NCBI RefSeq assembly: GCF_021284745.1
Contig: NZ_CP089925.1
Coordinates: forward strand, 930,001-994,000
Direction of reading: 5' to 3'
DNA from: Lysobacter sp. KIS68-7
Lineage (GTDB): Bacteria > Pseudomonadota > Gammaproteobacteria > Xanthomonadales > Xanthomonadaceae
Length of the DNA: 64,000 nucleotides
Shown here: positions 1-64,000 of the stretch, in pieces
Numbering within the stretch: position 1 is the first letter of the stretch
Layout: each line of letters begins with the position of its first letter
Position numbers and translations under genes: made by a program
The notes under the pieces: model-generated
Told to the model about the DNA's origin: nothing
Databases searched by the model: none
Seen by the model: only the letters and a program-made list of their open reading frames with translations

Positions 1-848
1 AGGCCGGGCAGCCGATGGAAGCCACGGGCACGGTGACGGTGGAATCCGGGCGCATGGACCTGGAGCGTTTGGACAGTGGCGTGTCGCGTTCGCCGGATGT
101 CGTGGTGCTCGATCCGGTCGATCCGAAACGCGGCGTGCAGACGACGCTGTCGCTGGACCTGACGCTCGTGTTGCCGGAGAACGCGGTCAAGCTCAACGGT
201 TTCGGGTTGGAGGGAGCACTCGATGGACGACTGCGCGTGCGCCAGCGACCGGGGTCGGAGATGGTCGCGACCGGCAGGCTCGATGTCTCCGGCAAATACA
301 CCGCCTACGGACAGGAACTCGAGATCTCGCGCGGCGAACTCACGTGGTCGAACTCCGCGATCGCCGATCCGCTGCTCGACATTCGCGCGCAACGCGAGAT
401 CGGCGACGTGACCGCGGGCATCCAGGTGCGCGGGCGCGCGACGGCGCCGCAGGCGGAAGTGTGGTCGGACCCGGAGATGGACAAATCCGAGGCGCTGTCC
501 TATCTCGCGCTCGGGCGTCCGTTGTCGACGGCGAGTTCGGACGAGAGCCGCCAGCTCGACGCCGCGTCCGCCGCGCTCGCAGCGGGTGGTGGCCTGGTCG
601 CATCGCAGATCGCCTCGCACATCGGGCTCGACGAGGCCGGCATGATGGATTCGCGCACGCTCGGCGGGAGCGTGTTCGGCGTGGGCAAGTATCTCTCGCC
701 GAAACTCTACGTCGGTTACGGCGTGTCGCTGCTGGGCACCGGGCAGGTGCTCACGCTGAAGTACCTGCTGCGCAAGGGCTTCGACATCCAGGTCGAATCG
801 AGCACGGTCGAGAACCGCGGTTCGGTGAACTGGCGCAAGGAAAAGTGA
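1..848 (+). CDS. tamB: TamB C-terminal part (translocation and assembly module, DUF490), 5' end outside window
   Basis: The reading frame is open from the left edge, so this is the C-terminal part of a larger protein; the first ATG at base 15 is internal. The roughly 280 visible residues are beta-rich, with the alternating hydrophobic pattern and Gly/Asp turns of the TamB C-terminal domain. They include a segment reading SGKYTAYGQELEISRGELTW and end in a strand-rich tail. TamB is an inner-membrane-anchored periplasmic protein that works with the outer-membrane protein TamA in outer-membrane protein assembly and in phospholipid traffic across the envelope. tamA is expected just upstream but cannot be seen here. 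The family call rests on sequence style and is fairly secure. Confidence 0.8.
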   Translation, partial: AGQPMEATGTVTVESGRMDLERLDSGVSRSPDVVVLDPVDPKRGVQTTLSLDLTLVLPENAVKLNGFGLEGALDGRLRVRQRPGSEMVATGRLDVSGKYTAYGQELEISRGELTWSNSAIADPLLDIRAQREIGDVTAGIQVRGRATAPQAEVWSDPEMDKSEALSYLALGRPLSTASSDESRQLDAASAALAAGGGLVASQIASHIGLDEAGMMDSRTLGGSVFGVGKYLSPKLYVGYGVSLLGTGQVLTLKYLLRKGFDIQVESSTVENRGSVNWRKEK

Positions 849-850
849 CG

Positions 851-882
851 CGCAAAAGAAAGCCCCGGTCTTGCGACCGGGG
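851..882 (-). terminator. Rho-independent terminator of the metalloprotease gene
   Basis: A perfect 8-bp stem (ccccggtc / gaccgggg, 863-870 with 875-882) has a 4-base loop. Read on the minus strand it is followed by a T-rich tract (complement of 852-862), so it faces transcription coming from the metalloprotease gene. On the plus strand there is no T tract after the stem, so tamB may read through or end less efficiently. Confidence 0.75.
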
Positions 883-935
883 CCGAAGCGGAACCGAAGT
901 TCCGCAGGAGTCTTGCAGTCCCTTGTTCGATCAGA

Positions 936-3188
936 TCAGAACGTGACGCTCCACTGGTTGATGTAACCCGTGTCGCCCGCGGCGTTGTCGTTCACGCGGA
1001 GGGTCCACGTGCCGTTCAGCGCTTCGGTCGAGAGGTTCACCGTGTAGGTGGTGTTGATGTTGTCGGTGCTGCCGCCGGCGCGGTTGTGCAGCACGTACAC
1101 CGAGCCGTCCGGCGCGACCAGGTCGACCTTCAGGTCACCGATGTAGGTGTGCACGATGTTGACCGCGACCTGCGCGTTCGACGGGGCGTTGCCCGTGCGA
1201 CCGGAGACCGAGACCGTGCTGGTGACCGTGGTGTTGTCGCCGATCGGCACGTCCGTCGTGTTGCTGTAGGTCTGCGTGCCGCCGCCGCCACCGCCGGTCG
1301 AGTAGTCACCCGTCAGCGAGACGCCGGTGAAGCTCGAGTAGGCCTTCAGGCGCACGTAGTACGTGCCCGCCGACGGCGCCGCGAACGTGCAGGTCTCGGC
1401 GTTGCCGGTCTTGTACGGACGGCAGTCGTAGACCGTGTCGGTCGGCGCGCTGCCGAACTTCACGTACATGTCCGCATCGCCCGTGCCGCCCGACATCGTG
1501 AACGTCAGGTTCGACGCGCCGGCCGGCACGACGAGCGAGTAGTTCGCCGAGTTGCCGGTGGTCGCCGAGATGCCCGTGACCGGCACGGCCTTGGTCAGCG
1601 CGGTCGTACCGCCACCGCCGCCACCGCCCGAGCACGACACGCCCACGACGGCGAACGCCGCGGTGACGTCGGCCTTGGTGTAGCCCAGGTCCGTCGCCGC
1701 CGTTTCCACGCCGCACGCGCCCGAGTTGAAGGTGCTGCTCGGGGTCCAGTAGTTCGCATTGGCGCGCGCGAACACCTTGAACGCCTTCGGCGTATCCCAG
1801 CCCGCCGTCTTGGCCAGGGTACAGAACGCCTTGTTGTACACGCCGGAGCTGTAATGCACGTCCAGGCTGGAGGTGTACTGCGAAGCGTTGTCGATCGAGC
1901 CACCGTCGGCCGGCGGGTTGCACATGTAACGCAGCGCGCCGTTCGGGTCCTTGAAGATTTCACGGCCGACGTCGAAGTCGTTCGTGCCCTTCCAGTAGTA
2001 CTCGGTCGCTTCGCCGCCCATGTCGGAGAAGGCTTCGTTCATGCCGCCGGACTGGCCGGAGTAGGTCAGGTTCGAGTGCTGCTCGGTGTAACCGTGCGAG
2101 ACCTCGTGGCCCGAGACGTCGGCATTGACCAGCGGATAGAACGTGGAGGCGCCGTCGCCGAACGACATGTAGCTGCCGTTCCAGAACGCGTTCTCGTAGT
2201 TCGTGCCGTAGTGCACGCGCATGATCAGCTGGAAGGTCAGCGCGTTGCCGCCGGTGTAGGCGTTGTACATGTTCTGGATCACGCCGCCGAAGAAGTAGGC
2301 GTCGTTGATCGGCGAGTACGCGCCGTTGATGGCCTTGTAGGTGTTGCGCGGACACGTGTACGTGTACGTCGTGGTGCTCGCGCCGGTGCTGCCGTTGAGG
2401 TTGACGGCTTTCACCTGGGTGTTGGCCATCGTGCAAATCGTGCCGGACTGCGAGACGTCGAGGTACGGATGCAGGCCGCCGGAGCCGTATTCGTACTGGC
2501 CGGTCTTGGCGTTGCCGCCGGGGCCGGTGCCGATCAGGGCGTGGGTCAGGCCTTCCCACTGCTTCAGGACGCGGCCGCTGTTGGCGTCGACGATGACGAA
2601 CGGACGCGTCGGCGAACCACCCTTGGCAGTGTCGGCGAAGAACGACACGACGTACGCCAGGTGGGCGCGGCCGTTGTCGTCGACGAAGATCATCTGTTCG
2701 GCCTTCTCGTTTTCCGTGCGCATGAAACCGACACGGTTGCCGAGGCCGGCGCTCTTGGCGAGCGCGAGGGCGTTGCCCGCGGTGATCTTCGGCGCGATCG
2801 CCGGGAGTTCACCGGCAAGGCCATTGACCATGCGGCCGAACATGTCGCGCACCGAGCCGTCCTTGCGCTCGGTCACCACGACGTGCTCGCCCCACACGGG
2901 AATCCCGCGGAAGGTCTGCTGGTAGCGGTAATGCTTGGTGCCGTCCTTGTCGACGGAGCTGCGCAGCTCCTTCAGGCCGGTGCTCGCGTCCATGCCGAGC
3001 ATTTCGGCGTGGCGGTCGCGCGGGCTCGACGCCAGGCCCATGCGGGCGGACGCGGCCTTGTACTGCTGGTTGAGCTTCCCTGCGTCGAGGCGATGGAGAT
3101 CGACGCGCTCGGCGGCGAACGCGCCGCCGGCGGACAACGCCAGGGTGGTGGCAGCAGCCAACGCTGCCAGTCGGTGTTGGTGGTTCAC
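936..3188 (-). CDS. Secreted M4 (thermolysin-like) zinc metalloprotease with PPC and P domains
   Basis: This is a 750-residue prepro-enzyme. I place the start at the GTG at 3188 because a Sec signal peptide begins there (NHQHRLAALAAATTLALSAG, cleavage near AFA/AE); the upstream in-frame ATG adds 56 residues of non-signal sequence. An FTP/PepSY-type propeptide follows, then an M4 catalytic domain. That domain has the HEVSH zinc motif at residues 361-365 and the third ligand Glu385 in NEAFSD. A run of seven glycines (about 521-527) links to a PPC domain, and a second Gly run (about 634) links to a C-terminal proprotein-convertase P domain. It should hydrolyse extracellular protein after type II secretion. 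Related multi-domain M4 enzymes are typical of Lysobacter and Xanthomonas. It appears to be monocistronic. Confidence 0.93.
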   Translation of the reverse strand: MNHQHRLAALAAATTLALSAGGAFAAERVDLHRLDAGKLNQQYKAASARMGLASSPRDRHAEMLGMDASTGLKELRSSVDKDGTKHYRYQQTFRGIPVWGEHVVVTERKDGSVRDMFGRMVNGLAGELPAIAPKITAGNALALAKSAGLGNRVGFMRTENEKAEQMIFVDDNGRAHLAYVVSFFADTAKGGSPTRPFVIVDANSGRVLKQWEGLTHALIGTGPGGNAKTGQYEYGSGGLHPYLDVSQSGTICTMANTQVKAVNLNGSTGASTTTYTYTCPRNTYKAINGAYSPINDAYFFGGVIQNMYNAYTGGNALTFQLIMRVHYGTNYENAFWNGSYMSFGDGASTFYPLVNADVSGHEVSHGYTEQHSNLTYSGQSGGMNEAFSDMGGEATEYYWKGTNDFDVGREIFKDPNGALRYMCNPPADGGSIDNASQYTSSLDVHYSSGVYNKAFCTLAKTAGWDTPKAFKVFARANANYWTPSSTFNSGACGVETAATDLGYTKADVTAAFAVVGVSCSGGGGGGGTTALTKAVPVTGISATTGNSANYSLVVPAGASNLTFTMSGGTGDADMYVKFGSAPTDTVYDCRPYKTGNAETCTFAAPSAGTYYVRLKAYSSFTGVSLTGDYSTGGGGGGTQTYSNTTDVPIGDNTTVTSTVSVSGRTGNAPSNAQVAVNIVHTYIGDLKVDLVAPDGSVYVLHNRAGGSTDNINTTYTVNLSTEALNGTWTLRVNDNAAGDTGYINQWSVTF

Positions 3189-3394
3189 TTGGTGGTACCC
3201 CCGAAGATGTTTTGAAGTGGACCGCGGGTTGGGAGCCGCGGCGTGCGTTCCGTGCAGAACTACCCGTTCAACGACATCAACTTCATCCGGCTTTGTGTTT
3301 TCGGCCGACCCTGCCGTCGACCTGTTTCGCTCGGATCCCGCCATGACGTTTGGCATAGCGGTCGGCGGACGCTAGGGGCTGGATGGGGGGGCGT

Positions 3395-3421
3395 CAAAAC
3401 GAAAACGGTTTCTTCGTTTTG
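3395..3421. repeat. Perfect 9-bp inverted repeat upstream of the metalloprotease
   Basis: The arms caaaacgaa (3395-3403) and ttcgttttg (3413-3421) are exact inverted copies separated by 9 bases, in an AT-rich patch of otherwise GC-rich DNA. The centre lies about 220 bp upstream of the protease start, a plausible place for an activator or repressor site. It could equally form a transcript hairpin. Confidence 0.4.
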
Positions 3422-3577
3422 CCCGCTGAACGCAGGGCCTGACGCGTCGCAACACGTTGGGCGCATTGCGCACGGATTTTTCCAAGGTTTTTCGCGCGCT
3501 GCGGTGCAACGCGCGTGCGCACGCTTTCACGAGGCGTTGACGGAACGGTTGTTGCGTCGCAGCACGCGTATGCGCAA

Positions 3578-3610
3578 AAAGTGTCACTTTGAGGTCGAAG
3601 TCACACTTCG
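3578..3610 (-). terminator. Two short palindromes after the lipoprotein gene, possible weak terminator
   Basis: Just past the stop at 3625 (minus strand) lie cgaagtcacacttcg (3596-3610) and aaagtgtcacttt (3578-3590). Each has 6-bp arms, around 3 bases and 1 base respectively. On the minus strand the second is followed by a short T run. The stems are weak, so a terminator function is uncertain; a binding-site role is also possible. Confidence 0.35.
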
Positions 3611-3624
3611 ATGCGCTGCGCAAT

Positions 3625-4962
3625 TCAGCTCGCGGGGCCGACCTTCGCGCCCTGCAGCTTCGGTTGGCCGTCGACGATGTCGGTCCAGACGACGAAGGCG
3701 ATGCCTCCGCGGACCGCGATCTTCGGGAAGCCCGTGGCGCGGCCGCGACCGGCCAGGCGCGCGAGTTCGATGCGTTGCGGCGCCCCGCCCTTCGCCGGCA
3801 GGCGCTCGAGCTGGACGCTCTGGCCCTTCGCGTCCTCGCGCAGCCAGACCAACCAGGTGCCCGCGCTGTCCATGGCGATGTCCACGCGGCCTTGCAGTGC
3901 GCTGCCCTGGTCGATGTCGGTCGGCGCGCCGAAGGTGCGGCCACCGTCGGTGCTGCGCGCCAGGCGCAGGACCGGATGTTCGTCGGGCGCGGTGTACCAG
4001 GCGACGGCCACGTTGCCGCCCATCGCGGCGACCGCCGGGCCGTTGAGCGGGCACGCGGGCATCTTCCAACCGTCGGCGTGCACGGGCACGGGCTTGGTCC
4101 AGCCTTTCGATTCGCGTCGCACCGCGACGATGTCGCGGATTTCGTCGGGCAGCGTGCGATCGCGGTAGACGAGCACGGGGCCGGCGTTGGTCATTGCCGC
4201 ATCCGTGCCGCAACAGTCGCAGGTGGAGGCATCGATCTCGGCTTCCTCGCTGCGCGCGAGGGTGCCGTCGAAGCGCGCGGCGCGGACTGTCATTTCGCCG
4301 CCGTGTGCGTGTTCTTCGGTTTCGCCTTCGGCGTGCTTCGCGTTCGCCGCGTGTTCGTGCGCGTGTTCGTCGTGGCCTTCGCCCGCGGTCTTGCGACCAT
4401 CGAGCCAGGCGATGCCGAGGGTGTCCTGCGCCGCGGGCCAGAGCGCGACGAAGCCATGCTCGGTGCCGGTCTTGTCTTCGTTCACCGCGATCGGCGCCGA
4501 CCAGTGCACGCCGTTGTCGGGCGAACGCGTGAGCATGACGTCGGACGCGTGCGGCGAGGCGGCGTCGGCGGGCGTCTGCAGCCAGTGCGCCCACAGCGCG
4601 CCGTCGTCGGTCATCGCGATGTGCGGCGTGTTCGCCCAGTTGGCGGTGAGCGTGCGGCCGACGGCGATGGTCTTCGGTGCCGATTCCCAGTTGTCGTCGC
4701 CCATGTACGCGGCGTACTGCAATGCGTTGCGATCGCCCATCGGGCGCACCCAGCTCAGGAGCAGGCGTCCGTCCGGACCGGTGGCGAGGTCGGGCTGCGC
4801 TGCGCCGTCGGGCGTCGGCAACGCCCACCCGTTGGTTTCGAGCGTCGATGCGGTGGGCGCCGCACCGGCGGCGGGCACGGCGGGTGCGGTGGCGGGCGTG
4901 CTTTCGCGCTGGCAGGCGGCCAGTGCGAATGCGGCGGACAGGAAGAGGAGGGTGCGCTTCAT
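3625..4962 (-). CDS. Sialidase-like (BNR-repeat) lipoprotein with His-rich loop and Cys cluster
   Basis: The protein has 445 residues. A lipoprotein signal (MKRTLLFLSAAFALAAC, Cys17) is followed by a Pro/Ala linker. The body has repeated SxDxGxxW-like blades (SPDNGVHWSAP near 147-157 and STDGGRTF), typical of the beta-propeller BNR/exo-sialidase-like superfamily. The classic sialidase catalytic set is not obvious, so enzyme activity is doubtful. Two features stand out: a His/Glu-rich stretch at about 196-221 and a CDCC cluster (Cys248, 250, 251) with a further Cys in MPACP. These suggest metal or haem binding, or a disulfide-linked module. A periplasmic or outer-membrane location is inferred from the lipobox. 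Function unknown. Confidence 0.75.
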   Translation of the reverse strand: MKRTLLFLSAAFALAACQRESTPATAPAVPAAGAAPTASTLETNGWALPTPDGAAQPDLATGPDGRLLLSWVRPMGDRNALQYAAYMGDDNWESAPKTIAVGRTLTANWANTPHIAMTDDGALWAHWLQTPADAASPHASDVMLTRSPDNGVHWSAPIAVNEDKTGTEHGFVALWPAAQDTLGIAWLDGRKTAGEGHDEHAHEHAANAKHAEGETEEHAHGGEMTVRAARFDGTLARSEEAEIDASTCDCCGTDAAMTNAGPVLVYRDRTLPDEIRDIVAVRRESKGWTKPVPVHADGWKMPACPLNGPAVAAMGGNVAVAWYTAPDEHPVLRLARSTDGGRTFGAPTDIDQGSALQGRVDIAMDSAGTWLVWLREDAKGQSVQLERLPAKGGAPQRIELARLAGRGRATGFPKIAVRGGIAFVVWTDIVDGQPKLQGAKVGPAS

Positions 4963-5020
4963 GGCGCGCAGCGTACTCCGCGGATTCGTAAGCGCCAGTG
5001 CAGGCGCTGTTGCCGGAATC

Positions 5021-6913
5021 TCAGGCCACGCGCGTGGCGCGATGCCGCGCCAGGTGCACGAGCAGCAAGGAGATCGCCGCCGGCGTCATGCCCGGGATTC
5101 GTTGCGCCTGGCCGATGGTCTGCGGGCGCACGCGTTCGAGCTTCTGCTGCACCTCGGCGGAGAGGCCACGCACGCTGGCGTAGTCGAAGCCTTCGGGAAT
5201 CGGCGTGGTTTCGTGGCGCTGCTGGCGTGCGATTTCGTCGCGCTGGCGGTCGAGGTAACCGGCGTACTTCACGCCGATCTCGACCTGCTCGGCCACCTTC
5301 GCGTCGTCGACGCCAGGCGCCAGCGAGGGCAGCGTCATCAATTTGGTGTAGTCGAGCTCGGGGCGCTTGAGCAGGTCGAGCGCGTTGGCTTCGCGGGTGA
5401 GCGCGACGCCGAGGGTGGCTTCGAGTTCGCGGCCGAGGGCGTTCGACGGCGTCGCCCACGCGGCACGCAGGCGCTGTTCTTCGGCAGCGATGGCCTCGCG
5501 CTTGGTTTCGAAACGCGACCAGCGCGCGTCGTCCACCAACCCGAGTTCGCGACCGACGGGCGTGAGGCGCGCATCGGCGTTGTCTTCGCGCAGCTGCAGG
5601 CGGTATTCGGCGCGCGAGGTGAACATGCGATACGGCTCGTTGGTGCCGTGCGTGATCAGGTCGTCGACCAACACGCCGAGGTAGGCCTCGTCGCGGCGCG
5701 GCGACCAGCCCTCGCGCTGCTGCACGAAGCGCGCGGCATTGAGCCCGGCGAGCAGGCCTTGCGCCGCGGCTTCTTCGTAACCGGTGGTGCCATTGATCTG
5801 GCCGGCGAAGAACAGGCCGGCGACGGCCTTGGTCTCCAGTGTCGACTTCAGGCCGCGCGGGTCGAAGAAGTCGTATTCGATCGCGTAGCCGGCGCGCGTG
5901 ATGTGCGCGCGCTCGAAGCCGCGGATCGAACGCACGAGGTCGAGCTGCACGTCGAAGGGCAGCGAGGTGGAGATGCCGTTCGGGTAGATCTCGGTGACGT
6001 CGAGGCCTTCGGGTTCGACGAAGATCTGGTGCGAGGCCTTTTCCGCGAAACGCACCACCTTGTCTTCGATCGACGGGCAGTAGCGCGGGCCGATGCCTTC
6101 GATCTGGCCGGTGTACAGCGGCGAGCGGTCGAGCGCCGCGCGGATGATCTCGTGCGTGCGTTCGCTGGTGTGCGTGATCCAGCAAGAGACCTGGCGCGGG
6201 TGGTCGTCGCGGGAGCCGATGAAGGACATCACCGGGCGCGGATCGTCGCCGGGCTGTTCTTCCATCACGGTGTAGTCGAGCGTGCGGCCGTCGATGCGCG
6301 GCGGCGTGCCGGTCTTGAGGCGATCGACGGCGAAAGGACGTTCGCGCAGGCGCGCGGCGAGCGTGGCCGCAGGCGGATCGCCCGCGCGGCCCGCGGCGTA
6401 TTGCGCCTGGCCGACGTGGATCTTGCCGGCGAGGAAGGTGCCGGCGGTGAGCACGACCGCGGGTGCTTCGAAGCGCAGGCCCGCCTGCGTGATCGCGCCG
6501 CGCACGGTGTCGCCGTCGATGACCAGGTCGTCGACGGCGGACTGGAACACGGTGAGGTTGGGTTGCGCTTCCACCATGCGGCGGATCGCGGCGCGATACA
6601 GCGCGCGGTCGGCCTGGCAGCGCGTCGCGCGCACGGCGGGGCCTTTCGATGCGTTGAGCGTGCGCCACTGGATGCCGGCCGCGTCGGCCGCGCGCGCCAT
6701 CGCGCCGCCGAGCGCGTCGATCTCCTTCACGAGGTGGCCCTTGCCGATTCCCCCGATCGCCGGGTTGCAGCTCATCGCACCGACGGTTTCGATGTTGTGC
6801 GTCAGCAAAAGCGTGCGCGCACCGGCGCGCGCCGCGGCGAGCGCAGCTTCGGTGCCGGCGTGGCCGCCGCCGATGACGATCACATCGTGCTGGTGGAAAG
6901 AAGGAATCGACAT
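5021..6913 (-). CDS. mnmG: tRNA uridine-5-carboxymethylaminomethyl modification enzyme MnmG (GidA)
   Basis: The 630-residue length is normal for the family. The FAD-binding motif GGGHAGTE lies at about residues 15-22, and the family signatures SCNPAIGG and [19 protein letters not shown] are present. With MnmE, MnmG installs the carboxymethylaminomethyl group on U34 of certain tRNAs, using FAD, NADH and methylene-THF. I chose the ATG at 6913 ([11 protein letters not shown]). An ATG three codons upstream is also possible, but longer starts add unrelated sequence. Its partner mnmE lies about 25 kb away, on the other side of the origin. The upstream gap carries a separate plus-strand unit. Confidence 0.97.
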
Positions 6914-6966
6914 GGCGCGCATTTTAGGGCGGCGTGGTTGAGGCAGCTGAACGACGCCGGAAAAAC

Positions 6967-6983
6967 TTGGCACGGTTCCTGCG
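6967..6983 (+). promoter_or_regulatory. Sigma-54-type promoter of an orphan transcript
   Basis: The sequence tTGGCACGGTTCCTGCG has the invariant GG (6969-6970) and GC (6981-6982) of RpoN promoters at the right spacing. It gives seven of seven matches to the -24 element TGGCACG and a near match to the -12 element TTGC. The predicted start is about 12 bases after the -12 GC, near 6994. A sigma-70 reading (TTGGCA with TATCCG, only 15 bp apart) is less likely. Enhancer sites would have to lie inside mnmG. Confidence 0.6.
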
Positions 6984-6993
6984 ACTGTATCCG

Positions 6994-7107
6994 TGCACCC
7001 GGAGTGGCAGGCGCTCCACGCGCCGCTGGTGATTGGAACAGGGGCTGGCAAGTACACCCGGGGAAGCGCAGGGGCCGAATGTCGGGGGACGTTCGGCCCC
7101 TTTTTTT
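6994..7107 (+). ncRNA. Candidate small RNA, about 114 nt, orphan promoter and terminator
   Basis: A plus-strand unit lies alone between mnmG (leftward) and a leftward lipoprotein gene, so neither neighbour can use its terminator. It runs from a sigma-54-type promoter to a strong terminator with a seven-T tail, the type of 3' end that Hfq-bound small RNAs usually have. Inside is a perfect 5-bp hairpin (ggcgc/gcgcc, 7010-7014 with 7020-7024). No ORF with a ribosome site is present; the GTG at 6993 would be leaderless. By analogy, RpoN-driven small RNAs such as CrcZ of Pseudomonas report on nutrient state, but there is no sequence evidence that this is a homologue. Confidence 0.55.
7071..7107 (+). 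terminator. Strong rho-independent terminator of the orphan small RNA
   Basis: Bases 7071-7082 pair with 7089-7100 in a 12-bp stem (one G-T wobble, core ggggccgaa/ttcggcccc) with a 6-base loop, followed directly by seven T residues. No plus-strand gene lies between mnmG and this site. Confidence 0.9.
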
Positions 7108-7313
7108 GTCTTTCGTTTCCGCCAAACGCGAAACGCCGCCCTGGGGCGGCGCTTGCTTGTGGGTGGCCGACGCCCCGCGGGGGAGCGGAACAGGGGGGAT
7201 CCGAGGGTCCCCGAGGGGCGTCGACATGGGCGGTTGCCGCAGGCCGCGTCCGAAAGCGACGCAACCTGTCACTTGCGGCCTACTGTGCGACGGCCGTTGG
7301 CGGGACGCAAGCC
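7108..7313. other. Structured non-coding stretch, 3' side of the lipoprotein gene
   Basis: No gene seen. It holds a 7-bp hairpin (cgccgcc/ggcggcg, 7134-7151) followed on the minus strand by a short T-containing tract. A larger perfect 8-bp inverted repeat (gacgcccc 7169-7176, ggggcgtc 7215-7222) is also present. Either may end transcription of the lipoprotein gene at 7314, which otherwise has no terminator close to its stop. Confidence 0.4.
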
Positions 7314-7997
7314 TCAGCGGTCGCCCTGATCTCCATAACGTGACTGGGCTCGCTCCGTGCGGTTCACCTTGGGCCGCGACGCGGGCGCCGGCGGAGGCGG
7401 TGGGGAATAACTCGGCGGCGGCGTGGTCGTGACCTGGCGGATCACCGGAGGCCGCGGCGAGGTCGTGCGGGTCGGCGGAGGCAACGGGGTGATCGAGGGC
7501 ATCGGACGGTCGACGCCATCGATGATTCGGCCGCCATCGGCCCCCGGGAGCGTCGAGATGGGCCGCGGTGCGCGGCGATAGCCACGCCAGGCCACGCCAT
7601 CGTCCGGCGCGTCGAGCGGCACGACGGCGCGATTCGGCCGCGGCGGCGGCAAGGTGCTGCCCGGCGGCGGGCCCGGCGGCGTGTAAGGTCGGTAGTGGTG
7701 CCGGTTGTAGGGGTCGTGGTGGTGGTAGCCGTGGACCCCGTAGTAGTACGGGTTGTACCAGTAAGGCGAATAGGGACCGCCGTAATACCCGTAGTAGCCG
7801 TAGCCGCGGCCGTAATAGCCACCACCGTATCCATACCCATAGCCACCATAGGGATACGCATAGGGCACCACGTAGCCGTACTGGCTCTGCGGGTCGCCGT
7901 AGTAATAGTCCCCGCCACCGTCGGCCTGGTGGTACGAGTAGCTCACGCACCCACCCAACAGGAGGGCGGCTGCGAGCGGAAGAATGCGGATTGTCAT
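7314..7997 (-). CDS. Tyr/Gly/Pro-rich low-complexity lipoprotein, function unknown
   Basis: The protein has 227 residues. The start at 7997 is set by a good ribosome site (aggggg) and a lipobox (MTIRILPLAAALLLGGC, Cys17). The mature N-terminal half is a dense Tyr/Gly/His stretch of YGY and YYG repeats, and the C-terminal half is Pro-rich with poly-Pro runs. No catalytic domain is visible. Such composition suggests an extended surface or periplasmic protein that may self-associate or attach to other polymers, but this is only inference. Low-complexity composition makes homology calls unreliable. Confidence 0.7.
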   Translation of the reverse strand: MTIRILPLAAALLLGGCVSYSYHQADGGGDYYYGDPQSQYGYVVPYAYPYGGYGYGYGGGYYGRGYGYYGYYGGPYSPYWYNPYYYGVHGYHHHDPYNRHHYRPYTPPGPPPGSTLPPPRPNRAVVPLDAPDDGVAWRGYRRAPRPISTLPGADGGRIIDGVDRPMPSITPLPPPTRTTSPRPPVIRQVTTTPPPSYSPPPPPAPASRPKVNRTERAQSRYGDQGDR

Positions 7998-8118
7998 GAG
8001 TGCCCCCTGATGTTGGGGAGATTCCGCCCGCGCCATTGAATTCGCGCTTAATCCCGGCTGATCAGTCGGCCGCCGGTCGCGGCTCGCTGAATCCCGTGCA
8101 CGCGTTTAGCATTGTGCG

Positions 8119-9102
8119 ATGAATCCCCCAGCCCTGACTTTACCCGCATACGGCGATGTCCTCGCCGCCGCCGCGCGCATCGCGCCGCATGCGCATGCCA
8201 CCCCGGTGCTCCGCTCGCGCTCGCTCGACGCGCTCGTCGGTGCGCAGATCCATTTCAAGGCCGAGCAGTTGCAGCGCGCGGGCGCCTTCAAGTTCCGCGG
8301 TGCATGCAATGCCGTGTGGTCCTTGTCGGAAGAACAGGCATCGCGCGGCGTCGTGACGCACTCCTCCGGCAACCATGGCGCAGCGCTTGCGCTCGCATCG
8401 CGCACGCGCGGCATCGCCTGCCACGTGGTCGTGCCCGAAGGCGCGGTGGAATCCAAGCTCGCGGCGATCAAAGCCTATGGCGCCACCCTGCACCGTTGCG
8501 CGCCGACCATCGCCGCGCGCGAAGCCATGTGCGCGCAGATCCAGCAGGACACCGGCGCGGTCCTCGTGCACCCCTACACCGATGCGCGCGTGATCGCGGG
8601 CCAGGGCACCGCGGCGCTCGAACTCGTGCAGCAATGCGATGCACAGCTCGATGCGCTCATCGTGCCGGTGGGTGGCGGCGGACTCGCGTCGGGCACCGCG
8701 CTCGTTGCGCGTGCATTGCCGAAGCCGTTGCGCGTGTTCCTGGCCGAGCCTGCGGGCGCGGCGGAAACCGCGGCCTCGCTCGCCAAGGGGGCGCGCGTCG
8801 TCGATTTCGTGCCCGACACCATCTGCGATGGCCTGCGCGGCACGCTCGGCGAACCCAATTTCGCGATGCTGCATGGCGACGACGTGGAAGCGCTCGTCGT
8901 GGACGACGCCGACACGGTGGAGGCGATGCGCCTGCTGTGGTCGCGCCTGAAGCAGGTCGTCGAACCCTCGTCGGCCACGGTGTTCGCCGCGCTGATGCGC
9001 CATCGCGAGCGCTTCGCCGGCATGCGCGTGGGGGCCGTGCTTTCGGGCGGCAACGTCGACCTCGATGCCGTAGGCGCACTGTTCGCCGGACACCGGTCGT
9101 GA
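8119..9102 (+). CDS. PLP-dependent threonine/serine dehydratase or serine racemase-like enzyme
   Basis: The protein has 327 residues and the fold-type II PLP signatures: GAFKFRGA with the Schiff-base Lys58, the substrate/phosphate loop SSGNHGAA (82-89), and the phosphate-binding GGGGLASG loop (185-192). There is no C-terminal ACT domain, so it is not the long biosynthetic IlvA. It resembles catabolic threonine/serine dehydratases or eukaryote-type serine racemases, which interconvert or deaminate L-serine/L-threonine in the cytoplasm. The stop overlaps the GTG start of the next gene (GTGA), so the two are translationally coupled. Confidence 0.88.
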   Translation: MNPPALTLPAYGDVLAAAARIAPHAHATPVLRSRSLDALVGAQIHFKAEQLQRAGAFKFRGACNAVWSLSEEQASRGVVTHSSGNHGAALALASRTRGIACHVVVPEGAVESKLAAIKAYGATLHRCAPTIAAREAMCAQIQQDTGAVLVHPYTDARVIAGQGTAALELVQQCDAQLDALIVPVGGGGLASGTALVARALPKPLRVFLAEPAGAAETAASLAKGARVVDFVPDTICDGLRGTLGEPNFAMLHGDDVEALVVDDADTVEAMRLLWSRLKQVVEPSSATVFAALMRHRERFAGMRVGAVLSGGNVDLDAVGALFAGHRS

Positions 9103-9533
9103 GCGGGGTGGAACGTCCGTCGCCGCAGGCGCTCGCGCTCGCGACGCTGCGCGCCTACTACGATGCATTGAACCGCCACGACCCCGTGGCCGCGGTGGCC
9201 CTGCTCGACGAAGACGTCGTGCACGAGGTCAACCAGGGCCCGCGCGAAGTGGGTCGGGCCGCGTTCCTCGAATTCCTGCAGCGCATGGAAGCCTGCTACT
9301 CCGAACACCTGAGCGATTTCAGGTTCCTGTGCGCGCAGGACGGCTCACACGCAGCCGCCGAATACACCGTGGTGGGCGAATACATCGCCAACGACATCGG
9401 GATGCCGCCGGCACAGGGACAGCGGTATCGCATGCCCGGTGCCGCGTTCTTCACGTTGCGGGACGGGCGCATTCGTCGCGTAAGCGACCACTACAATCTG
9501 CAGGAATGGTTCTCGCAGGTCGCCCAGGCCTGA
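9099..9533 (+). CDS. SnoaL/NTF2-like protein (ketosteroid isomerase-related)
   Basis: The protein has 144 residues, starting at the GTG that overlaps the upstream stop. A single NTF2-like cone-shaped domain is suggested by LRAYYDALNRHDPVAAVALL near the start and the closing pattern FFTLRDGRIRRVSDHYNLQE. The family includes steroid isomerases, polyketide cyclases and many binding proteins of unknown ligand. Coupling to a PLP dehydratase suggests a shared substrate or a hydratase/isomerase step, but nothing in the sequence names it. Confidence 0.8.
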   Translation: MSGVERPSPQALALATLRAYYDALNRHDPVAAVALLDEDVVHEVNQGPREVGRAAFLEFLQRMEACYSEHLSDFRFLCAQDGSHAAAEYTVVGEYIANDIGMPPAQGQRYRMPGAAFFTLRDGRIRRVSDHYNLQEWFSQVAQA

Positions 9534-9554
9534 TTGCCCGCCCCCGGAACGCTC

Positions 9555-11030
9555 ATGGACGCTTTGCGCAAACCGGCCGTCTGGATCGCCCTGCTCGCCG
9601 CCCTGCTCGGGCTGGCGCTGCTGGGCAGTCGCGGCATCTGGGATCCGGACGAAGGGCGTTACACGAACGTCGGGCTGAACATGCTCGACAGTGGCGATTG
9701 GCTCATCCCGCGTCGCAACGAAGAGATCGGACACTGGACGAAGCCGCCCATGACGTACTGGGCGATCGCCTCGAGCGTCGCGGTGTTCGGGTCGAATGCA
9801 TGGGCCGCGCGCTTCCCGGCAGCGTTGTCCTACCTGTTGTGCGTGTGGATGGTGTGGCGCATGGGGCGCAAGTTGTCGCCCGGCAACGAAGCGCCCGCGG
9901 CGCTGGCCTACGCCACGATGTTGCTGCCCATCGGGGCGGCACAGATGATCACGACGGACTTCGTGCTCGCTGCGTGTTCCACCTTCGCGATGCACGGCTT
10001 CGTACACGCGCGCTTCGGCGACACGCGGCAGCGCTTGTGGATGGCGACCGTGTGGATCGGCTTCGGGCTCGCGTTCCTGACGAAGGGGCCGCCGGGGCTG
10101 TTGCCGTTGCTGGCGCTCATCGCCTTCGACCTGGCCATCCCGGGGCGACGCGAGCATCGCCTGTTCCAGCTGCCTGGCATCGCGCTGTTCCTGCTGATCG
10201 CGCTGCCCTGGTACATCGCCGTCGTGATGCGTACGCCGGGGCTGCTGCATTACTTCGTCGGCAGCGAGGTCGTGAACCGGGTGGCGAGCGACAGTTTCAG
10301 CCGCCACGGTGAGTGGTACGGCTGGATCGTGGTCTTCGGTCCGACGCTGCTGGTGGGGACGCTGCCGTGGACATTCGCGCTGCTGCGTTTCCTCAAGCGC
10401 CTGCCCGGCGACGTGAAACGCTGGTGGCGCGATCCGGCGCAGCGCGCCGCCGATGCGCCGTGGGTGTTCCTCGTGTTGTGGGTGCTGGTGCCGCTGGTCA
10501 TCTTCTGCATCGCGCGCTCGCGCATGCCGCTGTACCTGCTGCCGCTGTGGGCACCGCTCGCGCTGCTGGTGGGGATGCAGCGGGGACGCGAAGGCAGGCC
10601 GTTGCCGCGCATGCGCTGGATCGTCGCCTGGGCCGTGCTGGTGCTCGGCATGCAGTTCGCGGCGGCCCGGTGGCCGACGCACAAGGACGCCTCGCAGTGG
10701 GCCGATGCGATCCGCGAGCGCGCCGCGCCGGAGCCCGTGCGCAAGGTGGTGTTCGTCGAGGACATGACCCGCTACGGCCTGCACCTGCACCTGGGCCTGC
10801 CCGTGCGCATCGAAAAGATCGCCCTGCAGCCCCTGCCGCAATCGCCGTATGACCGGATCTACGACGACCTGATCGTCGAGGCGCTCCACAAGACCGAGCC
10901 GGGTGCCATCTGGATCTGCAAGGCCTCGGCCTGGCCGAAGATCCGCATGCGCATCGAACTCGCCGGCTACACGCCCGTGATGCTGCCGCCCTACCGCGAC
11001 CGGCTGTTGTTCCGCGTGGTCCCCCGCTGA
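9555..11030 (+). CDS. Membrane glycosyltransferase, GT39/ArnT-like
   Basis: The protein has 491 residues. An N-terminal membrane segment is followed by the conserved first periplasmic loop [12 protein letters not shown] (about 29-40), which holds the acidic residues typical of GT39/ArnT (PMT-2) enzymes. Many further hydrophobic helices follow and a soluble C-terminal part ends the protein. These enzymes transfer a sugar from a polyprenyl-phosphate carrier on the periplasmic side of the inner membrane, for example onto lipid A or protein. I use the ATG at 9555 rather than the TTG at 9534. Lipid A modification is possible, but the acceptor is unknown. Confidence 0.87.
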
Positions 11031-11079
11031 CCCGGGTGCGACAATGGGCGTCCTGCCAGCGCCCGAGACCCGCCGTCCC

Positions 11080-12108
11080 ATGCAATCGATTTCCCTCACC
11101 CGCTACCTCATCGAAGAAGAACGGGAAGGCCGCATCCAGGCCGACCTGCGCCTGCTGATCGAAGTGGTCGCGCGCGCGTGCAAGACGATTTCCGTCGCCG
11201 TGGGCAAGGGCGCGTTGGGGGGTGTGCTCGGCGATGCCGGCAGCGGCAACATCCAGGGCGAGGCGCAGAAGAAGCTCGACGTCATCGCCAACGACGTGCT
11301 GCTCGAAGCCAACGCCTGGGGCGGCCACCTGGCGGCCTGCGCGTCGGAAGAGATGGACCACTGCCATCCGATCCCCGACGTGTATCCGCGCGGCAACTAC
11401 CTGTTGTTGTTCGATCCGCTCGACGGCAGCAGCAACATCGACGTCAACGTGTCGGTGGGCACCATCTTCTCCGTGCTGCGCTGCCCCGAGGGCGTGACGC
11501 AGGCGACCGACGAAGACTTTCTGCAGCCCGGCACCGCGCAGCTCTCCGCCGGTTACTGCATCTATGGCCCGAGCACGATGCTCGTGCTGACGATCGGCAA
11601 CGGCACGCACGCCTTCACGCTCGATCGCGAGATGGGCTCCTTCATGCTCACCCAGCGCGACATGCGCGTGCCGGCGGCGACGAAGGAATTCGCGATCAAC
11701 ATGTCGAACCAGCGCCACTGGGAAGCGCCGATGCAGGACTACGTGCGCGACCTGCTCGCCGGCGAGACCGGCCCGCGCGGCAAGAATTTCAACATGCGCT
11801 GGATCGCGAGCATGGTGGCCGATGTGCACCGCATCCTCACGCGCGGCGGCATCTTCATCTATCCGTGGGACAAGAAGGACCCGACCAAGGTCGGCAAGCT
11901 GCGCCTGATGTACGAAGCCAACCCGATGAGCCTGCTGATCGAGCAGGCCGGTGGCGCTTCGTCCAACGGCCGCATGCGCATGATGGACATCGCGCCGACG
12001 CAGCTGCACCAGCGCGTGCCGGTCTTCCTCGGTTCGCGCGAGGAAGTGGCGGTGGCGACGGAATACCACCTCGCGCACGACGCGAAATCGAAGCCTGCGG
12101 TCGCATGA
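11080..12108 (+). CDS. fbp: Fructose-1,6-bisphosphatase, class I
   Basis: The protein has 342 residues. The Mg-binding signature [13 protein letters not shown] (111-123), the SEEMDH acidic patch (89-94), and the C-terminal [20 protein letters not shown] and EQAGG motifs define class I FBPase. It hydrolyses fructose-1,6-bisphosphate to fructose-6-phosphate in gluconeogenesis, in the cytoplasm. The start at [10 protein letters not shown] fits the family; the upstream ATG at 11044 would add 12 residues. The stop overlaps the next start (ATGA). Confidence 0.96.
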
Positions 12109-12824
12109 GCGAGGCGTCGGTGAACGGCGCGTCGCGCGACTTCATCGAAGTCGTGCATGGCGCGCTGGACGCCGAGGTCTGCGCGGCCATCATCGCGCGC
12201 ATGCGCGACAGTAACGAGCTGCAACCGGGACGCGTCGGCGGTGGCGTGTTCCCGGAACTGAAGGACAGCCGCGATCTGTCGATCACCGGCCACGCCGGTT
12301 GGGAAGACATCGATCGCCGCATCAACAATGCCGTGTTCGCGGGCCTGCTGGCCTACCTTCGACGTTATCCGCAGGCGCTCATCGCACCGCTGATGCTGCA
12401 GTACGCCGCGCCCGACGGCACGCAGCAGCGCCTGACCGCGGACAACATCGCGGGCACGGACGACGCCGCACTCGGCACGCTCGCCAGTGCGTGCTTTCGC
12501 CCCGGCCCGACCAACCTGCAGTGGTACCGCGCCGACAGCGGCGGCTATCCGTATTGGCACTGCGAGCTGTATCCGCGCGACGCGCGCTGCGAAACGCTGC
12601 ACCGCCACCTGTTGTGGACGATCTATCTCAACGACGGATTCCAGGAAGGCGAGACCGAGTTCTTCTTCCAGCAACGCATCGTCGTGCCGCGCACCGGCGA
12701 CCTGCTGATCGCACCGACCGCGTTCACGCACACGCATCGCGGCAATCGCCCGCGCGGCGGGGACAAGTTCATCGCGACGGGCTGGATCCTGTTCCAGCGC
12801 GCCGAAGCGTTGTATCAGGCCTGA
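12105..12824 (+). CDS. 2OG-Fe(II) oxygenase family protein
   Basis: The protein has 239 residues, coupled to fbp by an ATGA overlap. The jelly-roll core has the likely iron ligands His152 and Glu154 in WHCELY and a distal His in [10 protein letters not shown] (His209 or 211), followed by a basic residue for 2-oxoglutarate. A Glu where most family members have Asp (HxE instead of HxD) is uncommon but known in some enzymes. It probably hydroxylates a protein or small molecule; the substrate cannot be told. Its last 10 bases overlap, tail to tail, the end of the opposing response-regulator gene. Confidence 0.8.
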
Positions 12825-13252
12825 TCGCCGCGCCGGCCGTCGAGCCACTGCGCCCGCAGGCGTTTCATTTCTTCGATGAAGCGTTCGAAGTCGACGGGCT
12901 TCTGCAGGTAGCTGTCCACGCCCGACGCGAAGCTCGTGTCGATGTCGAAGGGTTCTCCGCTGCTGCTCAGTGCGACCACGGGCAGGTGGCGCGTCGCGGG
13001 ATCGGCGCGGATCGCCTGCATGACTTCGCGGCCGTCGAGCTTGGGCAGGTTGAGATCGAGCAGCACGAGGGCGGGTAACTGCGTCGCATCGCGCCCTGCG
13101 TGCACGCCGCGGCCGTGCAGCCAGTCGAGGGCAATGGCGCCGTCATTGGCGACGACCAGCGGATGGGTGATGCCTGCTTCCACGAAGGCGAGCCGCGTGA
13201 GCTCGACGTCGTCGAGGTTGTCTTCGATCAGCAGGACGGGGGCGAGGCTCAT
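12815..13252 (-). CDS. Receiver-only response regulator (Rcp1/CheY-like)
   Basis: The protein has 145 residues and is one receiver domain with no output domain. Asp11 (with Glu10) forms the acidic pocket, Asp66 in LVLLDLNLPKLDG is the phospho-acceptor, and Lys118 in LQKPVD completes the active site. The length and the insert near residues 46-60 resemble Rcp1-type regulators that pair with phytochrome-like kinases. It begins inside the stop codon of the kinase gene (ATGA), so the two are made together. It presumably works by protein-protein contact or as a phosphate carrier. Confidence 0.92.
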   Translation of the reverse strand: MSLAPVLLIEDNLDDVELTRLAFVEAGITHPLVVANDGAIALDWLHGRGVHAGRDATQLPALVLLDLNLPKLDGREVMQAIRADPATRHLPVVALSSSGEPFDIDTSFASGVDSYLQKPVDFERFIEEMKRLRAQWLDGRRGDQA

Positions 13253-14025
13253 GACGCTTCCAGGGCCGACTCCGGCAAAGGATGCGCCGGAAGGAACAGA
13301 TGCGCGACCGTGCCCTGCCCCGCGGTGCTCACCAGGCGCAGGCGCCCGCCATGGCGCTCGGCGACGGCGCGTGCGATGGCCAGGCCGAGGCCGCATCCGT
13401 CGGGATAGTCGCTCGAATGCAGGCGCTGGAAGGGTTCACCGAGTTTGGTGGCATGCGCGGCATCGAAGCCGATGCCGTCGTCGCGGATGCGCAGGTGCAG
13501 GCCATCGGGCGTGCGATCGCCGTCCACGTGGATCGAGATCGGCGCACCCGGGCGCGCATAGGTCCAGGCGTTGTGCAGCAATTCCTGCAACGCGGTCTTC
13601 AGCAGGCGCTCGTCGCCGTGCACGTGCAGGGCGGGTGCGATGTCGATCGTGGCTTCGCGGTCCGGCGCTGCGTCGCGCAACTCACCGGCGCACCAATCGG
13701 CCAGGTAGGACAGATCCACCTCGCCGTGCGCCATCGGCGCCGTGCCCACGTGCATCCACGACTGCATGCGCGAAAGCAGCCGCGTCATGCGCGCACTGGC
13801 TTCGCGGATGCGGTGCAGGTGGTCCCGCGCTTGGTCATCGAGCGCGTCGCTGCGTTGTTCGAGCAGGTAGGAAAAGCTTTCCACCGCGCGCAGCGGCGTG
13901 CGCATGTCGTGCGCCAGGCCCAGCGCGAAGACCGATTGCGTGCGGCGCACGGCCGCCAGCTCGGCCTCGAGCGCGGCGATGCGCGCCTGCAGTTGCGCGA
14001 CCTGGGGGGGATCGGTGTTGGCCAC
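13249..14025 (-). CDS. Soluble sensor histidine kinase
   Basis: The protein has 258 residues with a GTG start at 14025. A short coiled coil (about 8-30) leads to a DHp domain with His39 in LAHDMRTPL, then an HATPase domain with the N box at Asn152 (LLHNAWTYA), G1 DDGIGFD and G2 GLGLAIARAV. There are no membrane helices and no PAS or GAF sensor, so the input must come from a partner protein or through the coiled coil. It is the first gene of a two-gene operon with the receiver-only regulator. Confidence 0.92.
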   Translation of the reverse strand: MANTDPPQVAQLQARIAALEAELAAVRRTQSVFALGLAHDMRTPLRAVESFSYLLEQRSDALDDQARDHLHRIREASARMTRLLSRMQSWMHVGTAPMAHGEVDLSYLADWCAGELRDAAPDREATIDIAPALHVHGDERLLKTALQELLHNAWTYARPGAPISIHVDGDRTPDGLHLRIRDDGIGFDAAHATKLGEPFQRLHSSDYPDGCGLGLAIARAVAERHGGRLRLVSTAGQGTVAHLFLPAHPLPESALEAS

Positions 14026-14097
14026 GGCGTGAGTGTACGCAACCGGCGGTAGCCGGGGCGTCGACGCGTCCGCGGAATGCAGGCGGGGATCGCGGGC

Positions 14098-15201
14098 CTA
14101 GAACAATTCCGCCTGGGGCGAGGGTTTGCGCGGTGGCGTGAAGCGGCTTGCGTCGAGCGGCGGCAAGCGGCCGAATCCGAGCCGTGCATGCGCCTTGCGG
14201 AAGCGTTGCTGGATCAACTGCGCGAACGGGCCTTCACCCCGCATGCGCTTGCCGAATCGGCTGTCGTAATCCTTCCCGCCGCGCATCTGCTGGATCAGGC
14301 TCATGACGTGCGCGGCGCGGTCGGGGTAATGCAACTGCAGCCACTCGCGCCAGAGTTCCTTCAACTCGTGCGGCAGGCGCAGCAGGACGTAACCGGCCGA
14401 TTGCGCGCCGTGCTCCTTCGCGGCCTCGAGGATGTGTTCGAGTTCGTGGTCGGTGATCATCGGGATCACCGGCGCGACCAGCACGCCGACGGGAACGCCG
14501 GCATCGGCGAGCGTGCGCATGGCGCGCAGTTTGCCGTGCGGCGCGGTCGCACGCGGCTCCATCTTCGACGCGAGTCGGTTGTCGAGCGTGGTGACCGAGA
14601 AGTGCACGGTGACCAGATGCTCCTTCGCCATCCGTGCCAGCAGGTCCACGTCGCGTTCGATCATGCCGCCCTTGGTGACGAAGCTCACCGGATGCTGCGT
14701 TTCGGCCAACACCTCGAGCACGCCGCGCGTGATGCGGTAGTCGCGCTCGATGGGCTGGTAGGCATCGGTGTTGATGCCCAGGGCGATGGTGTCGGGGACA
14801 TATCCCGGCTTGGCCAGTTCCTCGCGCAGTCGCTCAACCGCGTTGGTCTTGGCGAACAGGCGCGATTCGAAGTCCAGGCCGGGCGAGAGGTCCAGGTAGG
14901 CGTGCGACGGACGCGCGAAGCAGTACACGCAGCCGTGCTCGCAACCGCGATAGGGATTGATGGAGGCGTTGAAGCCGACGTCCGGCGACTGGTTGCGCGA
15001 GATGATGGAGCGCGCGCGTTCTTCGGTGACCTGCGTGTCGGGATTGCGCGAGGGGGCGGCGCCTTCGTCCAGGGCGGTGTCGTAAACCGACCCCCAGCCG
15101 TCGTCCTCGCCATGGCGCACGGTCTTCTCGAACCGCCCTGCCACCCGCGAAGCCGCTCCGCGGCCCTTGATCGGTGAAGTTGCCTTGCGCGCGTCGTCCA
15201 C
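14098..15201 (-). CDS. Radical SAM protein, PA0069/SplB-like family
   Basis: The protein has about 367 residues. The cluster motif CEHGCVYC (Cys87, 91, 94) binds the 4Fe-4S centre that cleaves S-adenosylmethionine, and PIKGRGA near the N terminus is typical of the PA0069 family. The substrate is unknown; members are distantly related to spore photoproduct lyase-like enzymes. I take the GTG at 15201 because it puts the conserved PIKGRG segment about ten residues in; a GTG at 15231 is also in frame. It is divergent from the cardiolipin synthase gene. Confidence 0.85.
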   Translation of the reverse strand: MDDARKATSPIKGRGAASRVAGRFEKTVRHGEDDGWGSVYDTALDEGAAPSRNPDTQVTEERARSIISRNQSPDVGFNASINPYRGCEHGCVYCFARPSHAYLDLSPGLDFESRLFAKTNAVERLREELAKPGYVPDTIALGINTDAYQPIERDYRITRGVLEVLAETQHPVSFVTKGGMIERDVDLLARMAKEHLVTVHFSVTTLDNRLASKMEPRATAPHGKLRAMRTLADAGVPVGVLVAPVIPMITDHELEHILEAAKEHGAQSAGYVLLRLPHELKELWREWLQLHYPDRAAHVMSLIQQMRGGKDYDSRFGKRMRGEGPFAQLIQQRFRKAHARLGFGRLPPLDASRFTPPRKPSPQAELF

Positions 15202-15257
15202 GCCGCTAGGGTACGCTCGGCGGCGTCGCACGACGCGCGACGGCCCCCGAAACCCTC

Positions 15258-16691
15258 ATGCTCCAGACGCTGATCGACGCCTGGCACGCGCTGCTCGACA
15301 TCCCGAACATCGGGTTGTACCTCACGCTCGGTTGGGCGGCGTACCTGATCGGGCTGGGCGGGTGGATCGTGCTGCAGAAGCGCGAACCGGTCGCGACGCT
15401 GAGCTGGTTGTTCGGTCTGGCGCTGCTGCCCTACGTCGGTTTCATCGTCTACCACTACCTCGGGCCGCAGCGCATCCAGCGGCATCGGATCCGGCGTGCG
15501 CGCAGTAAGGCGGCGCGGCTGGCGGCATCGGACACGCAGGACGTCATCGAGCGCGAGTTGTCGCAATTGGGGCTCGCGACGTCCGGCCTGCCGCCGTCGA
15601 CCGCGCGCGACGTGCGCATGCTGGTGGATGGCGGCGCGAAGTACGTGGCACTGCTCGACGACATCGCGGCCGCGCACACGTCGATCGACATGGAGTACTA
15701 CATCTTCCTGGCCGATCGCACGGGCACGGCGGTGCGCGATGCGCTGATCGAACGCGCGCGCGCGGGCGTCCGCGTTCGACTGCTGGTGGATGCGGTGGGC
15801 TCGGGCAAGACGCCGCGCCGCTTCTTCGCGCCGCTGGCGGACGCCGGTGGCGAAGTAGCGTGGTTCCATCCGATGCGCTTCGGGCGCATCTGGCGGCGTC
15901 CGTGGCTCAACCTGCGCACGCATCGCAAGATCGTGGTGATCGACGGGCGCATCGCCTATACCGGCGGCATCAACGTCACGGACGAGGAAGACGAGCGCCT
16001 GCGCCCGGATGCGTATCGCGACCTGCATCTCCGGCTGGATGGCGACATCGCGCGGTCGCTGCAGGTCGTGTTCGTCGAGGACTGGGCGTATGCGACCGGA
16101 CAGTCCCCGGTGCTGCCGCCGCCGCCGGAACCGCAGCCGCCGGGGACGTTCGCGGTGCAGGTGGTGAGTTCGGGGCCCGATTCGAATTGGGAGGCCATCC
16201 ATCGCCTCCACGTCACGGCGATCCACCTGGCGCAGCGTCGCGTGTGGCTGACCACGCCCTACTTCGTGCCCGGCGAGGCGGCGATGATGGCGCTCACCTC
16301 GGCGGCGCTGGCGGGCCTCGACGTGCGGCTGCTGGTGCCCAAGCGCAGCGATTCGGTGGTGGTCACCTATGCGGCGCGTTCGTATTTCGACGACCTGCTT
16401 GCGGCGGGCGTGCGGGTCTACGAGTACGGGCCACGGCTGCTGCACAGCAAGACACTGCTGATCGACGAGCACCTGGCCGTCATCGGCAGCGCGAACTTCG
16501 ACCATCGCAGCTTCCGGCTGAACTTCGAGGTGTCGCTGTTGTTCCACGACGCGCGCGTGGCGGGGGAACTGGAACGCACCATCGAGCTCGACCTCGCCCA
16601 TTCCCCGCGCGTGCGCGACGATCGCGCGCGCCCCCTGTGGCGGGTCCGGTTGCCGGAAGCCCTGGCCCGGTTGGTGTCGCCCCTGCTCTGA
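15258..16691 (+). CDS. cls: Cardiolipin synthase, two-PLD-domain (ClsA-type)
   Basis: The protein has 477 residues. Two N-terminal membrane helices precede two phospholipase-D domains with HKD motifs: THRKIVVIDGRIAYTGG (about residue 220) and LHSKTLLIDEHLAVIGSAN (about residue 395). The enzyme joins two phosphatidylglycerol molecules to make cardiolipin and glycerol at the inner membrane. The topology (two helices, then HKD domains) matches ClsA rather than ClsB or ClsC. No partner gene is linked to it. Confidence 0.92.
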   Translation: MLQTLIDAWHALLDIPNIGLYLTLGWAAYLIGLGGWIVLQKREPVATLSWLFGLALLPYVGFIVYHYLGPQRIQRHRIRRARSKAARLAASDTQDVIERELSQLGLATSGLPPSTARDVRMLVDGGAKYVALLDDIAAAHTSIDMEYYIFLADRTGTAVRDALIERARAGVRVRLLVDAVGSGKTPRRFFAPLADAGGEVAWFHPMRFGRIWRRPWLNLRTHRKIVVIDGRIAYTGGINVTDEEDERLRPDAYRDLHLRLDGDIARSLQVVFVEDWAYATGQSPVLPPPPEPQPPGTFAVQVVSSGPDSNWEAIHRLHVTAIHLAQRRVWLTTPYFVPGEAAMMALTSAALAGLDVRLLVPKRSDSVVVTYAARSYFDDLLAAGVRVYEYGPRLLHSKTLLIDEHLAVIGSANFDHRSFRLNFEVSLLFHDARVAGELERTIELDLAHSPRVRDDRARPLWRVRLPEALARLVSPLL

Positions 16692-16734
16692 CGGCGCTAA
16701 ACTCCGGCGCACAGGGCCTTTCGGGAATGGACAC

Positions 16735-17004
16735 ATGCATTGGCTGATGCTGGTACTGGGAATCGGCGCGCTCGCGGTGGCGATGAAGACCACGTCGGTG
16801 GCCTTGATGGTGTTCTGCCTCATCGCGGCGCTGGTGCTCATCCTGATGTGGGTGCTCGGCCTGTATTCGCAGCGCGCCGGTGCGCGCAGCCGCGACGAGA
16901 GCGCGATGATCGATCCGGTCGAACTGCGCCGCCTGCGCGAGCAGGCCGAAGCGCGCAAGGTCGCCGCCGCCTCGCAGGGCGAGCCGCCGCAGTCGCAGCC
17001 GTGA
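16735..17004 (+). CDS. Small membrane protein of unknown function
   Basis: The protein has 89 residues, with two closely spaced hydrophobic helices (about 3-20 and 22-42) and a charged Arg/Glu-rich cytoplasmic tail. It lies 22 bases ahead of pdxJ on the same strand, so it is likely co-transcribed with it. No recognised domain is present. The long hydrophobic run and the coding-like codon usage support a real gene. Confidence 0.65.
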
Positions 17005-17026
17005 TGCGGCGCGCGCGAGCCCGCTG

Positions 17027-17782
17027 ATGGCCACCGCGCTCAGCGTCAACGTCAACAAGATCGCGGTGCTGCGCAATTCGCGCGGCGGCGCGGAGCCCGA
17101 TGTCGTGCAGGCCGCGGCGACGTGCCTGGATGCGGGCGCACACGGCATCACCGTGCATCCGCGGCCCGACGCGCGCCACATTCGCGCCGAGGATGTGTAC
17201 GCGCTCGCGGTGCTGACGCAATCGCGCGGCGTCGAGTTCAATCTCGAAGGCAATCCTTTTGCGCCGCCGCGTGCGGGATATCCGGGGTTTGCGGCGTTGT
17301 GCGCGCAAGCGCGGCCTGCGCAAGCGACGCTCGTGCCGGATTCCGACGGGCAGATCACGTCGGACCACGGGTTCGATTTCTCCGGCGATCTCGGGATGCT
17401 GCGCGATCGCATTGCGGAGTTGCGCGCGCTGGGATGTCGCGTGAGTTTGTTCGTCGACGCGGGGTGTCCCGATGTCGAGCGTGCTGCGGAAGTGGGGGCG
17501 CAACGCATCGAGTTGTATACGGGGCCGTTCGCGGCGGCATTCGCGCAAGGCGATGCGGCGGCGGCGATGGCCTTGTGCGCGGAGACAGCACGTCGCGCGC
17601 AGGCAGTCGGCCTGGATGTCAATGCGGGCCACGATCTGAGCGAAGCCAACCTGGGCACGTTCCTGCACGGCGTGCCGCGCGTGCTCGAAGTCTCCATCGG
17701 CCATGGGCTGATCGGAGAAGCGCTGTATCGCGGGATCGACGCGACGGTGCGACGCTATCTCGAAGTGATCGCTCACGCCTGA
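17027..17782 (+). CDS. pdxJ: Pyridoxine 5'-phosphate synthase PdxJ
   Basis: The protein has 251 residues. Family motifs include the N-terminal [40 protein letters not shown], and the closing [13 protein letters not shown]. It condenses 1-deoxyxylulose-5-phosphate with 3-amino-2-oxopropyl phosphate to give pyridoxine 5'-phosphate, the last ring-forming step of the DXP-dependent vitamin B6 route. The gene converges on the exbD2 gene, sharing a terminator region. Placement beside the tonB-exb cluster matches xanthomonads. Confidence 0.97.
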
Positions 17783-17784
17783 GC

Positions 17785-17811
17785 AAAAAAAACGCCGCCC
17801 GGAGGCGGCGT
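17785..17811 (-). terminator. Terminator at the end of the tonB-exb operon, possibly bidirectional
   Basis: A perfect 8-bp stem (acgccgcc 17792-17799, ggcggcgt 17804-17811) has a cgga loop. The adjoining A run on the plus strand (17785-17792) is a T run on the minus strand, so it ends the exbD2 transcript. The plus strand has only a loose T tract further on, so it may also serve pdxJ, less strongly. Confidence 0.88.
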
Positions 17812-17849
17812 CAAAACAGTTTTGGTAAGCGTGTGCTGCTTGTGTTGCG

Positions 17850-18269
17850 TCAGCCCTGCTTCTGGACGAAGCCGATCTTGATCATGCCGGCGTTCTTCGC
17901 CGAAGCGAGGACCTTGGCAAGCACGCCGTAATCGGCGTTCGGATCGGTGTCGATTTCCAGCTGCGGCTGGTTCTGCGGGTCGCGATTGACCTCGACTTCC
18001 ATCAGGTTTTCGAGCGCCGAGAGAGGCTGCGCCGCTTCGTTCCAGTACACCTGGCCGCCTGCGTCGATGCGCAGGGAGATCGGCGGCGGCGGTTCCTTCA
18101 CCTGCGGCGGCGGGTTGAGCGACTTCTGCGGCAGATCGATGTCGATCGGATAGGAGAGCGTGGGCGCGGTGACCATGAAGATGATCAGGAGCACCAGCAT
18201 CACGTCGACGAGCGGCGTGACGTTGATGTCGGCCATCGGGCCACCACCACCACCGGAACTGAATGCCAT
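17850..18269 (-). CDS. exbD2: Biopolymer transport protein ExbD (second paralogue, ExbD2)
   Basis: The protein has 139 residues. A short cytoplasmic N terminus is followed by one membrane helix containing the functional Asp in [18 protein letters not shown], then a periplasmic domain. ExbD works with ExbB as the proton-driven motor of TonB in the inner membrane. It is the last gene of the operon, 19 bases after exbD1. In Xanthomonas campestris the second ExbD is reported to be dispensable for iron uptake, so this copy may have a special role. The periplasmic part differs from ExbD1, with a Pro-rich insert. Confidence 0.93.
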
Positions 18270-18288
18270 GGTTCTGTTCTCCTAGGCC

Positions 18289-18711
18289 TCAGGGCCGTTC
18301 TTTCTCGGCCACGAAGCCGACTTTGCGCATGCCCTGGTTCTGGGCGACCTGCACCACTTCCTGGACGACGCGATACTTGGTCGTCCGGTCTCCGCGCACG
18401 TTGATGGCCGGCTGCGGGGTACGTTGGGCTTCGACCGAGAGACGGCTCTCGATCTGGTCCTTCGTGATGGGCTGATCGTTCCAGTACAGGTTGCCCTGCT
18501 CGGTCACCGTGATCGTGATCGGCTGGATCACGACCGGCTTGTCTTCGATCTTGTTGAGCGTCGCCTTCGGCAACTCGACCTTGACCTTATGCGACATCAG
18601 CGGCGCCGTGATCATGAAGATGATCAGCAGCACCAGCATCACGTCCACGAGGGGCGTCACGTTGATCTCGGCCATCGGGCCGCCGCTCTCGTTGCCACTA
18701 CTGAAGGCCAT
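18289..18711 (-). CDS. exbD1: Biopolymer transport protein ExbD (first paralogue, ExbD1)
   Basis: The protein has 140 residues and the same architecture as its downstream paralogue: [20 protein letters not shown] with the proton-carrying Asp in the single helix, then a periplasmic domain ending near the C terminus. It sits between exbB (27 bases upstream) and exbD2. It should form the ExbB-ExbD motor that energises TonB. The two ExbD copies share the N-terminal 20 residues almost exactly but diverge strongly after the helix. Confidence 0.94.
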   Translation of the reverse strand: MAFSSGNESGGPMAEINVTPLVDVMLVLLIIFMITAPLMSHKVKVELPKATLNKIEDKPVVIQPITITVTEQGNLYWNDQPITKDQIESRLSVEAQRTPQPAINVRGDRTTKYRVVQEVVQVAQNQGMRKVGFVAEKERP

Positions 18712-18738
18712 GGGGGTCTCCGTCTAGTTGCGACTGAC

Positions 18739-19509
18739 TTAGCGCTTGACCGGAACTTCGCCGACGCGGGCGCCGGTGGCGAAGAAGTCGTGCAGGTCGT
18801 GCGCGAAGGTGTCGAACTTGCTGTTCGTGACGCGGTTCAGGCGCACGAAGAAGTTGTACGCAAGCACGGCCGGGATGGCGACGAACAGACCGACGGCGGT
18901 CATGATCAGCGCTTCACCCACCGGGCCGGCGACGGCGTCGATGGAGGCCTGGCCCGAAGCACCGATCTTGATCAGCGCGCCGTAGATGCCCCACACGGTG
19001 CCGAGCAGGCCGACGAACGGCGCGGTCGAACCGACGGTGGCGAGCACGGTCAGGCCGTTCTCGAGGCGCGAGGATTCGCGGGTCACGCCCTGGCGCAGCG
19101 CGCGGTCCACGAACTCCGAGCGGTTGAGCGACTCGACCAGGCGCGAACCTTCATGGCGCTGGTGGTGCGCGGCAGCCTGCGCGGCGTCGAGCGCGATCTT
19201 GGAGAACGGCTCGCTCTTGTTCTGCTCTTCCATGAAGCGGATGGCGTCCTGCGCGTTCGGGGTTTCCCAGAACGTGGAGACGACGCGATCGGCGCTGCCG
19301 CGGATGCGAACGTTCTTGATGAGGTTGATCACGATCCAGTACCACGACATCGCGGACATGATCACGAGGGTGGTGGCCACGACCAGCTGGACGACGTAGT
19401 CGCCAGGATTGGCGAGCATCTCGCGCGCCAGGTGGTCGACGCCCATTTGCTTGAGCGCGTCGGCGTTGCTTCCGGTCGCAGCAACGGCGTTGGTGGTTTC
19501 CTGCAGCAT
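18739..19509 (-). CDS. exbB: Biopolymer transport protein ExbB
   Basis: The protein has 256 residues from the ATG at 19509, which has a good ribosome site (aagg); the longer ORF start at 19557 has none. It has three membrane helices, including the conserved pore segment TVGSTAPFVGLLGTVWGIYG (about residue 175) of the MotA/TolQ/ExbB family. It forms the pentameric proton channel around ExbD and drives TonB. It lies 78 bases after tonB and ahead of the two exbD genes. Confidence 0.95.
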   Translation of the reverse strand: MLQETTNAVAATGSNADALKQMGVDHLAREMLANPGDYVVQLVVATTLVIMSAMSWYWIVINLIKNVRIRGSADRVVSTFWETPNAQDAIRFMEEQNKSEPFSKIALDAAQAAAHHQRHEGSRLVESLNRSEFVDRALRQGVTRESSRLENGLTVLATVGSTAPFVGLLGTVWGIYGALIKIGASGQASIDAVAGPVGEALIMTAVGLFVAIPAVLAYNFFVRLNRVTNSKFDTFAHDLHDFFATGARVGEVPVKR

Positions 19510-19587
19510 GACGCTTACCTTCTGTCTGGAAAGAATGGAATTACTAGGGAAAAACAAAAATCGATAAAGGGAGTTGCGTTGTAACGA

Positions 19588-20247
19588 TTAACCCGATTGC
19601 TTCAGGTCGAGCGGCAAGATGCCCGAACCCGGCTGCCCGGGGCACAGCTTGATGCGGCGGGCCCACTGCTGGGCGGCGCGGTCGACGTTGCGATCGCGGC
19701 TGCTCTGCGCCACGCCCACGTCGGTGACGGTGCCGTCGGCCTGGTACGTCAGCGACAGCTTCATCATGCCGGCGATGCGGGCACGCGAGATCGCGCTCTG
19801 CAGCGGCGTCAGCGAAGGCATGTTGCAGATGCTGGCACGCAGGTCGCTCGAATCGCGTGTGGGACCCGTCGGCGCGGCCGGCGGAGCCGGCGGAGCCGGC
19901 GGCGGAGCCTGGACGTCGACCGGGGACGGTTCGTCGAAGACAACCGGCGGTTCTTCCGGCGGCGGCGGGAGGGGGCTGGGCTTCGGCACCGTCTGCGGCT
20001 TCAGCACGATCTGCTTCGGCGGTTCCGGCGGCGGCGGCGGCGGCGGCGGGGGCGGCGGCGGCGGCTTGATGAAGTTGACGAGGGTCACTTCTTCTTCTTC
20101 CGCCTGGGCACCCGGGGGCGCGACCGGCATGAGCAGCAGCATCAGCGCCGCGACATGCAGGGCGATCACGAAGGAAATGCCGACGATGCGCGGCCAGTTG
20201 AGCGGCTGGCGTTCGTGCCTGTCGGGGTGCGGCAAGTTATCCGTCAT
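19588..20247 (-). CDS. tonB: Energy transducer TonB
   Basis: The protein has 219 residues. A cytoplasmic N terminus is followed by one membrane helix (about 20-42, WPRIVGISFVIALHVAALML) with the conserved His that couples to ExbB/D. A long Pro-rich periplasmic spacer with a run of 13 prolines follows, then a C-terminal TonB domain. It links the proton motive force to outer-membrane siderophore and nutrient receptors. The start at ATG 20247 is preferred over the TTG at 20253. It is the first gene of the tonB-exbB-exbD1-exbD2 operon. A promoter with an unusual repeat lies upstream. Confidence 0.92.
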   Translation of the reverse strand: MTDNLPHPDRHERQPLNWPRIVGISFVIALHVAALMLLLMPVAPPGAQAEEEEVTLVNFIKPPPPPPPPPPPPPEPPKQIVLKPQTVPKPSPLPPPPEEPPVVFDEPSPVDVQAPPPAPPAPPAAPTGPTRDSSDLRASICNMPSLTPLQSAISRARIAGMMKLSLTYQADGTVTDVGVAQSSRDRNVDRAAQQWARRIKLCPGQPGSGILPLDLKQSG

Positions 20248-20323
20248 GCGCAAGGCTCGGGGGGTAGGGCCCGACGCCTTTTACGCGTCGGATTTGCAAT
20301 GCAGGCCGCCGGAAACGAAGCGG

Positions 20324-20384
20324 CCGCGGGAATTTCCAAGCATATACCAATCCCGCGGGCGTACACCAATGCCGATTCCGCGGG
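20324..20384. repeat. Three copies of an 8-mer (CCGCGGGA) over the tonB promoter
   Basis: The 8-mer occurs at 20324-20331 and 20377-20384 on the plus strand and inverted at 20351-20358. They are spaced 26-27 bases apart, so the copies alternate in orientation. The middle copy lies in the -35/-10 spacer of the proposed tonB promoter and the others flank it. It may be an operator array. I do not see a Fur-box consensus (GATAAT-type) here. Confidence 0.5.
20341..20369 (-). promoter_or_regulatory. Candidate sigma-70 promoter for tonB
   Basis: On the minus strand, TTGGTG and TATATG are separated by 17 bases. This gives a leader of about 90 bases before the tonB ATG. The -35 match is only moderate; the -10 match is better. 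The spacing and AT-rich -10 in GC-rich surroundings make it the best candidate in the gap. Confidence 0.45.
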
Positions 20385-20400
20385 ATGTGATGTATCTCAA

Positions 20401-21534
20401 TTATCGATTCGAGAGGATTTCTTTTGCCTCTGCCGGCTTCTTGACACCCTTGTCCAAGGCCTGCTGAGCCGCGGCCTTGGCCTCGGACGTCTTGCCCTGG
20501 TCGCGCAGGATCTTGGCAAGGTTGAGGTAGGCCTCGCCGTCGGATGCCATCGGCGCGGCCTTTTTGTAGAAGGTAATGGCGTCGCTGTCACTGCCCGTGA
20601 AGTAGGCGTTCTGGCCGAGGATCATGTAGTCGGTGGCGAGTTCCGGGCCCGGCTTGAGGATGCCCTTGGCTTCGCCGTCCTCCATCACGCGCTGCGCGTC
20701 CTTGTACTTTTCGGCGTTCATGTAGCCGACGTAGAGCGCACGCAATTCCTTCGGCTCGGTGAGCATGCCCTTCTTGTACGCGTCTTCGAGCAGCGCGTTC
20801 GCCTTGTCGTCCTGCTTGGCTTCCTGGTAGGTCGCCACGGCGTTCATCAGCGCCTTCTTGTCGTTCGGGTTCTTCGCGAGCTGCGCTTCGTACATCTTCA
20901 CCGCTTCATCGCTGCGGCCGAGGTTGGCGAGCAGGTTCGCGCGCAATGCCTGCGCATCCGGCTTGTCGACCTTGGTTTCGCCGAGGAAGCGGTCGAGCGT
21001 GGCGAGCGACTTGTCGTACTGCTTGAGGTTGTATTGCACGACGGCCAGGTTGTACATGACCTGGTAGTGGCTGTTGTTTTCCAGGCCGTTGGCGTCGATC
21101 GCCTTCTGGAAGTAGTCGGCGGACTTGGCTTCGTCGTTGAGCGAAGACTCCGACGCCGCGGCGAGCTGGTAGGAGAAGGACTTCTCGTACGGGTTGGAGT
21201 CGCTCTTGCCGGCGAGCGCTTCGGCCTTGGTGACCACGTCGGCGTACTTCTGCGCGTCGTAGTCGGCCTGCAGTGCCTGCAGCGCCTTGAGGTTGTCGCC
21301 CTTCGCCTTCGCTTCCGGCGACACGCGCGTGGCGTTCGGGAAGAGCTGCTGTTCCTGGGTTTCCGCCTTGGCGGTGTCCGTGCCCTTGCCGAGTTCCTTC
21401 ATGCGCTTGGCGCGCTGCTCGCGCATCGACGTCGAGCCCGCCTGTTGCTGCGCGAACACGGGCGCGGCGATCGCAAGGGAGAGGGCAGCGCAGACCGCAA
21501 TGGTCAGCGGACGGATGTGGGAGAAAGCGTTCAT
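20401..21534 (-). CDS. Secreted TPR-repeat protein
   Basis: The protein has 377 residues. The ATG at 21534 has a good ribosome site (agagga) and a Sec signal peptide (IAVCAALSLAIAAPVFAQQQ, cleaved near residue 30). The rest is helical with several TPR-like repeats, for example YNLAVVQYNLKQYDKSLATL and AYLNLAKILRDQGKTSEAKA. It is likely a periplasmic scaffold for protein interactions. It lies upstream of tonB with a 153-base gap on the same strand, so it may be co-regulated with the TonB system. There is no sequence evidence of a specific partner. Confidence 0.82.
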   Translation of the reverse strand: MNAFSHIRPLTIAVCAALSLAIAAPVFAQQQAGSTSMREQRAKRMKELGKGTDTAKAETQEQQLFPNATRVSPEAKAKGDNLKALQALQADYDAQKYADVVTKAEALAGKSDSNPYEKSFSYQLAAASESSLNDEAKSADYFQKAIDANGLENNSHYQVMYNLAVVQYNLKQYDKSLATLDRFLGETKVDKPDAQALRANLLANLGRSDEAVKMYEAQLAKNPNDKKALMNAVATYQEAKQDDKANALLEDAYKKGMLTEPKELRALYVGYMNAEKYKDAQRVMEDGEAKGILKPGPELATDYMILGQNAYFTGSDSDAITFYKKAAPMASDGEAYLNLAKILRDQGKTSEAKAAAQQALDKGVKKPAEAKEILSNR

Positions 21535-21652
21535 CGGAATCCTCTTCGGCAGGCTGGGCTGCGGGTGGGGGGCGCGGGGCCGGGGGGCGGTCACGCTAGC
21601 AGAAAGCAAGTAAGAAATTGCATGGGTGCAACAAATCGGGTTGATGGCTGGT

Positions 21653-22474
21653 TCACCCGCACTTGGGGCGCCGGCCGGCAGCACGGGCCTGTTCGTACAC
21701 AGGGACGAGCGAGGCCGCGCGCTGCTGGAGCTCGCGGATGCGGGCTTCGGGGTTGGGGTGCGTGGAGAGCCACTGGGGCGGCCGGCTGCTGCTGTTGCTT
21801 GCGGCGATCATGTTCGTCCACAGGTCGACGGCGCCGCGCGGGTCGAAGCCGGCCTGCGCCATCAGTTGCTGGCCTACGACGTCGGCCTCGCTCTCCTGCT
21901 GTCGCGAGCCCGGGAGGAGGAAGCCCGTCTGCGCCAGCACGCTGCCACCCTGCATCGCGACGTCGCCGATGCCTGAGCCATAACGCGAACCTAACAAAGC
22001 GCCCAGCACTTGCACGGCGCCCTGCGCGCCCATCTGCCGCGTGATGCGTTCCTCGTGGTGGCGCGAAATGACGTGGCCGATTTCGTGCGAGATCACGCCC
22101 GCCAGCTGGTCCTGGTTCTTCGCGACGCGAAAGATGCCGGTGTACACGCCGACCTTGCCGCCAGGCAGTGCGAACGCGTTCGGCTCGTCGTCCTGGAAGA
22201 CCACCGTTTCCCAACCGCCCTGCCAGTTCGGCGGGAGCTGTTGCGTGATCGCGGCGACGATGCACTGGGCTTCGCGCTGTTGGCGCGCATCGCTGGTCGG
22301 GCGCTTTTGCGCCTTCACTTCGTTGAAGGCCTGCGTGCCGAGCTGGTTGAGTTCCTCCTGCGACACGCCGCCGACGACCTGGGTGCGACCGGTCGGCGAG
22401 GTGGTGGTGGCACAGGCGGCCACGATGGCGGAGATCGCGAGGGCGAGCGAGGCAGTCTTCAGGGCGTGCGGCAT
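21653..22474 (-). CDS. M48 family zinc metalloprotease lipoprotein (LoiP/YggG-like)
   Basis: The protein has 273 residues, starting at the ATG at 22474 just before a lipobox (ALAISAIVAAC, Cys21). The zinc motif HEIGH (His130, Glu131, His134) is joined by the third ligand Glu194 in ESEAD. This is the M48 pattern of LoiP and BepA, which degrade misfolded outer-membrane proteins in the periplasm. The lipid anchor suggests an outer-membrane location. It is a single gene between gyrB and the TPR gene, with a striking inverted repeat in its upstream region. Confidence 0.9.
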   Translation of the reverse strand: MPHALKTASLALAISAIVAACATTTSPTGRTQVVGGVSQEELNQLGTQAFNEVKAQKRPTSDARQQREAQCIVAAITQQLPPNWQGGWETVVFQDDEPNAFALPGGKVGVYTGIFRVAKNQDQLAGVISHEIGHVISRHHEERITRQMGAQGAVQVLGALLGSRYGSGIGDVAMQGGSVLAQTGFLLPGSRQQESEADVVGQQLMAQAGFDPRGAVDLWTNMIAASNSSSRPPQWLSTHPNPEARIRELQQRAASLVPVYEQARAAGRRPKCG

Positions 22475-22481
22475 GGGGAAT

Positions 22482-22528
22482 CCGAATTCAGGTTCGTTGT
22501 CGTCATAGGACAGGGTCCCTGAATTCGG
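22482..22528. promoter_or_regulatory. Perfect 11-bp inverted repeat upstream of the M48 protease
   Basis: The arms ccgaattcagg (22482-22492) and cctgaattcgg (22518-22528) are exact inverted copies separated by 25 bases. The near arm begins only 7 bases upstream of the start codon. It could be an operator flanking the promoter or a leader hairpin that hides the ribosome site. The arms are AT-richer than the surroundings. Confidence 0.55.
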
Positions 22529-22549
22529 CGTCAAACGGCCGGCTGCCCG

Positions 22550-22572
22550 GACCGGCCGTTGTCCGGCCGGTC
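22550..22572 (-). terminator. Stem-loop after gyrB, probable terminator without T tail
   Basis: A perfect 9-bp GC-rich stem (gaccggccg 22550-22558, cggccggtc 22564-22572) has a 5-base loop, 34 bases past the gyrB stop. There is no T run directly after it on the minus strand, so termination would be partial or Rho-assisted. Nearby copies of cggccgg give it alternative pairings. Confidence 0.45.
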
Positions 22573-22605
22573 ATGTATGCGATGCGCGCGTGCAGCGCGC
22601 CGCGG

Positions 22606-25150
<2,545 letters not shown>

Positions 25151-25188
25151 ACGATGGCCATGCAGCGCCGCGTACGCAGACATGGACG

Positions 25189-26277
25189 CTATCTGTCTTC
25201 AGGCGCGAGCCGGCCCTGTTCGATGCGGAATCGGACGAGTCGGTCGGCGAATGCGTCCAGGGCCGCGGGGGCGTCCGTGCCGGTGACGAAGACCTGCGCG
25301 CCCGTTGCCGCGAGACCTTCGACGACCCGCGCCTGGTGGTGCCGATCCAGTTCTGACGCCAGGTCGTCGAGCGCGATGACCGGCCAATCCCCCGCGAGCT
25401 CGGCGTGGAGCCGCGCCTGGGAAAGCAGCAGCGCCAGCGCGGTGAGCTTGGCTTGGCCGCGAGAGAGCGCTTCCCGCCCGGGAAGCCCGCTCCAGCCGAT
25501 GCGGACGTCGGCCCGATGCGGCCCGACGCTGGTGAAGCCGGCCATGAGGTCGCGTGGTCGGCTCAGCAGCAGTGCGTCGGCCAGCGCGAGCTCTTCGCGC
25601 TTCCAGCCTGGCTGAAGATCCAGGCTGTTGGCGCCGATCGCGGGGGCAAGGCCGGTGGCCTCGGACGCAAAGATTCCCTGCCACTGCGCGATGTAGGCCT
25701 CCCGGCTGCGGGTGATGGATTCCCCGCTGTCGGCCAGTTCGTGCTCCCAGACGTCGAGTTCCGAGGGGCGGCCACCCGACTTGAGCAAGGCATTGCGCTG
25801 CTTTAGGGCCCGGGCGTAGCGCCGCCACACGCGAAGGAAGTCCGGTTCCACGTGGAACAGGCCCCAGTCGAGCAGCCGGCGGCGGTTCTCGGCCGGCCCC
25901 GTCACTAAGGCATGGCTGCCGGGTTCAAAGGTGACGACGGCAAGCGCAGCGCAGAGCTCGCCAAGATGGGCCACATTGGCGCCGTCCAGCCGACCTTCCC
26001 AATCCTGGCCGGTGTGGCGCAGGCCCGCGCGACGCTCCCGCCCACCGGCCTCCTGCCAGCCGACGAACAGCTCCACGGCCTGATCGCCCTGCCGGATGAG
26101 CCCGTCCCGCACGCGCCCCCGGAAACTGCGCCCGTAGGCCATCAGGTGCAGGGCTTCGAGCACGGAGGTTTTGCCCGCGCCGTTGTCGCCCGTCAGCAGA
26201 TTAAGGGCGGGGCCCGGCGCCAAAGCGAGACGGTCGAATCGCCGGAGCCCCGCGACTTCGAGCCGGGTTACGTGCAT
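25189..26277 (-). CDS. recF: DNA replication and repair protein RecF
   Basis: The protein has 362 residues. It has the N-terminal MHVTRLEVAGLRRFD, Walker A GDNGAGKTS (30-38), and a C-terminal ATPase signature region (SRGQAKLTALALLLSQ) with Walker B VIALDDLASELD. RecF helps load RecA onto gapped DNA with RecO and RecR. A parS-type palindrome is embedded in its coding sequence at 25845-25858. It lies between dnaN and gyrB. Confidence 0.96.
   Translation of the reverse strand: MHVTRLEVAGLRRFDRLALAPGPALNLLTGDNGAGKTSVLEALHLMAYGRSFRGRVRDGLIRQGDQAVELFVGWQEAGGRERRAGLRHTGQDWEGRLDGANVAHLGELCAALAVVTFEPGSHALVTGPAENRRRLLDWGLFHVEPDFLRVWRRYARALKQRNALLKSGGRPSELDVWEHELADSGESITRSREAYIAQWQGIFASEATGLAPAIGANSLDLQPGWKREELALADALLLSRPRDLMAGFTSVGPHRADVRIGWSGLPGREALSRGQAKLTALALLLSQARLHAELAGDWPVIALDDLASELDRHHQARVVEGLAATGAQVFVTGTDAPAALDAFADRLVRFRIEQGRLAPEDR
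25845..25858. other. parS-type ParB-binding palindrome inside recF
   Basis: The 14-bp palindrome GTTCCACGTGGAAC matches the core of the chromosomal parS consensus (TGTTNCACGTGNAACA). The right flank A also matches; the left flank T is replaced by G. The site is within recF, about 1.6 kb from the dnaN start. ParB binds such sites near the origin to nucleate the segregation complex. Confidence 0.85.
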
Positions 26278-26294
26278 ACGGCCGCCCCAAAGCA

Positions 26295-26320
26295 GAACGC
26301 CCGGGCGGGGCCGGGCGTTC
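26295..26320 (-). repeat. GC-rich stem-loop between dnaN and recF
   Basis: A perfect 10-bp stem (gaacgcccgg / ccgggcgttc) with a gcgggg loop lies 18 bases upstream of the recF start. Only a weak T tract follows on the minus strand. It could be an attenuator between dnaN and recF, or affect recF translation by structure near its ribosome site. Confidence 0.45.
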
Positions 26321-26329
26321 GGATCGTCC

Positions 26330-26343
26330 GTTCCACGTGGAAC
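26330..26343. other. parS-type ParB-binding palindrome between dnaN and recF
   Basis: A second exact copy of GTTCCACGTGGAAC, with the right-hand A of the 16-bp consensus and C at the first position. It sits in the 73-base gap between dnaN and recF. With the copy in recF, it makes a pair about 485 bp apart within 1.7 kb of oriC. Confidence 0.85.
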
Positions 26344-26350
26344 ACGTCGA

Positions 26351-27451
26351 TCACAGGCGGAGCGGCATTACCACGTGGCGGCACTTTTCGCTGCTGGCCT
26401 CGCGGACGAGGGCCGAAGAGTTGGCGTCGCGCAGCTGCAGGACGATGTACTCGTCGCGCAGGGCGGACAGGGCGTCGAGCAGGTAGTTCACGTTGAAGCC
26501 GATCGCCAGGCCATCGACCCGGGTTTCGGCTTCGATCTCTTCCTGCGCCTCTTCCTGCTCCGGGTTGTGCGCGTTGATGCGCAGCTGGCCCGGCGAGACT
26601 TCGATGCGGACGCCGCGGTACTTCTCGTTCGAGAGGATCGCCGCGCGCTGAAGCGCCGCACGCAGCACCTCGCGATCGACCTTGACCTCGCGATCCGCAC
26701 CGATCGGGATCACGGCTTCGTAATCCGGGAAGCGGCCGTCGATCAGCTTGCTGGTGAAGGTGACATCGTCGCGCTTGACGCGGATGTGGCTGCGGCCGAC
26801 TTCGAGCTCCAGCTCGCGATCGCCGCCTTCCAGCAGGCGCTGCAGCTCGGTCACGCCCTTGCGCGGCACGATGATCTGGCGCTTCGACTGCGCGCCGCCA
26901 TCGAGCGGCGACTCGCACAGCGCCAGGCGATGGCCATCGGTGGCCACGCAGCGCAGCGCCTTGTCGCGCAGGTCGAAGAGCAGGCCATTGAGGTAGTAGC
27001 GCACGTCCTGTTGGGCCATCGCGAACGCCGTGCGTTCGATCAGTTCCTTCAGGCCCGCCTCCGGCACGCGCACGCGTTCGGTGGCTTCGACCTCGTCGAC
27101 CGACGGGAAGTCGTTCGCCGGCAGGCTGGCCAGCGTGAAACGACTGCGACCGGCCTGGACCGTGATCTTGTCGCCCGACTGCGACACCGTGACCTTGCTG
27201 CCGTCCGGCAACGCACGAACGATTTCGAACAGCTTGCGCGCCGGGATCGTCGTCTCCCCGTCCTGCGCGTCATCGACCGCTTGCCGGGCCACCATCTCGA
27301 CTTCGAGATCCGTGCCCGTCAGCGAGAGCTGACCCTGGCGTACCTGCACCAGCAGGTTGGCCAGGACCGGAAGGGTCTGTCGGCGTTCGACGACATTGAC
27401 GACTTGCGCCAACGGCTTCAGGAAGACTTCGCGTTGCAGGCTGAAACGCAT
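26351..27451 (-). CDS. dnaN: DNA polymerase III sliding clamp, beta subunit
   Basis: The protein has 366 residues. It starts MRFSLQREVFLKPLAQVVNV and ends in the typical YIVLQLRDANSSALVREA and VMPLRL, which fit the clamp C terminus. It forms the ring that holds the replicase on DNA. It follows oriC and is transcribed away from dnaA, in the same direction. Confidence 0.98.
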   Translation of the reverse strand: MRFSLQREVFLKPLAQVVNVVERRQTLPVLANLLVQVRQGQLSLTGTDLEVEMVARQAVDDAQDGETTIPARKLFEIVRALPDGSKVTVSQSGDKITVQAGRSRFTLASLPANDFPSVDEVEATERVRVPEAGLKELIERTAFAMAQQDVRYYLNGLLFDLRDKALRCVATDGHRLALCESPLDGGAQSKRQIIVPRKGVTELQRLLEGGDRELELEVGRSHIRVKRDDVTFTSKLIDGRFPDYEAVIPIGADREVKVDREVLRAALQRAAILSNEKYRGVRIEVSPGQLRINAHNPEQEEAQEEIEAETRVDGLAIGFNVNYLLDALSALRDEYIVLQLRDANSSALVREASSEKCRHVVMPLRL

Positions 27452-27677
27452 GCGGTCTGGTTCCCCGGGTCCAAGCTCTGAAAGGATGGATAAATCAAAA
27501 GAATGGTGGTGCTTGGTGTCGCGAAAATCTGGGTGGAACTACCGCAACTGCTTGATCTTGAAGCGTTTATCGACGTGAGCAAGGCGTGTATATCCTGGCT
27601 CCCACGGTCGGGAAAAGTTGTGGATAACGTTCGGGGCCCCTGGGGCGCACCTGCCTTATCCACAGCTTTCCCCGCAC
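27452..27677. other. Probable chromosomal replication origin (oriC) between dnaA and dnaN
   Basis: This 226-bp gap is AT-rich for the window. It has two perfect 9-mer DnaA boxes, TTATCCACA at 27656-27664 and its complement at 27619-27627, and a weaker box at 27485-27493 (two mismatches). AT clusters near 27488-27505 and 27589-27596 could unwind. In Xanthomonas campestris the dnaA-dnaN gap was shown to be the minimal origin, which supports the call. Confidence 0.85.
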
Positions 27678-29000
27678 TCATTCACTGAGTTTGCGGATGA
27701 GCTTGTCCCAGTCCTCCCGCAACTTGCCGTCGGTCTCCATCAGCCCCTTGATCTGGCGACAGCCATGCAGGACGGTCGTGTGGTCGCGACCGGCGAATGC
27801 ATCGCCGATCTCGGGCAGGCTGTGTTCGGTGAGCTCCTTGGCCAGCGCCATGGCAACCTGGCGCGGGCGAGCCAGCGAACGCGTCCGCCTTTTCGACAGC
27901 AAATCCTTGACCTGCAGGCCGTAGTAGTCTGCCACGGTCTTCTGGATGTTGGGGATGCCGATCGCTTGCTGCTGCGCGCGCAACAGGTCGCGCAGCGTCT
28001 CCTGCGCGAACTCCGCGGTGATCGCGCGTCCGGTGAAGTTGGCGCGCGCCGAAAGCGTGTTGAGCGCACCTTCCAGGTCGCGCACGTTCGAGCGCATCTT
28101 CTTCGCGATCAGGAACGCCACGTCCTCCGGCAGGCTCGCCCCGCGCTCGCGCGCCTTCGAGAGCACGATCTGCGCGCGCGTCTCGAAATCCGGCGGTTCG
28201 ATCGCGACCGACAAGCCCCAGGCCAGGCGCGATTTCAACCGCGGCTCCAGGCCCTCCACTTCGCGCGGATAGCGATCGCAGGTCAGGATGATCTGCTGCT
28301 TGCCGTCGAACAGCGCATTGAAGGTGTGGAAGAACTCTTCCTGCGTGCGGTCCTTGCCGGCGAAGAACTGGATGTCGTCGATCAGCAGCGCGTCCACTTG
28401 CTGGAATTGCCGCTTGAACGCATCCATGGTCTTGTCCTGCAGCGCTTTCATCATCGCGCTGAAGAACTGTTCGCTGCGCAGGTACATCACGCGGAAATTC
28501 GGGTTGTTCGCGCGCATGGCGTTACCGGCCGCGAACATCAGGTGCGTCTTGCCCAAGCCGGTGCCGCCGTAGAGCAGCAGCGGATTGTGCGAGCGGTCGC
28601 CGGGCTTCAGCGCCGCCTGCCATGCAGCCGCGCGACCCAACTGGTTGCTGCGTCCTTCGACGAAGTTGTCGAACGTGTAATGCGTGTCCAGGTTGCCCTG
28701 GAAGGATTCACCCATTGGCGGCCGTGCGGGCGTGGGCGCTGGCGTCGGTGCCGCGGCCGGTTCGCGCCGCAGCGCGCCGATCTCCAGGCTGACTTCCGAC
28801 GCGCCTGTGAAATGCACGAGCAATTCGCGGATGCGGGGGAGATAGCGCTCTCGCACCTCTTCCATCACGAATGCGTTGGGTGCGTACAACACGATGCCGT
28901 CGTCGCGCAGGCGAGCCTGCAGGGGCTTGAGCCAGGTGTGGACGTCCTCGGCCGGCAATTCGGCTTCAAGGCGTTCGAGGCAACGCGGCCAGGCTTCCAT
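27678..29000 (-). CDS. dnaA: Chromosomal replication initiator DnaA
   Basis: The protein has 440 residues. I choose the ATG at 29000 ([20 protein letters not shown]), which matches xanthomonad DnaA; the longer ORF has 40 unrelated residues in front. Walker [10 protein letters not shown] (145-153), Walker B LLIDDIQF (205-212), and the domain IV box-binding motif [10 protein letters not shown] (404-413) are all present. It binds DnaA boxes to open oriC. A perfect DnaA box lies 49-57 bases upstream, so it is probably autoregulated. Confidence 0.98.
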
Positions 29001-29048
29001 GGAGCAGCAGATCTCGTCGACAGTCCATCGGCGCGACGGGAGCCGCGC

Positions 29049-29057
29049 TGTGGATAA
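29049..29057 (-). promoter_or_regulatory. DnaA box in the dnaA upstream region
   Basis: TGTGGATAA on the plus strand, i.e. TTATCCACA on the minus strand, 49 bases upstream of the dnaA start. A perfect consensus box at this place fits the usual autoregulation of dnaA and could also influence rpmH. Confidence 0.75.
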
Positions 29058-29104
29058 GTAGGGGCGAGGCAGACTACCACCGATCCTTTCACACGTATCG
29101 CGGG

Positions 29105-29133
29105 TTGACCGACTCGCCAAGCCCCCCTAAACT
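29105..29133 (+). promoter_or_regulatory. Strong sigma-70-type promoter for rpmH-rnpA
   Basis: TTGACC (29105-29110) and TAAACT (29128-29133) are 17 bases apart, matching the sigma-70 consensus well, with 40 bases from the -10 to the rpmH start. It lies in the dnaA-rpmH divergent gap and is the clearest promoter in the window. Confidence 0.75.
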
Positions 29134-29173
29134 CCCGCGTCTTTTCCGCCGCACAACCGCAGCGAGCAGCACC

Positions 29174-29314
29174 ATGGCCACCAAGCGCACCTACCAGCCC
29201 AGCAACTTGAAGCGCAAGCGCGACCACGGTTTCCGTGCCCGCATGAAGACCGCCGACGGCCGCAAGGTCCTCGCACGTCGTCGTGCCAAGGGCCGCCGTC
29301 GTCTGACTGTCTGA
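29174..29314 (+). CDS. rpmH: 50S ribosomal protein L34
   Basis: The protein has 46 residues, starting [20 protein letters not shown] and ending AKGRRRLTV, which is the full length of L34. The longer in-frame ORF from 29105 begins at the promoter and is not translated. It is a small, very basic ribosomal protein and the first gene of the rpmH-rnpA unit. Confidence 0.98.
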
Positions 29315-29328
29315 CCCGACGGCCCGTA

Positions 29329-29757
29329 GTGGCCGACGAGACACGCCCCGTGGACGCCGGCCTGCCGCGCAGCGCACGCGTCCGCACCCGGGCCGACTAC
29401 GACCGCGTCTTCGGCGACGGTCGACGCAACGCAGATCCCCTCCTGAGCCTGCACTGGCTGCGCAGCGACGCACCTGCGCGCCTGGGCCTTGCCGTTTCGC
29501 GCAAGGTCGATCCGCATGCCGTCGGCCGCAATCGCATCAAGCGCATCCTGCGAGCCGAGTTCCGCCAGCTCCGCATGACGCTGCCCGCGGGCGACTACGT
29601 CCTGGTGGCCCGCCCCGCTGCCCGCACTTGTGATGCCGCCGCCCTGCGCGCGGCGTTTTCGTCATTGTTGCGACGCGCCGGCGCGTTGCCGCCCGCACAG
29701 GCCGGCGGCACAATGCCCGCCGCTTGTCCGCCGGGCGCTTTGCCCCCATCCCCTTGA
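29329..29757 (+). CDS. rnpA: Ribonuclease P protein component
   Basis: The protein has 142 residues with a GTG start 14 bases after rpmH. The signature [13 protein letters not shown] and [18 protein letters not shown] define RnpA, which holds the RNA subunit in tRNA 5' maturation. The C-terminal 20-odd residues (Gly/Pro/Ala-rich) go beyond the usual fold. No yidD reading frame is apparent before yidC. Confidence 0.95.
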
Positions 29758-29819
29758 ACTTTCGCGCGCTGCGTTTTTCGAAACGCCGCGCCGCAACGAC
29801 TCTCGCCCGAGCCCCCCGA

Positions 29820-31523
29820 ATGAACCAGACCCGCGTTTTCCTCCTTTTTGCCTGGCTCATGGTGGCCACGCTCCTCTACATGGAGTGGAACAAGGAGAAG
29901 GACGCCGCGAACGCGCCCGCGCCGGTCGCGGCCGCGGCCGCGACCACCGGTAACGCGATCCCCGGCAACGCCGCCATTCCGACGGCACCTGCGAATGCAC
30001 CTGCCAACGCCATGGTGCCCGCCGCACCGGCGACGTCGGCGACTTCCAACGCCGCACGCACGGGCGAACTCGTCACCGTCACCAGCGACGTCCTGCGCCT
30101 CACGCTCGACGGCGGCAGCGTGCGCAGCGCCGAGCTGCTGCGCTACCCGGTGGATGCGAAGTCCGGCGAGGCCGGCAACATCAAGCTCTTCGATCCCTCG
30201 CCCGCGCATTACTTCGAAGCGCAAAGCGGTTGGGTCAGCAACAACGGTCCCGCGCCGAACCACACCTCGGGCTTCATGCCGGAAGGCAACGCGCGCGATT
30301 TCACGATGGCGCAGGGCGCGCCGTCGGTCAGCGTGCCTTTCACGTGGACCGGCCCGAACGGCGTGACGATCCGTCGCACGTTCACGCTCGCGCGCGGCAG
30401 CTACGCGCTGGAAGTGCGCGATGAAGTGATCAACAACGGCACGGCGCCCTGGCAGGGCTACGTGTATCGCCAGCTGATCCGCAATCCGCCTCCGCAGAAG
30501 TCGGGCTACACGAATCCCGAAGCACTCGCCTTCCACGGCGCCGCCTGGTACAGCCCGCAGGACCAGTACGAGCGTCGCAAGTACGCCGACTTCGTCGGTG
30601 ATGGTCCGCTCGAAAAGGACGTCACCGGCGGCTGGATCGCGCTGCTGCAGCACTACTTCTTCACCGCGTGGATCCCGAACGAGAAGGACACCTCGAAGTT
30701 CTCGCTCACCACGTCGCCGGAAAACGGCGTCAACAATTTCGTCGTGCGCTCCTTCGGCCCCGGTGTCGACGTTGCGCCCGGCCAACGCGCCGAAACCTCC
30801 GCGCGCCTGTGGGTGGGTCCGAAGCTCCAGAGCGCGATCGACACGCAGCATGTCCCCGGCCTGACGCGCGCGGTCGACTTCAGCCGTTTCACCACCATGG
30901 CCACGCTCGCCGGCTGGCTGTTCTGGGTGCTGACGAAGATCCATGCGGTCGTCGGCAACTGGGGCTGGTCGATCATCGGCCTGGTGTTGCTGATCCGCCT
31001 GCTGCTCTATCCCATCGCCGCCAAGCAGTTCCAGTCGATGGCGAAGATGCGCAAGCTTGCGCCGCGCATGCAGCAGCTGAAGGAACGCTACGGCGACGAT
31101 CGCCAGAAGCTGCAGCTCGCCACGATGGAGCTGTACAAGAAGGAAAAGGTGAATCCCGCCGCGGGCTGCCTGCCGATCTTCGTGCAGATGCCGATCTTCC
31201 TCGCGCTCTACTGGATGCTGTCCGAATCGGTCGAACTGCGCCACGCGCCGTGGATCGGCTGGATCACCAATCTCTCCGCGCCGGATCCGTTCTTCATCCT
31301 GCCGGTCCTCAACGTCGCCATCATGTGGACCACGCAGCGCCTGACGCCGATGACGGGAATGGATCCCACGCAGCAGAAGATGATGCAGCTGATGCCGCTC
31401 GTGGTCGGCGTGACGATGCTCTTCTTCCCCGCGGGCCTGGTGCTGTACTGGGTCACCAACGGCGCGCTCGGCCTGTTGCAGCAGTGGTCCATGCTGCGCC
31501 GCTACGAGCACCTGACGAAGTAG
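29820..31523 (+). CDS. yidC: Membrane protein insertase YidC
   Basis: The protein has 567 residues from the ATG at 29820 ([20 protein letters not shown]). An N-terminal helix is followed by an Ala-rich linker, a large periplasmic beta domain, and five C-terminal helices with [20 protein letters not shown] and [14 protein letters not shown]. It inserts membrane proteins on its own or with SecYEG. Its stop overlaps the mnmE start. Confidence 0.97.
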
Positions 31524-32869
31524 TGGCCGACGCCGACGCCGACACCATCGTCGCCATCGCCACCGCGCCCGGTGCCGGTGGCGTCGGGGTGGTGCGGTTG
31601 TCGGGTCCGCGCAGCCGCGCGATCGCCGAAGCGCTCTGCGATTGCGCACTCGTGCCGCGGCACGCGCATTACGTGCGCATGCGCGCCAACGACGAAACCC
31701 TCGACGATGGCATCGCGCTCTACTTCGCCGCGCCGGCGAGCTTCACCGGCGAGCACGTGGTGGAACTGCAGGCGCACGGCAGTCCCGTCGTGCTGCAACG
31801 CATCGTCTTCGAATGCATCGCACGCGGTGCGCGCCAGGCGCGGCCCGGCGAGTTCAGCGAACGCGCGTACCTCAACGGCAAGCTCGATCTCGCGCAAGCC
31901 GAGGCCGTCGCGGACCTGATCGCCGCCGGCGACGCGCGCGCGGCCCGCGCCGCGCGTCGCGCCCTCGATGGTGTGTTCTCCGAACGCGTCGAAGAGATTG
32001 CCACCGAACTGCTGCACCTGCGGATCCATGTCGAAGCGGCGATCGACTTCGCCGACGAACCCATCGACACGCTCGGCGGCGCGCAATTGCGCGAAGGCTT
32101 GGCGCACGCGACCACCGCGCTCACGCGCCTCATCGCCGACGCCGAACGTGGCCGCAAGCTGCGCGATGGCCTGCACGCCGTCATCGTCGGTCCGCCCAAC
32201 GCGGGCAAGAGTTCGCTGCTCAACGCTCTCGCCGGAAGCGAACGCGCGATCGTCACCGACATCGCCGGCACCACGCGCGACCTGCTCCACGAGACGGTGC
32301 GCCTGGATGGCGCCGAACTCACGCTCGTCGACACCGCAGGCCTGCGCGAAGGCGGCGATGCGATCGAACAGGAAGGCATGCGTCGCGCACGCAACGAACT
32401 GCGCCGCGCGGACCTGGCGATCGTCGTGCTCGATGCGCGCGACCCGGACACAGGCCGCGCCGCCGTCGCCGACGCAATCGCCGACGTGCCGCAGCGTTTG
32501 TGGATCCACAACAAGACCGACCTGCTTGCCTCGCCCCCGCAAGCGCCGGCCGGCACCGATCCCGTCTTCGTCTCCGCGCACACCGGCGCCGGCCTCGACA
32601 CCCTGCACGCCCGCCTGCGCACCCTGTCCGGCGCGGAAGCCGCCGACGCGGTTGAAGGCACCTTCACCGCACGCGCCCGTCACGTCGATGCCCTGGTCCG
32701 CGCCGCCGCGCACGTCGACGCCGCTTCGCGCGAACTCGCCCACGATGCCCTCGAGCTGGCCGCCGAATCCCTGCGCGCCGGCCACGACGCCCTGGGCGAG
32801 ATCACCGGGCGCGTCACCGCCGACGCCCTCCTCGGCCATATCTTCGGCAGCTTCTGCATCGGCAAGTGA
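31523..32869 (+). CDS. mnmE: tRNA modification GTPase MnmE (TrmE/ThdF)
   Basis: The protein has 448 residues with a GTG start overlapping the yidC stop (TAGTG). The N-terminal THF-binding domain is followed by an inserted G domain with G1 GPPNAGKSS (223-231), G2 TDIAGTTRD (245-253), G3 DTAG (270-273) and G4 NKTD (330-333). The conserved C-terminal FCIGK (444-448) carries the catalytic Cys445. With MnmG (window left) it modifies U34 of tRNAs. Confidence 0.97.
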
Positions 32870-32902
32870 GTAAGCTCGGGGCGGGCACTTGGGAGCACCG
32901 GG

Positions 32903-33208
32903 ATGGCCACGACCCGCAAGCCGGCGAAGCAGGCTCCGACGCGCAAGCCCGCGGCGAAGAAGCGCGTCGCGAAACAGGCAGCGCCGCCCCTGCCTTCGAG
33001 CCGCCACGCCGTGCGCGCCTCGCTGCGCAACGTCGACCTGACCAAGGCCACCACCGCGCTCACCCTGGTGCTGCGCGACGAGGGCGAAAAGATGGGCGAG
33101 CTCGTCGTGGGCCGCGGATCGTTCTTCTGGAAGGCGCGCAACGGGAAGAAGCGCAAGCGCATCACCTGGGCCGATTTCGCCGCCCTGATGGACCGCCATC
33201 CCGGCTGA
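32903..33208 (+). CDS. Small basic protein of unknown function
   Basis: The protein has 101 residues. The N-terminal 25 residues are a Lys/Ala/Pro tail (histone-H1-like), and the rest is a compact region ending KKRKRITWADFAALMDRHPG. It follows mnmE by 33 bases on the same strand. No domain is recognised. The basic tail suggests nucleic-acid binding, but this is only inference. Confidence 0.65.
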   Translation: MATTRKPAKQAPTRKPAAKKRVAKQAAPPLPSSRHAVRASLRNVDLTKATTALTLVLRDEGEKMGELVVGRGSFFWKARNGKKRKRITWADFAALMDRHPG

Positions 33209-33353
33209 CGCCCCCGCGGTCCTGATTCAACGGGCCGCTTCAAACGAGGAATCCGCTTTTTTCCGGCCGGGGGAGTTGACAAACCCCCGCCGCTGGCGCG
33301 TCCATACGCGCACGTGCCCGATGATGGCGCACAGACAGGGGAGTGGTTCCGTT

Positions 33354-34382
33354 ATGCACGCAAATACAACGACGCACGCGCGACCGCGCGTGACGCGCAA
33401 GCATCTGTACGTCCTGGCCGCGCTGGGGATGGCGCTGGCCGCATGCAACAAAGAACCGGCGCCGAACGCCGCCGGAACCGCCGCCGCCGCGACGGCCGCC
33501 GCCGCGGTTGCGCCGCCGCCGCCGGCGGTCTCCGAAGCGGTCCAGGCCATGAGCGCCGACCAGCTGCGCGAAGCCGCCAGCACCGCGCTGCGCGAGCAGC
33601 GCCTGTACGCGCCGGCCGGCAACAACGCGATGGAGTACTACCTCGCCCTGCGCGACAAGGCGCCGAGCGATCCGGCGGTGGCCAGCGCGCTGACCGACCT
33701 GATGCCCTACGCCCTGATCGCCACCGAGCAGAGCATCCAGCGCGAGGACTTCGTCGAAGCGCAGCGCCTGTACGCGCTCATGGAGAAGACCGACTACGAG
33801 GCCCCGGCCCTGCCGCGCCTGAAGAAGACGATCGCCGACGCGCAGACGGCCCTGGCCGCCCGCACCGAGCAGGACAAGCTGAAGACCGAGCAGGACGCCA
33901 AGACGAAGGCCGACCTCGAGAAGACGCGCCTCGCCCAGCAGGCCGCCGCGCAGCAGCAGGCCGCGCAGCAGCTCGCCGCGCAGCAGGCCCAGCAGGAAGC
34001 CGACCGCAAGGCCGCTGCCGACAAGGAAGCTGCCGCGCAGAAGGAAGCCGCCGCGAAGACCGCAGCGCCTGCCTCGCAGCCGGCGACCGCCGCCGCCGCG
34101 CCGACCCGCACCGCTTCGGCTTCGCCCAGTGGCCTGAAGCCCGTCTCGACGCCTGCGCCGAAGTATCCGCCCGAAGCGGCGCGTCGCCAGCAGAGCGGCG
34201 AAGTGCAGGTGGAGATCACCGTCGGCACCGACGGCTCGGTCACCAGCGCGCGCGTCGTCGACGCCACCCCGCCGCGCATCTTCGACCGCGAAGCGCTCGC
34301 GGCCGTGAAGCGCTGGAAGTTCGAACCGCTCGACGCGCCGGTGACGACGCGTCGCACGATCAACTTCCGCCCCGGCGGTTGA
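33354..34382 (+). CDS. Lipoprotein with coiled coil and C-terminal TonB domain
   Basis: The protein has 342 residues from the ATG at 33354 (aggggag ribosome site). A long basic leader is followed by a hydrophobic stretch and lipobox LAACN (Cys31). A helical domain leads to a Gln/Ala/Lys-rich coiled coil (about 170-245), a Pro/Ala linker, and a TonB-family C-terminal domain (PKYPPEAARRQQSGEVQVEI and DREALAAVKRWKFEP). Asn at +2 points to the outer membrane, which is unusual for a TonB-type domain. A near-perfect -35 (TTGACA at 33276-33281) lies upstream, but no good -10 is seen. It probably bridges envelope layers or binds a receptor plug. Confidence 0.82.
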   Translation: MHANTTTHARPRVTRKHLYVLAALGMALAACNKEPAPNAAGTAAAATAAAAVAPPPPAVSEAVQAMSADQLREAASTALREQRLYAPAGNNAMEYYLALRDKAPSDPAVASALTDLMPYALIATEQSIQREDFVEAQRLYALMEKTDYEAPALPRLKKTIADAQTALAARTEQDKLKTEQDAKTKADLEKTRLAQQAAAQQQAAQQLAAQQAQQEADRKAAADKEAAAQKEAAAKTAAPASQPATAAAAPTRTASASPSGLKPVSTPAPKYPPEAARRQQSGEVQVEITVGTDGSVTSARVVDATPPRIFDREALAAVKRWKFEPLDAPVTTRRTINFRPGG

Positions 34383-34405
34383 TCGCGACACGCAATCCGC
34401 GCAAC

Positions 34406-34434
34406 AAAAAAGCCCGGCGAAAGCCGGGCTTTTT
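34406..34434. terminator. Bidirectional rho-independent terminator
   Basis: A perfect 8-bp stem (agcccggc / gccgggct, gaaa loop) has an A run before it and a T run after it. It ends both the TonB-domain lipoprotein gene (plus) and the ABC permease operon (minus), which converge here. Confidence 0.92.
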
Positions 34435-34456
34435 CTTTGCATCGAACGTCCTCGAC

Positions 34457-35635
34457 TCAGGCCGAGATCGCCAGGCGTTCCTGGTGGTAACGGCGCGTCG
34501 CCGCGAACCACAACACCAGCGCAAGGCCAAAGCCCGCGGCCAGGTACACGCCCCACTGCATCATCGCGATGTCCTCGCCGCGCACCACCTTGAGCAACAT
34601 CTGGTTCTGCGCGAGGAAGGGCACGGCGAACATCCACAACTGGTTCTTCACCGGGCTCACCATCAGCGCGATCGTCGGGATCATCGGCATGAGCATCAGC
34701 ACGCTCATGTAGCTCTGCGCCTCTTTCACCGACTTCGCACCCGCCGCGATGAACGTCAGCAGCGACGTGCCGATGAACAACATCGGCAGCAGGATCATCA
34801 GCATCTTCGCCACCGCAGGCACGCTCACGTCCATCTGGCGCCCGATGCCAGGCGAGAACGCGGCGCCGACCTTGAACGCCATCAGCGTGAGCAGCAAGGA
34901 CGTGAACCCGACCAGGCACGCCGCCGCGATCTTGCCCGTCACCACCGCGCCGCGTTGCGCCGGCGTGGCAAGCAGCGGTTCGAGCGACTGGCGTTCGCGC
35001 TCGCCCGCGGTCGTGTCGATGATCAGGTACGCGCCACCGATGAACGCACTGAGGATCAGCAGGTAAGGCAGGAACGCCATGACCATGCCGCGCCGCGCTT
35101 CCGGCGTCGACAGGTCCTTGTGCGACACCGCCAGTGGCGCCGCGACACCGGGATTCATGCCGCGCGCGAGCAAGCGCAACGCACCCACCTGCTGGCCGTA
35201 GCGCTGCAACGCATCTTCGATGCGCTTCACGGGAATATCCGAGTCCTGGCGCGTGCTGTCGTGCACGATCTCCACCAGCGCCGGCGCGCCTTCGTGCCAG
35301 TTCTTCGGGAAGTCGTCGCCGACGCGGATGTACACGTCTTCGATCTGGTTGCGGATCGCGGTGTCCAGGTCGCCCTGGAACGCCTTGCGATGGATGCCTT
35401 GCCCTGCGAGCCATGCGATCAGGTTCGGCGCACGCTCGGCACCGACCATCGGCACTTCGAGCGGCTTTTCGATCTGGCTCTTCGCGCGCGACTCGGCGAG
35501 CGACAGGATGCCGAGCATGATCGCCGGCGTGAGCAGCGGACCGAGCACCAGCGCGAGCAGCAAGGTGCGCCGGTCGCGCACGAACTCGCGCAACTCCTTC
35601 TGCATGATCGTCTTGATCGATTTCATGGATTTCAT
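34457..35635 (-). CDS. ABC-2 type exporter permease (NatB-like)
   Basis: The protein has 392 residues. An N-terminal membrane helix (about 26-46) is followed by a large extracytoplasmic loop and a C-terminal block of several helices. The signature ERERQSLEPLLATPAQRGAV is typical of NatB-like permeases. The partner ATPase gene ends inside its start codon (ATGA). It probably exports an ion, lipid or peptide; NatAB of Bacillus exports sodium, but the substrate here is unknown. It is the third gene of the operon that starts with the S33-type peptidase. Confidence 0.9.
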   Translation of the reverse strand: MKSMKSIKTIMQKELREFVRDRRTLLLALVLGPLLTPAIMLGILSLAESRAKSQIEKPLEVPMVGAERAPNLIAWLAGQGIHRKAFQGDLDTAIRNQIEDVYIRVGDDFPKNWHEGAPALVEIVHDSTRQDSDIPVKRIEDALQRYGQQVGALRLLARGMNPGVAAPLAVSHKDLSTPEARRGMVMAFLPYLLILSAFIGGAYLIIDTTAGERERQSLEPLLATPAQRGAVVTGKIAAACLVGFTSLLLTLMAFKVGAAFSPGIGRQMDVSVPAVAKMLMILLPMLFIGTSLLTFIAAGAKSVKEAQSYMSVLMLMPMIPTIALMVSPVKNQLWMFAVPFLAQNQMLLKVVRGEDIAMMQWGVYLAAGFGLALVLWFAATRRYHQERLAISA

Positions 35636-36384
35636 GCGTGCAGCCCCTCGTCCGAGCCGATGAGACGCACGAAGGCATCCTCGAGGTTCGACTCCCCCGT
35701 CTGTTGGCGAAGTTGGTCCGCCGTGCCCTGCGCGACCACGCGACCGTGCGCGATCACCACGATGCGATCACACAGCGCGGCGACCTCCTGCATGATGTGG
35801 CTGGAGAAGATCACGCAACGACCCTCCCCGCGCAGCTGGCGCAGGAAGTCGCGCAAGCCGCGCGTGGTCATCACGTCCAGGCCGTTCGTGGGTTCGTCGA
35901 GGATCACGTTGCGCGGATCGTGCACGAGTGCGCGCGCGATCGCGGTCTTGGTGCGTTGGCCCTGCGAGAAGCCTTCGGTCTGCCGATCCAGGAAGTCGTC
36001 CATCTGCAACGCGGTCGACAATGCACGCGTGCGCGCTTCGATCGTTGCCGCATCCAGCCCGTGCAGCTCGCCGAAGTAACGGATGTTCTCGCGCGCGGTG
36101 AGGCGCTTGTACACGCCGCGCGCATCGGGCAGCACGCCCAACGCACGCCGCGCCGCTTCCGCATCGGCCGCGACGTCCTCGCCATCGACCAGAACGCGCC
36201 CGCTTTCCGGCTGCATCAGTGTGTAGAGCATGCGCAGCGTCGTGGTCTTGCCTGCGCCGTTGGGGCCGAGCAAACCGGTGATTTCGCCGTCGCGCGCTTC
36301 GAAGCCGACATCGTCGACTGCGACGACCGGCGCGCTCTTGCCCTTGCCCGGGAAAGTCTTGCGTAGATGTTCCGCGACGATCAT
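35632..36384 (-). CDS. ABC exporter ATP-binding protein (NatA-like)
   Basis: The protein has 250 residues starting at the ATG at 36384, which shares one base with the upstream stop (TAATG). Walker A GPNGAGKTT (40-48), a signature FSQGQRTK in place of LSGGQ, Walker B VILDEPTNGLD, and a switch His (SSHIMQEV) are present. It energises the permease encoded immediately downstream. The unusual FSQGQ signature is normal for NatA-type subfamilies. Confidence 0.94.
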   Translation of the reverse strand: MIVAEHLRKTFPGKGKSAPVVAVDDVGFEARDGEITGLLGPNGAGKTTTLRMLYTLMQPESGRVLVDGEDVAADAEAARRALGVLPDARGVYKRLTARENIRYFGELHGLDAATIEARTRALSTALQMDDFLDRQTEGFSQGQRTKTAIARALVHDPRNVILDEPTNGLDVMTTRGLRDFLRQLRGEGRCVIFSSHIMQEVAALCDRIVVIAHGRVVAQGTADQLRQQTGESNLEDAFVRLIGSDEGLHA

Positions 36385-37934
36385 TACGGCTCCCATCCAT
36401 TGAACGTGGTGAACGGCGGCGTGTAGGCGAGGCTGTCGAGGCATTTCGCGTCGAGGCCCTTCGCATCCGTCGTGTCGAGGAAATGCGCGAACAACTTCGG
36501 CATGCAACCCACGCCGATGACGTTGTGGCCCTGGCCGCGCAGCACGAGCACGCGGCCGTTGGGCAGCGACTTGGCCACTTGTTCGGCGTAGGCCGGCGGC
36601 GTCACCGGATCCAGTTCACCGGCCAGGAGCAACGCGGGCACCTGCGTCGCCAGCGGCGCGTGGAAATCGCGCGGCACTTCGCCCTTCGGCCACACCGCGC
36701 ACTGCGCCTGCAGGAGGTCGACCAGCGAATTGCCGAGGATGGACGAGGACATGGCCGCATCCACGCGCAAGCCCGCGGCATCCTCGCTGCACACCACCGA
36801 CAACTGCATGCCGGCCATCATGTTGTCGGCGAGGCTGCCGCTCAGCATCTTCGACAGCGACATCAACTGCTCGTAGCGGCCTTCGCTCGCCTCGTGCAGC
36901 AGCAGCGGCAGGATCGACGAGGCGAGCGGCGCATACGCATACATGCGCGTCAGTCCCGCGACGTGCGCCGGACGCAGGTGCTCTTCGTGCATTTCGCCCG
37001 TGCTCGCATCGCGGAAGCGCACCAGCGGCGAGTCGTCGCGCAGCTTCGCCATCAGCGTGTCCAGGCGTTCGCGCGGGTTGCCGAGGGTTTTCGTGCAGCC
37101 CGGCGTCTTCGCGCAGCGCCCGAACTGCAGGTCGAGGGCGCTTTCAAGATTCCGCGCGAAATCGTTGCCGAGGAAGATGGCATTCGGCGCAACCGAATCG
37201 AGCACGATCGTGCGCGTGTGCTGCGGGAAGCGCATCGCGTACTGCTGCGCCACGCGGGTGCCGTAGGACACGCCCATCAGGTTGATCTTGTCGGCACCGA
37301 TCGCCGTGCGCACCGCATCGAGGTCGCGGATCGCATCGGTGGTGGTGTAGAAGCGCAGGTCGGCCTTCTTCGAGAGCTGGTCGCGGCACTTGATCGTCGC
37401 CGCGCGCATCGCGTCAGGCGATTCCTCGGCGCCGTCGTCAGCCTTCGCCGCACCGGTGTCGTCGTCGAACTTGCACTGCAACGGATTCGACTGGCCCGTG
37501 CCGCGCTGGTCGACGAGCACGATGTCGCGGTGCTTGCGCAGGTCGCCGAAGGCCGGCATGAACGGCGCGAAGCTGTCCGTCGAAGATTGGCCCGGACCCC
37601 CGGCGATCATGAAGACCGGATCCGGCAAGTGGTCGCCGCTGTCGTCGGACGGCAGCCAAGCGATGTTGAGTGCGATGTGGCGTCCGTTCGGCAGCGCCGG
37701 GTTCTCCGCCACCGACAAGCTTCCGCACTGCGCTTCCACGCTCGCCCCGACGGGCGGCGTCAGCGTGCACGGACGGAAGGCGATGCGGCCAAGCTTGCGT
37801 TCGGGGGCAGGTTCGGCGGCAACGGGCTTTTGCGGCCCCGTGCTTTTCCGGGGCGCCTGGTGCTGCCAGGCGCGGTACCCCAGCACGCCGGCGATGATCG
37901 CCAGGGCCAGGATGAAACGAGACTTGCGGGACAT
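36384..37934 (-). CDS. Membrane-anchored alpha/beta-hydrolase, S33 tripeptidyl-aminopeptidase-like
   Basis: The protein has 516 residues from the ATG at 37934. A ribosome site (ggaggg) 10 bases upstream favours it over the ATG at 37952. An N-terminal hydrophobic segment (about 6-20) anchors or exports it. The family pattern has GGPG (112-115, oxyanion hole), DQRGTGQSN, nucleophile Ser223 in GVSYGT, acid Asp in GELDPVTP and His in GQGHNV. These S33 enzymes remove N-terminal peptides, often outside the cell. It leads a three-gene operon with an ABC exporter, joined by start/stop overlaps. Confidence 0.88.
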   Translation of the reverse strand: MSRKSRFILALAIIAGVLGYRAWQHQAPRKSTGPQKPVAAEPAPERKLGRIAFRPCTLTPPVGASVEAQCGSLSVAENPALPNGRHIALNIAWLPSDDSGDHLPDPVFMIAGGPGQSSTDSFAPFMPAFGDLRKHRDIVLVDQRGTGQSNPLQCKFDDDTGAAKADDGAEESPDAMRAATIKCRDQLSKKADLRFYTTTDAIRDLDAVRTAIGADKINLMGVSYGTRVAQQYAMRFPQHTRTIVLDSVAPNAIFLGNDFARNLESALDLQFGRCAKTPGCTKTLGNPRERLDTLMAKLRDDSPLVRFRDASTGEMHEEHLRPAHVAGLTRMYAYAPLASSILPLLLHEASEGRYEQLMSLSKMLSGSLADNMMAGMQLSVVCSEDAAGLRVDAAMSSSILGNSLVDLLQAQCAVWPKGEVPRDFHAPLATQVPALLLAGELDPVTPPAYAEQVAKSLPNGRVLVLRGQGHNVIGVGCMPKLFAHFLDTTDAKGLDAKCLDSLAYTPPFTTFNGWEP

Positions 37935-37998
37935 CGGCGCGCTTCCCTCCATCGTTGGACATCCAGCATGACAGGACGCCCCGGGGGAAGGAATGTGA

Positions 37999-38787
37999 CT
38001 ACTTGCTGCTGATGTACTTCTCGCGGCGGATCTGCGGCACCGGCAGGCCGGCGCCCTTCAGCGACTCGAAGCAGGCATCGACCATGTTGGGGTTGCCGCA
38101 CAGATAGGCGATGTCGCTGGCCGCGTCCGGTGCGAACGCCTCGAGGAACTGCTGCACGTAGCCGTGCCGCACGTCGGCATGCGCGTGCGGCGAATCGGGG
38201 GCGGGCAGCTCGCGCGAGAAACACGGCACGAAACGGAAGTGGTCCGGGTGCTTGTTCGCGAAGGCGCGGAACTCCTCGCCATACAACAGCTCCACCGGCG
38301 TGCGCGCGCCGAACAGCAACACCACCTGCACGCCGCGCTCGGCGATCAGGCGCTCGATCTCCGGAAGCATCGCGCGATAGGGCGTCACGCCCGTGCCGGT
38401 GCCGATGAGCAGGTAGCGCTTGTTCGCATCCGCCGGCATCAGGCAGAAGCGACCGTAGGGGCCGCTCGCATCGACCAGCCCGCTCTCGGGCAGGCCTTCG
38501 AACAGGGCCGTCGCCGCACCGCCCGCCACGTAGCTCACCGCGATCTCCACGGCCTCGCCCGGACCCATCGCGTGGTCGTGGATGGTGGCCAGGGAGTAGC
38601 TGCGCTTGGTCGCCGTGCCGTCCGCATAGTGGAAGTGCACCTGCAGGAACTGCCCGGGGATGAAATCCAGGGGCTGGCCGTCGTCGCGGACGAAGGTCAG
38701 GTGCGCGACGGTCGGCGCCAGCATGCGGCGCGCAACCAGCTTCAGCGGGAAATGGACGATGGCCAAGGCGTGGGATTCACTGTGCAA
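37999..38787 (-). CDS. fpr: Ferredoxin-NADP reductase
   Basis: The protein has 262 residues. FAD binding is shown by RSYSLA (62-67), the NADP phosphate loop by GTGTGVTP (129-136), and the C-terminal nicotinamide motif by CGNPNMV. This is a bacterial Fpr-type flavoprotein that passes electrons between NADPH and ferredoxin or flavodoxin. I keep the TTG at 38787 because the first beta strand (LKLVARRMLAPTVAHL) needs the residues before the only internal ATG. The TTG start and the weak ribosome site are the least certain points. It is divergent from the YadG gene. Confidence 0.9.
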   Translation of the reverse strand: MHSESHALAIVHFPLKLVARRMLAPTVAHLTFVRDDGQPLDFIPGQFLQVHFHYADGTATKRSYSLATIHDHAMGPGEAVEIAVSYVAGGAATALFEGLPESGLVDASGPYGRFCLMPADANKRYLLIGTGTGVTPYRAMLPEIERLIAERGVQVVLLFGARTPVELLYGEEFRAFANKHPDHFRFVPCFSRELPAPDSPHAHADVRHGYVQQFLEAFAPDAASDIAYLCGNPNMVDACFESLKGAGLPVPQIRREKYISSK

Positions 38788-38866
38788 CGGACCGTCGCGC
38801 CGGCGGGCGCACGGGGCCGCCTATACTACCGGCTTCGCCGCGAATCCTGCGGTCAAAAGGCCCCGG

Positions 38867-39835
38867 ATGCCCGCCCCTGCGATGTCCCCCGACGCGAACT
38901 CGACGCCCAACGCACCTGCGCTGAGCGTGCGCGACCTGCGCAAGACCTACGACAACGGCGTCGAAGCGCTCAAGGGCGTGTCCCTCGATGTCCGACCCGG
39001 TGATTTCTTCGCCCTGCTCGGCCCCAACGGCGCCGGCAAGTCCACCCTCATCGGCATCGTCAGCTCGCTGGTGAACAAGAGCGCGGGCGAGGTCGAAGTG
39101 TTTGGCGTGGACATCGCGCGCAACCGCAGCGAAGCGATGCGCCTGGTCGGCCTGGTGCCGCAGGAAATCAACTTCAACCTGTTCGAGAAGCCGTTCGACA
39201 TCCTGGTGAACTACGCCGGGTTCTACGGCATCCCGCGCGAGGTCGCGATGCAGCGCGCGGAAGTGGAACTCAAGCGCGCGCACCTGTGGGAGAAGGCGAA
39301 CGTCATGTCGCGCACGCTCTCGGGCGGCATGAAGCGCCGCCTGATGATTTCGCGCGCGATGATGGTGCAGCCGCGCCTGCTGATCCTCGACGAACCCACC
39401 GCGGGCGTCGACATCGAGATCCGCCGCGGCATGTGGAAGACGCTGCGCGAGATCAACGCGGCCGGAACCACGATCATCCTCACCACGCATTACCTGGAAG
39501 AAGCCGAGAGCCTGTGCCGGCACCTGGCGATCATCGACAAGGGCACGATCGTGCAGCAGGGCCCGATGAAGAAGCTGCTCGCGCAGCTCGACGTCGAAGG
39601 CTTCCTGTTCGACATCGATGGCCAGCTGCCGCAGGTGTTGCCGGTGATCGAAGGCACGACGCTCGACGTCGTCGACGACCACACGCTCGACCTTGAAATG
39701 CCGCGCGCGATGGACCTCAACCGCGTATTCGCAGCGCTCGGCGAAGCCGGCATCCGCGTGCGCTCGATGCGCACCAAGTCCAATCGCCTGGAAGAACTGT
39801 TCGTGCGACTGACGTCGAAGGAAGGCAGCCAGTGA
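38867..39835 (+). CDS. yadG: ABC transporter ATP-binding protein (YadG-like)
   Basis: The protein has 322 residues from the ATG at 38867 (AAAAGG ribosome site). It has Walker A GPNGAGKST (52-60), signature LSGGMKRRL, Walker B LLILDEPTAGVD and H-loop TTHYLEEAE, then a C-terminal extension. With the downstream permease it forms an ABC-2 exporter of the YadGH type, whose substrate is unknown. A TATACT -10-like hexamer lies at 38822-38827, ahead of the start. Confidence 0.92.
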   Translation: MPAPAMSPDANSTPNAPALSVRDLRKTYDNGVEALKGVSLDVRPGDFFALLGPNGAGKSTLIGIVSSLVNKSAGEVEVFGVDIARNRSEAMRLVGLVPQEINFNLFEKPFDILVNYAGFYGIPREVAMQRAEVELKRAHLWEKANVMSRTLSGGMKRRLMISRAMMVQPRLLILDEPTAGVDIEIRRGMWKTLREINAAGTTIILTTHYLEEAESLCRHLAIIDKGTIVQQGPMKKLLAQLDVEGFLFDIDGQLPQVLPVIEGTTLDVVDDHTLDLEMPRAMDLNRVFAALGEAGIRVRSMRTKSNRLEELFVRLTSKEGSQ

Positions 39836-40638
39836 ACACCGTCGTCGCCACGCCCGAGCAGGCCACGCCCGCGCGCCGCCACTGGATCGCGCTGACCACC
39901 ATCGTCCGCCGCGAAGTCACCCGCATCCTGCGCATCTGGGCGCAGACGCTGGTGCCGCCGGCGATCACGATGACGCTGTACTTCCTGATCTTCGGCGGCC
40001 TGATCGGTTCGCGCGTGGGCACGATGGACGGCATCAGCTACATGGCCTTCATCGTCCCGGGCCTGGTGATGATGAGCGTCATCCAGAACAGCTACGGCAA
40101 CATTTCTTCCTCCTTCTTCGGCGCGAAGTTCGGTCGCCACGTGGAGGAGCTGCTCGTCAGCCCGATGCCGAACGTGGTGATCCTGGGCGGCTACGTCGCC
40201 GGTGCCGTGCTGCGCGGGCTGATGGTCGGCGTGATCGTGCTCGCCATCGCCATGCTGTTCACGCCGGTGCGCATCCCGCATCCGTTCGTCACGCTCACCA
40301 CCGTGCTGCTCGGCGCGACGATCTTCTCGCTCGCCGGTTTCGTCAACGCGGTGTATGCGAAGAAGTTCGACGACATCGCGATCGTGCCGACCTTCATCCT
40401 CACCCCGCTCACCTATCTCGGCGGCGTGTTCTATTCGGTGAAGCTGCTGCCGGGCTGGGCCGAAACGGCCACGCACCTCAACCCGATTTTCTACATGGTC
40501 AACGCCTTCCGCTACGGCCTGCTGGGCGTCTCGGACGTGCCGTTGTGGGTGGCGTATGCGCTGATGCTGGGTTTCGTCGCCGCGTTGTCGGCGATCGGGT
40601 TGTACCTGCTCAAGCGCGGGATCGGGCTGCGCAGCTGA
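39832..40638 (+). CDS. yadH: ABC-2 type exporter permease (YadH-like)
   Basis: The protein has 268 residues with a GTG start overlapping the upstream stop (GTGA). Six membrane helices and the family motif FGRHVEELLVSPMPN identify an ABC2_membrane (YadH/NodJ-like) permease. Polysaccharide or lipid export is typical of the wider family, but no substrate gene is linked here. It converges on tatD. Confidence 0.92.
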   Translation: MNTVVATPEQATPARRHWIALTTIVRREVTRILRIWAQTLVPPAITMTLYFLIFGGLIGSRVGTMDGISYMAFIVPGLVMMSVIQNSYGNISSSFFGAKFGRHVEELLVSPMPNVVILGGYVAGAVLRGLMVGVIVLAIAMLFTPVRIPHPFVTLTTVLLGATIFSLAGFVNAVYAKKFDDIAIVPTFILTPLTYLGGVFYSVKLLPGWAETATHLNPIFYMVNAFRYGLLGVSDVPLWVAYALMLGFVAALSAIGLYLLKRGIGLRS

Positions 40639-40644
40639 CGCAAC

Positions 40645-41436
40645 TCAGGACGGCAGGCGGAAGAAGTCCGTCGCCGTCCGTGTCGTCGCCGCCGCGACGA
40701 CCTCGACGGACTCGCCACGGTCGCGCGCCAGCTCTTCCACGATGTGCGCCAGGTACATCGGCTCGTTGCGCCGATGCGAGGGCTGCGGCCGCACGGTGCG
40801 CGGCAACAGGTAGGGCGCATCGGTTTCGATCATCAGGCGGTTCGCGGGAATGTGCTTCACCAACTCGCGCAGGTGCAGGCCGCGGCGTTCGTCGCACAGC
40901 CAGCCCGTGATGCCGACGTGCCAGTCCTGGTCGAGGTAATCGAACAACTCCTCGCGCGTGCCGGTGAAGCAATGCACCACCACGGGCGCGAGCTTGCCGT
41001 CGAACTGCTTCATGATCGCCATGAAGTCCGCATGCGCGTCGCGCTGGTGCAGGAACAACGGCTTGCCGGTGTCGGCCGCGATCTGCAACTGCATTTCGAA
41101 GGCGCGCCGCTGCGCAGGACGCGGCGAGAAATCGCGGAAGTAATCGAGCCCGCATTCGCCCACCGCGACGACCTCCGGCAGCGCCTGCAACGCACGCATC
41201 TCCGAATCGCATTCGGCGGTGTACTCGGTCGCATGGTGCGGATGCACGCCCGCGGTGGCGAACAGTTCGCCCGGATGCGCGCGCGCGAGGTCCGCGGCCA
41301 TCGGCGAATGCGCGCGACTGGCCCCGGTGACGATCATGCGCGCCACCCCGGCCTCGCGGGCGCGCTGCATGACCGCATCGCGGTCGTGGTCGAAGCTGTC
41401 GTGGGTGAGGTTGGCGCCGATGTCGATGAGTTGCAT
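40645..41436 (-). CDS. tatD: TatD family metal-dependent deoxyribonuclease
   Basis: The protein has 263 residues, very close in layout to E. coli TatD (MQLIDIGANLTHDSF start, AGVHPHHA, VGECGLDYFRDFSPRP, VVHCFTGTREEL, GITGWLCDERRG, ETDAPYLLPR). The metal ligands are His and Asp residues in the TIM-barrel amidohydrolase fold. It is a 3'-5' exonuclease of DNA and RNA linked to oxidative damage repair. It is divergent from hrpB. Confidence 0.95.
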   Translation of the reverse strand: MQLIDIGANLTHDSFDHDRDAVMQRAREAGVARMIVTGASRAHSPMAADLARAHPGELFATAGVHPHHATEYTAECDSEMRALQALPEVVAVGECGLDYFRDFSPRPAQRRAFEMQLQIAADTGKPLFLHQRDAHADFMAIMKQFDGKLAPVVVHCFTGTREELFDYLDQDWHVGITGWLCDERRGLHLRELVKHIPANRLMIETDAPYLLPRTVRPQPSHRRNEPMYLAHIVEELARDRGESVEVVAAATTRTATDFFRLPS

Positions 41437-41474
41437 GGGCGCAGTTTAGCGCTGCGCACCGTATCCTTCCGCGC

Positions 41475-43973
41475 GTGAGCGCCCCCGACTTCCCCATCGC
41501 CCCGCTTCTGCCGGAGATCCGCGCGAGCCTGCAGGCGCACCCGCGCCTGGTGCTTGAAGCGCCGCCCGGCGCGGGCAAGACGACGCAGGCGCCCTTGGCG
41601 TTGCTCGATGTGCCGTGGCTCGCGGGCAGGAAGATCGTGATGCTGGAGCCGCGCCGCGTGGCGGCGCGTGCCGCCGCGGGCTTCATGGCGAAGCAGTTGG
41701 GCGAAGCGCCCGGCGAGACCGTGGGCTATCGCATCCGCTTCGAGAGCAAGGTGTCCTCGCGCACGCGCGTCGAAGTCGTCACCGAAGGCATCCTCACGCG
41801 CATGCTGCAGGACGACCCGATGCTCGAAGGTGTCGGCGCGTTGTTGTTCGACGAATTCCACGAACGCCACCTCGCCGGCGACCTCGGACTGGCGCTTGCG
41901 CTCGACGTGCAGGCGGGACTGCGCGAAGACCTGCGCATCGTCGTGATGTCGGCGACGCTCGACGGCGAACGCCTCGCGCAGTTCCTCGATGCGCCGCGCC
42001 TGTCGAGCGCAGGGCGCAGCTATCCGGTCGACATTGCGTATTTCCCCGCGCGCCGTGACGAAGCCCTCGTGCCGCAAACGCGACGCGCGATCGAACACGC
42101 GGTCGCAGCGCATACCGGCGATGTCCTGGTCTTCCTGCCTGGCCAGCGCGAGATCGCGCAGGTGGACGCAGCGCTCGCCAACAGCGACGCCCTGCGCGAC
42201 ATCGACGTGCTCGCGTTGCACGGCGAACTCCCCGTCGAACAACAATCGCGCGTGCTGCAGCCTGCGCCGGACCATCGGCGCCGCATCGTGCTCGCCACCA
42301 ACGTCGCCGAATCGAGCGTGACATTGCCCGGCGTGCGCGTCGTCGTCGACAGCGGGCTCGCGCGCGAGCCGCGCTACGACCCCAACTCCGGCTTCTCGCG
42401 CCTGGATATCGTCTCCATCGCACAAGCTTCGGCCGACCAGCGCGCTGGCCGTGCAGGGCGCGTGGCGGAAGGCTGGGCGTATCGCCTGTGGCCGCAGTCG
42501 CAACGCCTCGAACCGCAGCGGCGCCCGGAAATCGCGCAGGTCGAGCTGGCCGCACTCGCGCTCGAACTCGCGGCCTGGGGCAGCGCCGACCTGCGCTTCG
42601 TCGACGCACCACCGACCGGCGCATTCGCCGCCGCGCGCGACCTGTTGCGTCGCCTCGATGCATTGAGCGGCGATGCCATCACCCCGCTCGGTCGTCGCAT
42701 GCTCGCGCTCGGCACGCATCCGCGCCTGGCCGCGATGCTGCTCGCGCCGCGCGACGCCACCGAACGCGCCCTCGCCTGCGATCTCGCCGCGCTGATCGAA
42801 GCGCGCGATCCCTTGCGTTCGCGCAGCGATGCGCTTGCAGAACGTTGGCGCGCACTGGCGGCGTTCCGTTCGGGCCACGACCCGGGCGGCAGCCGCGCTG
42901 CATTCGCAGCCCTCGATACGGGCGCAAAGCAATGGCGTCGCCGCCTGCACGTCGACGCAGCCCCGCCCCGTGCGATCGATGCACACCGCATCGGCGATCT
43001 GCTGGCACACGCTTTCCCCGATCGCATTGCGCGCCAGCACGCCACGCAACCGCGCCGCTACCAACTCGCCAATGGCCGCATGGCCACCTTGTTCGATGAC
43101 AGCGCGCTGTTCGGCGAGCCCTGGCTCGTTGCAAGCGAGCTGCGCTTCGACGCGAAGGACGCGTTGCTGCTGCGCGGCGCACCGGTGGACGAAGCCGCGC
43201 TGCGTCGCGACTTCCCGCAACACTTCGTCGAGGAAGACACGGTGCGCTGGGACGCCGCGCGTCGTGCGCTGGTCGCGCAACGCGAGCGCCGCTTCGACGG
43301 CATCGTGCTCGAATCCAAGCCCGCCGGCCGCGTCGACCCCGCACTGGCGTCGCGCGCCCTGACCGACGCCGTGCGCGAACTCGGCCTCGAATCCTTGCCG
43401 TGGAGCGAGTCGCTGACGCAATGGCGCGCACGCGTGCGCAGCCTGCGCGAATGGGCGCCGGAAGAACCCTGGCCCGACCTCTCCGATGCCGCATTGCTCG
43501 ACACACTCGATGCCTGGCTACGCTCCGCCTTCGAAGGCAAGACGCGCCTGGATGCACTCGACGAAGGCGAGCTGTCGAACGCACTGCACCAGACCGTCGA
43601 CTGGAACCTGCGTAGCCGCATCGACGCCCTCGCCCCCGTGCGCATCGTCGTGCCTTCGGGCATGGAGCGCCGCATCGACTACAACGCCGACGACATCGAA
43701 GGCGTGCGCCCGCCGGTGCTCGCGGTGAAGCTGCAGGAACTGTTCGGCCTGGCCGACACGCCGCGCATCGTCGAAGGCCGCGTTCCGCTGACACTGCACT
43801 TGCTCTCCCCCGGCGGCCGCCCGCTGCAGGTCACGCAGGACCTCAAGGGATTCTGGGAACGCACGTATCCCGAGGTGCGCAAGGAAATGAAGGGCCGCTA
43901 CCCGCGCCACCCCTGGCCCGACGATCCGTGGTCGGCCACCGCGACGCATCGCGCCAAACCGCGCGGGACCTGA
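41475..43973 (+). CDS. hrpB: ATP-dependent RNA helicase HrpB
   Basis: The protein has 832 residues with a GTG start. DEAH-box motifs: I APPGAGKTT (29-37), II DEFHER (126-131), III SAT, VI QRAGRAGR, then a C-terminal HrpB-specific region with the WPDDPWS ending. HrpB helicases are common in proteobacteria; the exact RNA target is unknown. The gene is alone between tatD and a small membrane protein gene. Confidence 0.95.
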   Translation: MSAPDFPIAPLLPEIRASLQAHPRLVLEAPPGAGKTTQAPLALLDVPWLAGRKIVMLEPRRVAARAAAGFMAKQLGEAPGETVGYRIRFESKVSSRTRVEVVTEGILTRMLQDDPMLEGVGALLFDEFHERHLAGDLGLALALDVQAGLREDLRIVVMSATLDGERLAQFLDAPRLSSAGRSYPVDIAYFPARRDEALVPQTRRAIEHAVAAHTGDVLVFLPGQREIAQVDAALANSDALRDIDVLALHGELPVEQQSRVLQPAPDHRRRIVLATNVAESSVTLPGVRVVVDSGLAREPRYDPNSGFSRLDIVSIAQASADQRAGRAGRVAEGWAYRLWPQSQRLEPQRRPEIAQVELAALALELAAWGSADLRFVDAPPTGAFAAARDLLRRLDALSGDAITPLGRRMLALGTHPRLAAMLLAPRDATERALACDLAALIEARDPLRSRSDALAERWRALAAFRSGHDPGGSRAAFAALDTGAKQWRRRLHVDAAPPRAIDAHRIGDLLAHAFPDRIARQHATQPRRYQLANGRMATLFDDSALFGEPWLVASELRFDAKDALLLRGAPVDEAALRRDFPQHFVEEDTVRWDAARRALVAQRERRFDGIVLESKPAGRVDPALASRALTDAVRELGLESLPWSESLTQWRARVRSLREWAPEEPWPDLSDAALLDTLDAWLRSAFEGKTRLDALDEGELSNALHQTVDWNLRSRIDALAPVRIVVPSGMERRIDYNADDIEGVRPPVLAVKLQELFGLADTPRIVEGRVPLTLHLLSPGGRPLQVTQDLKGFWERTYPEVRKEMKGRYPRHPWPDDPWSATATHRAKPRGT

Positions 43974-44050
43974 GGCGATCACATACGCTCAACGCGACTT
44001 TCCCGACACTGCCGAGCCAACGACCCATGCCACGCCGCAGGAGCCGCCCG

Positions 44051-44440
44051 ATGGAAACCAAGCTCATCGCTTTGCCCGAACGCGCCATCGAATTGGTCGG
44101 GAAATGGGGCGGCCAGGCCATGGACCTCATGCCCAGCGCCGACAAGTTGCTCGACACCGGCGCGAAGCTCGGTGCGCTCAAGGGCGGATCGAAAGTGGCG
44201 ATGAAGTTCGCGAAGCGCTATCCGCTCGTGATCGCCGCGACGGCGGTCGGTGCCGGCGCACTCTGGTACCTCGCGCGCAAGAAAGCGAAGGAAGCGCAGA
44301 ACGGCAACGGTCGCGATGCGATCGAAGGCAGTGCACGTCGCATCGACGCCAAGCGTCCGGCGCGCAAACGGGCGAGCACCGCGCGCAAGACCACGCGCGC
44401 GCGCACGACACAGGCAACGCAGGCGCCGCCGGAAGCCTGA
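44051..44440 (+). CDS. Small membrane protein with basic C-terminal tail, function unknown
   Basis: The protein has 129 residues from the ATG at 44051 (aggag ribosome site 7 bases ahead). A short amphipathic N terminus is followed by a single hydrophobic helix (about 58-74) and a long Lys/Arg/Thr-rich tail (about 100-129). It lies 77 bases after hrpB. The tail could bind nucleic acid or acidic phospholipid. No domain is recognised. It ends 1 base before the opposing receiver-kinase gene. Confidence 0.65.
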   Translation: METKLIALPERAIELVGKWGGQAMDLMPSADKLLDTGAKLGALKGGSKVAMKFAKRYPLVIAATAVGAGALWYLARKKAKEAQNGNGRDAIEGSARRIDAKRPARKRASTARKTTRARTTQATQAPPEA

Positions 44441-44441
44441 C

Positions 44442-45560
44442 TCAGTTCGCCGTGGCGGGCACCGCGAGCGCGGGCAGTTCGATGATGAACACCGCGCCGC
44501 CGCCCTCGCGATCCTCGTACCAGAGATCGCCGCCGGCGCCCACGATGATCTGGCGCGCGAGCGACAAGCCCAGGCCGCTCGACAGCCCATCCTCCATGCC
44601 GCTCAGCCGCATGAAGGGCTTGAACAGATCGCGGCGCTTCTCCGCCGGCACGCCGGCGCCGCGATCGAGCACGCACAACTGCCAGTAGCCCGCATTCCCC
44701 TGGCGCACTTCCAGCGTGAGCTCACCGCCGTCGGCGGCGTACTTCATCGCATTGGTGATGAGGTTTTCCGCCACCTGCCGCAGCACGCGGCGATCGATGG
44801 CGACCGTGTTGCTCGACGCGGGCAGCTTCGCCTGCAGGTGCATGCCGCGGCTCTCCAGCTGCAGCTCGTAACGCTGCGACAGCCATTCGATCGTCTCCCG
44901 CAGGCCCGCCGGATGCGATTGCACCTCGCCGCCCTGCGCCTGGGCGATGCGTTCCTGCCCTTCGAGATAGCGGCGGATGTACCCGATCGCATCGTGCGCA
45001 CTGTCATGGATCATCTGCAGGTAGCGCGGGATGCGTTCGGGCCGGCAGCCGGCCTGCATGAGGATGTCGCTGGCGAACAACACGCTGCTCAAGGGATTCT
45101 TGAGGTCGTGCGCGACCAGGTTCACCAGCTCCTGGCGTTCGCGCGCCACGCGTTCGAGCCGGTCGCGCGCCTGCTTCAGCGCGATGTGCGCGCCGACGCG
45201 CGCGAGCAGCTCTTCGGGGATGAAGGGCTTGGTGACGTAATCGACCGCGCCGCTGTCGAAGGCGCGCAGCAGCAGCTCGCGATCCTGCGCCGCGGTGAGG
45301 AAGATCACCGGCGTGTCCTGCAGCTGCGGATGGCGGCGGATCTGGCTCAGCAGTTCGAACCCGTCCATGCCGGGCATCAGCATGTCGAGCAGCACCAGGT
45401 CGGGAATGGTGGCGAGCGCTTGTTCGAGCGCTTCGGCCCCCGTCAGCGCGGAGGCGACTTCGAAACCGTTGCGCGCCAGCAGCGTGCTGACGACGCGCAG
45501 GTTGGCCGGCTGGTCGTCGACCACCAGGATGCGGCCAGCGGCTTGTGCCGAATCAGGCAT
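44442..45560 (-). CDS. Hybrid response regulator/histidine kinase (receiver at N terminus)
   Basis: The protein has 372 residues. The ATG at 45560 has an aaggag ribosome site. An N-terminal receiver has Asp59 (phospho-acceptor) and Lys111. A short coiled-coil linker leads to a DHp domain with His151 (VAHDLKNPL) and an HATPase with the N box around Asn270 (NLITNAMKYA) and a GLGLSLA motif. There is no membrane helix. A receiver feeding a kinase domain suggests a phosphorelay in which an upstream kinase switches this one on or off. The partner is not encoded nearby. Confidence 0.93.
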   Translation of the reverse strand: MPDSAQAAGRILVVDDQPANLRVVSTLLARNGFEVASALTGAEALEQALATIPDLVLLDMLMPGMDGFELLSQIRRHPQLQDTPVIFLTAAQDRELLLRAFDSGAVDYVTKPFIPEELLARVGAHIALKQARDRLERVARERQELVNLVAHDLKNPLSSVLFASDILMQAGCRPERIPRYLQMIHDSAHDAIGYIRRYLEGQERIAQAQGGEVQSHPAGLRETIEWLSQRYELQLESRGMHLQAKLPASSNTVAIDRRVLRQVAENLITNAMKYAADGGELTLEVRQGNAGYWQLCVLDRGAGVPAEKRRDLFKPFMRLSGMEDGLSSGLGLSLARQIIVGAGGDLWYEDREGGGAVFIIELPALAVPATAN

Positions 45561-45682
45561 GGATCTCCTTCGGTCCCGGTCCCGGTCGGCGAAATCCGTC
45601 TCGCCGTGAAACATGAATAGGCGGGAAAGTTATCAGAATCGTCTTGACGGCGCTCTCATAACGCCCCTCAGGACTGAACGGT

Positions 45683-46219
45683 TCATCCAATCTTGCGCCA
45701 TGTGCCCGGCGCGAGCCCCTCGATCCGATGGGGGCCGACCGCCACCCGTACCAGTCTCAACGTGGGAAGCCCCACCGCAGCGGTCATCCGACGCACCTGG
45801 CGATTGCGTCCTTCCGTGATCGTCAGCGCGATCCATGCATCGGGCACGGTCTTGCGGAACCGCACCGGCGGATCGCGCGGCCACAACGCGGGCGGAGGCA
45901 GGAGCGTCGCCTCCGCCGGCAAGGTCGGTCCGTCGTTGAGCATCACGCCTGCGCGCAACCGGGCGAGCATGTCGTCGGTGGGCGAGCCTTCCACCTGCAC
46001 CCAGTAGGTCTTGGGTTGCTTGTGCCGCGGATCGCTCAGGCGATGCGCGAGCGGCCCGTCGTCGGTCAACAACAACAGGCCTTCGGAATCCGCATCCAAC
46101 CGCCCGGCGGCGTATACGCCGGGCGGCAGGCCGAACGTGGCCAGGGTCGGCCGCGGCGGCACGCTGCGATCGGTGAATTGCGACAGCACCCCGTAGGGTT
46201 TGTTGAACGCAATCAGCAT
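45683..46219 (-). CDS. 23S rRNA pseudouridine synthase, RluE-like
   Basis: The protein has 178 residues. The catalytic motif AAGRLDADSEGLLLLT places the nucleophilic Asp42, and RNRQVRRM is the RsuA/RluB/RluE family closing motif. There is no N-terminal S4 domain, as in RluE, which modifies U2457 of 23S rRNA. Other RsuA-family targets cannot be excluded. Confidence 0.9.
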   Translation of the reverse strand: MLIAFNKPYGVLSQFTDRSVPPRPTLATFGLPPGVYAAGRLDADSEGLLLLTDDGPLAHRLSDPRHKQPKTYWVQVEGSPTDDMLARLRAGVMLNDGPTLPAEATLLPPPALWPRDPPVRFRKTVPDAWIALTITEGRNRQVRRMTAAVGLPTLRLVRVAVGPHRIEGLAPGTWRKIG

Positions 46220-46243
46220 CCGCGGTGCCGCCGGTCGCAGCGC

Positions 46244-47167
46244 TTACTTCGTCGGCTTCACGAAGCGCAGCGTCATGCGATCGCTTTCGCCGATCGCCTT
46301 GTACTTCGCATCGTCCTTGGCGTCGTGCTGGTTGGTGGGCGGCAGCGTCCACACACCGTTCGGATGGTCCTTGGTGTCCAGCGGGTTCGCGTTGACTTCG
46401 CTCTTCGCTTCCAGCTTGAAGCCCGCATCCTGCGCGTACTTGATCACCAGGTCTTCGGTGAGATAACCGGTCTTGATCTGCGTGGGCAGGTCGGTGCCCG
46501 GCTTGGCGCGATGGTCCTCGAAGCCCAGCGTGCCGCCCGGCTTGAGCACGTCGTAGAACGCCTTGAAATAGGCCTCCGCGTTGCCGTCCTCGACCCAGTT
46601 GTGCGCGTTGCGGAACGTCAGCACGACGTCGGCCGAACCCGCGGGGCCGAACGAGGGGTTCTTCGCATCGAAGATCCGCACTTCGCTCTTGCCGTATTCG
46701 GCGGCGTTGCCCGCGATCTTTTCGCGCAACTGCTTGTTGAGGTCGTAGCGATACTTCGGCTGGCCCGCGATGTTGTCGTCCCACACGGCGGCCACGTAAT
46801 GCCCGTTGTCGCGCAGGTACGGCGACAGGATCTCGGTCCACCAGCCGCCGCCGGGCGTGATCTCGATGACGGTCTCGTCCGCGTTGACGCCGAAGAACGT
46901 GAGCATGTCCTTCGGATGGCGGTACTTGTCGCGCGCGACGTTGTTCGGCGTGCGCCAGCTTCCGCCGATGGCCTCGTCGAGCGAGACGCCGGTGGCGTTG
47001 GTCACCATGGCGCCGGAGGACGAACTCGCACTGGCCACGCCGCCCTCCGCCGATGCGGACGCCGAGGCGGACGAAGTCGCACCGCTGCCACCCGAGGAGG
47101 CGCAGGCGGCGATCAGCGAAACGGCGAGGGCGAGCGACAACGAACGTGCGTAAGGCATGCGTGCCAT
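46244..47167 (-). CDS. Lipoprotein class I SAM-dependent methyltransferase-like (COG4798 type)
   Basis: The protein has 307 residues from the ATG at 47167 (ggag, 7 bases). A clear lipobox (LALAVSLIAAC) is followed by a Ser/Ala-rich linker and then a Rossmann-type core with TVIEITPGGGWWTEIL as the nucleotide-binding loop and TFRNAHNWV. The core looks like a SAM methyltransferase, but it is exported by sequence. S-adenosylmethionine is not expected in the periplasm, so the fold may bind a different ligand. The call to the predicted-methyltransferase family is by motif only. Confidence 0.75.
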   Translation of the reverse strand: MARMPYARSLSLALAVSLIAACASSGGSGATSSASASASAEGGVASASSSSGAMVTNATGVSLDEAIGGSWRTPNNVARDKYRHPKDMLTFFGVNADETVIEITPGGGWWTEILSPYLRDNGHYVAAVWDDNIAGQPKYRYDLNKQLREKIAGNAAEYGKSEVRIFDAKNPSFGPAGSADVVLTFRNAHNWVEDGNAEAYFKAFYDVLKPGGTLGFEDHRAKPGTDLPTQIKTGYLTEDLVIKYAQDAGFKLEAKSEVNANPLDTKDHPNGVWTLPPTNQHDAKDDAKYKAIGESDRMTLRFVKPTK

Positions 47168-47211
47168 GGGGCGACTCCGTCGATGGGGGCGTCAGGGTAA
47201 CGCCGGCCGGT

Positions 47212-48099
47212 TCAAGTTTGCGCGGCCTGGTAGCGCGCGGCCTCCTCGAGCACCCAGGCCTTGAACACCCCCAGCCCCCGGTGCGCGCGGGACCTCGGCG
47301 GATACACCAGGAAGTGGCTGAAATCAGCCTTCAGGCGTTCGTCGAACAACAGCTGCAGGCGGTTGGCGTCGATCAGGGGCCAGGCCAGCGTGAGCCGGCC
47401 GAGCACGATGCCCATGCCTTCGATGGCGGCGCGGTGCAGGGTTTCGGAGTCGTCGAAGTTCGCCACGTAACGCCGCGGCGCCTTGCCGCCGAAGCGCGCG
47501 AACCAATCGCTCCAGCGCCCGCCCGGTGCACCGAGCAAGGGGAAATCGCCGAGCGTTTCCAGCGTGGGGCGGCCGAGGCGTTCGATCAGCGCGGGGCTCG
47601 CGATCGGCGTCAGGTAATCGTCGAACAGGTGCACGGATTCCAGGCCCGGCCATTGCCCCGGGCCATAGCGCAGGCCTGCATCGATGTCGGTGTCGCGCTC
47701 GAAATCGACGACGCGGATCGTCGACTGCAGGTTGATCTCCAATTGCGGATGCGCCGCGAGGAAGGCGGGCAGGCGCGGCACGAGCCAGCTCGTCGCGAAC
47801 GAGGGCATCAGCGTGAGCGTCAGCTTCTCGTCGCGACTTGCACCGAACGGACGCAGCGCATGTTCGATCGCATCGAGGTGTTCGGCCACGCGATCGAACA
47901 ACTGCTGGCCATCGGCGGTGAGTTCCACGCCGCGCGGATTGCGCACGAACAGGCGTTGGCCGAGGCGCTCCTCGAGCCCGCGGATCTGGTGGCTCAGCGC
48001 GCTGATGGTCAGGTGCATCGACTCGGCCGCGCGGGAGAGGTTGCCCAAGCGGGCGGTGGCGACGAAGCCCTGCAGGGCATGCAGCGGTGGGCGGATCAC
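47212..48099 (-). CDS. LysR-family transcriptional regulator (GcvA-like)
   Basis: The protein has 295 residues with a GTG start and ggagg ribosome site. An N-terminal winged HTH (about 1-60, LSRAAESMHLTISALSHQIR) and a C-terminal effector-binding domain with DTDIDAGLRYG place it in the GcvA/AmpR branch. It is divergent from a small unknown gene with 106 bases between the starts, the usual layout for a LysR regulator and its target. The gap carries a nested dyad. Confidence 0.92.
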   Translation of the reverse strand: MIRPPLHALQGFVATARLGNLSRAAESMHLTISALSHQIRGLEERLGQRLFVRNPRGVELTADGQQLFDRVAEHLDAIEHALRPFGASRDEKLTLTLMPSFATSWLVPRLPAFLAAHPQLEINLQSTIRVVDFERDTDIDAGLRYGPGQWPGLESVHLFDDYLTPIASPALIERLGRPTLETLGDFPLLGAPGGRWSDWFARFGGKAPRRYVANFDDSETLHRAAIEGMGIVLGRLTLAWPLIDANRLQLLFDERLKADFSHFLVYPPRSRAHRGLGVFKAWVLEEAARYQAAQT

Positions 48100-48110
48100 G
48101 GCGCCTCCGA

Positions 48111-48191
48111 CTTGAATGGAATTGAAAGCTGGCTTGCCAACTTTGCGATTTTCAGGGGTCGAGGATGCCTCTATCTTTCATTCCACTCAAG
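48111..48191. promoter_or_regulatory. Nested dyad in the LysR / unknown-gene divergent gap
   Basis: Outer imperfect repeat: cttgaatggaattgaaag (48111-48128) inverted as ctttcattccactcaag (48175-48191), one mismatch and one base missing. Inner near-palindrome at 48126-48143 (aagctggcttgccaactt, 7 of 9 pairs match). Both fall between the divergent starts. The layout fits a LysR operator, or a leader hairpin for the unknown gene. Confidence 0.5.
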
Positions 48192-48205
48192 AAGGGAGCT
48201 GTCCC

Positions 48206-48559
48206 ATGCGCAACGAAACCACTCGTCTGTTCAAGGATCTGCTGTTCCTCAACGGCCACGTCGCCGACCCCCGGCTCGGCGCCGAACTCGCCTCGGAACA
48301 GCCCGAAGCAACGCCGGAACGCCCCTCGGAGGGCACCATGAACCTGTTCAAGAGCCTGTGGCTGCTGGGCGGCCTGGAATCCATCAGCCTGCGCGTCGGC
48401 GAAGACGACGAGCTCGCCTTCGGGCCGACCTACGGCAACGACGTTGCGTCGCAGCGTGTGTTCGGCAAGCGCGTGGAAGACGAAGCCGACGACGCCGTCG
48501 TGTACGCGCCGCGCGTGAAGGCGAAGCCCGCCCACGCCGCGCGCATGGCGCATTGCTGA
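48206..48559 (+). CDS. Small protein of unknown function, divergent from the LysR gene
   Basis: The protein has 117 residues from the ATG at 48206, which has an agggag ribosome site. The longer ORF start at 48116 lies in the dyad region and is unlikely. The N-terminal half contains two similar segments, TRLFKDLLFLNGHVADP and MNLFKSLWLLGGLESIS, which look like a short internal repeat. The rest is acidic, ending in an Ala/His-rich tail. No domain is known. It is probably the main target of the LysR regulator. Confidence 0.7.
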   Translation: MRNETTRLFKDLLFLNGHVADPRLGAELASEQPEATPERPSEGTMNLFKSLWLLGGLESISLRVGEDDELAFGPTYGNDVASQRVFGKRVEDEADDAVVYAPRVKAKPAHAARMAHC

Positions 48560-48565
48560 GTCAAA

Positions 48566-48592
48566 CCGGGCGCGGCCTTGCGCCGCGCCCGG
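48566..48592. terminator. GC-rich stem-loop between convergent genes
   Basis: A perfect 10-bp stem (ccgggcgcgg / ccgcgcccgg) with a 7-base loop separates the small unknown gene from icd. T tracts on either side are short, so it is a weak or Rho-assisted terminator for both directions. Confidence 0.6.
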
Positions 48593-48601
48593 ATGTTTCG
48601 A

Positions 48602-51043
<2,442 letters not shown>

Positions 51044-51544
51044 TTACTTCACGTCGAACTCGCGCGTCTGCACCACGCTGCCATCCAGCATGACTTCCAC
51101 CTTGTACTTGCCGGTCGGCCACGGCTTGCTGTTGGTGATCTCGAAGTCCCAGGCCTGGTCGCCCTGGAGCTGCACGTCGCGGGACTCTTCGTTGACGGTC
51201 TGGTTGCTGTCGACGTGCGTCCAGCGCGCGCCGATCTTCGCGGGCGTTGCAGCGGCGCCGGCGCGCGTGCCGACCGCGGCGATGATCTTGTCCTTCGCGC
51301 CGAAGGTGGTCATCGGCGTGGCGATCTTCATGTCGGCGCCGGCGGCATTGCCGAGGTCGACGGAGGTGACGCTCGCAGCGATGGGCGCGGGCGTCATCAT
51401 CGGCGGCGGCGCCGCGACCGTGGCCGCGGGCGGCGGCGTGGCGACCACCGGTGCTTCGGCTTCCTTCTTCTTGCAGCCGGCGACCGCGAGCACGGCGCAC
51501 AACGCGACGGCGGCGGGAACGGCGATCAGGCGAATGCGATTCAT
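51044..51544 (-). CDS. Lipoprotein of unknown function
   Basis: The protein has 166 residues from the ATG at 51544 (aggag ribosome site). The lipobox is AVLAVAGC. A Pro/Ala linker of about 30 residues is followed by a compact domain ending in a strand-rich stretch (KYKVEVMLDGSVVQTREFDV), which could be an Ig-like fold. It lies between a LysM protein gene and icd on the same strand. No domain is recognised. Confidence 0.65.
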   Translation of the reverse strand: MNRIRLIAVPAAVALCAVLAVAGCKKKEAEAPVVATPPPAATVAAPPPMMTPAPIAASVTSVDLGNAAGADMKIATPMTTFGAKDKIIAAVGTRAGAAATPAKIGARWTHVDSNQTVNEESRDVQLQGDQAWDFEITNSKPWPTGKYKVEVMLDGSVVQTREFDVK

Positions 51545-51582
51545 GGCAGGGCTCCTGCGAAACGTGGGCGATGGGGAGGCGT

Positions 51583-51915
51583 TCAATGCGGCGCGTCGGG
51601 CGCGCCGTCGCCGTCGAGGTCGATGGCGGGGATCTTCAGGACCTGGCCAGGCTGGATGCGGTCCGGGTCGTCGAGCTGGTCGCGGTTCGCTTCGAAGATC
51701 GCGTTCCATTTGTTCGCGCGGCCGTAGTGCGCCTTCGCAATGTGCGAGAGCGTGTCGCCTTTCTGCACGGTGTAGGTCGTGCCTTCGGGTGCCAGGCCTT
51801 CTCCGCGCACGGTCCCGGTCACGCCGCTGAAGTCGGGCTTCTCGGGAATCACGCCTTCCGTGCCGCGCACCGTGCCCTGCACGCCGCTGAAGTCGGGCTT
51901 TTTTTCGTTGCTCAT
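51583..51915 (-). CDS. LysM-domain protein
   Basis: The protein has 110 residues. Two near-identical 20-residue segments, each with a KPDFSGV-GTVRG core, come first (about 1-40), then a LysM domain ([19 protein letters not shown] through [10 protein letters not shown]), and a short acidic tail ([12 protein letters not shown]). LysM binds N-acetylglucosamine in peptidoglycan. No signal peptide is visible, which is odd for a cell-wall-binding domain; such BON/LysM-like cytoplasmic proteins exist. It lies 38 bases from the lipoprotein gene and is likely co-transcribed. Confidence 0.82.
51821..51900. repeat. 60-bp tandem duplication in the LysM gene
   Basis: A 20-bp stretch is exactly repeated at 51821-51840 and 51881-51900, 60 bases apart, inside a longer diverged repeat. 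It encodes the repeated KPDFSGV segments and suggests a recent in-frame duplication. Confidence 0.85.
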
Positions 51916-51994
51916 GGAGGGGGCTCCCCCCGGCGCGGGGGCGGCCGGGGACGCCGCAGGGAAGCACGTGCCGCGTTAAGGCTGCTTCACCGGA

Positions 51995-52810
51995 TCATTG
52001 GCGCAGCGCGCGCACCGCAGTGGGTGGCGCGAATCCGGGCGTGGCGCGCCACGGATTGATGTCGAGTCCGCCGCGTCGCGTGTACAGCGCTTCGACCGAC
52101 AGGCGTTCGGGACGGCAATGTGTCATCAGGTCGACGTGGATGCGTTCGACGCATTGCTCGTGGAACTCGGCGTGGTCGCGGAAACTCACGAGGTAGCGCA
52201 GCAGTCCCGCCGGATCGATGCGCGGGCCGCGATAGTCGATGCGCACTTCGGCCCAGTCGGGTTGGCCGGTGACGGGGCAGTTCGACTTGAGCAGGGCCGA
52301 GCGCAGGCGTTGCTCGACGATGTCATCTCCGCACGACAGATAAGCGGCCTTCGGCGGACCGTAGTCGTCGATCGCGATGTCCTGCGCATCCAGGTCCACG
52401 ACGCCCGCGTCGTCGCCGACCATCGGCGGCAAACCGAAACGCACGTCGACCGGTGCACCTGCCGCCTTCGACAGATCGCCTGCGATGCGTGCGCGCACTT
52501 CGTCCGCGCTGTCCATGTGCGTCGCGTTGAACGAGTTGAGATAGAGCTTCAGCGATTTGGATTCGACCAGGTTCGGCGAAGCGGCGGGCACGGTGAACGT
52601 CGCGACCTGCACGACGGGTTTGCCGCGCGCGTCGAGCCAGGACAACTCGTACGCGTGCCAGCGATCATGGCCTGCAAACGGTAGCGGCGCACCCTCGGGC
52701 AGGGCGAGCGCGGTGCGCCCGATCGTGCGGGCGATCGGGAACAACAGGCCCGGGTCGTAATGGCGCGGATAGTCGACGGGGCGGCCGAGCGGGAGTTCGT
52801 GCGAAGTCAT
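51995..52810 (-). CDS. queF: NADPH-dependent 7-cyano-7-deazaguanine reductase QueF (long form)
   Basis: The protein has 271 residues, the two-domain type. The substrate Glu in [13 protein letters not shown] (Glu84), the catalytic Cys178 in [11 protein letters not shown], and the FHEQCVERI motif in the second half are all present. It reduces preQ0 to preQ1 in queuosine synthesis. I take the ATG at 52810 (MTSHELPLG). It is divergent from the amino-acid permease. Confidence 0.96.
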
Positions 52811-52904
52811 GGCGGCCATTCTACGGACCCCCGCGTGACCAGCCGGACGGGACTCGCGTTCACGGCGCGGGCATGCGACGCTCGGCCGACCAGGGGAGAC
52901 AGCG

Positions 52905-54236
52905 ATGGATCAGCCGATGCACGCACCACGCGCCACCATGCAAGGGGAAGCCGCACTCATCCGTGCCGTCGGCACGTTCGCGCTGACGGCCGCCGTCATC
53001 AACGTGATCATCGGCGGCGGCATCTTCCGCATGCCCGCGTCGCTGTCGACGCAGGTCGGCATGGCCGCGCCCCTGGCGCTGATCGCCGGCGCGATCGCGA
53101 TCATCCCGATCGCGCTGTGCTTCGCCGCGGTCGGCAGCCGCGTGCTCGCCACGGGCGGCCCCTACACCTACCTGACGGCCACCTTCGGCCAGTTCGCCGG
53201 CTTCATCGCGGGCGCGCTGATGTGGATCAGCAACATCACCTCGAGCGCGGGCGTCGCCGCGGCCTTGTCGGAACAGGTCGCCAACCTCGTGCCGGCCTTC
53301 GCACCGGCGCTGCCGCGTGCGTTGCTGATCACGGGCGTGTACGGCGCGTTGTTCGCGCTGAATGCGTTCGGCGTGAAGCTCGGTGCGCGCGCGATCGTCG
53401 CGCTGGCGGCGCTGAAACTCACACCGCTGTTCCTGCTCGCCGCCATCGGCATCTGGTTCGTGGACTGGAGCCAGGTGAGCTTCGCGGTCGGCGACGTGCC
53501 TTCGTGGAGTGCGCTCGGCGCGTCGATGGCGCTGGTGATGTTCGCGTACTCCGGCATGGAAACCGCGCTCGTGCCCTCCGGCGAACTGCGCGATCCTTCG
53601 CGCAACGTGCCGCGTGCGACGGTCGCGGCGATCCTGCTGGTCGTGCTGCTGTATCTCGGCCTGCAGATCGTCGGCCAGGGCGTCCTCGGCGCGGGCCTGG
53701 GCAAGAGCAGCGTGCCCGTCGCCGACACGGCAGCCGCGTTGTGGACGCCGGCGCGCGTGATCTTCCTCATCACCGCCTGCATTTCGATGACGGGCTTCAT
53801 GATGGGCAACCTGCTCGGCACGTCGCGCCTGGTGTACGCGCTCGGCCGCGACGGTTACCTGCCGCGCGTGTTCGGTCGCGTGACCGAATCGCATCGCGTG
53901 CCGATGTGGGCGCTGGTCGCGCACGCGGTGCCGGCCTGGGTGCTCGCGATCGCGGGCAACTTCGATTCGCTCGCGCTCATTTCGGGCGGCGCGATCTGCC
54001 TGGTGTACGGCTTGGTCAGCATGGCGGCCTGGCGTGCGCAGCGCCGGGACCTGCGCGAACGCGGCGATGCGCCCTTCGTGCTGCGCGGTGGCCCACTCGT
54101 GCCGGCGCTCGCGGTGGGTGCGATGGTGCTGATCGTGATGACGCTGACGCAGAAGGAGTTCGCTGCGATCGGCATTGCGCTCGCGGCGCTCGTCGCGGTC
54201 TACGCCGGGCTGGTGTTCGTTCGCCGCCGCGCTTAA
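52905..54236 (+). CDS. APC-family amino-acid permease
   Basis: The protein has 443 residues with about 12 membrane helices. The first helix carries the APC motif [13 protein letters not shown], and the middle [16 protein letters not shown] and [13 protein letters not shown] segments fit the amino acid/polyamine/organocation family. A good ribosome site (caggggagac) precedes it. The substrate cannot be told from sequence. Its stop overlaps the zapE stop (TTAA) tail to tail. Confidence 0.9.
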
Positions 54237-55336
54237 GCGCGGTGTTCGAGCGCGAGGTAATCGGCCGACTGCATCTCGATCAGGCGCGATGCAGTGCGCT
54301 CGAAGGCGCCGAGCAGGCGTTCGCCGGAATACAGCTGCATCGGCGTGGCGTCCGCGGTGCAGACCAGGTTGACGTGGCGGTCGTAGAGCTCGTCGACGAG
54401 ATTGACGAAGCGCCGCGCGGCATCGTCCTTCAGCGGCGTGAAATGCGGGATGCCGCCGAGGAGCAGCGTGTGGCATTCGCGCGCGAGTTCGATGTAATCC
54501 GACGTACCACGCGGGCCTTCGCAGAGCGCCGCGAAATCGAACCAGGCCAGGCCCTCGGCCAGTTCGCGCGAAGCAATCGTGCGGCCGTCGACGACGAAGG
54601 GCCCTTCTTCGCGCGGGCAACCGTGGCTCAAGGCCTCCCAGCGTTCGCGCAGCCACGCATCGGACTCCGCGTCGAGCGGCGCGCGATAAACGGGTGATTG
54701 CGTCAACGCGCGCAGGCGATAGTCCTGCGGGCTGTCCAGGTGCACGACGACGCAATGCTGCTGCACCAGCGCGATCGCCGGCAGGAAGCGCGCGCGCTGC
54801 AGGCCGTCCTTGTAGAGGTCGGCGGGCGCGGCGTTGGAGCTGGTGACCAGCGCGATGCCTTCGGCGAACAGGCGTTCGAGCAGGCGCGCGAGCAACATCG
54901 CATCGCCGATGTCGCTGACGAAGAATTCATCGAGCACCAGCACGCGCAGGGACGCGCGCCATTCCTTCGCGATCGCGGCGAGCGGATCGCGTTCGCCGGC
55001 ATGCGCGCGCAGCCGCTCGTGCACTTCGCGCATGAAGCGGTGGAAATGCGTGCGGCGCTTCTGCGTGATCGGCAGACCGTCGTAGAACAGGTCGATCAGG
55101 AAGGTCTTGCCGCGGCCCACGCCGCCCCACAGGTACAGGCCTTGCGGCGCGGCAGGCGTCGCATTCCCATTGCCGAACAGGCGCCCGAAGAACCCGCGCC
55201 CCTCGACGGGCTGCGACAAGGCGTCGTGCATCCGATCCAGTTCGCGCAACGCGGGATGCTGCGCCGGATCGTCCTGCCATTCGCCTCGCGCCACACCGGC
55301 GGCGTAGGCCGCCGATGGCATCGTCGATTCGCTCAT
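54233..55336 (-). CDS. zapE: Cell division protein ZapE (AFG1-like ATPase)
   Basis: The protein has 367 residues. Walker A is GGVGRGKT (71-78), Walker B is LVLDEFFV, and FHRFMREVHERL and the C-terminal TADATPMQLYSG fit the AFG1/ZapE family. In E. coli ZapE acts at the division septum, interacting with FtsZ. The start at 55336 overlaps the stop of the hydrolase gene (ATGA), so the two are co-translated. Confidence 0.93.
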   Translation of the reverse strand: MSESTMPSAAYAAGVARGEWQDDPAQHPALRELDRMHDALSQPVEGRGFFGRLFGNGNATPAAPQGLYLWGGVGRGKTFLIDLFYDGLPITQKRRTHFHRFMREVHERLRAHAGERDPLAAIAKEWRASLRVLVLDEFFVSDIGDAMLLARLLERLFAEGIALVTSSNAAPADLYKDGLQRARFLPAIALVQQHCVVVHLDSPQDYRLRALTQSPVYRAPLDAESDAWLRERWEALSHGCPREEGPFVVDGRTIASRELAEGLAWFDFAALCEGPRGTSDYIELARECHTLLLGGIPHFTPLKDDAARRFVNLVDELYDRHVNLVCTADATPMQLYSGERLLGAFERTASRLIEMQSADYLALEHRA

Positions 55337-56007
55337 GCGCCCGGCAACCAGGGCCGCACGCCGCTCTTGATCGCACCGCGCAGGTCCATCAGCTTGCGGT
55401 GGAAGAAGTGGCTGGTCTCGGGCATCAGCACGAGTTCCGGCGGCGGTTTCAGCTGTTCGGCCCAGGCCTTCACTGCCTGCGCGTCCACGATTTCGTCGGC
55501 TTCGCCCTGGATCACGAGCCACGGGCACTGGGGATGGGCGATGTCCGTGAAGTCCCAGCTGCGTCCCACGGGCGGCGCGATCGACAGCAGCATGCCGGGC
55601 TGCAGGTCCGCGGCGTTCTTGTAAGTGACATAGGCGCCGAAGCTGAAGCCGGCGAGCCACAACTGTTTGCCCGGATGCTGCGCACGGGTCCATGCAACGA
55701 CGGCGCGCAGGTCGTCGCTCTCGCCCCGGCCTTCGTCGAAGCTGCCTTCCGAACGCCCGACGCCACGGAAGTTGAAGCGCACCGTGGTCGCGCCGGATTC
55801 GCGCAGGGCGCGCGCGGCCATGGTCACGACCTTGTTGTGCATCGTCCCGCCCTCGGTGGGCAGCGGGTGGCAGACGACCGCGACCAGCGGCAGCGGCGCG
55901 GCGTCGTCTTCCGGAACGTCGACGCCGACTTCGAGCTTGCCGGCGGGGCCATCGATCAGGAAGGCCTGGTCCGCGGGGGCGACGCCTGGGGGAACGGGAG
56001 TGCTCAT
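55333..56007 (-). CDS. Alpha/beta hydrolase (dienelactone-hydrolase-like)
   Basis: The protein has 224 residues starting at MSTPVPPG (56007). Nucleophile Ser122 in GFSFGA, oxyanion residues in CHPLPTEGG, and a closing His (ETSHFF) fit the small cytosolic alpha/beta hydrolases. FRGVGRSEGSFD is a typical family segment. The substrate is unknown; coupling to zapE is notable. Confidence 0.88.
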   Translation of the reverse strand: MSTPVPPGVAPADQAFLIDGPAGKLEVGVDVPEDDAAPLPLVAVVCHPLPTEGGTMHNKVVTMAARALRESGATTVRFNFRGVGRSEGSFDEGRGESDDLRAVVAWTRAQHPGKQLWLAGFSFGAYVTYKNAADLQPGMLLSIAPPVGRSWDFTDIAHPQCPWLVIQGEADEIVDAQAVKAWAEQLKPPPELVLMPETSHFFHRKLMDLRGAIKSGVRPWLPGA

Positions 56008-56060
56008 CGCATCATGATGCCGGAGCGGCTGTCGGGACCGCGCATTTCCATTCCCGTAAA

Positions 56061-56089
56061 CGAAAACGCCGCCCACGGGGGACGGCGTT
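56061..56089 (-). terminator. Terminator after the cytochrome c gene
   Basis: A stem of acgccg(cc)/(tc)cggcgt type, followed on the minus strand by ttttcgttt. It is about 25 bases past the stop of the cytochrome gene and ends that transcript ahead of the hydrolase gene. Confidence 0.75.
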
Positions 56090-56113
56090 CGCGGGCTGCC
56101 GGGTGGGCAGGCC

Positions 56114-56629
56114 TTACTTCACGTTGGCCAGCATCCAGTCGACCGTGGCCTTGACCTGGTCGTCGGTGAGAGCCGGGTTGCCGCCCTTCGGGGGCATCAC
56201 GCCCGCCGTGCCCTGGAAGCCTTTGATCGCGTGCTTGTGCAGCGTCTCGACGCCCTTGGAGGCGCGTGCGCCCAGGCCGGCCGCGGTCAGCATCGGCGCG
56301 CCGCCCGCACCCGAGGTGTGGCAGCCGGTGCACAGGTTGTTGAAGATCACCGAGCCGTCCATCGTGCCGCCGTAGGCGACCGAGGACGCGGCCTTCGCCG
56401 CCGCCGCCGCAACGGCCGCCGCCTGCGCCGCAGCGCCGGTCTGGCCCGCGTAGACCGCGCCGGCCGGCGCGATGCGGTTGAGCTGGCGCTGCACGGTCGC
56501 CGGATCCACTTCGGCCGGGACGCGGCCCTGCAGGTGGTGGGCGAACAGGATGAGCGAGACGGTGAGGGCGGCCAGGAAGCCGATCACCATCGAGAATTTC
56601 TTGAGGAAGTCGAGGTCGTAGTTGCGCAC
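56114..56629 (-). CDS. Membrane-anchored cytochrome c5-type protein
   Basis: The protein has 171 residues from a GTG at 56629 ([12 protein letters not shown]). A single helix (about 13-32) anchors it, and an Ala-rich linker leads to a haem domain with CTGCH and a closing [14 protein letters not shown] with the axial Met. It is an electron carrier in the periplasm. The longer ORF upstream overlaps the tRNA and is not used. Confidence 0.88.
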
Positions 56630-56718
56630 GATCCGTCCAGGTGCGCGTTGCCGCGCAAAGCCAATCAAAGAGCCGCGGATTATTCCAGAAGCGCCGAATT
56701 CGCGCGAGTCGGGGGGTT

Positions 56719-56795
56719 TGGCGCGCCCGGAGGGATTCGAACCCCCGACCAATGGCTTCGGAAGCCACTACTCTATCCGGCTGAGCTACGGGCGC
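56719..56795 (-). tRNA. tRNA-Arg (anticodon CCG)
   Basis: A 77-base cloverleaf on the minus strand starts GCGCCCGTAGCTCAGC, has the anticodon loop TTCCGAA (anticodon CCG), a TTCGAAT T-loop, and ends in an encoded CCA. The acceptor stem pairs GCGCCCG with CGGGCGC. It reads the CGG arginine codon. Confidence 0.97.
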
Positions 56796-56857
56796 TTTGC
56801 GATGGAATCCCGCGGGTGCCCACGGGGCGCGCATTCTCGCACAGGAGGGGGACGACG

Positions 56858-57769
56858 ATGAGCTACGAACGCGATTACGCGCCGGTCCCGCCACCGGTCC
56901 CGGCCTGGCGCGTGCGCCTTGGCCTGTACTGGCAACTGGTGCGCGGTGACCGCCCGGTCGGCTGGCTGCTCCTGTTGTGGCCGACGTGGTGGGGGCTGTG
57001 GATCGCTGCCGACGGCATCCCGCCGTGGTGGACCCTGATCGTCTTCAGCGCCGGCGTGTGGCTCACGCGCTCGGCGGGCTGCGTCATCAACGACTACGCC
57101 GATCGCTGGCTCGACCCGCAGGTGGAACGCACGCGCGACCGGCCGTTGGCCACCGGCGCGGTGCGCGGGCGCGAAGCGCTGATGGTGTTCGCCGTCCTCA
57201 TGCTGGCCGCTTTCGCCCTCGTGCTGACGATGAATCGGCTCACGATCTATCTCAGCGTCGTCGGCGTGCTGCTCGCCGCCAGTTATCCCTACCTCAAGCG
57301 CTATACCTATTTGCCGCAGGTGTACCTCGGGCTCGCATTCGGATGGGGCATCCCGCTGGGATTCGCCGCGATCCACGGCGAAGTGCCGCCGATCGCGTGG
57401 GTGCTCTACGCCGCGAACATCCTGTGGGCGACGGCCTACGACACCTGGTACGCGATGGTCGACCGCGACGACGACCTGCGCGCCGGCGCGAAGTCCACCG
57501 CGATCCTGTTCGGCGACCTCGATCTCATCGCGCAGGGCGTGCTGTACGCGTGCTTCTTTTTCGCGCTGTTCCTGGTGGGCCGCCAGGCCGCGCTGGGGCA
57601 GGCGTACTGGATCGCACTCGGCATCGCCGCGCTGCTGGTCGCCTGGGAGTTCGTGATTGCCCGGCATCGCGAGCGCGAGGCGTGCTTCCGCGCGTTCCTG
57701 CACAACCAATGGGTCGGGGCGACGGTGTTCGCGGGCATCGCGATCGCGCTCTGGCAGAAGGCCCACTGA
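56858..57769 (+). CDS. ubiA: 4-hydroxybenzoate polyprenyltransferase UbiA
   Basis: The protein has 303 residues from the ATG at 56858 (aggagg ribosome site). The aspartate-rich motif NDYADRWLD (78-86) and the second motif DRDDDLRAG bind prenyl diphosphate with Mg. There are about 8-9 membrane helices. It attaches the polyprenyl tail to 4-hydroxybenzoate in ubiquinone synthesis. It starts next to tRNA-Arg on the opposite strand. Confidence 0.95.
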
Positions 57770-59176
57770 GTGGCGCGCGAGGCCTGGCCGTCGCGCTTCG
57801 CCCGTCGCTGCGCCGACTGGGCGGAGCGCTGGTTCCCCGATGCCTATGTGTTCGCTGCGCTCGCCGTGGTGGTCGTGGCCGTCGTGGCGCTCGCGTTCGG
57901 CGCGTCGCCGCGCGAGACCGCGGGTGCTTTCGGCAAGGGCTACTGGAGCCTGATTCCTTTCACGATGCAGATGGTGTTCGTCGTGATCGGCGGCTACGTG
58001 CTGGCGAGCGCGCCCGTGGTGTCGCGCGCGATCGATGCGCTCGCGCGCATTCCGCGCACGGGACGCGGCGCGGTGGCGTTTGTCGCTACGCTGTCGATGC
58101 TGACCTCCTTGCTCAGCTGGGGGTTCTCGCTCGTGTTCGCCGGCCTGCTCGTGCGCGCGCTGGCCAGGCGCGATGCGCTGCAGATGGACTACCGCGCCGC
58201 GGGCGCCGCCGCGTACCTGGGCCTGGGCGCGGTGTGGGCAATGGGCCTGAGTTCCTCCGCCGCGCAGTTGCAGGCCAATCCCGCGAGCATGCCGCCGGCG
58301 TTGCTCGCAATCACCGGCGTGCTGCCGTTCTCGCAGACGATCTTCCTGTGGCAATCGATCGCGCTCACGACGGTGCTGATCGCGGTGTCGGTGGCGATCG
58401 CATGGTGGACGGCGCCGACGGGTGATGCCGTGCGCGGTGCGCCCGCCGAAACGCCTCCGCCTGCCCCGACCGCGCGCAGCGCGCGCCGCCCCGGTGACTG
58501 GCTCGAAACCACGCCGCTGCTGACCATCGCGCTGTCGCTGCTCGCCTTCGGCTGGCTCGCCAGCGAGTTCACCTCGCGTCCGTTCACTGCCGCGATCGCC
58601 GACCTCAACACCTACAACCTGCTCTTCCTCTCGCTCGGCCTGCTGCTGCACTGGCGTCCGCGCAGTTTCCTGGACGCCGTGGGCAAGGCGGTGCCCGGCA
58701 CCGCGGGCGTGTTGATCCAGTTCCCGCTGTATGGCGGCATCGCCGCGATGCTCACGGGCGCCGCAGGCGCCGACGGCACCACGCTGGCGCATCGGCTTTC
58801 GGATCTGTTCGTGCAGGTGGCGAACCGCGACACCTTCGCGCTCGTGATGGGCACGTATTCGGCCGTGCTTGGATTCTTCGTGCCTTCGGGTGGCGGCAAG
58901 TGGCTGATCGAAGCGCCCTACGTGATGCAGGCGGCGAACGACCTGCGCTTCCACCTGGGCTGGGCGGTGCAGGTGTACAACGCGGCCGAAGCACTGCCCA
59001 ACCTGGTGAATCCGTTCTGGATGCTGCCCCTGCTCGGTGTGCTGGGCCTGCGCGCGAAAGACATCGTCGGCTACACGTTCGTGCAGTTGCTCGTGCACGT
59101 GCCGCTCGTGCTCGGGCTGTTGTGGCTGCTCGGCGCGACGCTCGCCTATGTGCCGCCGGTGATCCCCGCCGCCTGA
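57770..59176 (+). CDS. Short-chain fatty acid transporter, AtoE family
   Basis: The protein has 468 residues with a GTG start directly after the ubiA stop. A dozen or so helices and the family segments FAALAVVVVAVVALAFG, GYWSLIPFTMQM, LGFFVPSGGGKWLIEAP and NLVNPFWMLPLLG match AtoE, which moves short-chain fatty acids. It is alone here without ato genes, so the in vivo substrate is unknown. Confidence 0.9.
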   Translation: MAREAWPSRFARRCADWAERWFPDAYVFAALAVVVVAVVALAFGASPRETAGAFGKGYWSLIPFTMQMVFVVIGGYVLASAPVVSRAIDALARIPRTGRGAVAFVATLSMLTSLLSWGFSLVFAGLLVRALARRDALQMDYRAAGAAAYLGLGAVWAMGLSSSAAQLQANPASMPPALLAITGVLPFSQTIFLWQSIALTTVLIAVSVAIAWWTAPTGDAVRGAPAETPPPAPTARSARRPGDWLETTPLLTIALSLLAFGWLASEFTSRPFTAAIADLNTYNLLFLSLGLLLHWRPRSFLDAVGKAVPGTAGVLIQFPLYGGIAAMLTGAAGADGTTLAHRLSDLFVQVANRDTFALVMGTYSAVLGFFVPSGGGKWLIEAPYVMQAANDLRFHLGWAVQVYNAAEALPNLVNPFWMLPLLGVLGLRAKDIVGYTFVQLLVHVPLVLGLLWLLGATLAYVPPVIPAA

Positions 59177-59187
59177 GTGCGTGAGGG

Positions 59188-59955
59188 TCATGGCGTGCGT
59201 GCGCAGACCCAGGCATCCACGCGCAACGCGCCTGCGCGGCGGAGTGCGTGCGCGGCGGCGCGCAGCGTTGCACCGGTGGTCATTACGTCGTCGATGAGCA
59301 CTACATGCGGGGGGACGCACGCGCTTTCTCGCACGACGAACGCGTTGCGCACGTTGCGCCGCCGCGACATCGCATCGCGCTCGGATTGCGGCGCCGTGGC
59401 GCGCCGGCGCACCAGCCAGCGCGTGCGCAGCGGGATGTCGAGTGCGCGTGCGAGGGGCCGCGCGAGTTCCAGCGCCTGGTCGTAGCCGCGCGAACGCAGC
59501 CGCCCGGTGTGCAGTGGAACGGGCACCAGCGCATCGGGCTTCTGCAAGGCCGCGAATGCTTCGCTCATCAGTTGCGCCAGCAAGCGCCCCGCCGCCAGGT
59601 CGTCGTGGAACTTGAAGCGCGGCAACAGGCGATCCAGCGGTGCGGCATACGCGAAAGGCGCATGCACCTCCTGCAGCGGCGAGGGCACGCGCAGGCACGC
59701 CCCGCAGACCCCGGGCGCCGGCAGCGGCAAGGCGCACCGCCGGCAGGCCGCGCGGATCCGGGGCAGGTCCCGCTCGCAGGCCGCGCAGAGGTCCATGCCG
59801 TCCAGCCCATCCTCTTCGCAGACCTGGCAGCGGCTGGGCCAGAGCAGCCGGCTCGCGTCGTTGCGCAGCCAGAACCCCAGCCGCGCCCGCAGCCGGCGGA
59901 CGGAGGAAGGGCCGTCAACCGACGGCAGCGGCGATTGGTTGACAGCAAGGGACAT
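59188..59955 (-). CDS. comF: ComF family protein (DNA uptake)
   Basis: The protein has 255 residues starting at [10 protein letters not shown] (59955). An N-terminal zinc-finger-like region ([24 protein letters not shown]) is followed by a phosphoribosyltransferase-type domain with [14 protein letters not shown]. ComF is needed for natural transformation in many bacteria and interacts with DNA helicase functions. It is divergent from bioB with only 49 bases between the starts, so the bioB promoter probably lies in that gap or overlaps comF. Confidence 0.93.
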
Positions 59956-60004
59956 GGTTTCCAGACTGCCCGGCCTGTCCTGCCGTCGCTGTCGGAAAAC
60001 CCCC

Positions 60005-61030
60005 ATGCCTGCTGTCAGCCCTGTGCGCAACGATTGGTCCCGCGACGAAGTGCTCGCGCTGTTCGCGCTGCCCTTCACCGAACTGCTGCATCGCGCCGGC
60101 AGCGTCCACCGGGAGAACTTCGACCCGACCGAAGTGCAGGTGTCGACCCTGCTGTCGGTGAAGACCGGCGGTTGTCCCGAGGATTGCGGCTACTGCCCGC
60201 AGGCCGCGCGCTACCACACGGGCGTGGAAGCCACGAAGCTGATGAGCACCGAGGCGGTGGTCGAAAAGGCCCGCCAGGCCCGCGACGCCGGTGCCTCGCG
60301 CTTCTGCATGGGCGCCGCGTGGCGCTCGCCGAAGGACCGCGACATCCCGAAGGTCGCCGCGATGATCCGCGAGGTGAAGGCGCTCGGCCTGGAAACCTGC
60401 GCCACGCTCGGCATGCTCACCGAGCCGCAGGCACACGCGCTGCGCGACGCGGGCCTGGACTACTACAACCACAACCTGGACACCGCGCCCGATTTCTACG
60501 GCGAGATCATCCACACCCGCGAATTCCAGGATCGCCTCGACACGCTCTCGCACGTGCGCGACGCCGGCATGAAGACCTGCTGCGGCGGCATCGTCGGCAT
60601 GGGCGAGTCGCGCGAACAACGCGCGGGCCTGCTGCACACGCTCGCCACGCTGCCCGCGCATCCGGATTCGGTGCCGATCAACCGCCTCGTGCAGGTCGCG
60701 GGCACCCCGCTGGCCGGGACGAAGGAGCTGGATCCGTTCGAATTCGTCCGCAGCATCGCGGTCGCGCGCATCCTGATGCCGCGCTCGATGGTGCGCCTCT
60801 CGGCCGGCCGCGAAACGATGAGCGACGAGTTGCAGGCGCTGTGCTTCGCCGCCGGTGCGAACTCGATCTTCTACGGCGAAAAGCTGCTGACCACCGGCAA
60901 CCCGGACACGGACCACGACCGCCAGCTGTTCGAGCGCCTCGGCATGCGCCCGATGCACGTGGCGTCCACCGAAATGGCGTCGGATTGCAGCACCACCGTG
61001 CACGCCGGGATCACCGGCGAAGCGGCCTGA
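60005..61030 (+). CDS. bioB: Biotin synthase
   Basis: The protein has 341 residues. The 4Fe-4S motif CPEDCGYC (Cys57, 61, 64), the 2Fe-2S ligands in [18 protein letters not shown] and KTCCGGIVG, and RLSAGRE are present. It inserts sulfur into dethiobiotin, the last step of biotin synthesis. It leads the operon bioB-bioF-transporter-bioH. Confidence 0.98.
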
Positions 61031-61031
61031 C

Positions 61032-62246
61032 ATGCGTCCCCGCCTGCACGAGCGCATCGCCCAGGCGCGCGCGCAGCGGGACGCGCAATCGCGCATCCGC
61101 GTCCGTCGCCACGTGGCGCGGCGCGACGGCGTGCGTTACGAAGTCGATGGCCACTGGCTCGTCGGCTTCTGCAGCAACGACTATCTCGGACTCGCGCATC
61201 AGTTCGGCGTGGTGAACGCGCTGCAGGATTCCGCGGCGCGCGATGGCGCGGGCGGGATGGCCTCGCACCTGGTCTGCGGCCACCACCAGGTGCACGACGC
61301 GCTGGAGCGTGAACTCGCGGATTGGTTGCAGGTACCGCGCGCGCTGCTGTTCGGAAGCGGCTATCTCGCCAACCTTGCCGTCGTGCAGGCACTGCTCGGT
61401 GATGACGATGTGTGCGTGCAGGATCGCCTCAACCACGCGAGCCTGATCGATGCGGCGCGCCTGGCCGGCTGCAAGCTGCGCCGCTATCCGCATTGCGATG
61501 CCGAAGGTGCGCTGCGCCAGTTGCGCAGCGTGCCGGACGTGGGCGCGATGGTGGCCACCGACGGTGTCTTCAGCATGGATGGCGACCTCGCGCCGCTGCG
61601 CGAACTCGCCCTTGTCTCGCGCGTGCAGCACGCGTTGCTGTACGTCGACGATGCGCATGGCGTCGGCACGCTCGGGCCCGACGGGCGCGGCAGCGTCGCC
61701 GCCGCGCGCCTGGACACCACCGCCGTGCCGCTGCAACTGGTCACGTTCGGCAAGGCGCTGGGCAGTTATGGCGCCGCTGTCGTCGGCGACGCGGACCTCG
61801 TGCGCCACCTCGCCGAAACCGCGCGCCCCTACATCTACACCACGGCCTTGCCGCCGGCGCAGGCCGCGGCCTCGCTCGCCGCGGTGAAGCTTGCACGCCG
61901 CGAACATTGGCGCCGCGAAAAACTCGAAGCCGCGATCGCACGCTTCCGCGAAGGTGCGCGCAAGCGCGGCTTCGAACTGATGGCGTCGAACACGGCGATC
62001 CAGCCCTTGCCCTGCGGCGACGAAGAACACGCCCTGGCCTACGCGAAGGCGCTGGAAGCGCAGGGTTTCTGGATCTCCGCGATCCGCCCGCCGACCGTGC
62101 CCGAAGGCAAGTCGCGCCTGCGCATCACCCTGTCGGCTCTGCACACGCCGGCGGACATCGACGCGCTGCTCAACGCCCTGTCATGGGCGCGCGATGCCAT
62201 CGACCAGGGCTTCGGCAACGGCGCACCCGCGCTCGAGCACGCATGA
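61032..62246 (+). CDS. bioF: 8-amino-7-oxononanoate synthase
   Basis: The protein has 404 residues, PLP-dependent, with Lys241 in [12 protein letters not shown] as the Schiff-base lysine and [10 protein letters not shown] for cofactor binding. It condenses pimeloyl-ACP and alanine. It starts one base after the bioB stop; its stop overlaps the next start (ATGA). Confidence 0.97.
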
Positions 62247-63235
62247 CCGCGGGCCCGCACGACACGCGCCGCGCGCTCGCGGCGATCGGCATTGCGTTGC
62301 TGTCGGCGCTGTTCTTCACCATGACCTACGTGCTCAACCGGGTGAGCGCGAACGAAGGTGGCCACTGGGCGTGGATCGCTGCGCTTCGTTACCTCATCAC
62401 GCTGCCGCTGCTCTTGCCGCTGATGCCTTGGCAAGGTGGCGTCGGGCCGGTGCTGCGCGCGATACGTGCGCATCCGGGGCCATGGTTCTCGTGTGCGTCG
62501 ATCGGCTTCGTCGCGTTCTACCTGTTGTTGTCGTTCGCAGCGAACAGTGGTCCTTCGTGGCTCGTGGCGGGCAGCTTCCAGTTCACCGTGGTGGCGGGCA
62601 TGTTGTGCGCGCCGCTGCTGTACCGCGATGCGCGCGCCAAGGTGCCGACCTCCGCGCTCGCCGTCGGCGCGCTGATCCTCGTCGGCGTGGCGATGTTGCA
62701 GATCGGCCATGCGAAGGGACACCTGGATCGCGCGGGCTGGATCGCCTTCGCCTGCGTGCTGGCCTCCGCCACGCTGTATCCCATCGGCAATCGCCTGTTG
62801 CTGCTGCACCTGGAGCGCACGGGCGAACATCTCACCGCGACCCAGCGCGTGTTCGGCATGACGCTCGCGAGCCAACCCTTGTGGCTGCTCGTGGCTGCAT
62901 TCGCGTGGCAGCACGTCGGGTGGCCGTCGTGGGAACAGGTGTCGCTCGCCGGCGGCGTGGCGATGAGCGCGGGCATCGTGGCGACCATCCTGTTCTTCCA
63001 GGCGACCGGCATGGTGCGCAACCAGCCCGCCGCACTCGGGGCCGCCGAAGCGATGCAGGCGGCGGAGCTGCTGTTCGCGATGGTCATCGGCGTCGCATTC
63101 CTCGGTGAAACGTGGCCGCACGGCATTGCCGTGTGGGGGGCGTGCGTCGTGATGATCGGCATCGTGGCCTTCGCGTGGCTCGCTTCGCGTCCGTCGAAAA
63201 CGCCGATCCCGCTGCCCGAGGAACCGCACGGATGA
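62243..63235 (+). CDS. DMT-superfamily (EamA/EmrE-type) transporter inside the biotin operon
   Basis: The protein has 330 residues with ten predicted helices in two repeats; the segment [20 protein letters not shown] and the final helices fit the multidrug-resistance efflux (EmrE-like DMT) family. Its start overlaps the bioF stop and its stop overlaps the bioH start (both ATGA), so it is translated as part of the biotin operon. It could export or import biotin, an intermediate, or a toxic byproduct. The position in the operon is the main clue; the family alone does not give a substrate. Confidence 0.88.
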
Positions 63236-64000
63236 GTGCGGGCCTGCACATCGACGTGGTCGGCAACGGTCCGCCGCTCGTGCTGCTGCACGGGTGGGCG
63301 ATGCACGGCGGCGTGTTCGCGCCGCTCGTGGCGCGCCTGCGCGAGAGTTTCACCTTGCACGTCGTCGACCTGCCGGGTCACGGCCTCAGCCGCGCCTGCG
63401 ACCTGCCGCTCGCGCTCGATCCCTGCGTGGACGCGATCGCCGCTCACGTGCCCGTCGCGCCTTGGTGCGGTTGGTCGCTCGGCGGACTGATCGCATTGCA
63501 TGCGGCCGCGACGCGCCCGGAAGCCGTGCCGCGCCTGGCCATGCTCTGCGCGAGCCCGCGCTTCGTGCGCGGCGAGGACTGGAAGTACGGTGTGTCGGCG
63601 GAAATCTTCCGCGACTTCGCGGCTGGCCTGCGCAACGACTATCGCGCCACGCTCGATCGCTTCGTCGCCCTCGAAGCCTTTGGCTCCGACCATGCGAAGG
63701 ATGAAATCCATGCCCTGCGCAACGATCTGTTCGCGCGCGGCGAACCGTCCGCGCAGGTGCTGGCGGATGGACTGGAACTGCTCGAAACCACCGACCTGCG
63801 CGCCGAACTGCCGACGCTGCGCACGCCGAGCCTGTGGCTCGCCGGCCGCCGCGATCGCCTCGTCGACCCGCGTGCGATGCGCGACGCCGCCGCACTCGCC
63901 CCCGGGGCGCACATGCACGTGATCGAACACGCGGGCCACGCGCCCTTCCTCACCCACGCCGATGAAGTCGCCTTGCGCCTCGAAGGCTTCCTGCAGGACA
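63232..64000 (+). CDS. bioH: Pimeloyl-ACP methyl ester esterase BioH, 3' end outside window
   Basis: At least 256 residues, open at the right edge. The start overlaps the transporter stop (ATGA). The catalytic triad is Ser82 in GWSLGG, Asp208 in GRRDRLVDP and His236 in HAGHAPF, with oxyanion motif LLHGWAMHGG. It removes the methyl group from pimeloyl-ACP methyl ester, ending the BioC-BioH pimelate route. About the whole of the usual length (256-260) is visible, so only a few residues are missing. bioC is expected next. Confidence 0.95.
   Translation, partial: MSAGLHIDVVGNGPPLVLLHGWAMHGGVFAPLVARLRESFTLHVVDLPGHGLSRACDLPLALDPCVDAIAAHVPVAPWCGWSLGGLIALHAAATRPEAVPRLAMLCASPRFVRGEDWKYGVSAEIFRDFAAGLRNDYRATLDRFVALEAFGSDHAKDEIHALRNDLFARGEPSAQVLADGLELLETTDLRAELPTLRTPSLWLAGRRDRLVDPRAMRDAAALAPGAHMHVIEHAGHAPFLTHADEVALRLEGFLQD

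Follow-up and report, generated by a model that had tools for sequence, protein, structure and literature searches.

Stand-alone small RNAs (sRNAs) with sigma-54 promoters include GlmY/GlmZ and CrcZ, and RNAs of the CrcZ type carry several AANAANAA-type Crc/Hfq motifs. Antagonists of sRNAs have also been described: the relevant passage of PMC9731577 presents SroC, a sponge of GcvB in enterobacteria, as a sponge sRNA of an operon with sigma-70 and sigma-54 promoters, and the title of PMC8687705 names a trans-acting sRNA with a cis-encoded antagonist in Campylobacter jejuni. In Xcv, the sRNA sX13 (RF02232) reduces type IV pilus mRNAs, and GGGG motifs have been proposed as the sites that its C-rich loops meet (sX13 passages of PMC3771888). 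Another RNA, asX1, is listed in Rfam as RF02235; PMC4652430 cites a 2012 study for it, and its expression is reported for X. campestris pv. raphani in the asX1 passages of PMC4652430 and for X. fastidiosa in those of PMC12189769. Neither a sigma-54 promoter nor a partner RNA appears in these asX1 passages, and the literature that we searched states no promoter class, regulator or function for asX1, although the original description could contain one.

Here we analyse a window of 64,000 nucleotides from Lysobacter sp. KIS68-7 (host genome 3.25 Mb, single contig), in which a sigma-54-type unit lies beside mnmG. A preliminary description had held that no example of such an RNA was described upstream of mnmG and that the unit had nothing to serve but itself. 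Neither claim is supported: the RNA is Rfam asX1, by a full-length match, with expression reported in two species, and a conserved convergent RNA with a loop-complementary motif is encoded beside it. Like GlmY/GlmZ and CrcZ, asX1 is stand-alone and has a sigma-54 promoter, but the window locus has no Rfam match to these RNAs, and the likeness to CrcZ drawn earlier falters on the absence of any AANAANAA-type motif in 6994-7107. SroC derives by cleavage from the gltI 3' UTR, whereas asX1 has a gene of its own, opposite that of its presumed prey. In the C. jejuni pair, which we take to be CJnc190/CJnc180, the antagonist is encoded at the same place, as with asX1 and its partner, but in cis; between the latter two there is no overlap, and pairing would be by way of loops. 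The partner resembles sX13 in having C-rich loops and differs from it in locus. As far as the literature searched goes, asX1 itself is known; what appears to be new is the class of its promoter, the partner RNA and the likely regulator.

Identity and conservation of asX1

The features of asX1 and its divergent neighbour are listed here with the evidence for each.

5021..6913, minus strand: mnmG (gidA), divergent neighbour of asX1 (ORF, locus comparison)
6967..6982, plus strand: sigma-54 (-24/-12) promoter TTGGCACGGTTCCTGC (sequence; box in homologous loci)
6994..7107, plus strand: asX1 small RNA, Rfam RF02235 (Rfam match, fold, covariation)
7025..7049, plus strand: asX1 hairpin P3 (fold and consensus)
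7035..7044, plus strand: asX1 P3 loop motif GGAACAGGGG (fold, alignment)
7070..7107, plus strand: asX1 intrinsic terminator, with tip GGGG at 7084-7087 and T-run at 7101-7107

At the curated threshold, Rfam gave no match at 6967-7107 and just a tRNA elsewhere. With an E-value threshold, the Rfam and covariance search proposed earlier yielded RF02235 at 6996-7106, over the full length of the model (1-115), with 69.8 bits and an E-value of 2.5e-10, which misses the gathering threshold of 70 bits by 0.2 bit. The corresponding loci of X. hortorum (L123) and S. maltophilia (L134), in which promoter and partner are both present and mnmG is adjacent, as at the window locus, score 126.5 and 91.5 bits, respectively. 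Because the match falls short by only 0.2 bit, and these two homologues clear the threshold, we identify the RNA at 6994-7107, on sequence comparison, as asX1, strictly an orthologue just outside the curated family. Its agreement with the RF02235 structure is seen in the alignment of all model positions and in an RNAalifold consensus of 60 sequences. As a side observation, asX1 is maybe under-annotated in Lysobacter, the gathering score of 70 just missing a clear homologue.

The predicted fold of asX1 has an energy of -58.4 kcal/mol (z -2.73), and 0 of 200 shuffles are as stable. The consensus of 60 sequences comprises a closing stem P1, hairpins P2 and P3, and the terminator, with 32 pairs in total, 21 of which show two-sided changes; paired cells reach 97.1% versus 33.6-44.4% in slid controls, and none of 500 shuffles is as good on any of five measures. 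The internal structure noted in the preliminary description as one small hairpin is real, and consists of two hairpins within a closing stem; likewise, its very strong terminator has the seven T at 7101-7107 and a stem of 14 bp (7070-7083 / 7088-7101), not 12. Among unpaired positions, conservation is highest for GGAACA-GG in the P3 loop and GGGG at the terminator tip, in a 60-sequence set of which part was selected by those very letters; GGAACAGGG occurs in 30/30 blastn-found loci, a set selected without that motif. In the window sequence, the loop bases are just ~10-90% unpaired in the computed ensemble. Divergent loci show drift of the P3 loop, to GAGAACAGGGG in L186, GGAGCAGGGG in L271 and TGAACAGGGG in L273, L274 and L279, and loss or change of the terminator tip (L187, L189, L274, L277, L278, L279).

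A blastn search with the unit at E 0.001 gave matches in 43 of 100 genomes (its own included, and some matches being short or partial), and most of the longer matches start near 6967 and stop near 7107. R1, a model of promoter plus RNA built from 8 sequences, matches 356 of 395 genomes of the family (328 of the 352 good ones), in 47 of 54 genera; the unit is more than a chance arrangement and, with its promoter, hairpins and terminator, is kept across the Xanthomonas/Lysobacter family. R2, a promoter-free RNA model built from 60 sequences, was also run on 26 genomes from other families of the order, where no match falls below E 0.02 (best 0.024). The lack of a usable ORF in the unit is also supported: a 116-codon GTG frame overlaps it, but homologue lengths differ by non-multiples of three, which speaks against coding. 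We rejected a protein-coding reading on account of these indels and of the covarying pairs.

The asX1 promoter and its surroundings

The plus-strand sigma-54 promoter first proposed at 6967 is canonical. TTGGCACGGTTCCTGC at 6967-6982 has GG at 6969-6970 and GC at 6981-6982, with ten bases between them, which is the fixed GG-N10-GC spacing of the class at -24/-12, and it places the predicted +1 of asX1 at 6994, 2 nt from the first position of the Rfam asX1 model (6996). TGGCAYG-N5-TGC precedes the RNA in all 30 blastn-found loci. A core RNA pattern is found at 159 loci (duplicates counted), 126 of which have TGGC[A/G]-N8-TGC, the remaining 33 being chance matches without the box in Streptomyces, Clostridia and other unrelated taxa. 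From the start of the box to the GCAC of the RNA there are 26-29 nt in 125 of the 126 boxed loci and 16 nt in one. By record name the boxed loci are nearly all Xanthomonadaceae, with L048 and L106 given as Proteobacteria and L082 labelled Bacillus subtilis; this last record (JAHREJ010000011.1, Bacillus subtilis SK7B5 by title) probably carries a wrong label or a contaminant, because its contig holds a Stenotrophomonas-type asX1 unit and partner. In a promoter-blind test, five of six divergent loci missed by R1 and found by the promoter-free R2 had the sigma-54 box, the exception being L189, which is without an intact one. The box is also present in 12/12 further loci (as TGGCCC in L279), which are not promoter-blind, their genomes having been picked among R1-positive ones. 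Promoter, structure, terminator and conservation together give strong sequence support to a small RNA with a sigma-54 promoter adjoining mnmG, the core of the preliminary description.

One genome of the family (G038, 2.3 Mb) has no detectable RpoN DNA-binding domain and no asX1 match with either R1 or R2. Loss of rpoN as the cause of asX1 loss was nevertheless rejected, since, of the 14 genomes lacking a first-pass asX1 match, the other 13 have rpoN, and R2 recovers asX1 at E below 1e-3 in 6 of the 14. Inspection of clade alignments by eye for upstream activator sites of asX1 revealed no family-wide motif. A perfect palindrome TGTGA-N6-TCACA, of CRP/Clp type, lies ~57 bp (hand count) 5' of the asX1 start in 8 of 10 aligned Xanthomonas loci (L037, L056, L077, L090, L123, L126, L135 and L143; absent in L125 and L148), and may connect asX1 or mnmG with Clp.

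mnmG adjoins asX1 in 119 of the 126 loci, and 4 of the other 7 have >1.4 kb of upstream sequence without mnmG. A -10-like CCTAAAAT (minus strand, window 6914-6930) lies a few bases 5' of the mnmG ATG, with ATTTTA/ATTCTA in several aligned clades, and this conserved element just before the ATG suggests that the mnmG mRNA is leaderless. Visual inspection of the frames at seven loci showed no downstream MarR gene, which would have provided a link to the Xylella site XF1354.

A convergent partner RNA

Facing asX1 on the opposite strand is a predicted RNA that has no Rfam family, with the following features.

7124..7275 (ends approximate), minus strand: partner RNA, convergent to asX1 (motif, covariation, promoter, model R3)
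7305..7310, minus strand: partner -35 element TTGCGT (clade alignments, promoter pattern)
7282..7287, minus strand: partner -10 element CACAGT (17-bp spacer to the -35)
7167..7225, minus strand: partner main hairpin (20 pairs, 12 with two-sided changes, in 40 sequences)
7187..7202, minus strand: partner loop motif GGATCCCCCCTGTTCC, which includes the complement of the asX1 P3 loop
7124..7151, minus strand: terminator-like hairpin (7151-7134) and T-rich tail (sequence)

In the host genome the partner model R3 matches this RNA with E 1.8e-13, the sequence itself belonging to the R3 training set. The estimated 3' end of the partner is ~16 nt past the asX1 T-run. Across 40 sequences its paired cells reach 94.9% versus 36.9-56.3% in controls, the structure being derived from the same alignment. 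When 94 sequences were folded per strand, the minus strand had 214 G-U and 14 A-C cells and the plus strand 142 G-U and 83 A-C cells, 92 of these 142 coming from one invariant pair; this asymmetry points to the minus strand as that of the partner RNA. We therefore rejected the reading of the downstream element as a plus-strand paralogue of asX1, against which the strand scores of R3 at L022 (79.3 versus 19.2 bits) also speak. A partner promoter, with a TTG-type -35 and a CAA(G/T)CT-like -10, was recognised in 90 of 107 loci versus a shuffled mean of 0.95 and, in a stricter form, in 56 loci versus 0 shuffled, with none matched in the other 17 of the 107; its elements are conserved in the clade alignments.

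No Rfam family covers the partner at its locus in the window, L123 or L134, the three places checked. The sX13 model (RF02232) has no match at the partner locus, the one sX13 of the host genome lying at 843267-843376. sRNA-Xoo4 of X. oryzae, described in passages of PMC3039613, was set aside as a candidate for the partner: its 145 nt is close, but as a single hairpin in a 184-bp gap it is a poor fit. Directly 5' of the partner, on the minus strand, the window has a tyrosine/glycine-rich lipoprotein-like frame (7314-8036) with no Pfam match, and 12 of 126 loci have a similar frame by tblastn.

Complementary loop motifs

The partner loop GGAUCCCCCCUGUUCC includes the reverse complement of the conserved asX1 loop. 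Among the 107 distinct loci with at least 400 nt of downstream sequence, GGAACAGG occurs downstream of asX1 in 106, at offsets of 24-302 nt, and all 106 sites run on as GGAACAGGGGGGATCC; control words of equal composition occur in 1/107 each, and GGAACAGG in the 700 nt upstream in 15/104. De novo, with no motif assumed, GGAACAGGGGGG was the top shared downstream 12-mer, in 29 of the 30 blastn-found loci, the thirtieth (L022) having it upstream on the same strand. When all 109 distinct loci are considered, the motif is downstream in 107 and upstream in L022, and L126, with 21 nt of downstream sequence, is too short to judge. It was also present in 18/18 further loci, some with small variants (GGAACAGGGGGAATCC in L187, L189, L274, L276 and L279; one G fewer in L190 and L191).

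asX1 GGAACAGGG(G) and partner CCCCUGUUCC are perfect complements, over 10 nt in 74/107 and 9 nt in 33/107 loci, counts that are partly built in by the choice of both sites with the motif; independent support for the pairing motifs comes from the control words, the de novo 12-mer and the unselected blastn-found loci. The asX1 terminator tip matches the partner over 6 nt in 106 of 107 loci and 7 nt in one, counts that are likewise partly built in. The loops are unpaired in the consensus folds, so that conserved complementarity in accessible loops, as looked for in an antagonist of an sRNA, is found here, although the asX1 loop is only partly open in the ensemble of the window sequence. Both motifs are almost invariant and no compensatory changes were seen, L271 having only a change that a G-U pair would tolerate. 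The best natural control is provided by L022/L038 (one genome, Lysobacter profundi), in which asX1, lying between mnmG and the partner, is flipped with respect to both; convergence is lost there while the two motifs remain.

sX13 was found at E 0.001 in all 32 family genomes searched, 17 matches being above its cut-off. CCCCTG is contained in 17 of 18 sX13 sequences and TCCCCC in 11 of 18, both complementary to asX1 loops. CCCTGTTC occurs in none of the 18, so pairing of sX13 with asX1 would reach ~6 nt and be weaker than the partner match.

Candidate activator

The host genome encodes five strong sigma-54 activators: NtrC (L161, above the NCBIfam cut-off), a PilR-type regulator (L162, preceded by a histidine kinase), a GAF-type one and two others. 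We take L162 to be PilR from its best hit and the neighbouring kinase; there is no PilR model among its NCBIfam matches. An inventory of seven small asX1 genomes, which left out the L160 class, found PilR-type regulators (63-77% identical) in 7/7. The L163 type is missing from G188 and G205, and G221 and G190, which have intact sigma-54 boxes at asX1, show just PilR and L163-type activators. NtrC was rejected as the activator because these last two genomes, both drafts that may miss genes, have asX1 and its box and show no NtrC. PilR, the type IV pilus regulator, is the most likely activator of asX1, since it is the only activator class common to the seven small genomes inventoried. According to the relevant passage of PMC3224663, NtrC and PilR are the only such activators in X. 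fastidiosa.

Discussion

Our analysis leads us to view asX1 as a sigma-54-induced antagonist, or sponge, of a C-rich-loop RNA, with PilR as its most likely activator, a reading to which we give a probability of roughly 0.52. The sequences themselves show its starting points: a sigma-54 promoter, two structured RNAs, the partner lying on the minus strand, and loop motifs that are complementary and widely conserved. asX1, ~114 nt long, would be transcribed in the host by sigma-54 only when the activator fires. Its P3 loop would then form a loop-loop duplex with the C-rich-loop RNA, which the G-rich terminator tip would join in most lineages. The partner, for its part, would be made steadily from the convergent sigma-70-type promoter and act through its C-rich loop, much as has been suggested for sX13 and GGGG motifs; on a signal that probably arrives via PilR, asX1 would occupy that loop and remove the partner, in the manner of a conditional sponge. 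We infer the direction of this effect and any downstream targets.

The same complementarity would fit a reversal of roles, in which asX1 is an ordinary trans-acting sRNA whose P3 loop acts on mRNAs and the convergent C-rich RNA is its sponge until sigma-54 brings asX1 into excess. A possible mRNA site exists: among the 30 of 54 CCCTGTTCC sites of the host genome that were read for ATG frames of at least 100 codons, one lies at the start codon of gspF (type II secretion, L216), where ATGCCCCTGTTCCGC is an 11-nt complement of the asX1 loop, and seven other complement sites have such an ATG 12-59 nt downstream, taken as internal. However, about one start-site match is expected by chance on our estimate, and the gspF site could be that one. 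The breadth of the partner also sits oddly with a dedicated antagonist of asX1. Of 25 genomes from other families of the order, seven give an R3 match to it with E below 1e-3, always upstream of mnmG, on the same strand and with CCCCCTGTTCC in the loop, whereas R2 gives no match for asX1 at E 1 in six of them and weak ones only in G094 (best 0.024, taken as chance). We consider this reversal unlikely. Its presence in families without clear asX1 makes the partner seem older than asX1, which looks like an added antagonist; the reverse may also apply.

In another reading, the two RNAs would not bind at all, the shared motif would be a relic of a duplicated hairpin and the pair would act only by mutual termination or read-through. 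The motifs do read alike on the plus strand and the genes usually lie tail-to-tail, but the G-U/A-C asymmetry places the partner on the minus strand, and in L022/L038 both motifs are kept with asX1 inverted and no longer convergent, which leaves us to regard a relic as quite improbable. Less probable still is a mainly protein-binding asX1, such as an RsmA/CsrA decoy acting through the GGA of its P3 loop. GGA is present in that loop in most sequences, and the title of PMC7694677 speaks of an RsmA-sequestering sRNA. Against a decoy, only one loop GGA is conserved, and it is missing in some loci (TGAACAGG in L273, L274 and L279; GAGAACAGG in L186). The context preferred by CsrA is not present either.

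Should asX1 indeed be a sponge, antagonist and prey would be two sRNA genes arranged tail-to-tail, with the antagonist placed under sigma-54. More tentatively, and with considerable doubt, a family-wide circuit can be imagined in which PilR, via sigma-54, has a G-loop sponge made against C-loop sRNAs. This sponge would titrate the partner, and perhaps sX13 as well, so that one signal would switch on the pilin promoter and also free the other parts of the pilus programme from post-transcriptional repression. For asX1, the analysis adds a putative promoter, a likely regulator and a putative binding partner; the partner itself would be an RNA new to Rfam, upstream of mnmG and reaching beyond the family. 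If the sponge reading is true, the C-rich-loop sRNAs of the family would be tied to surface sensing.
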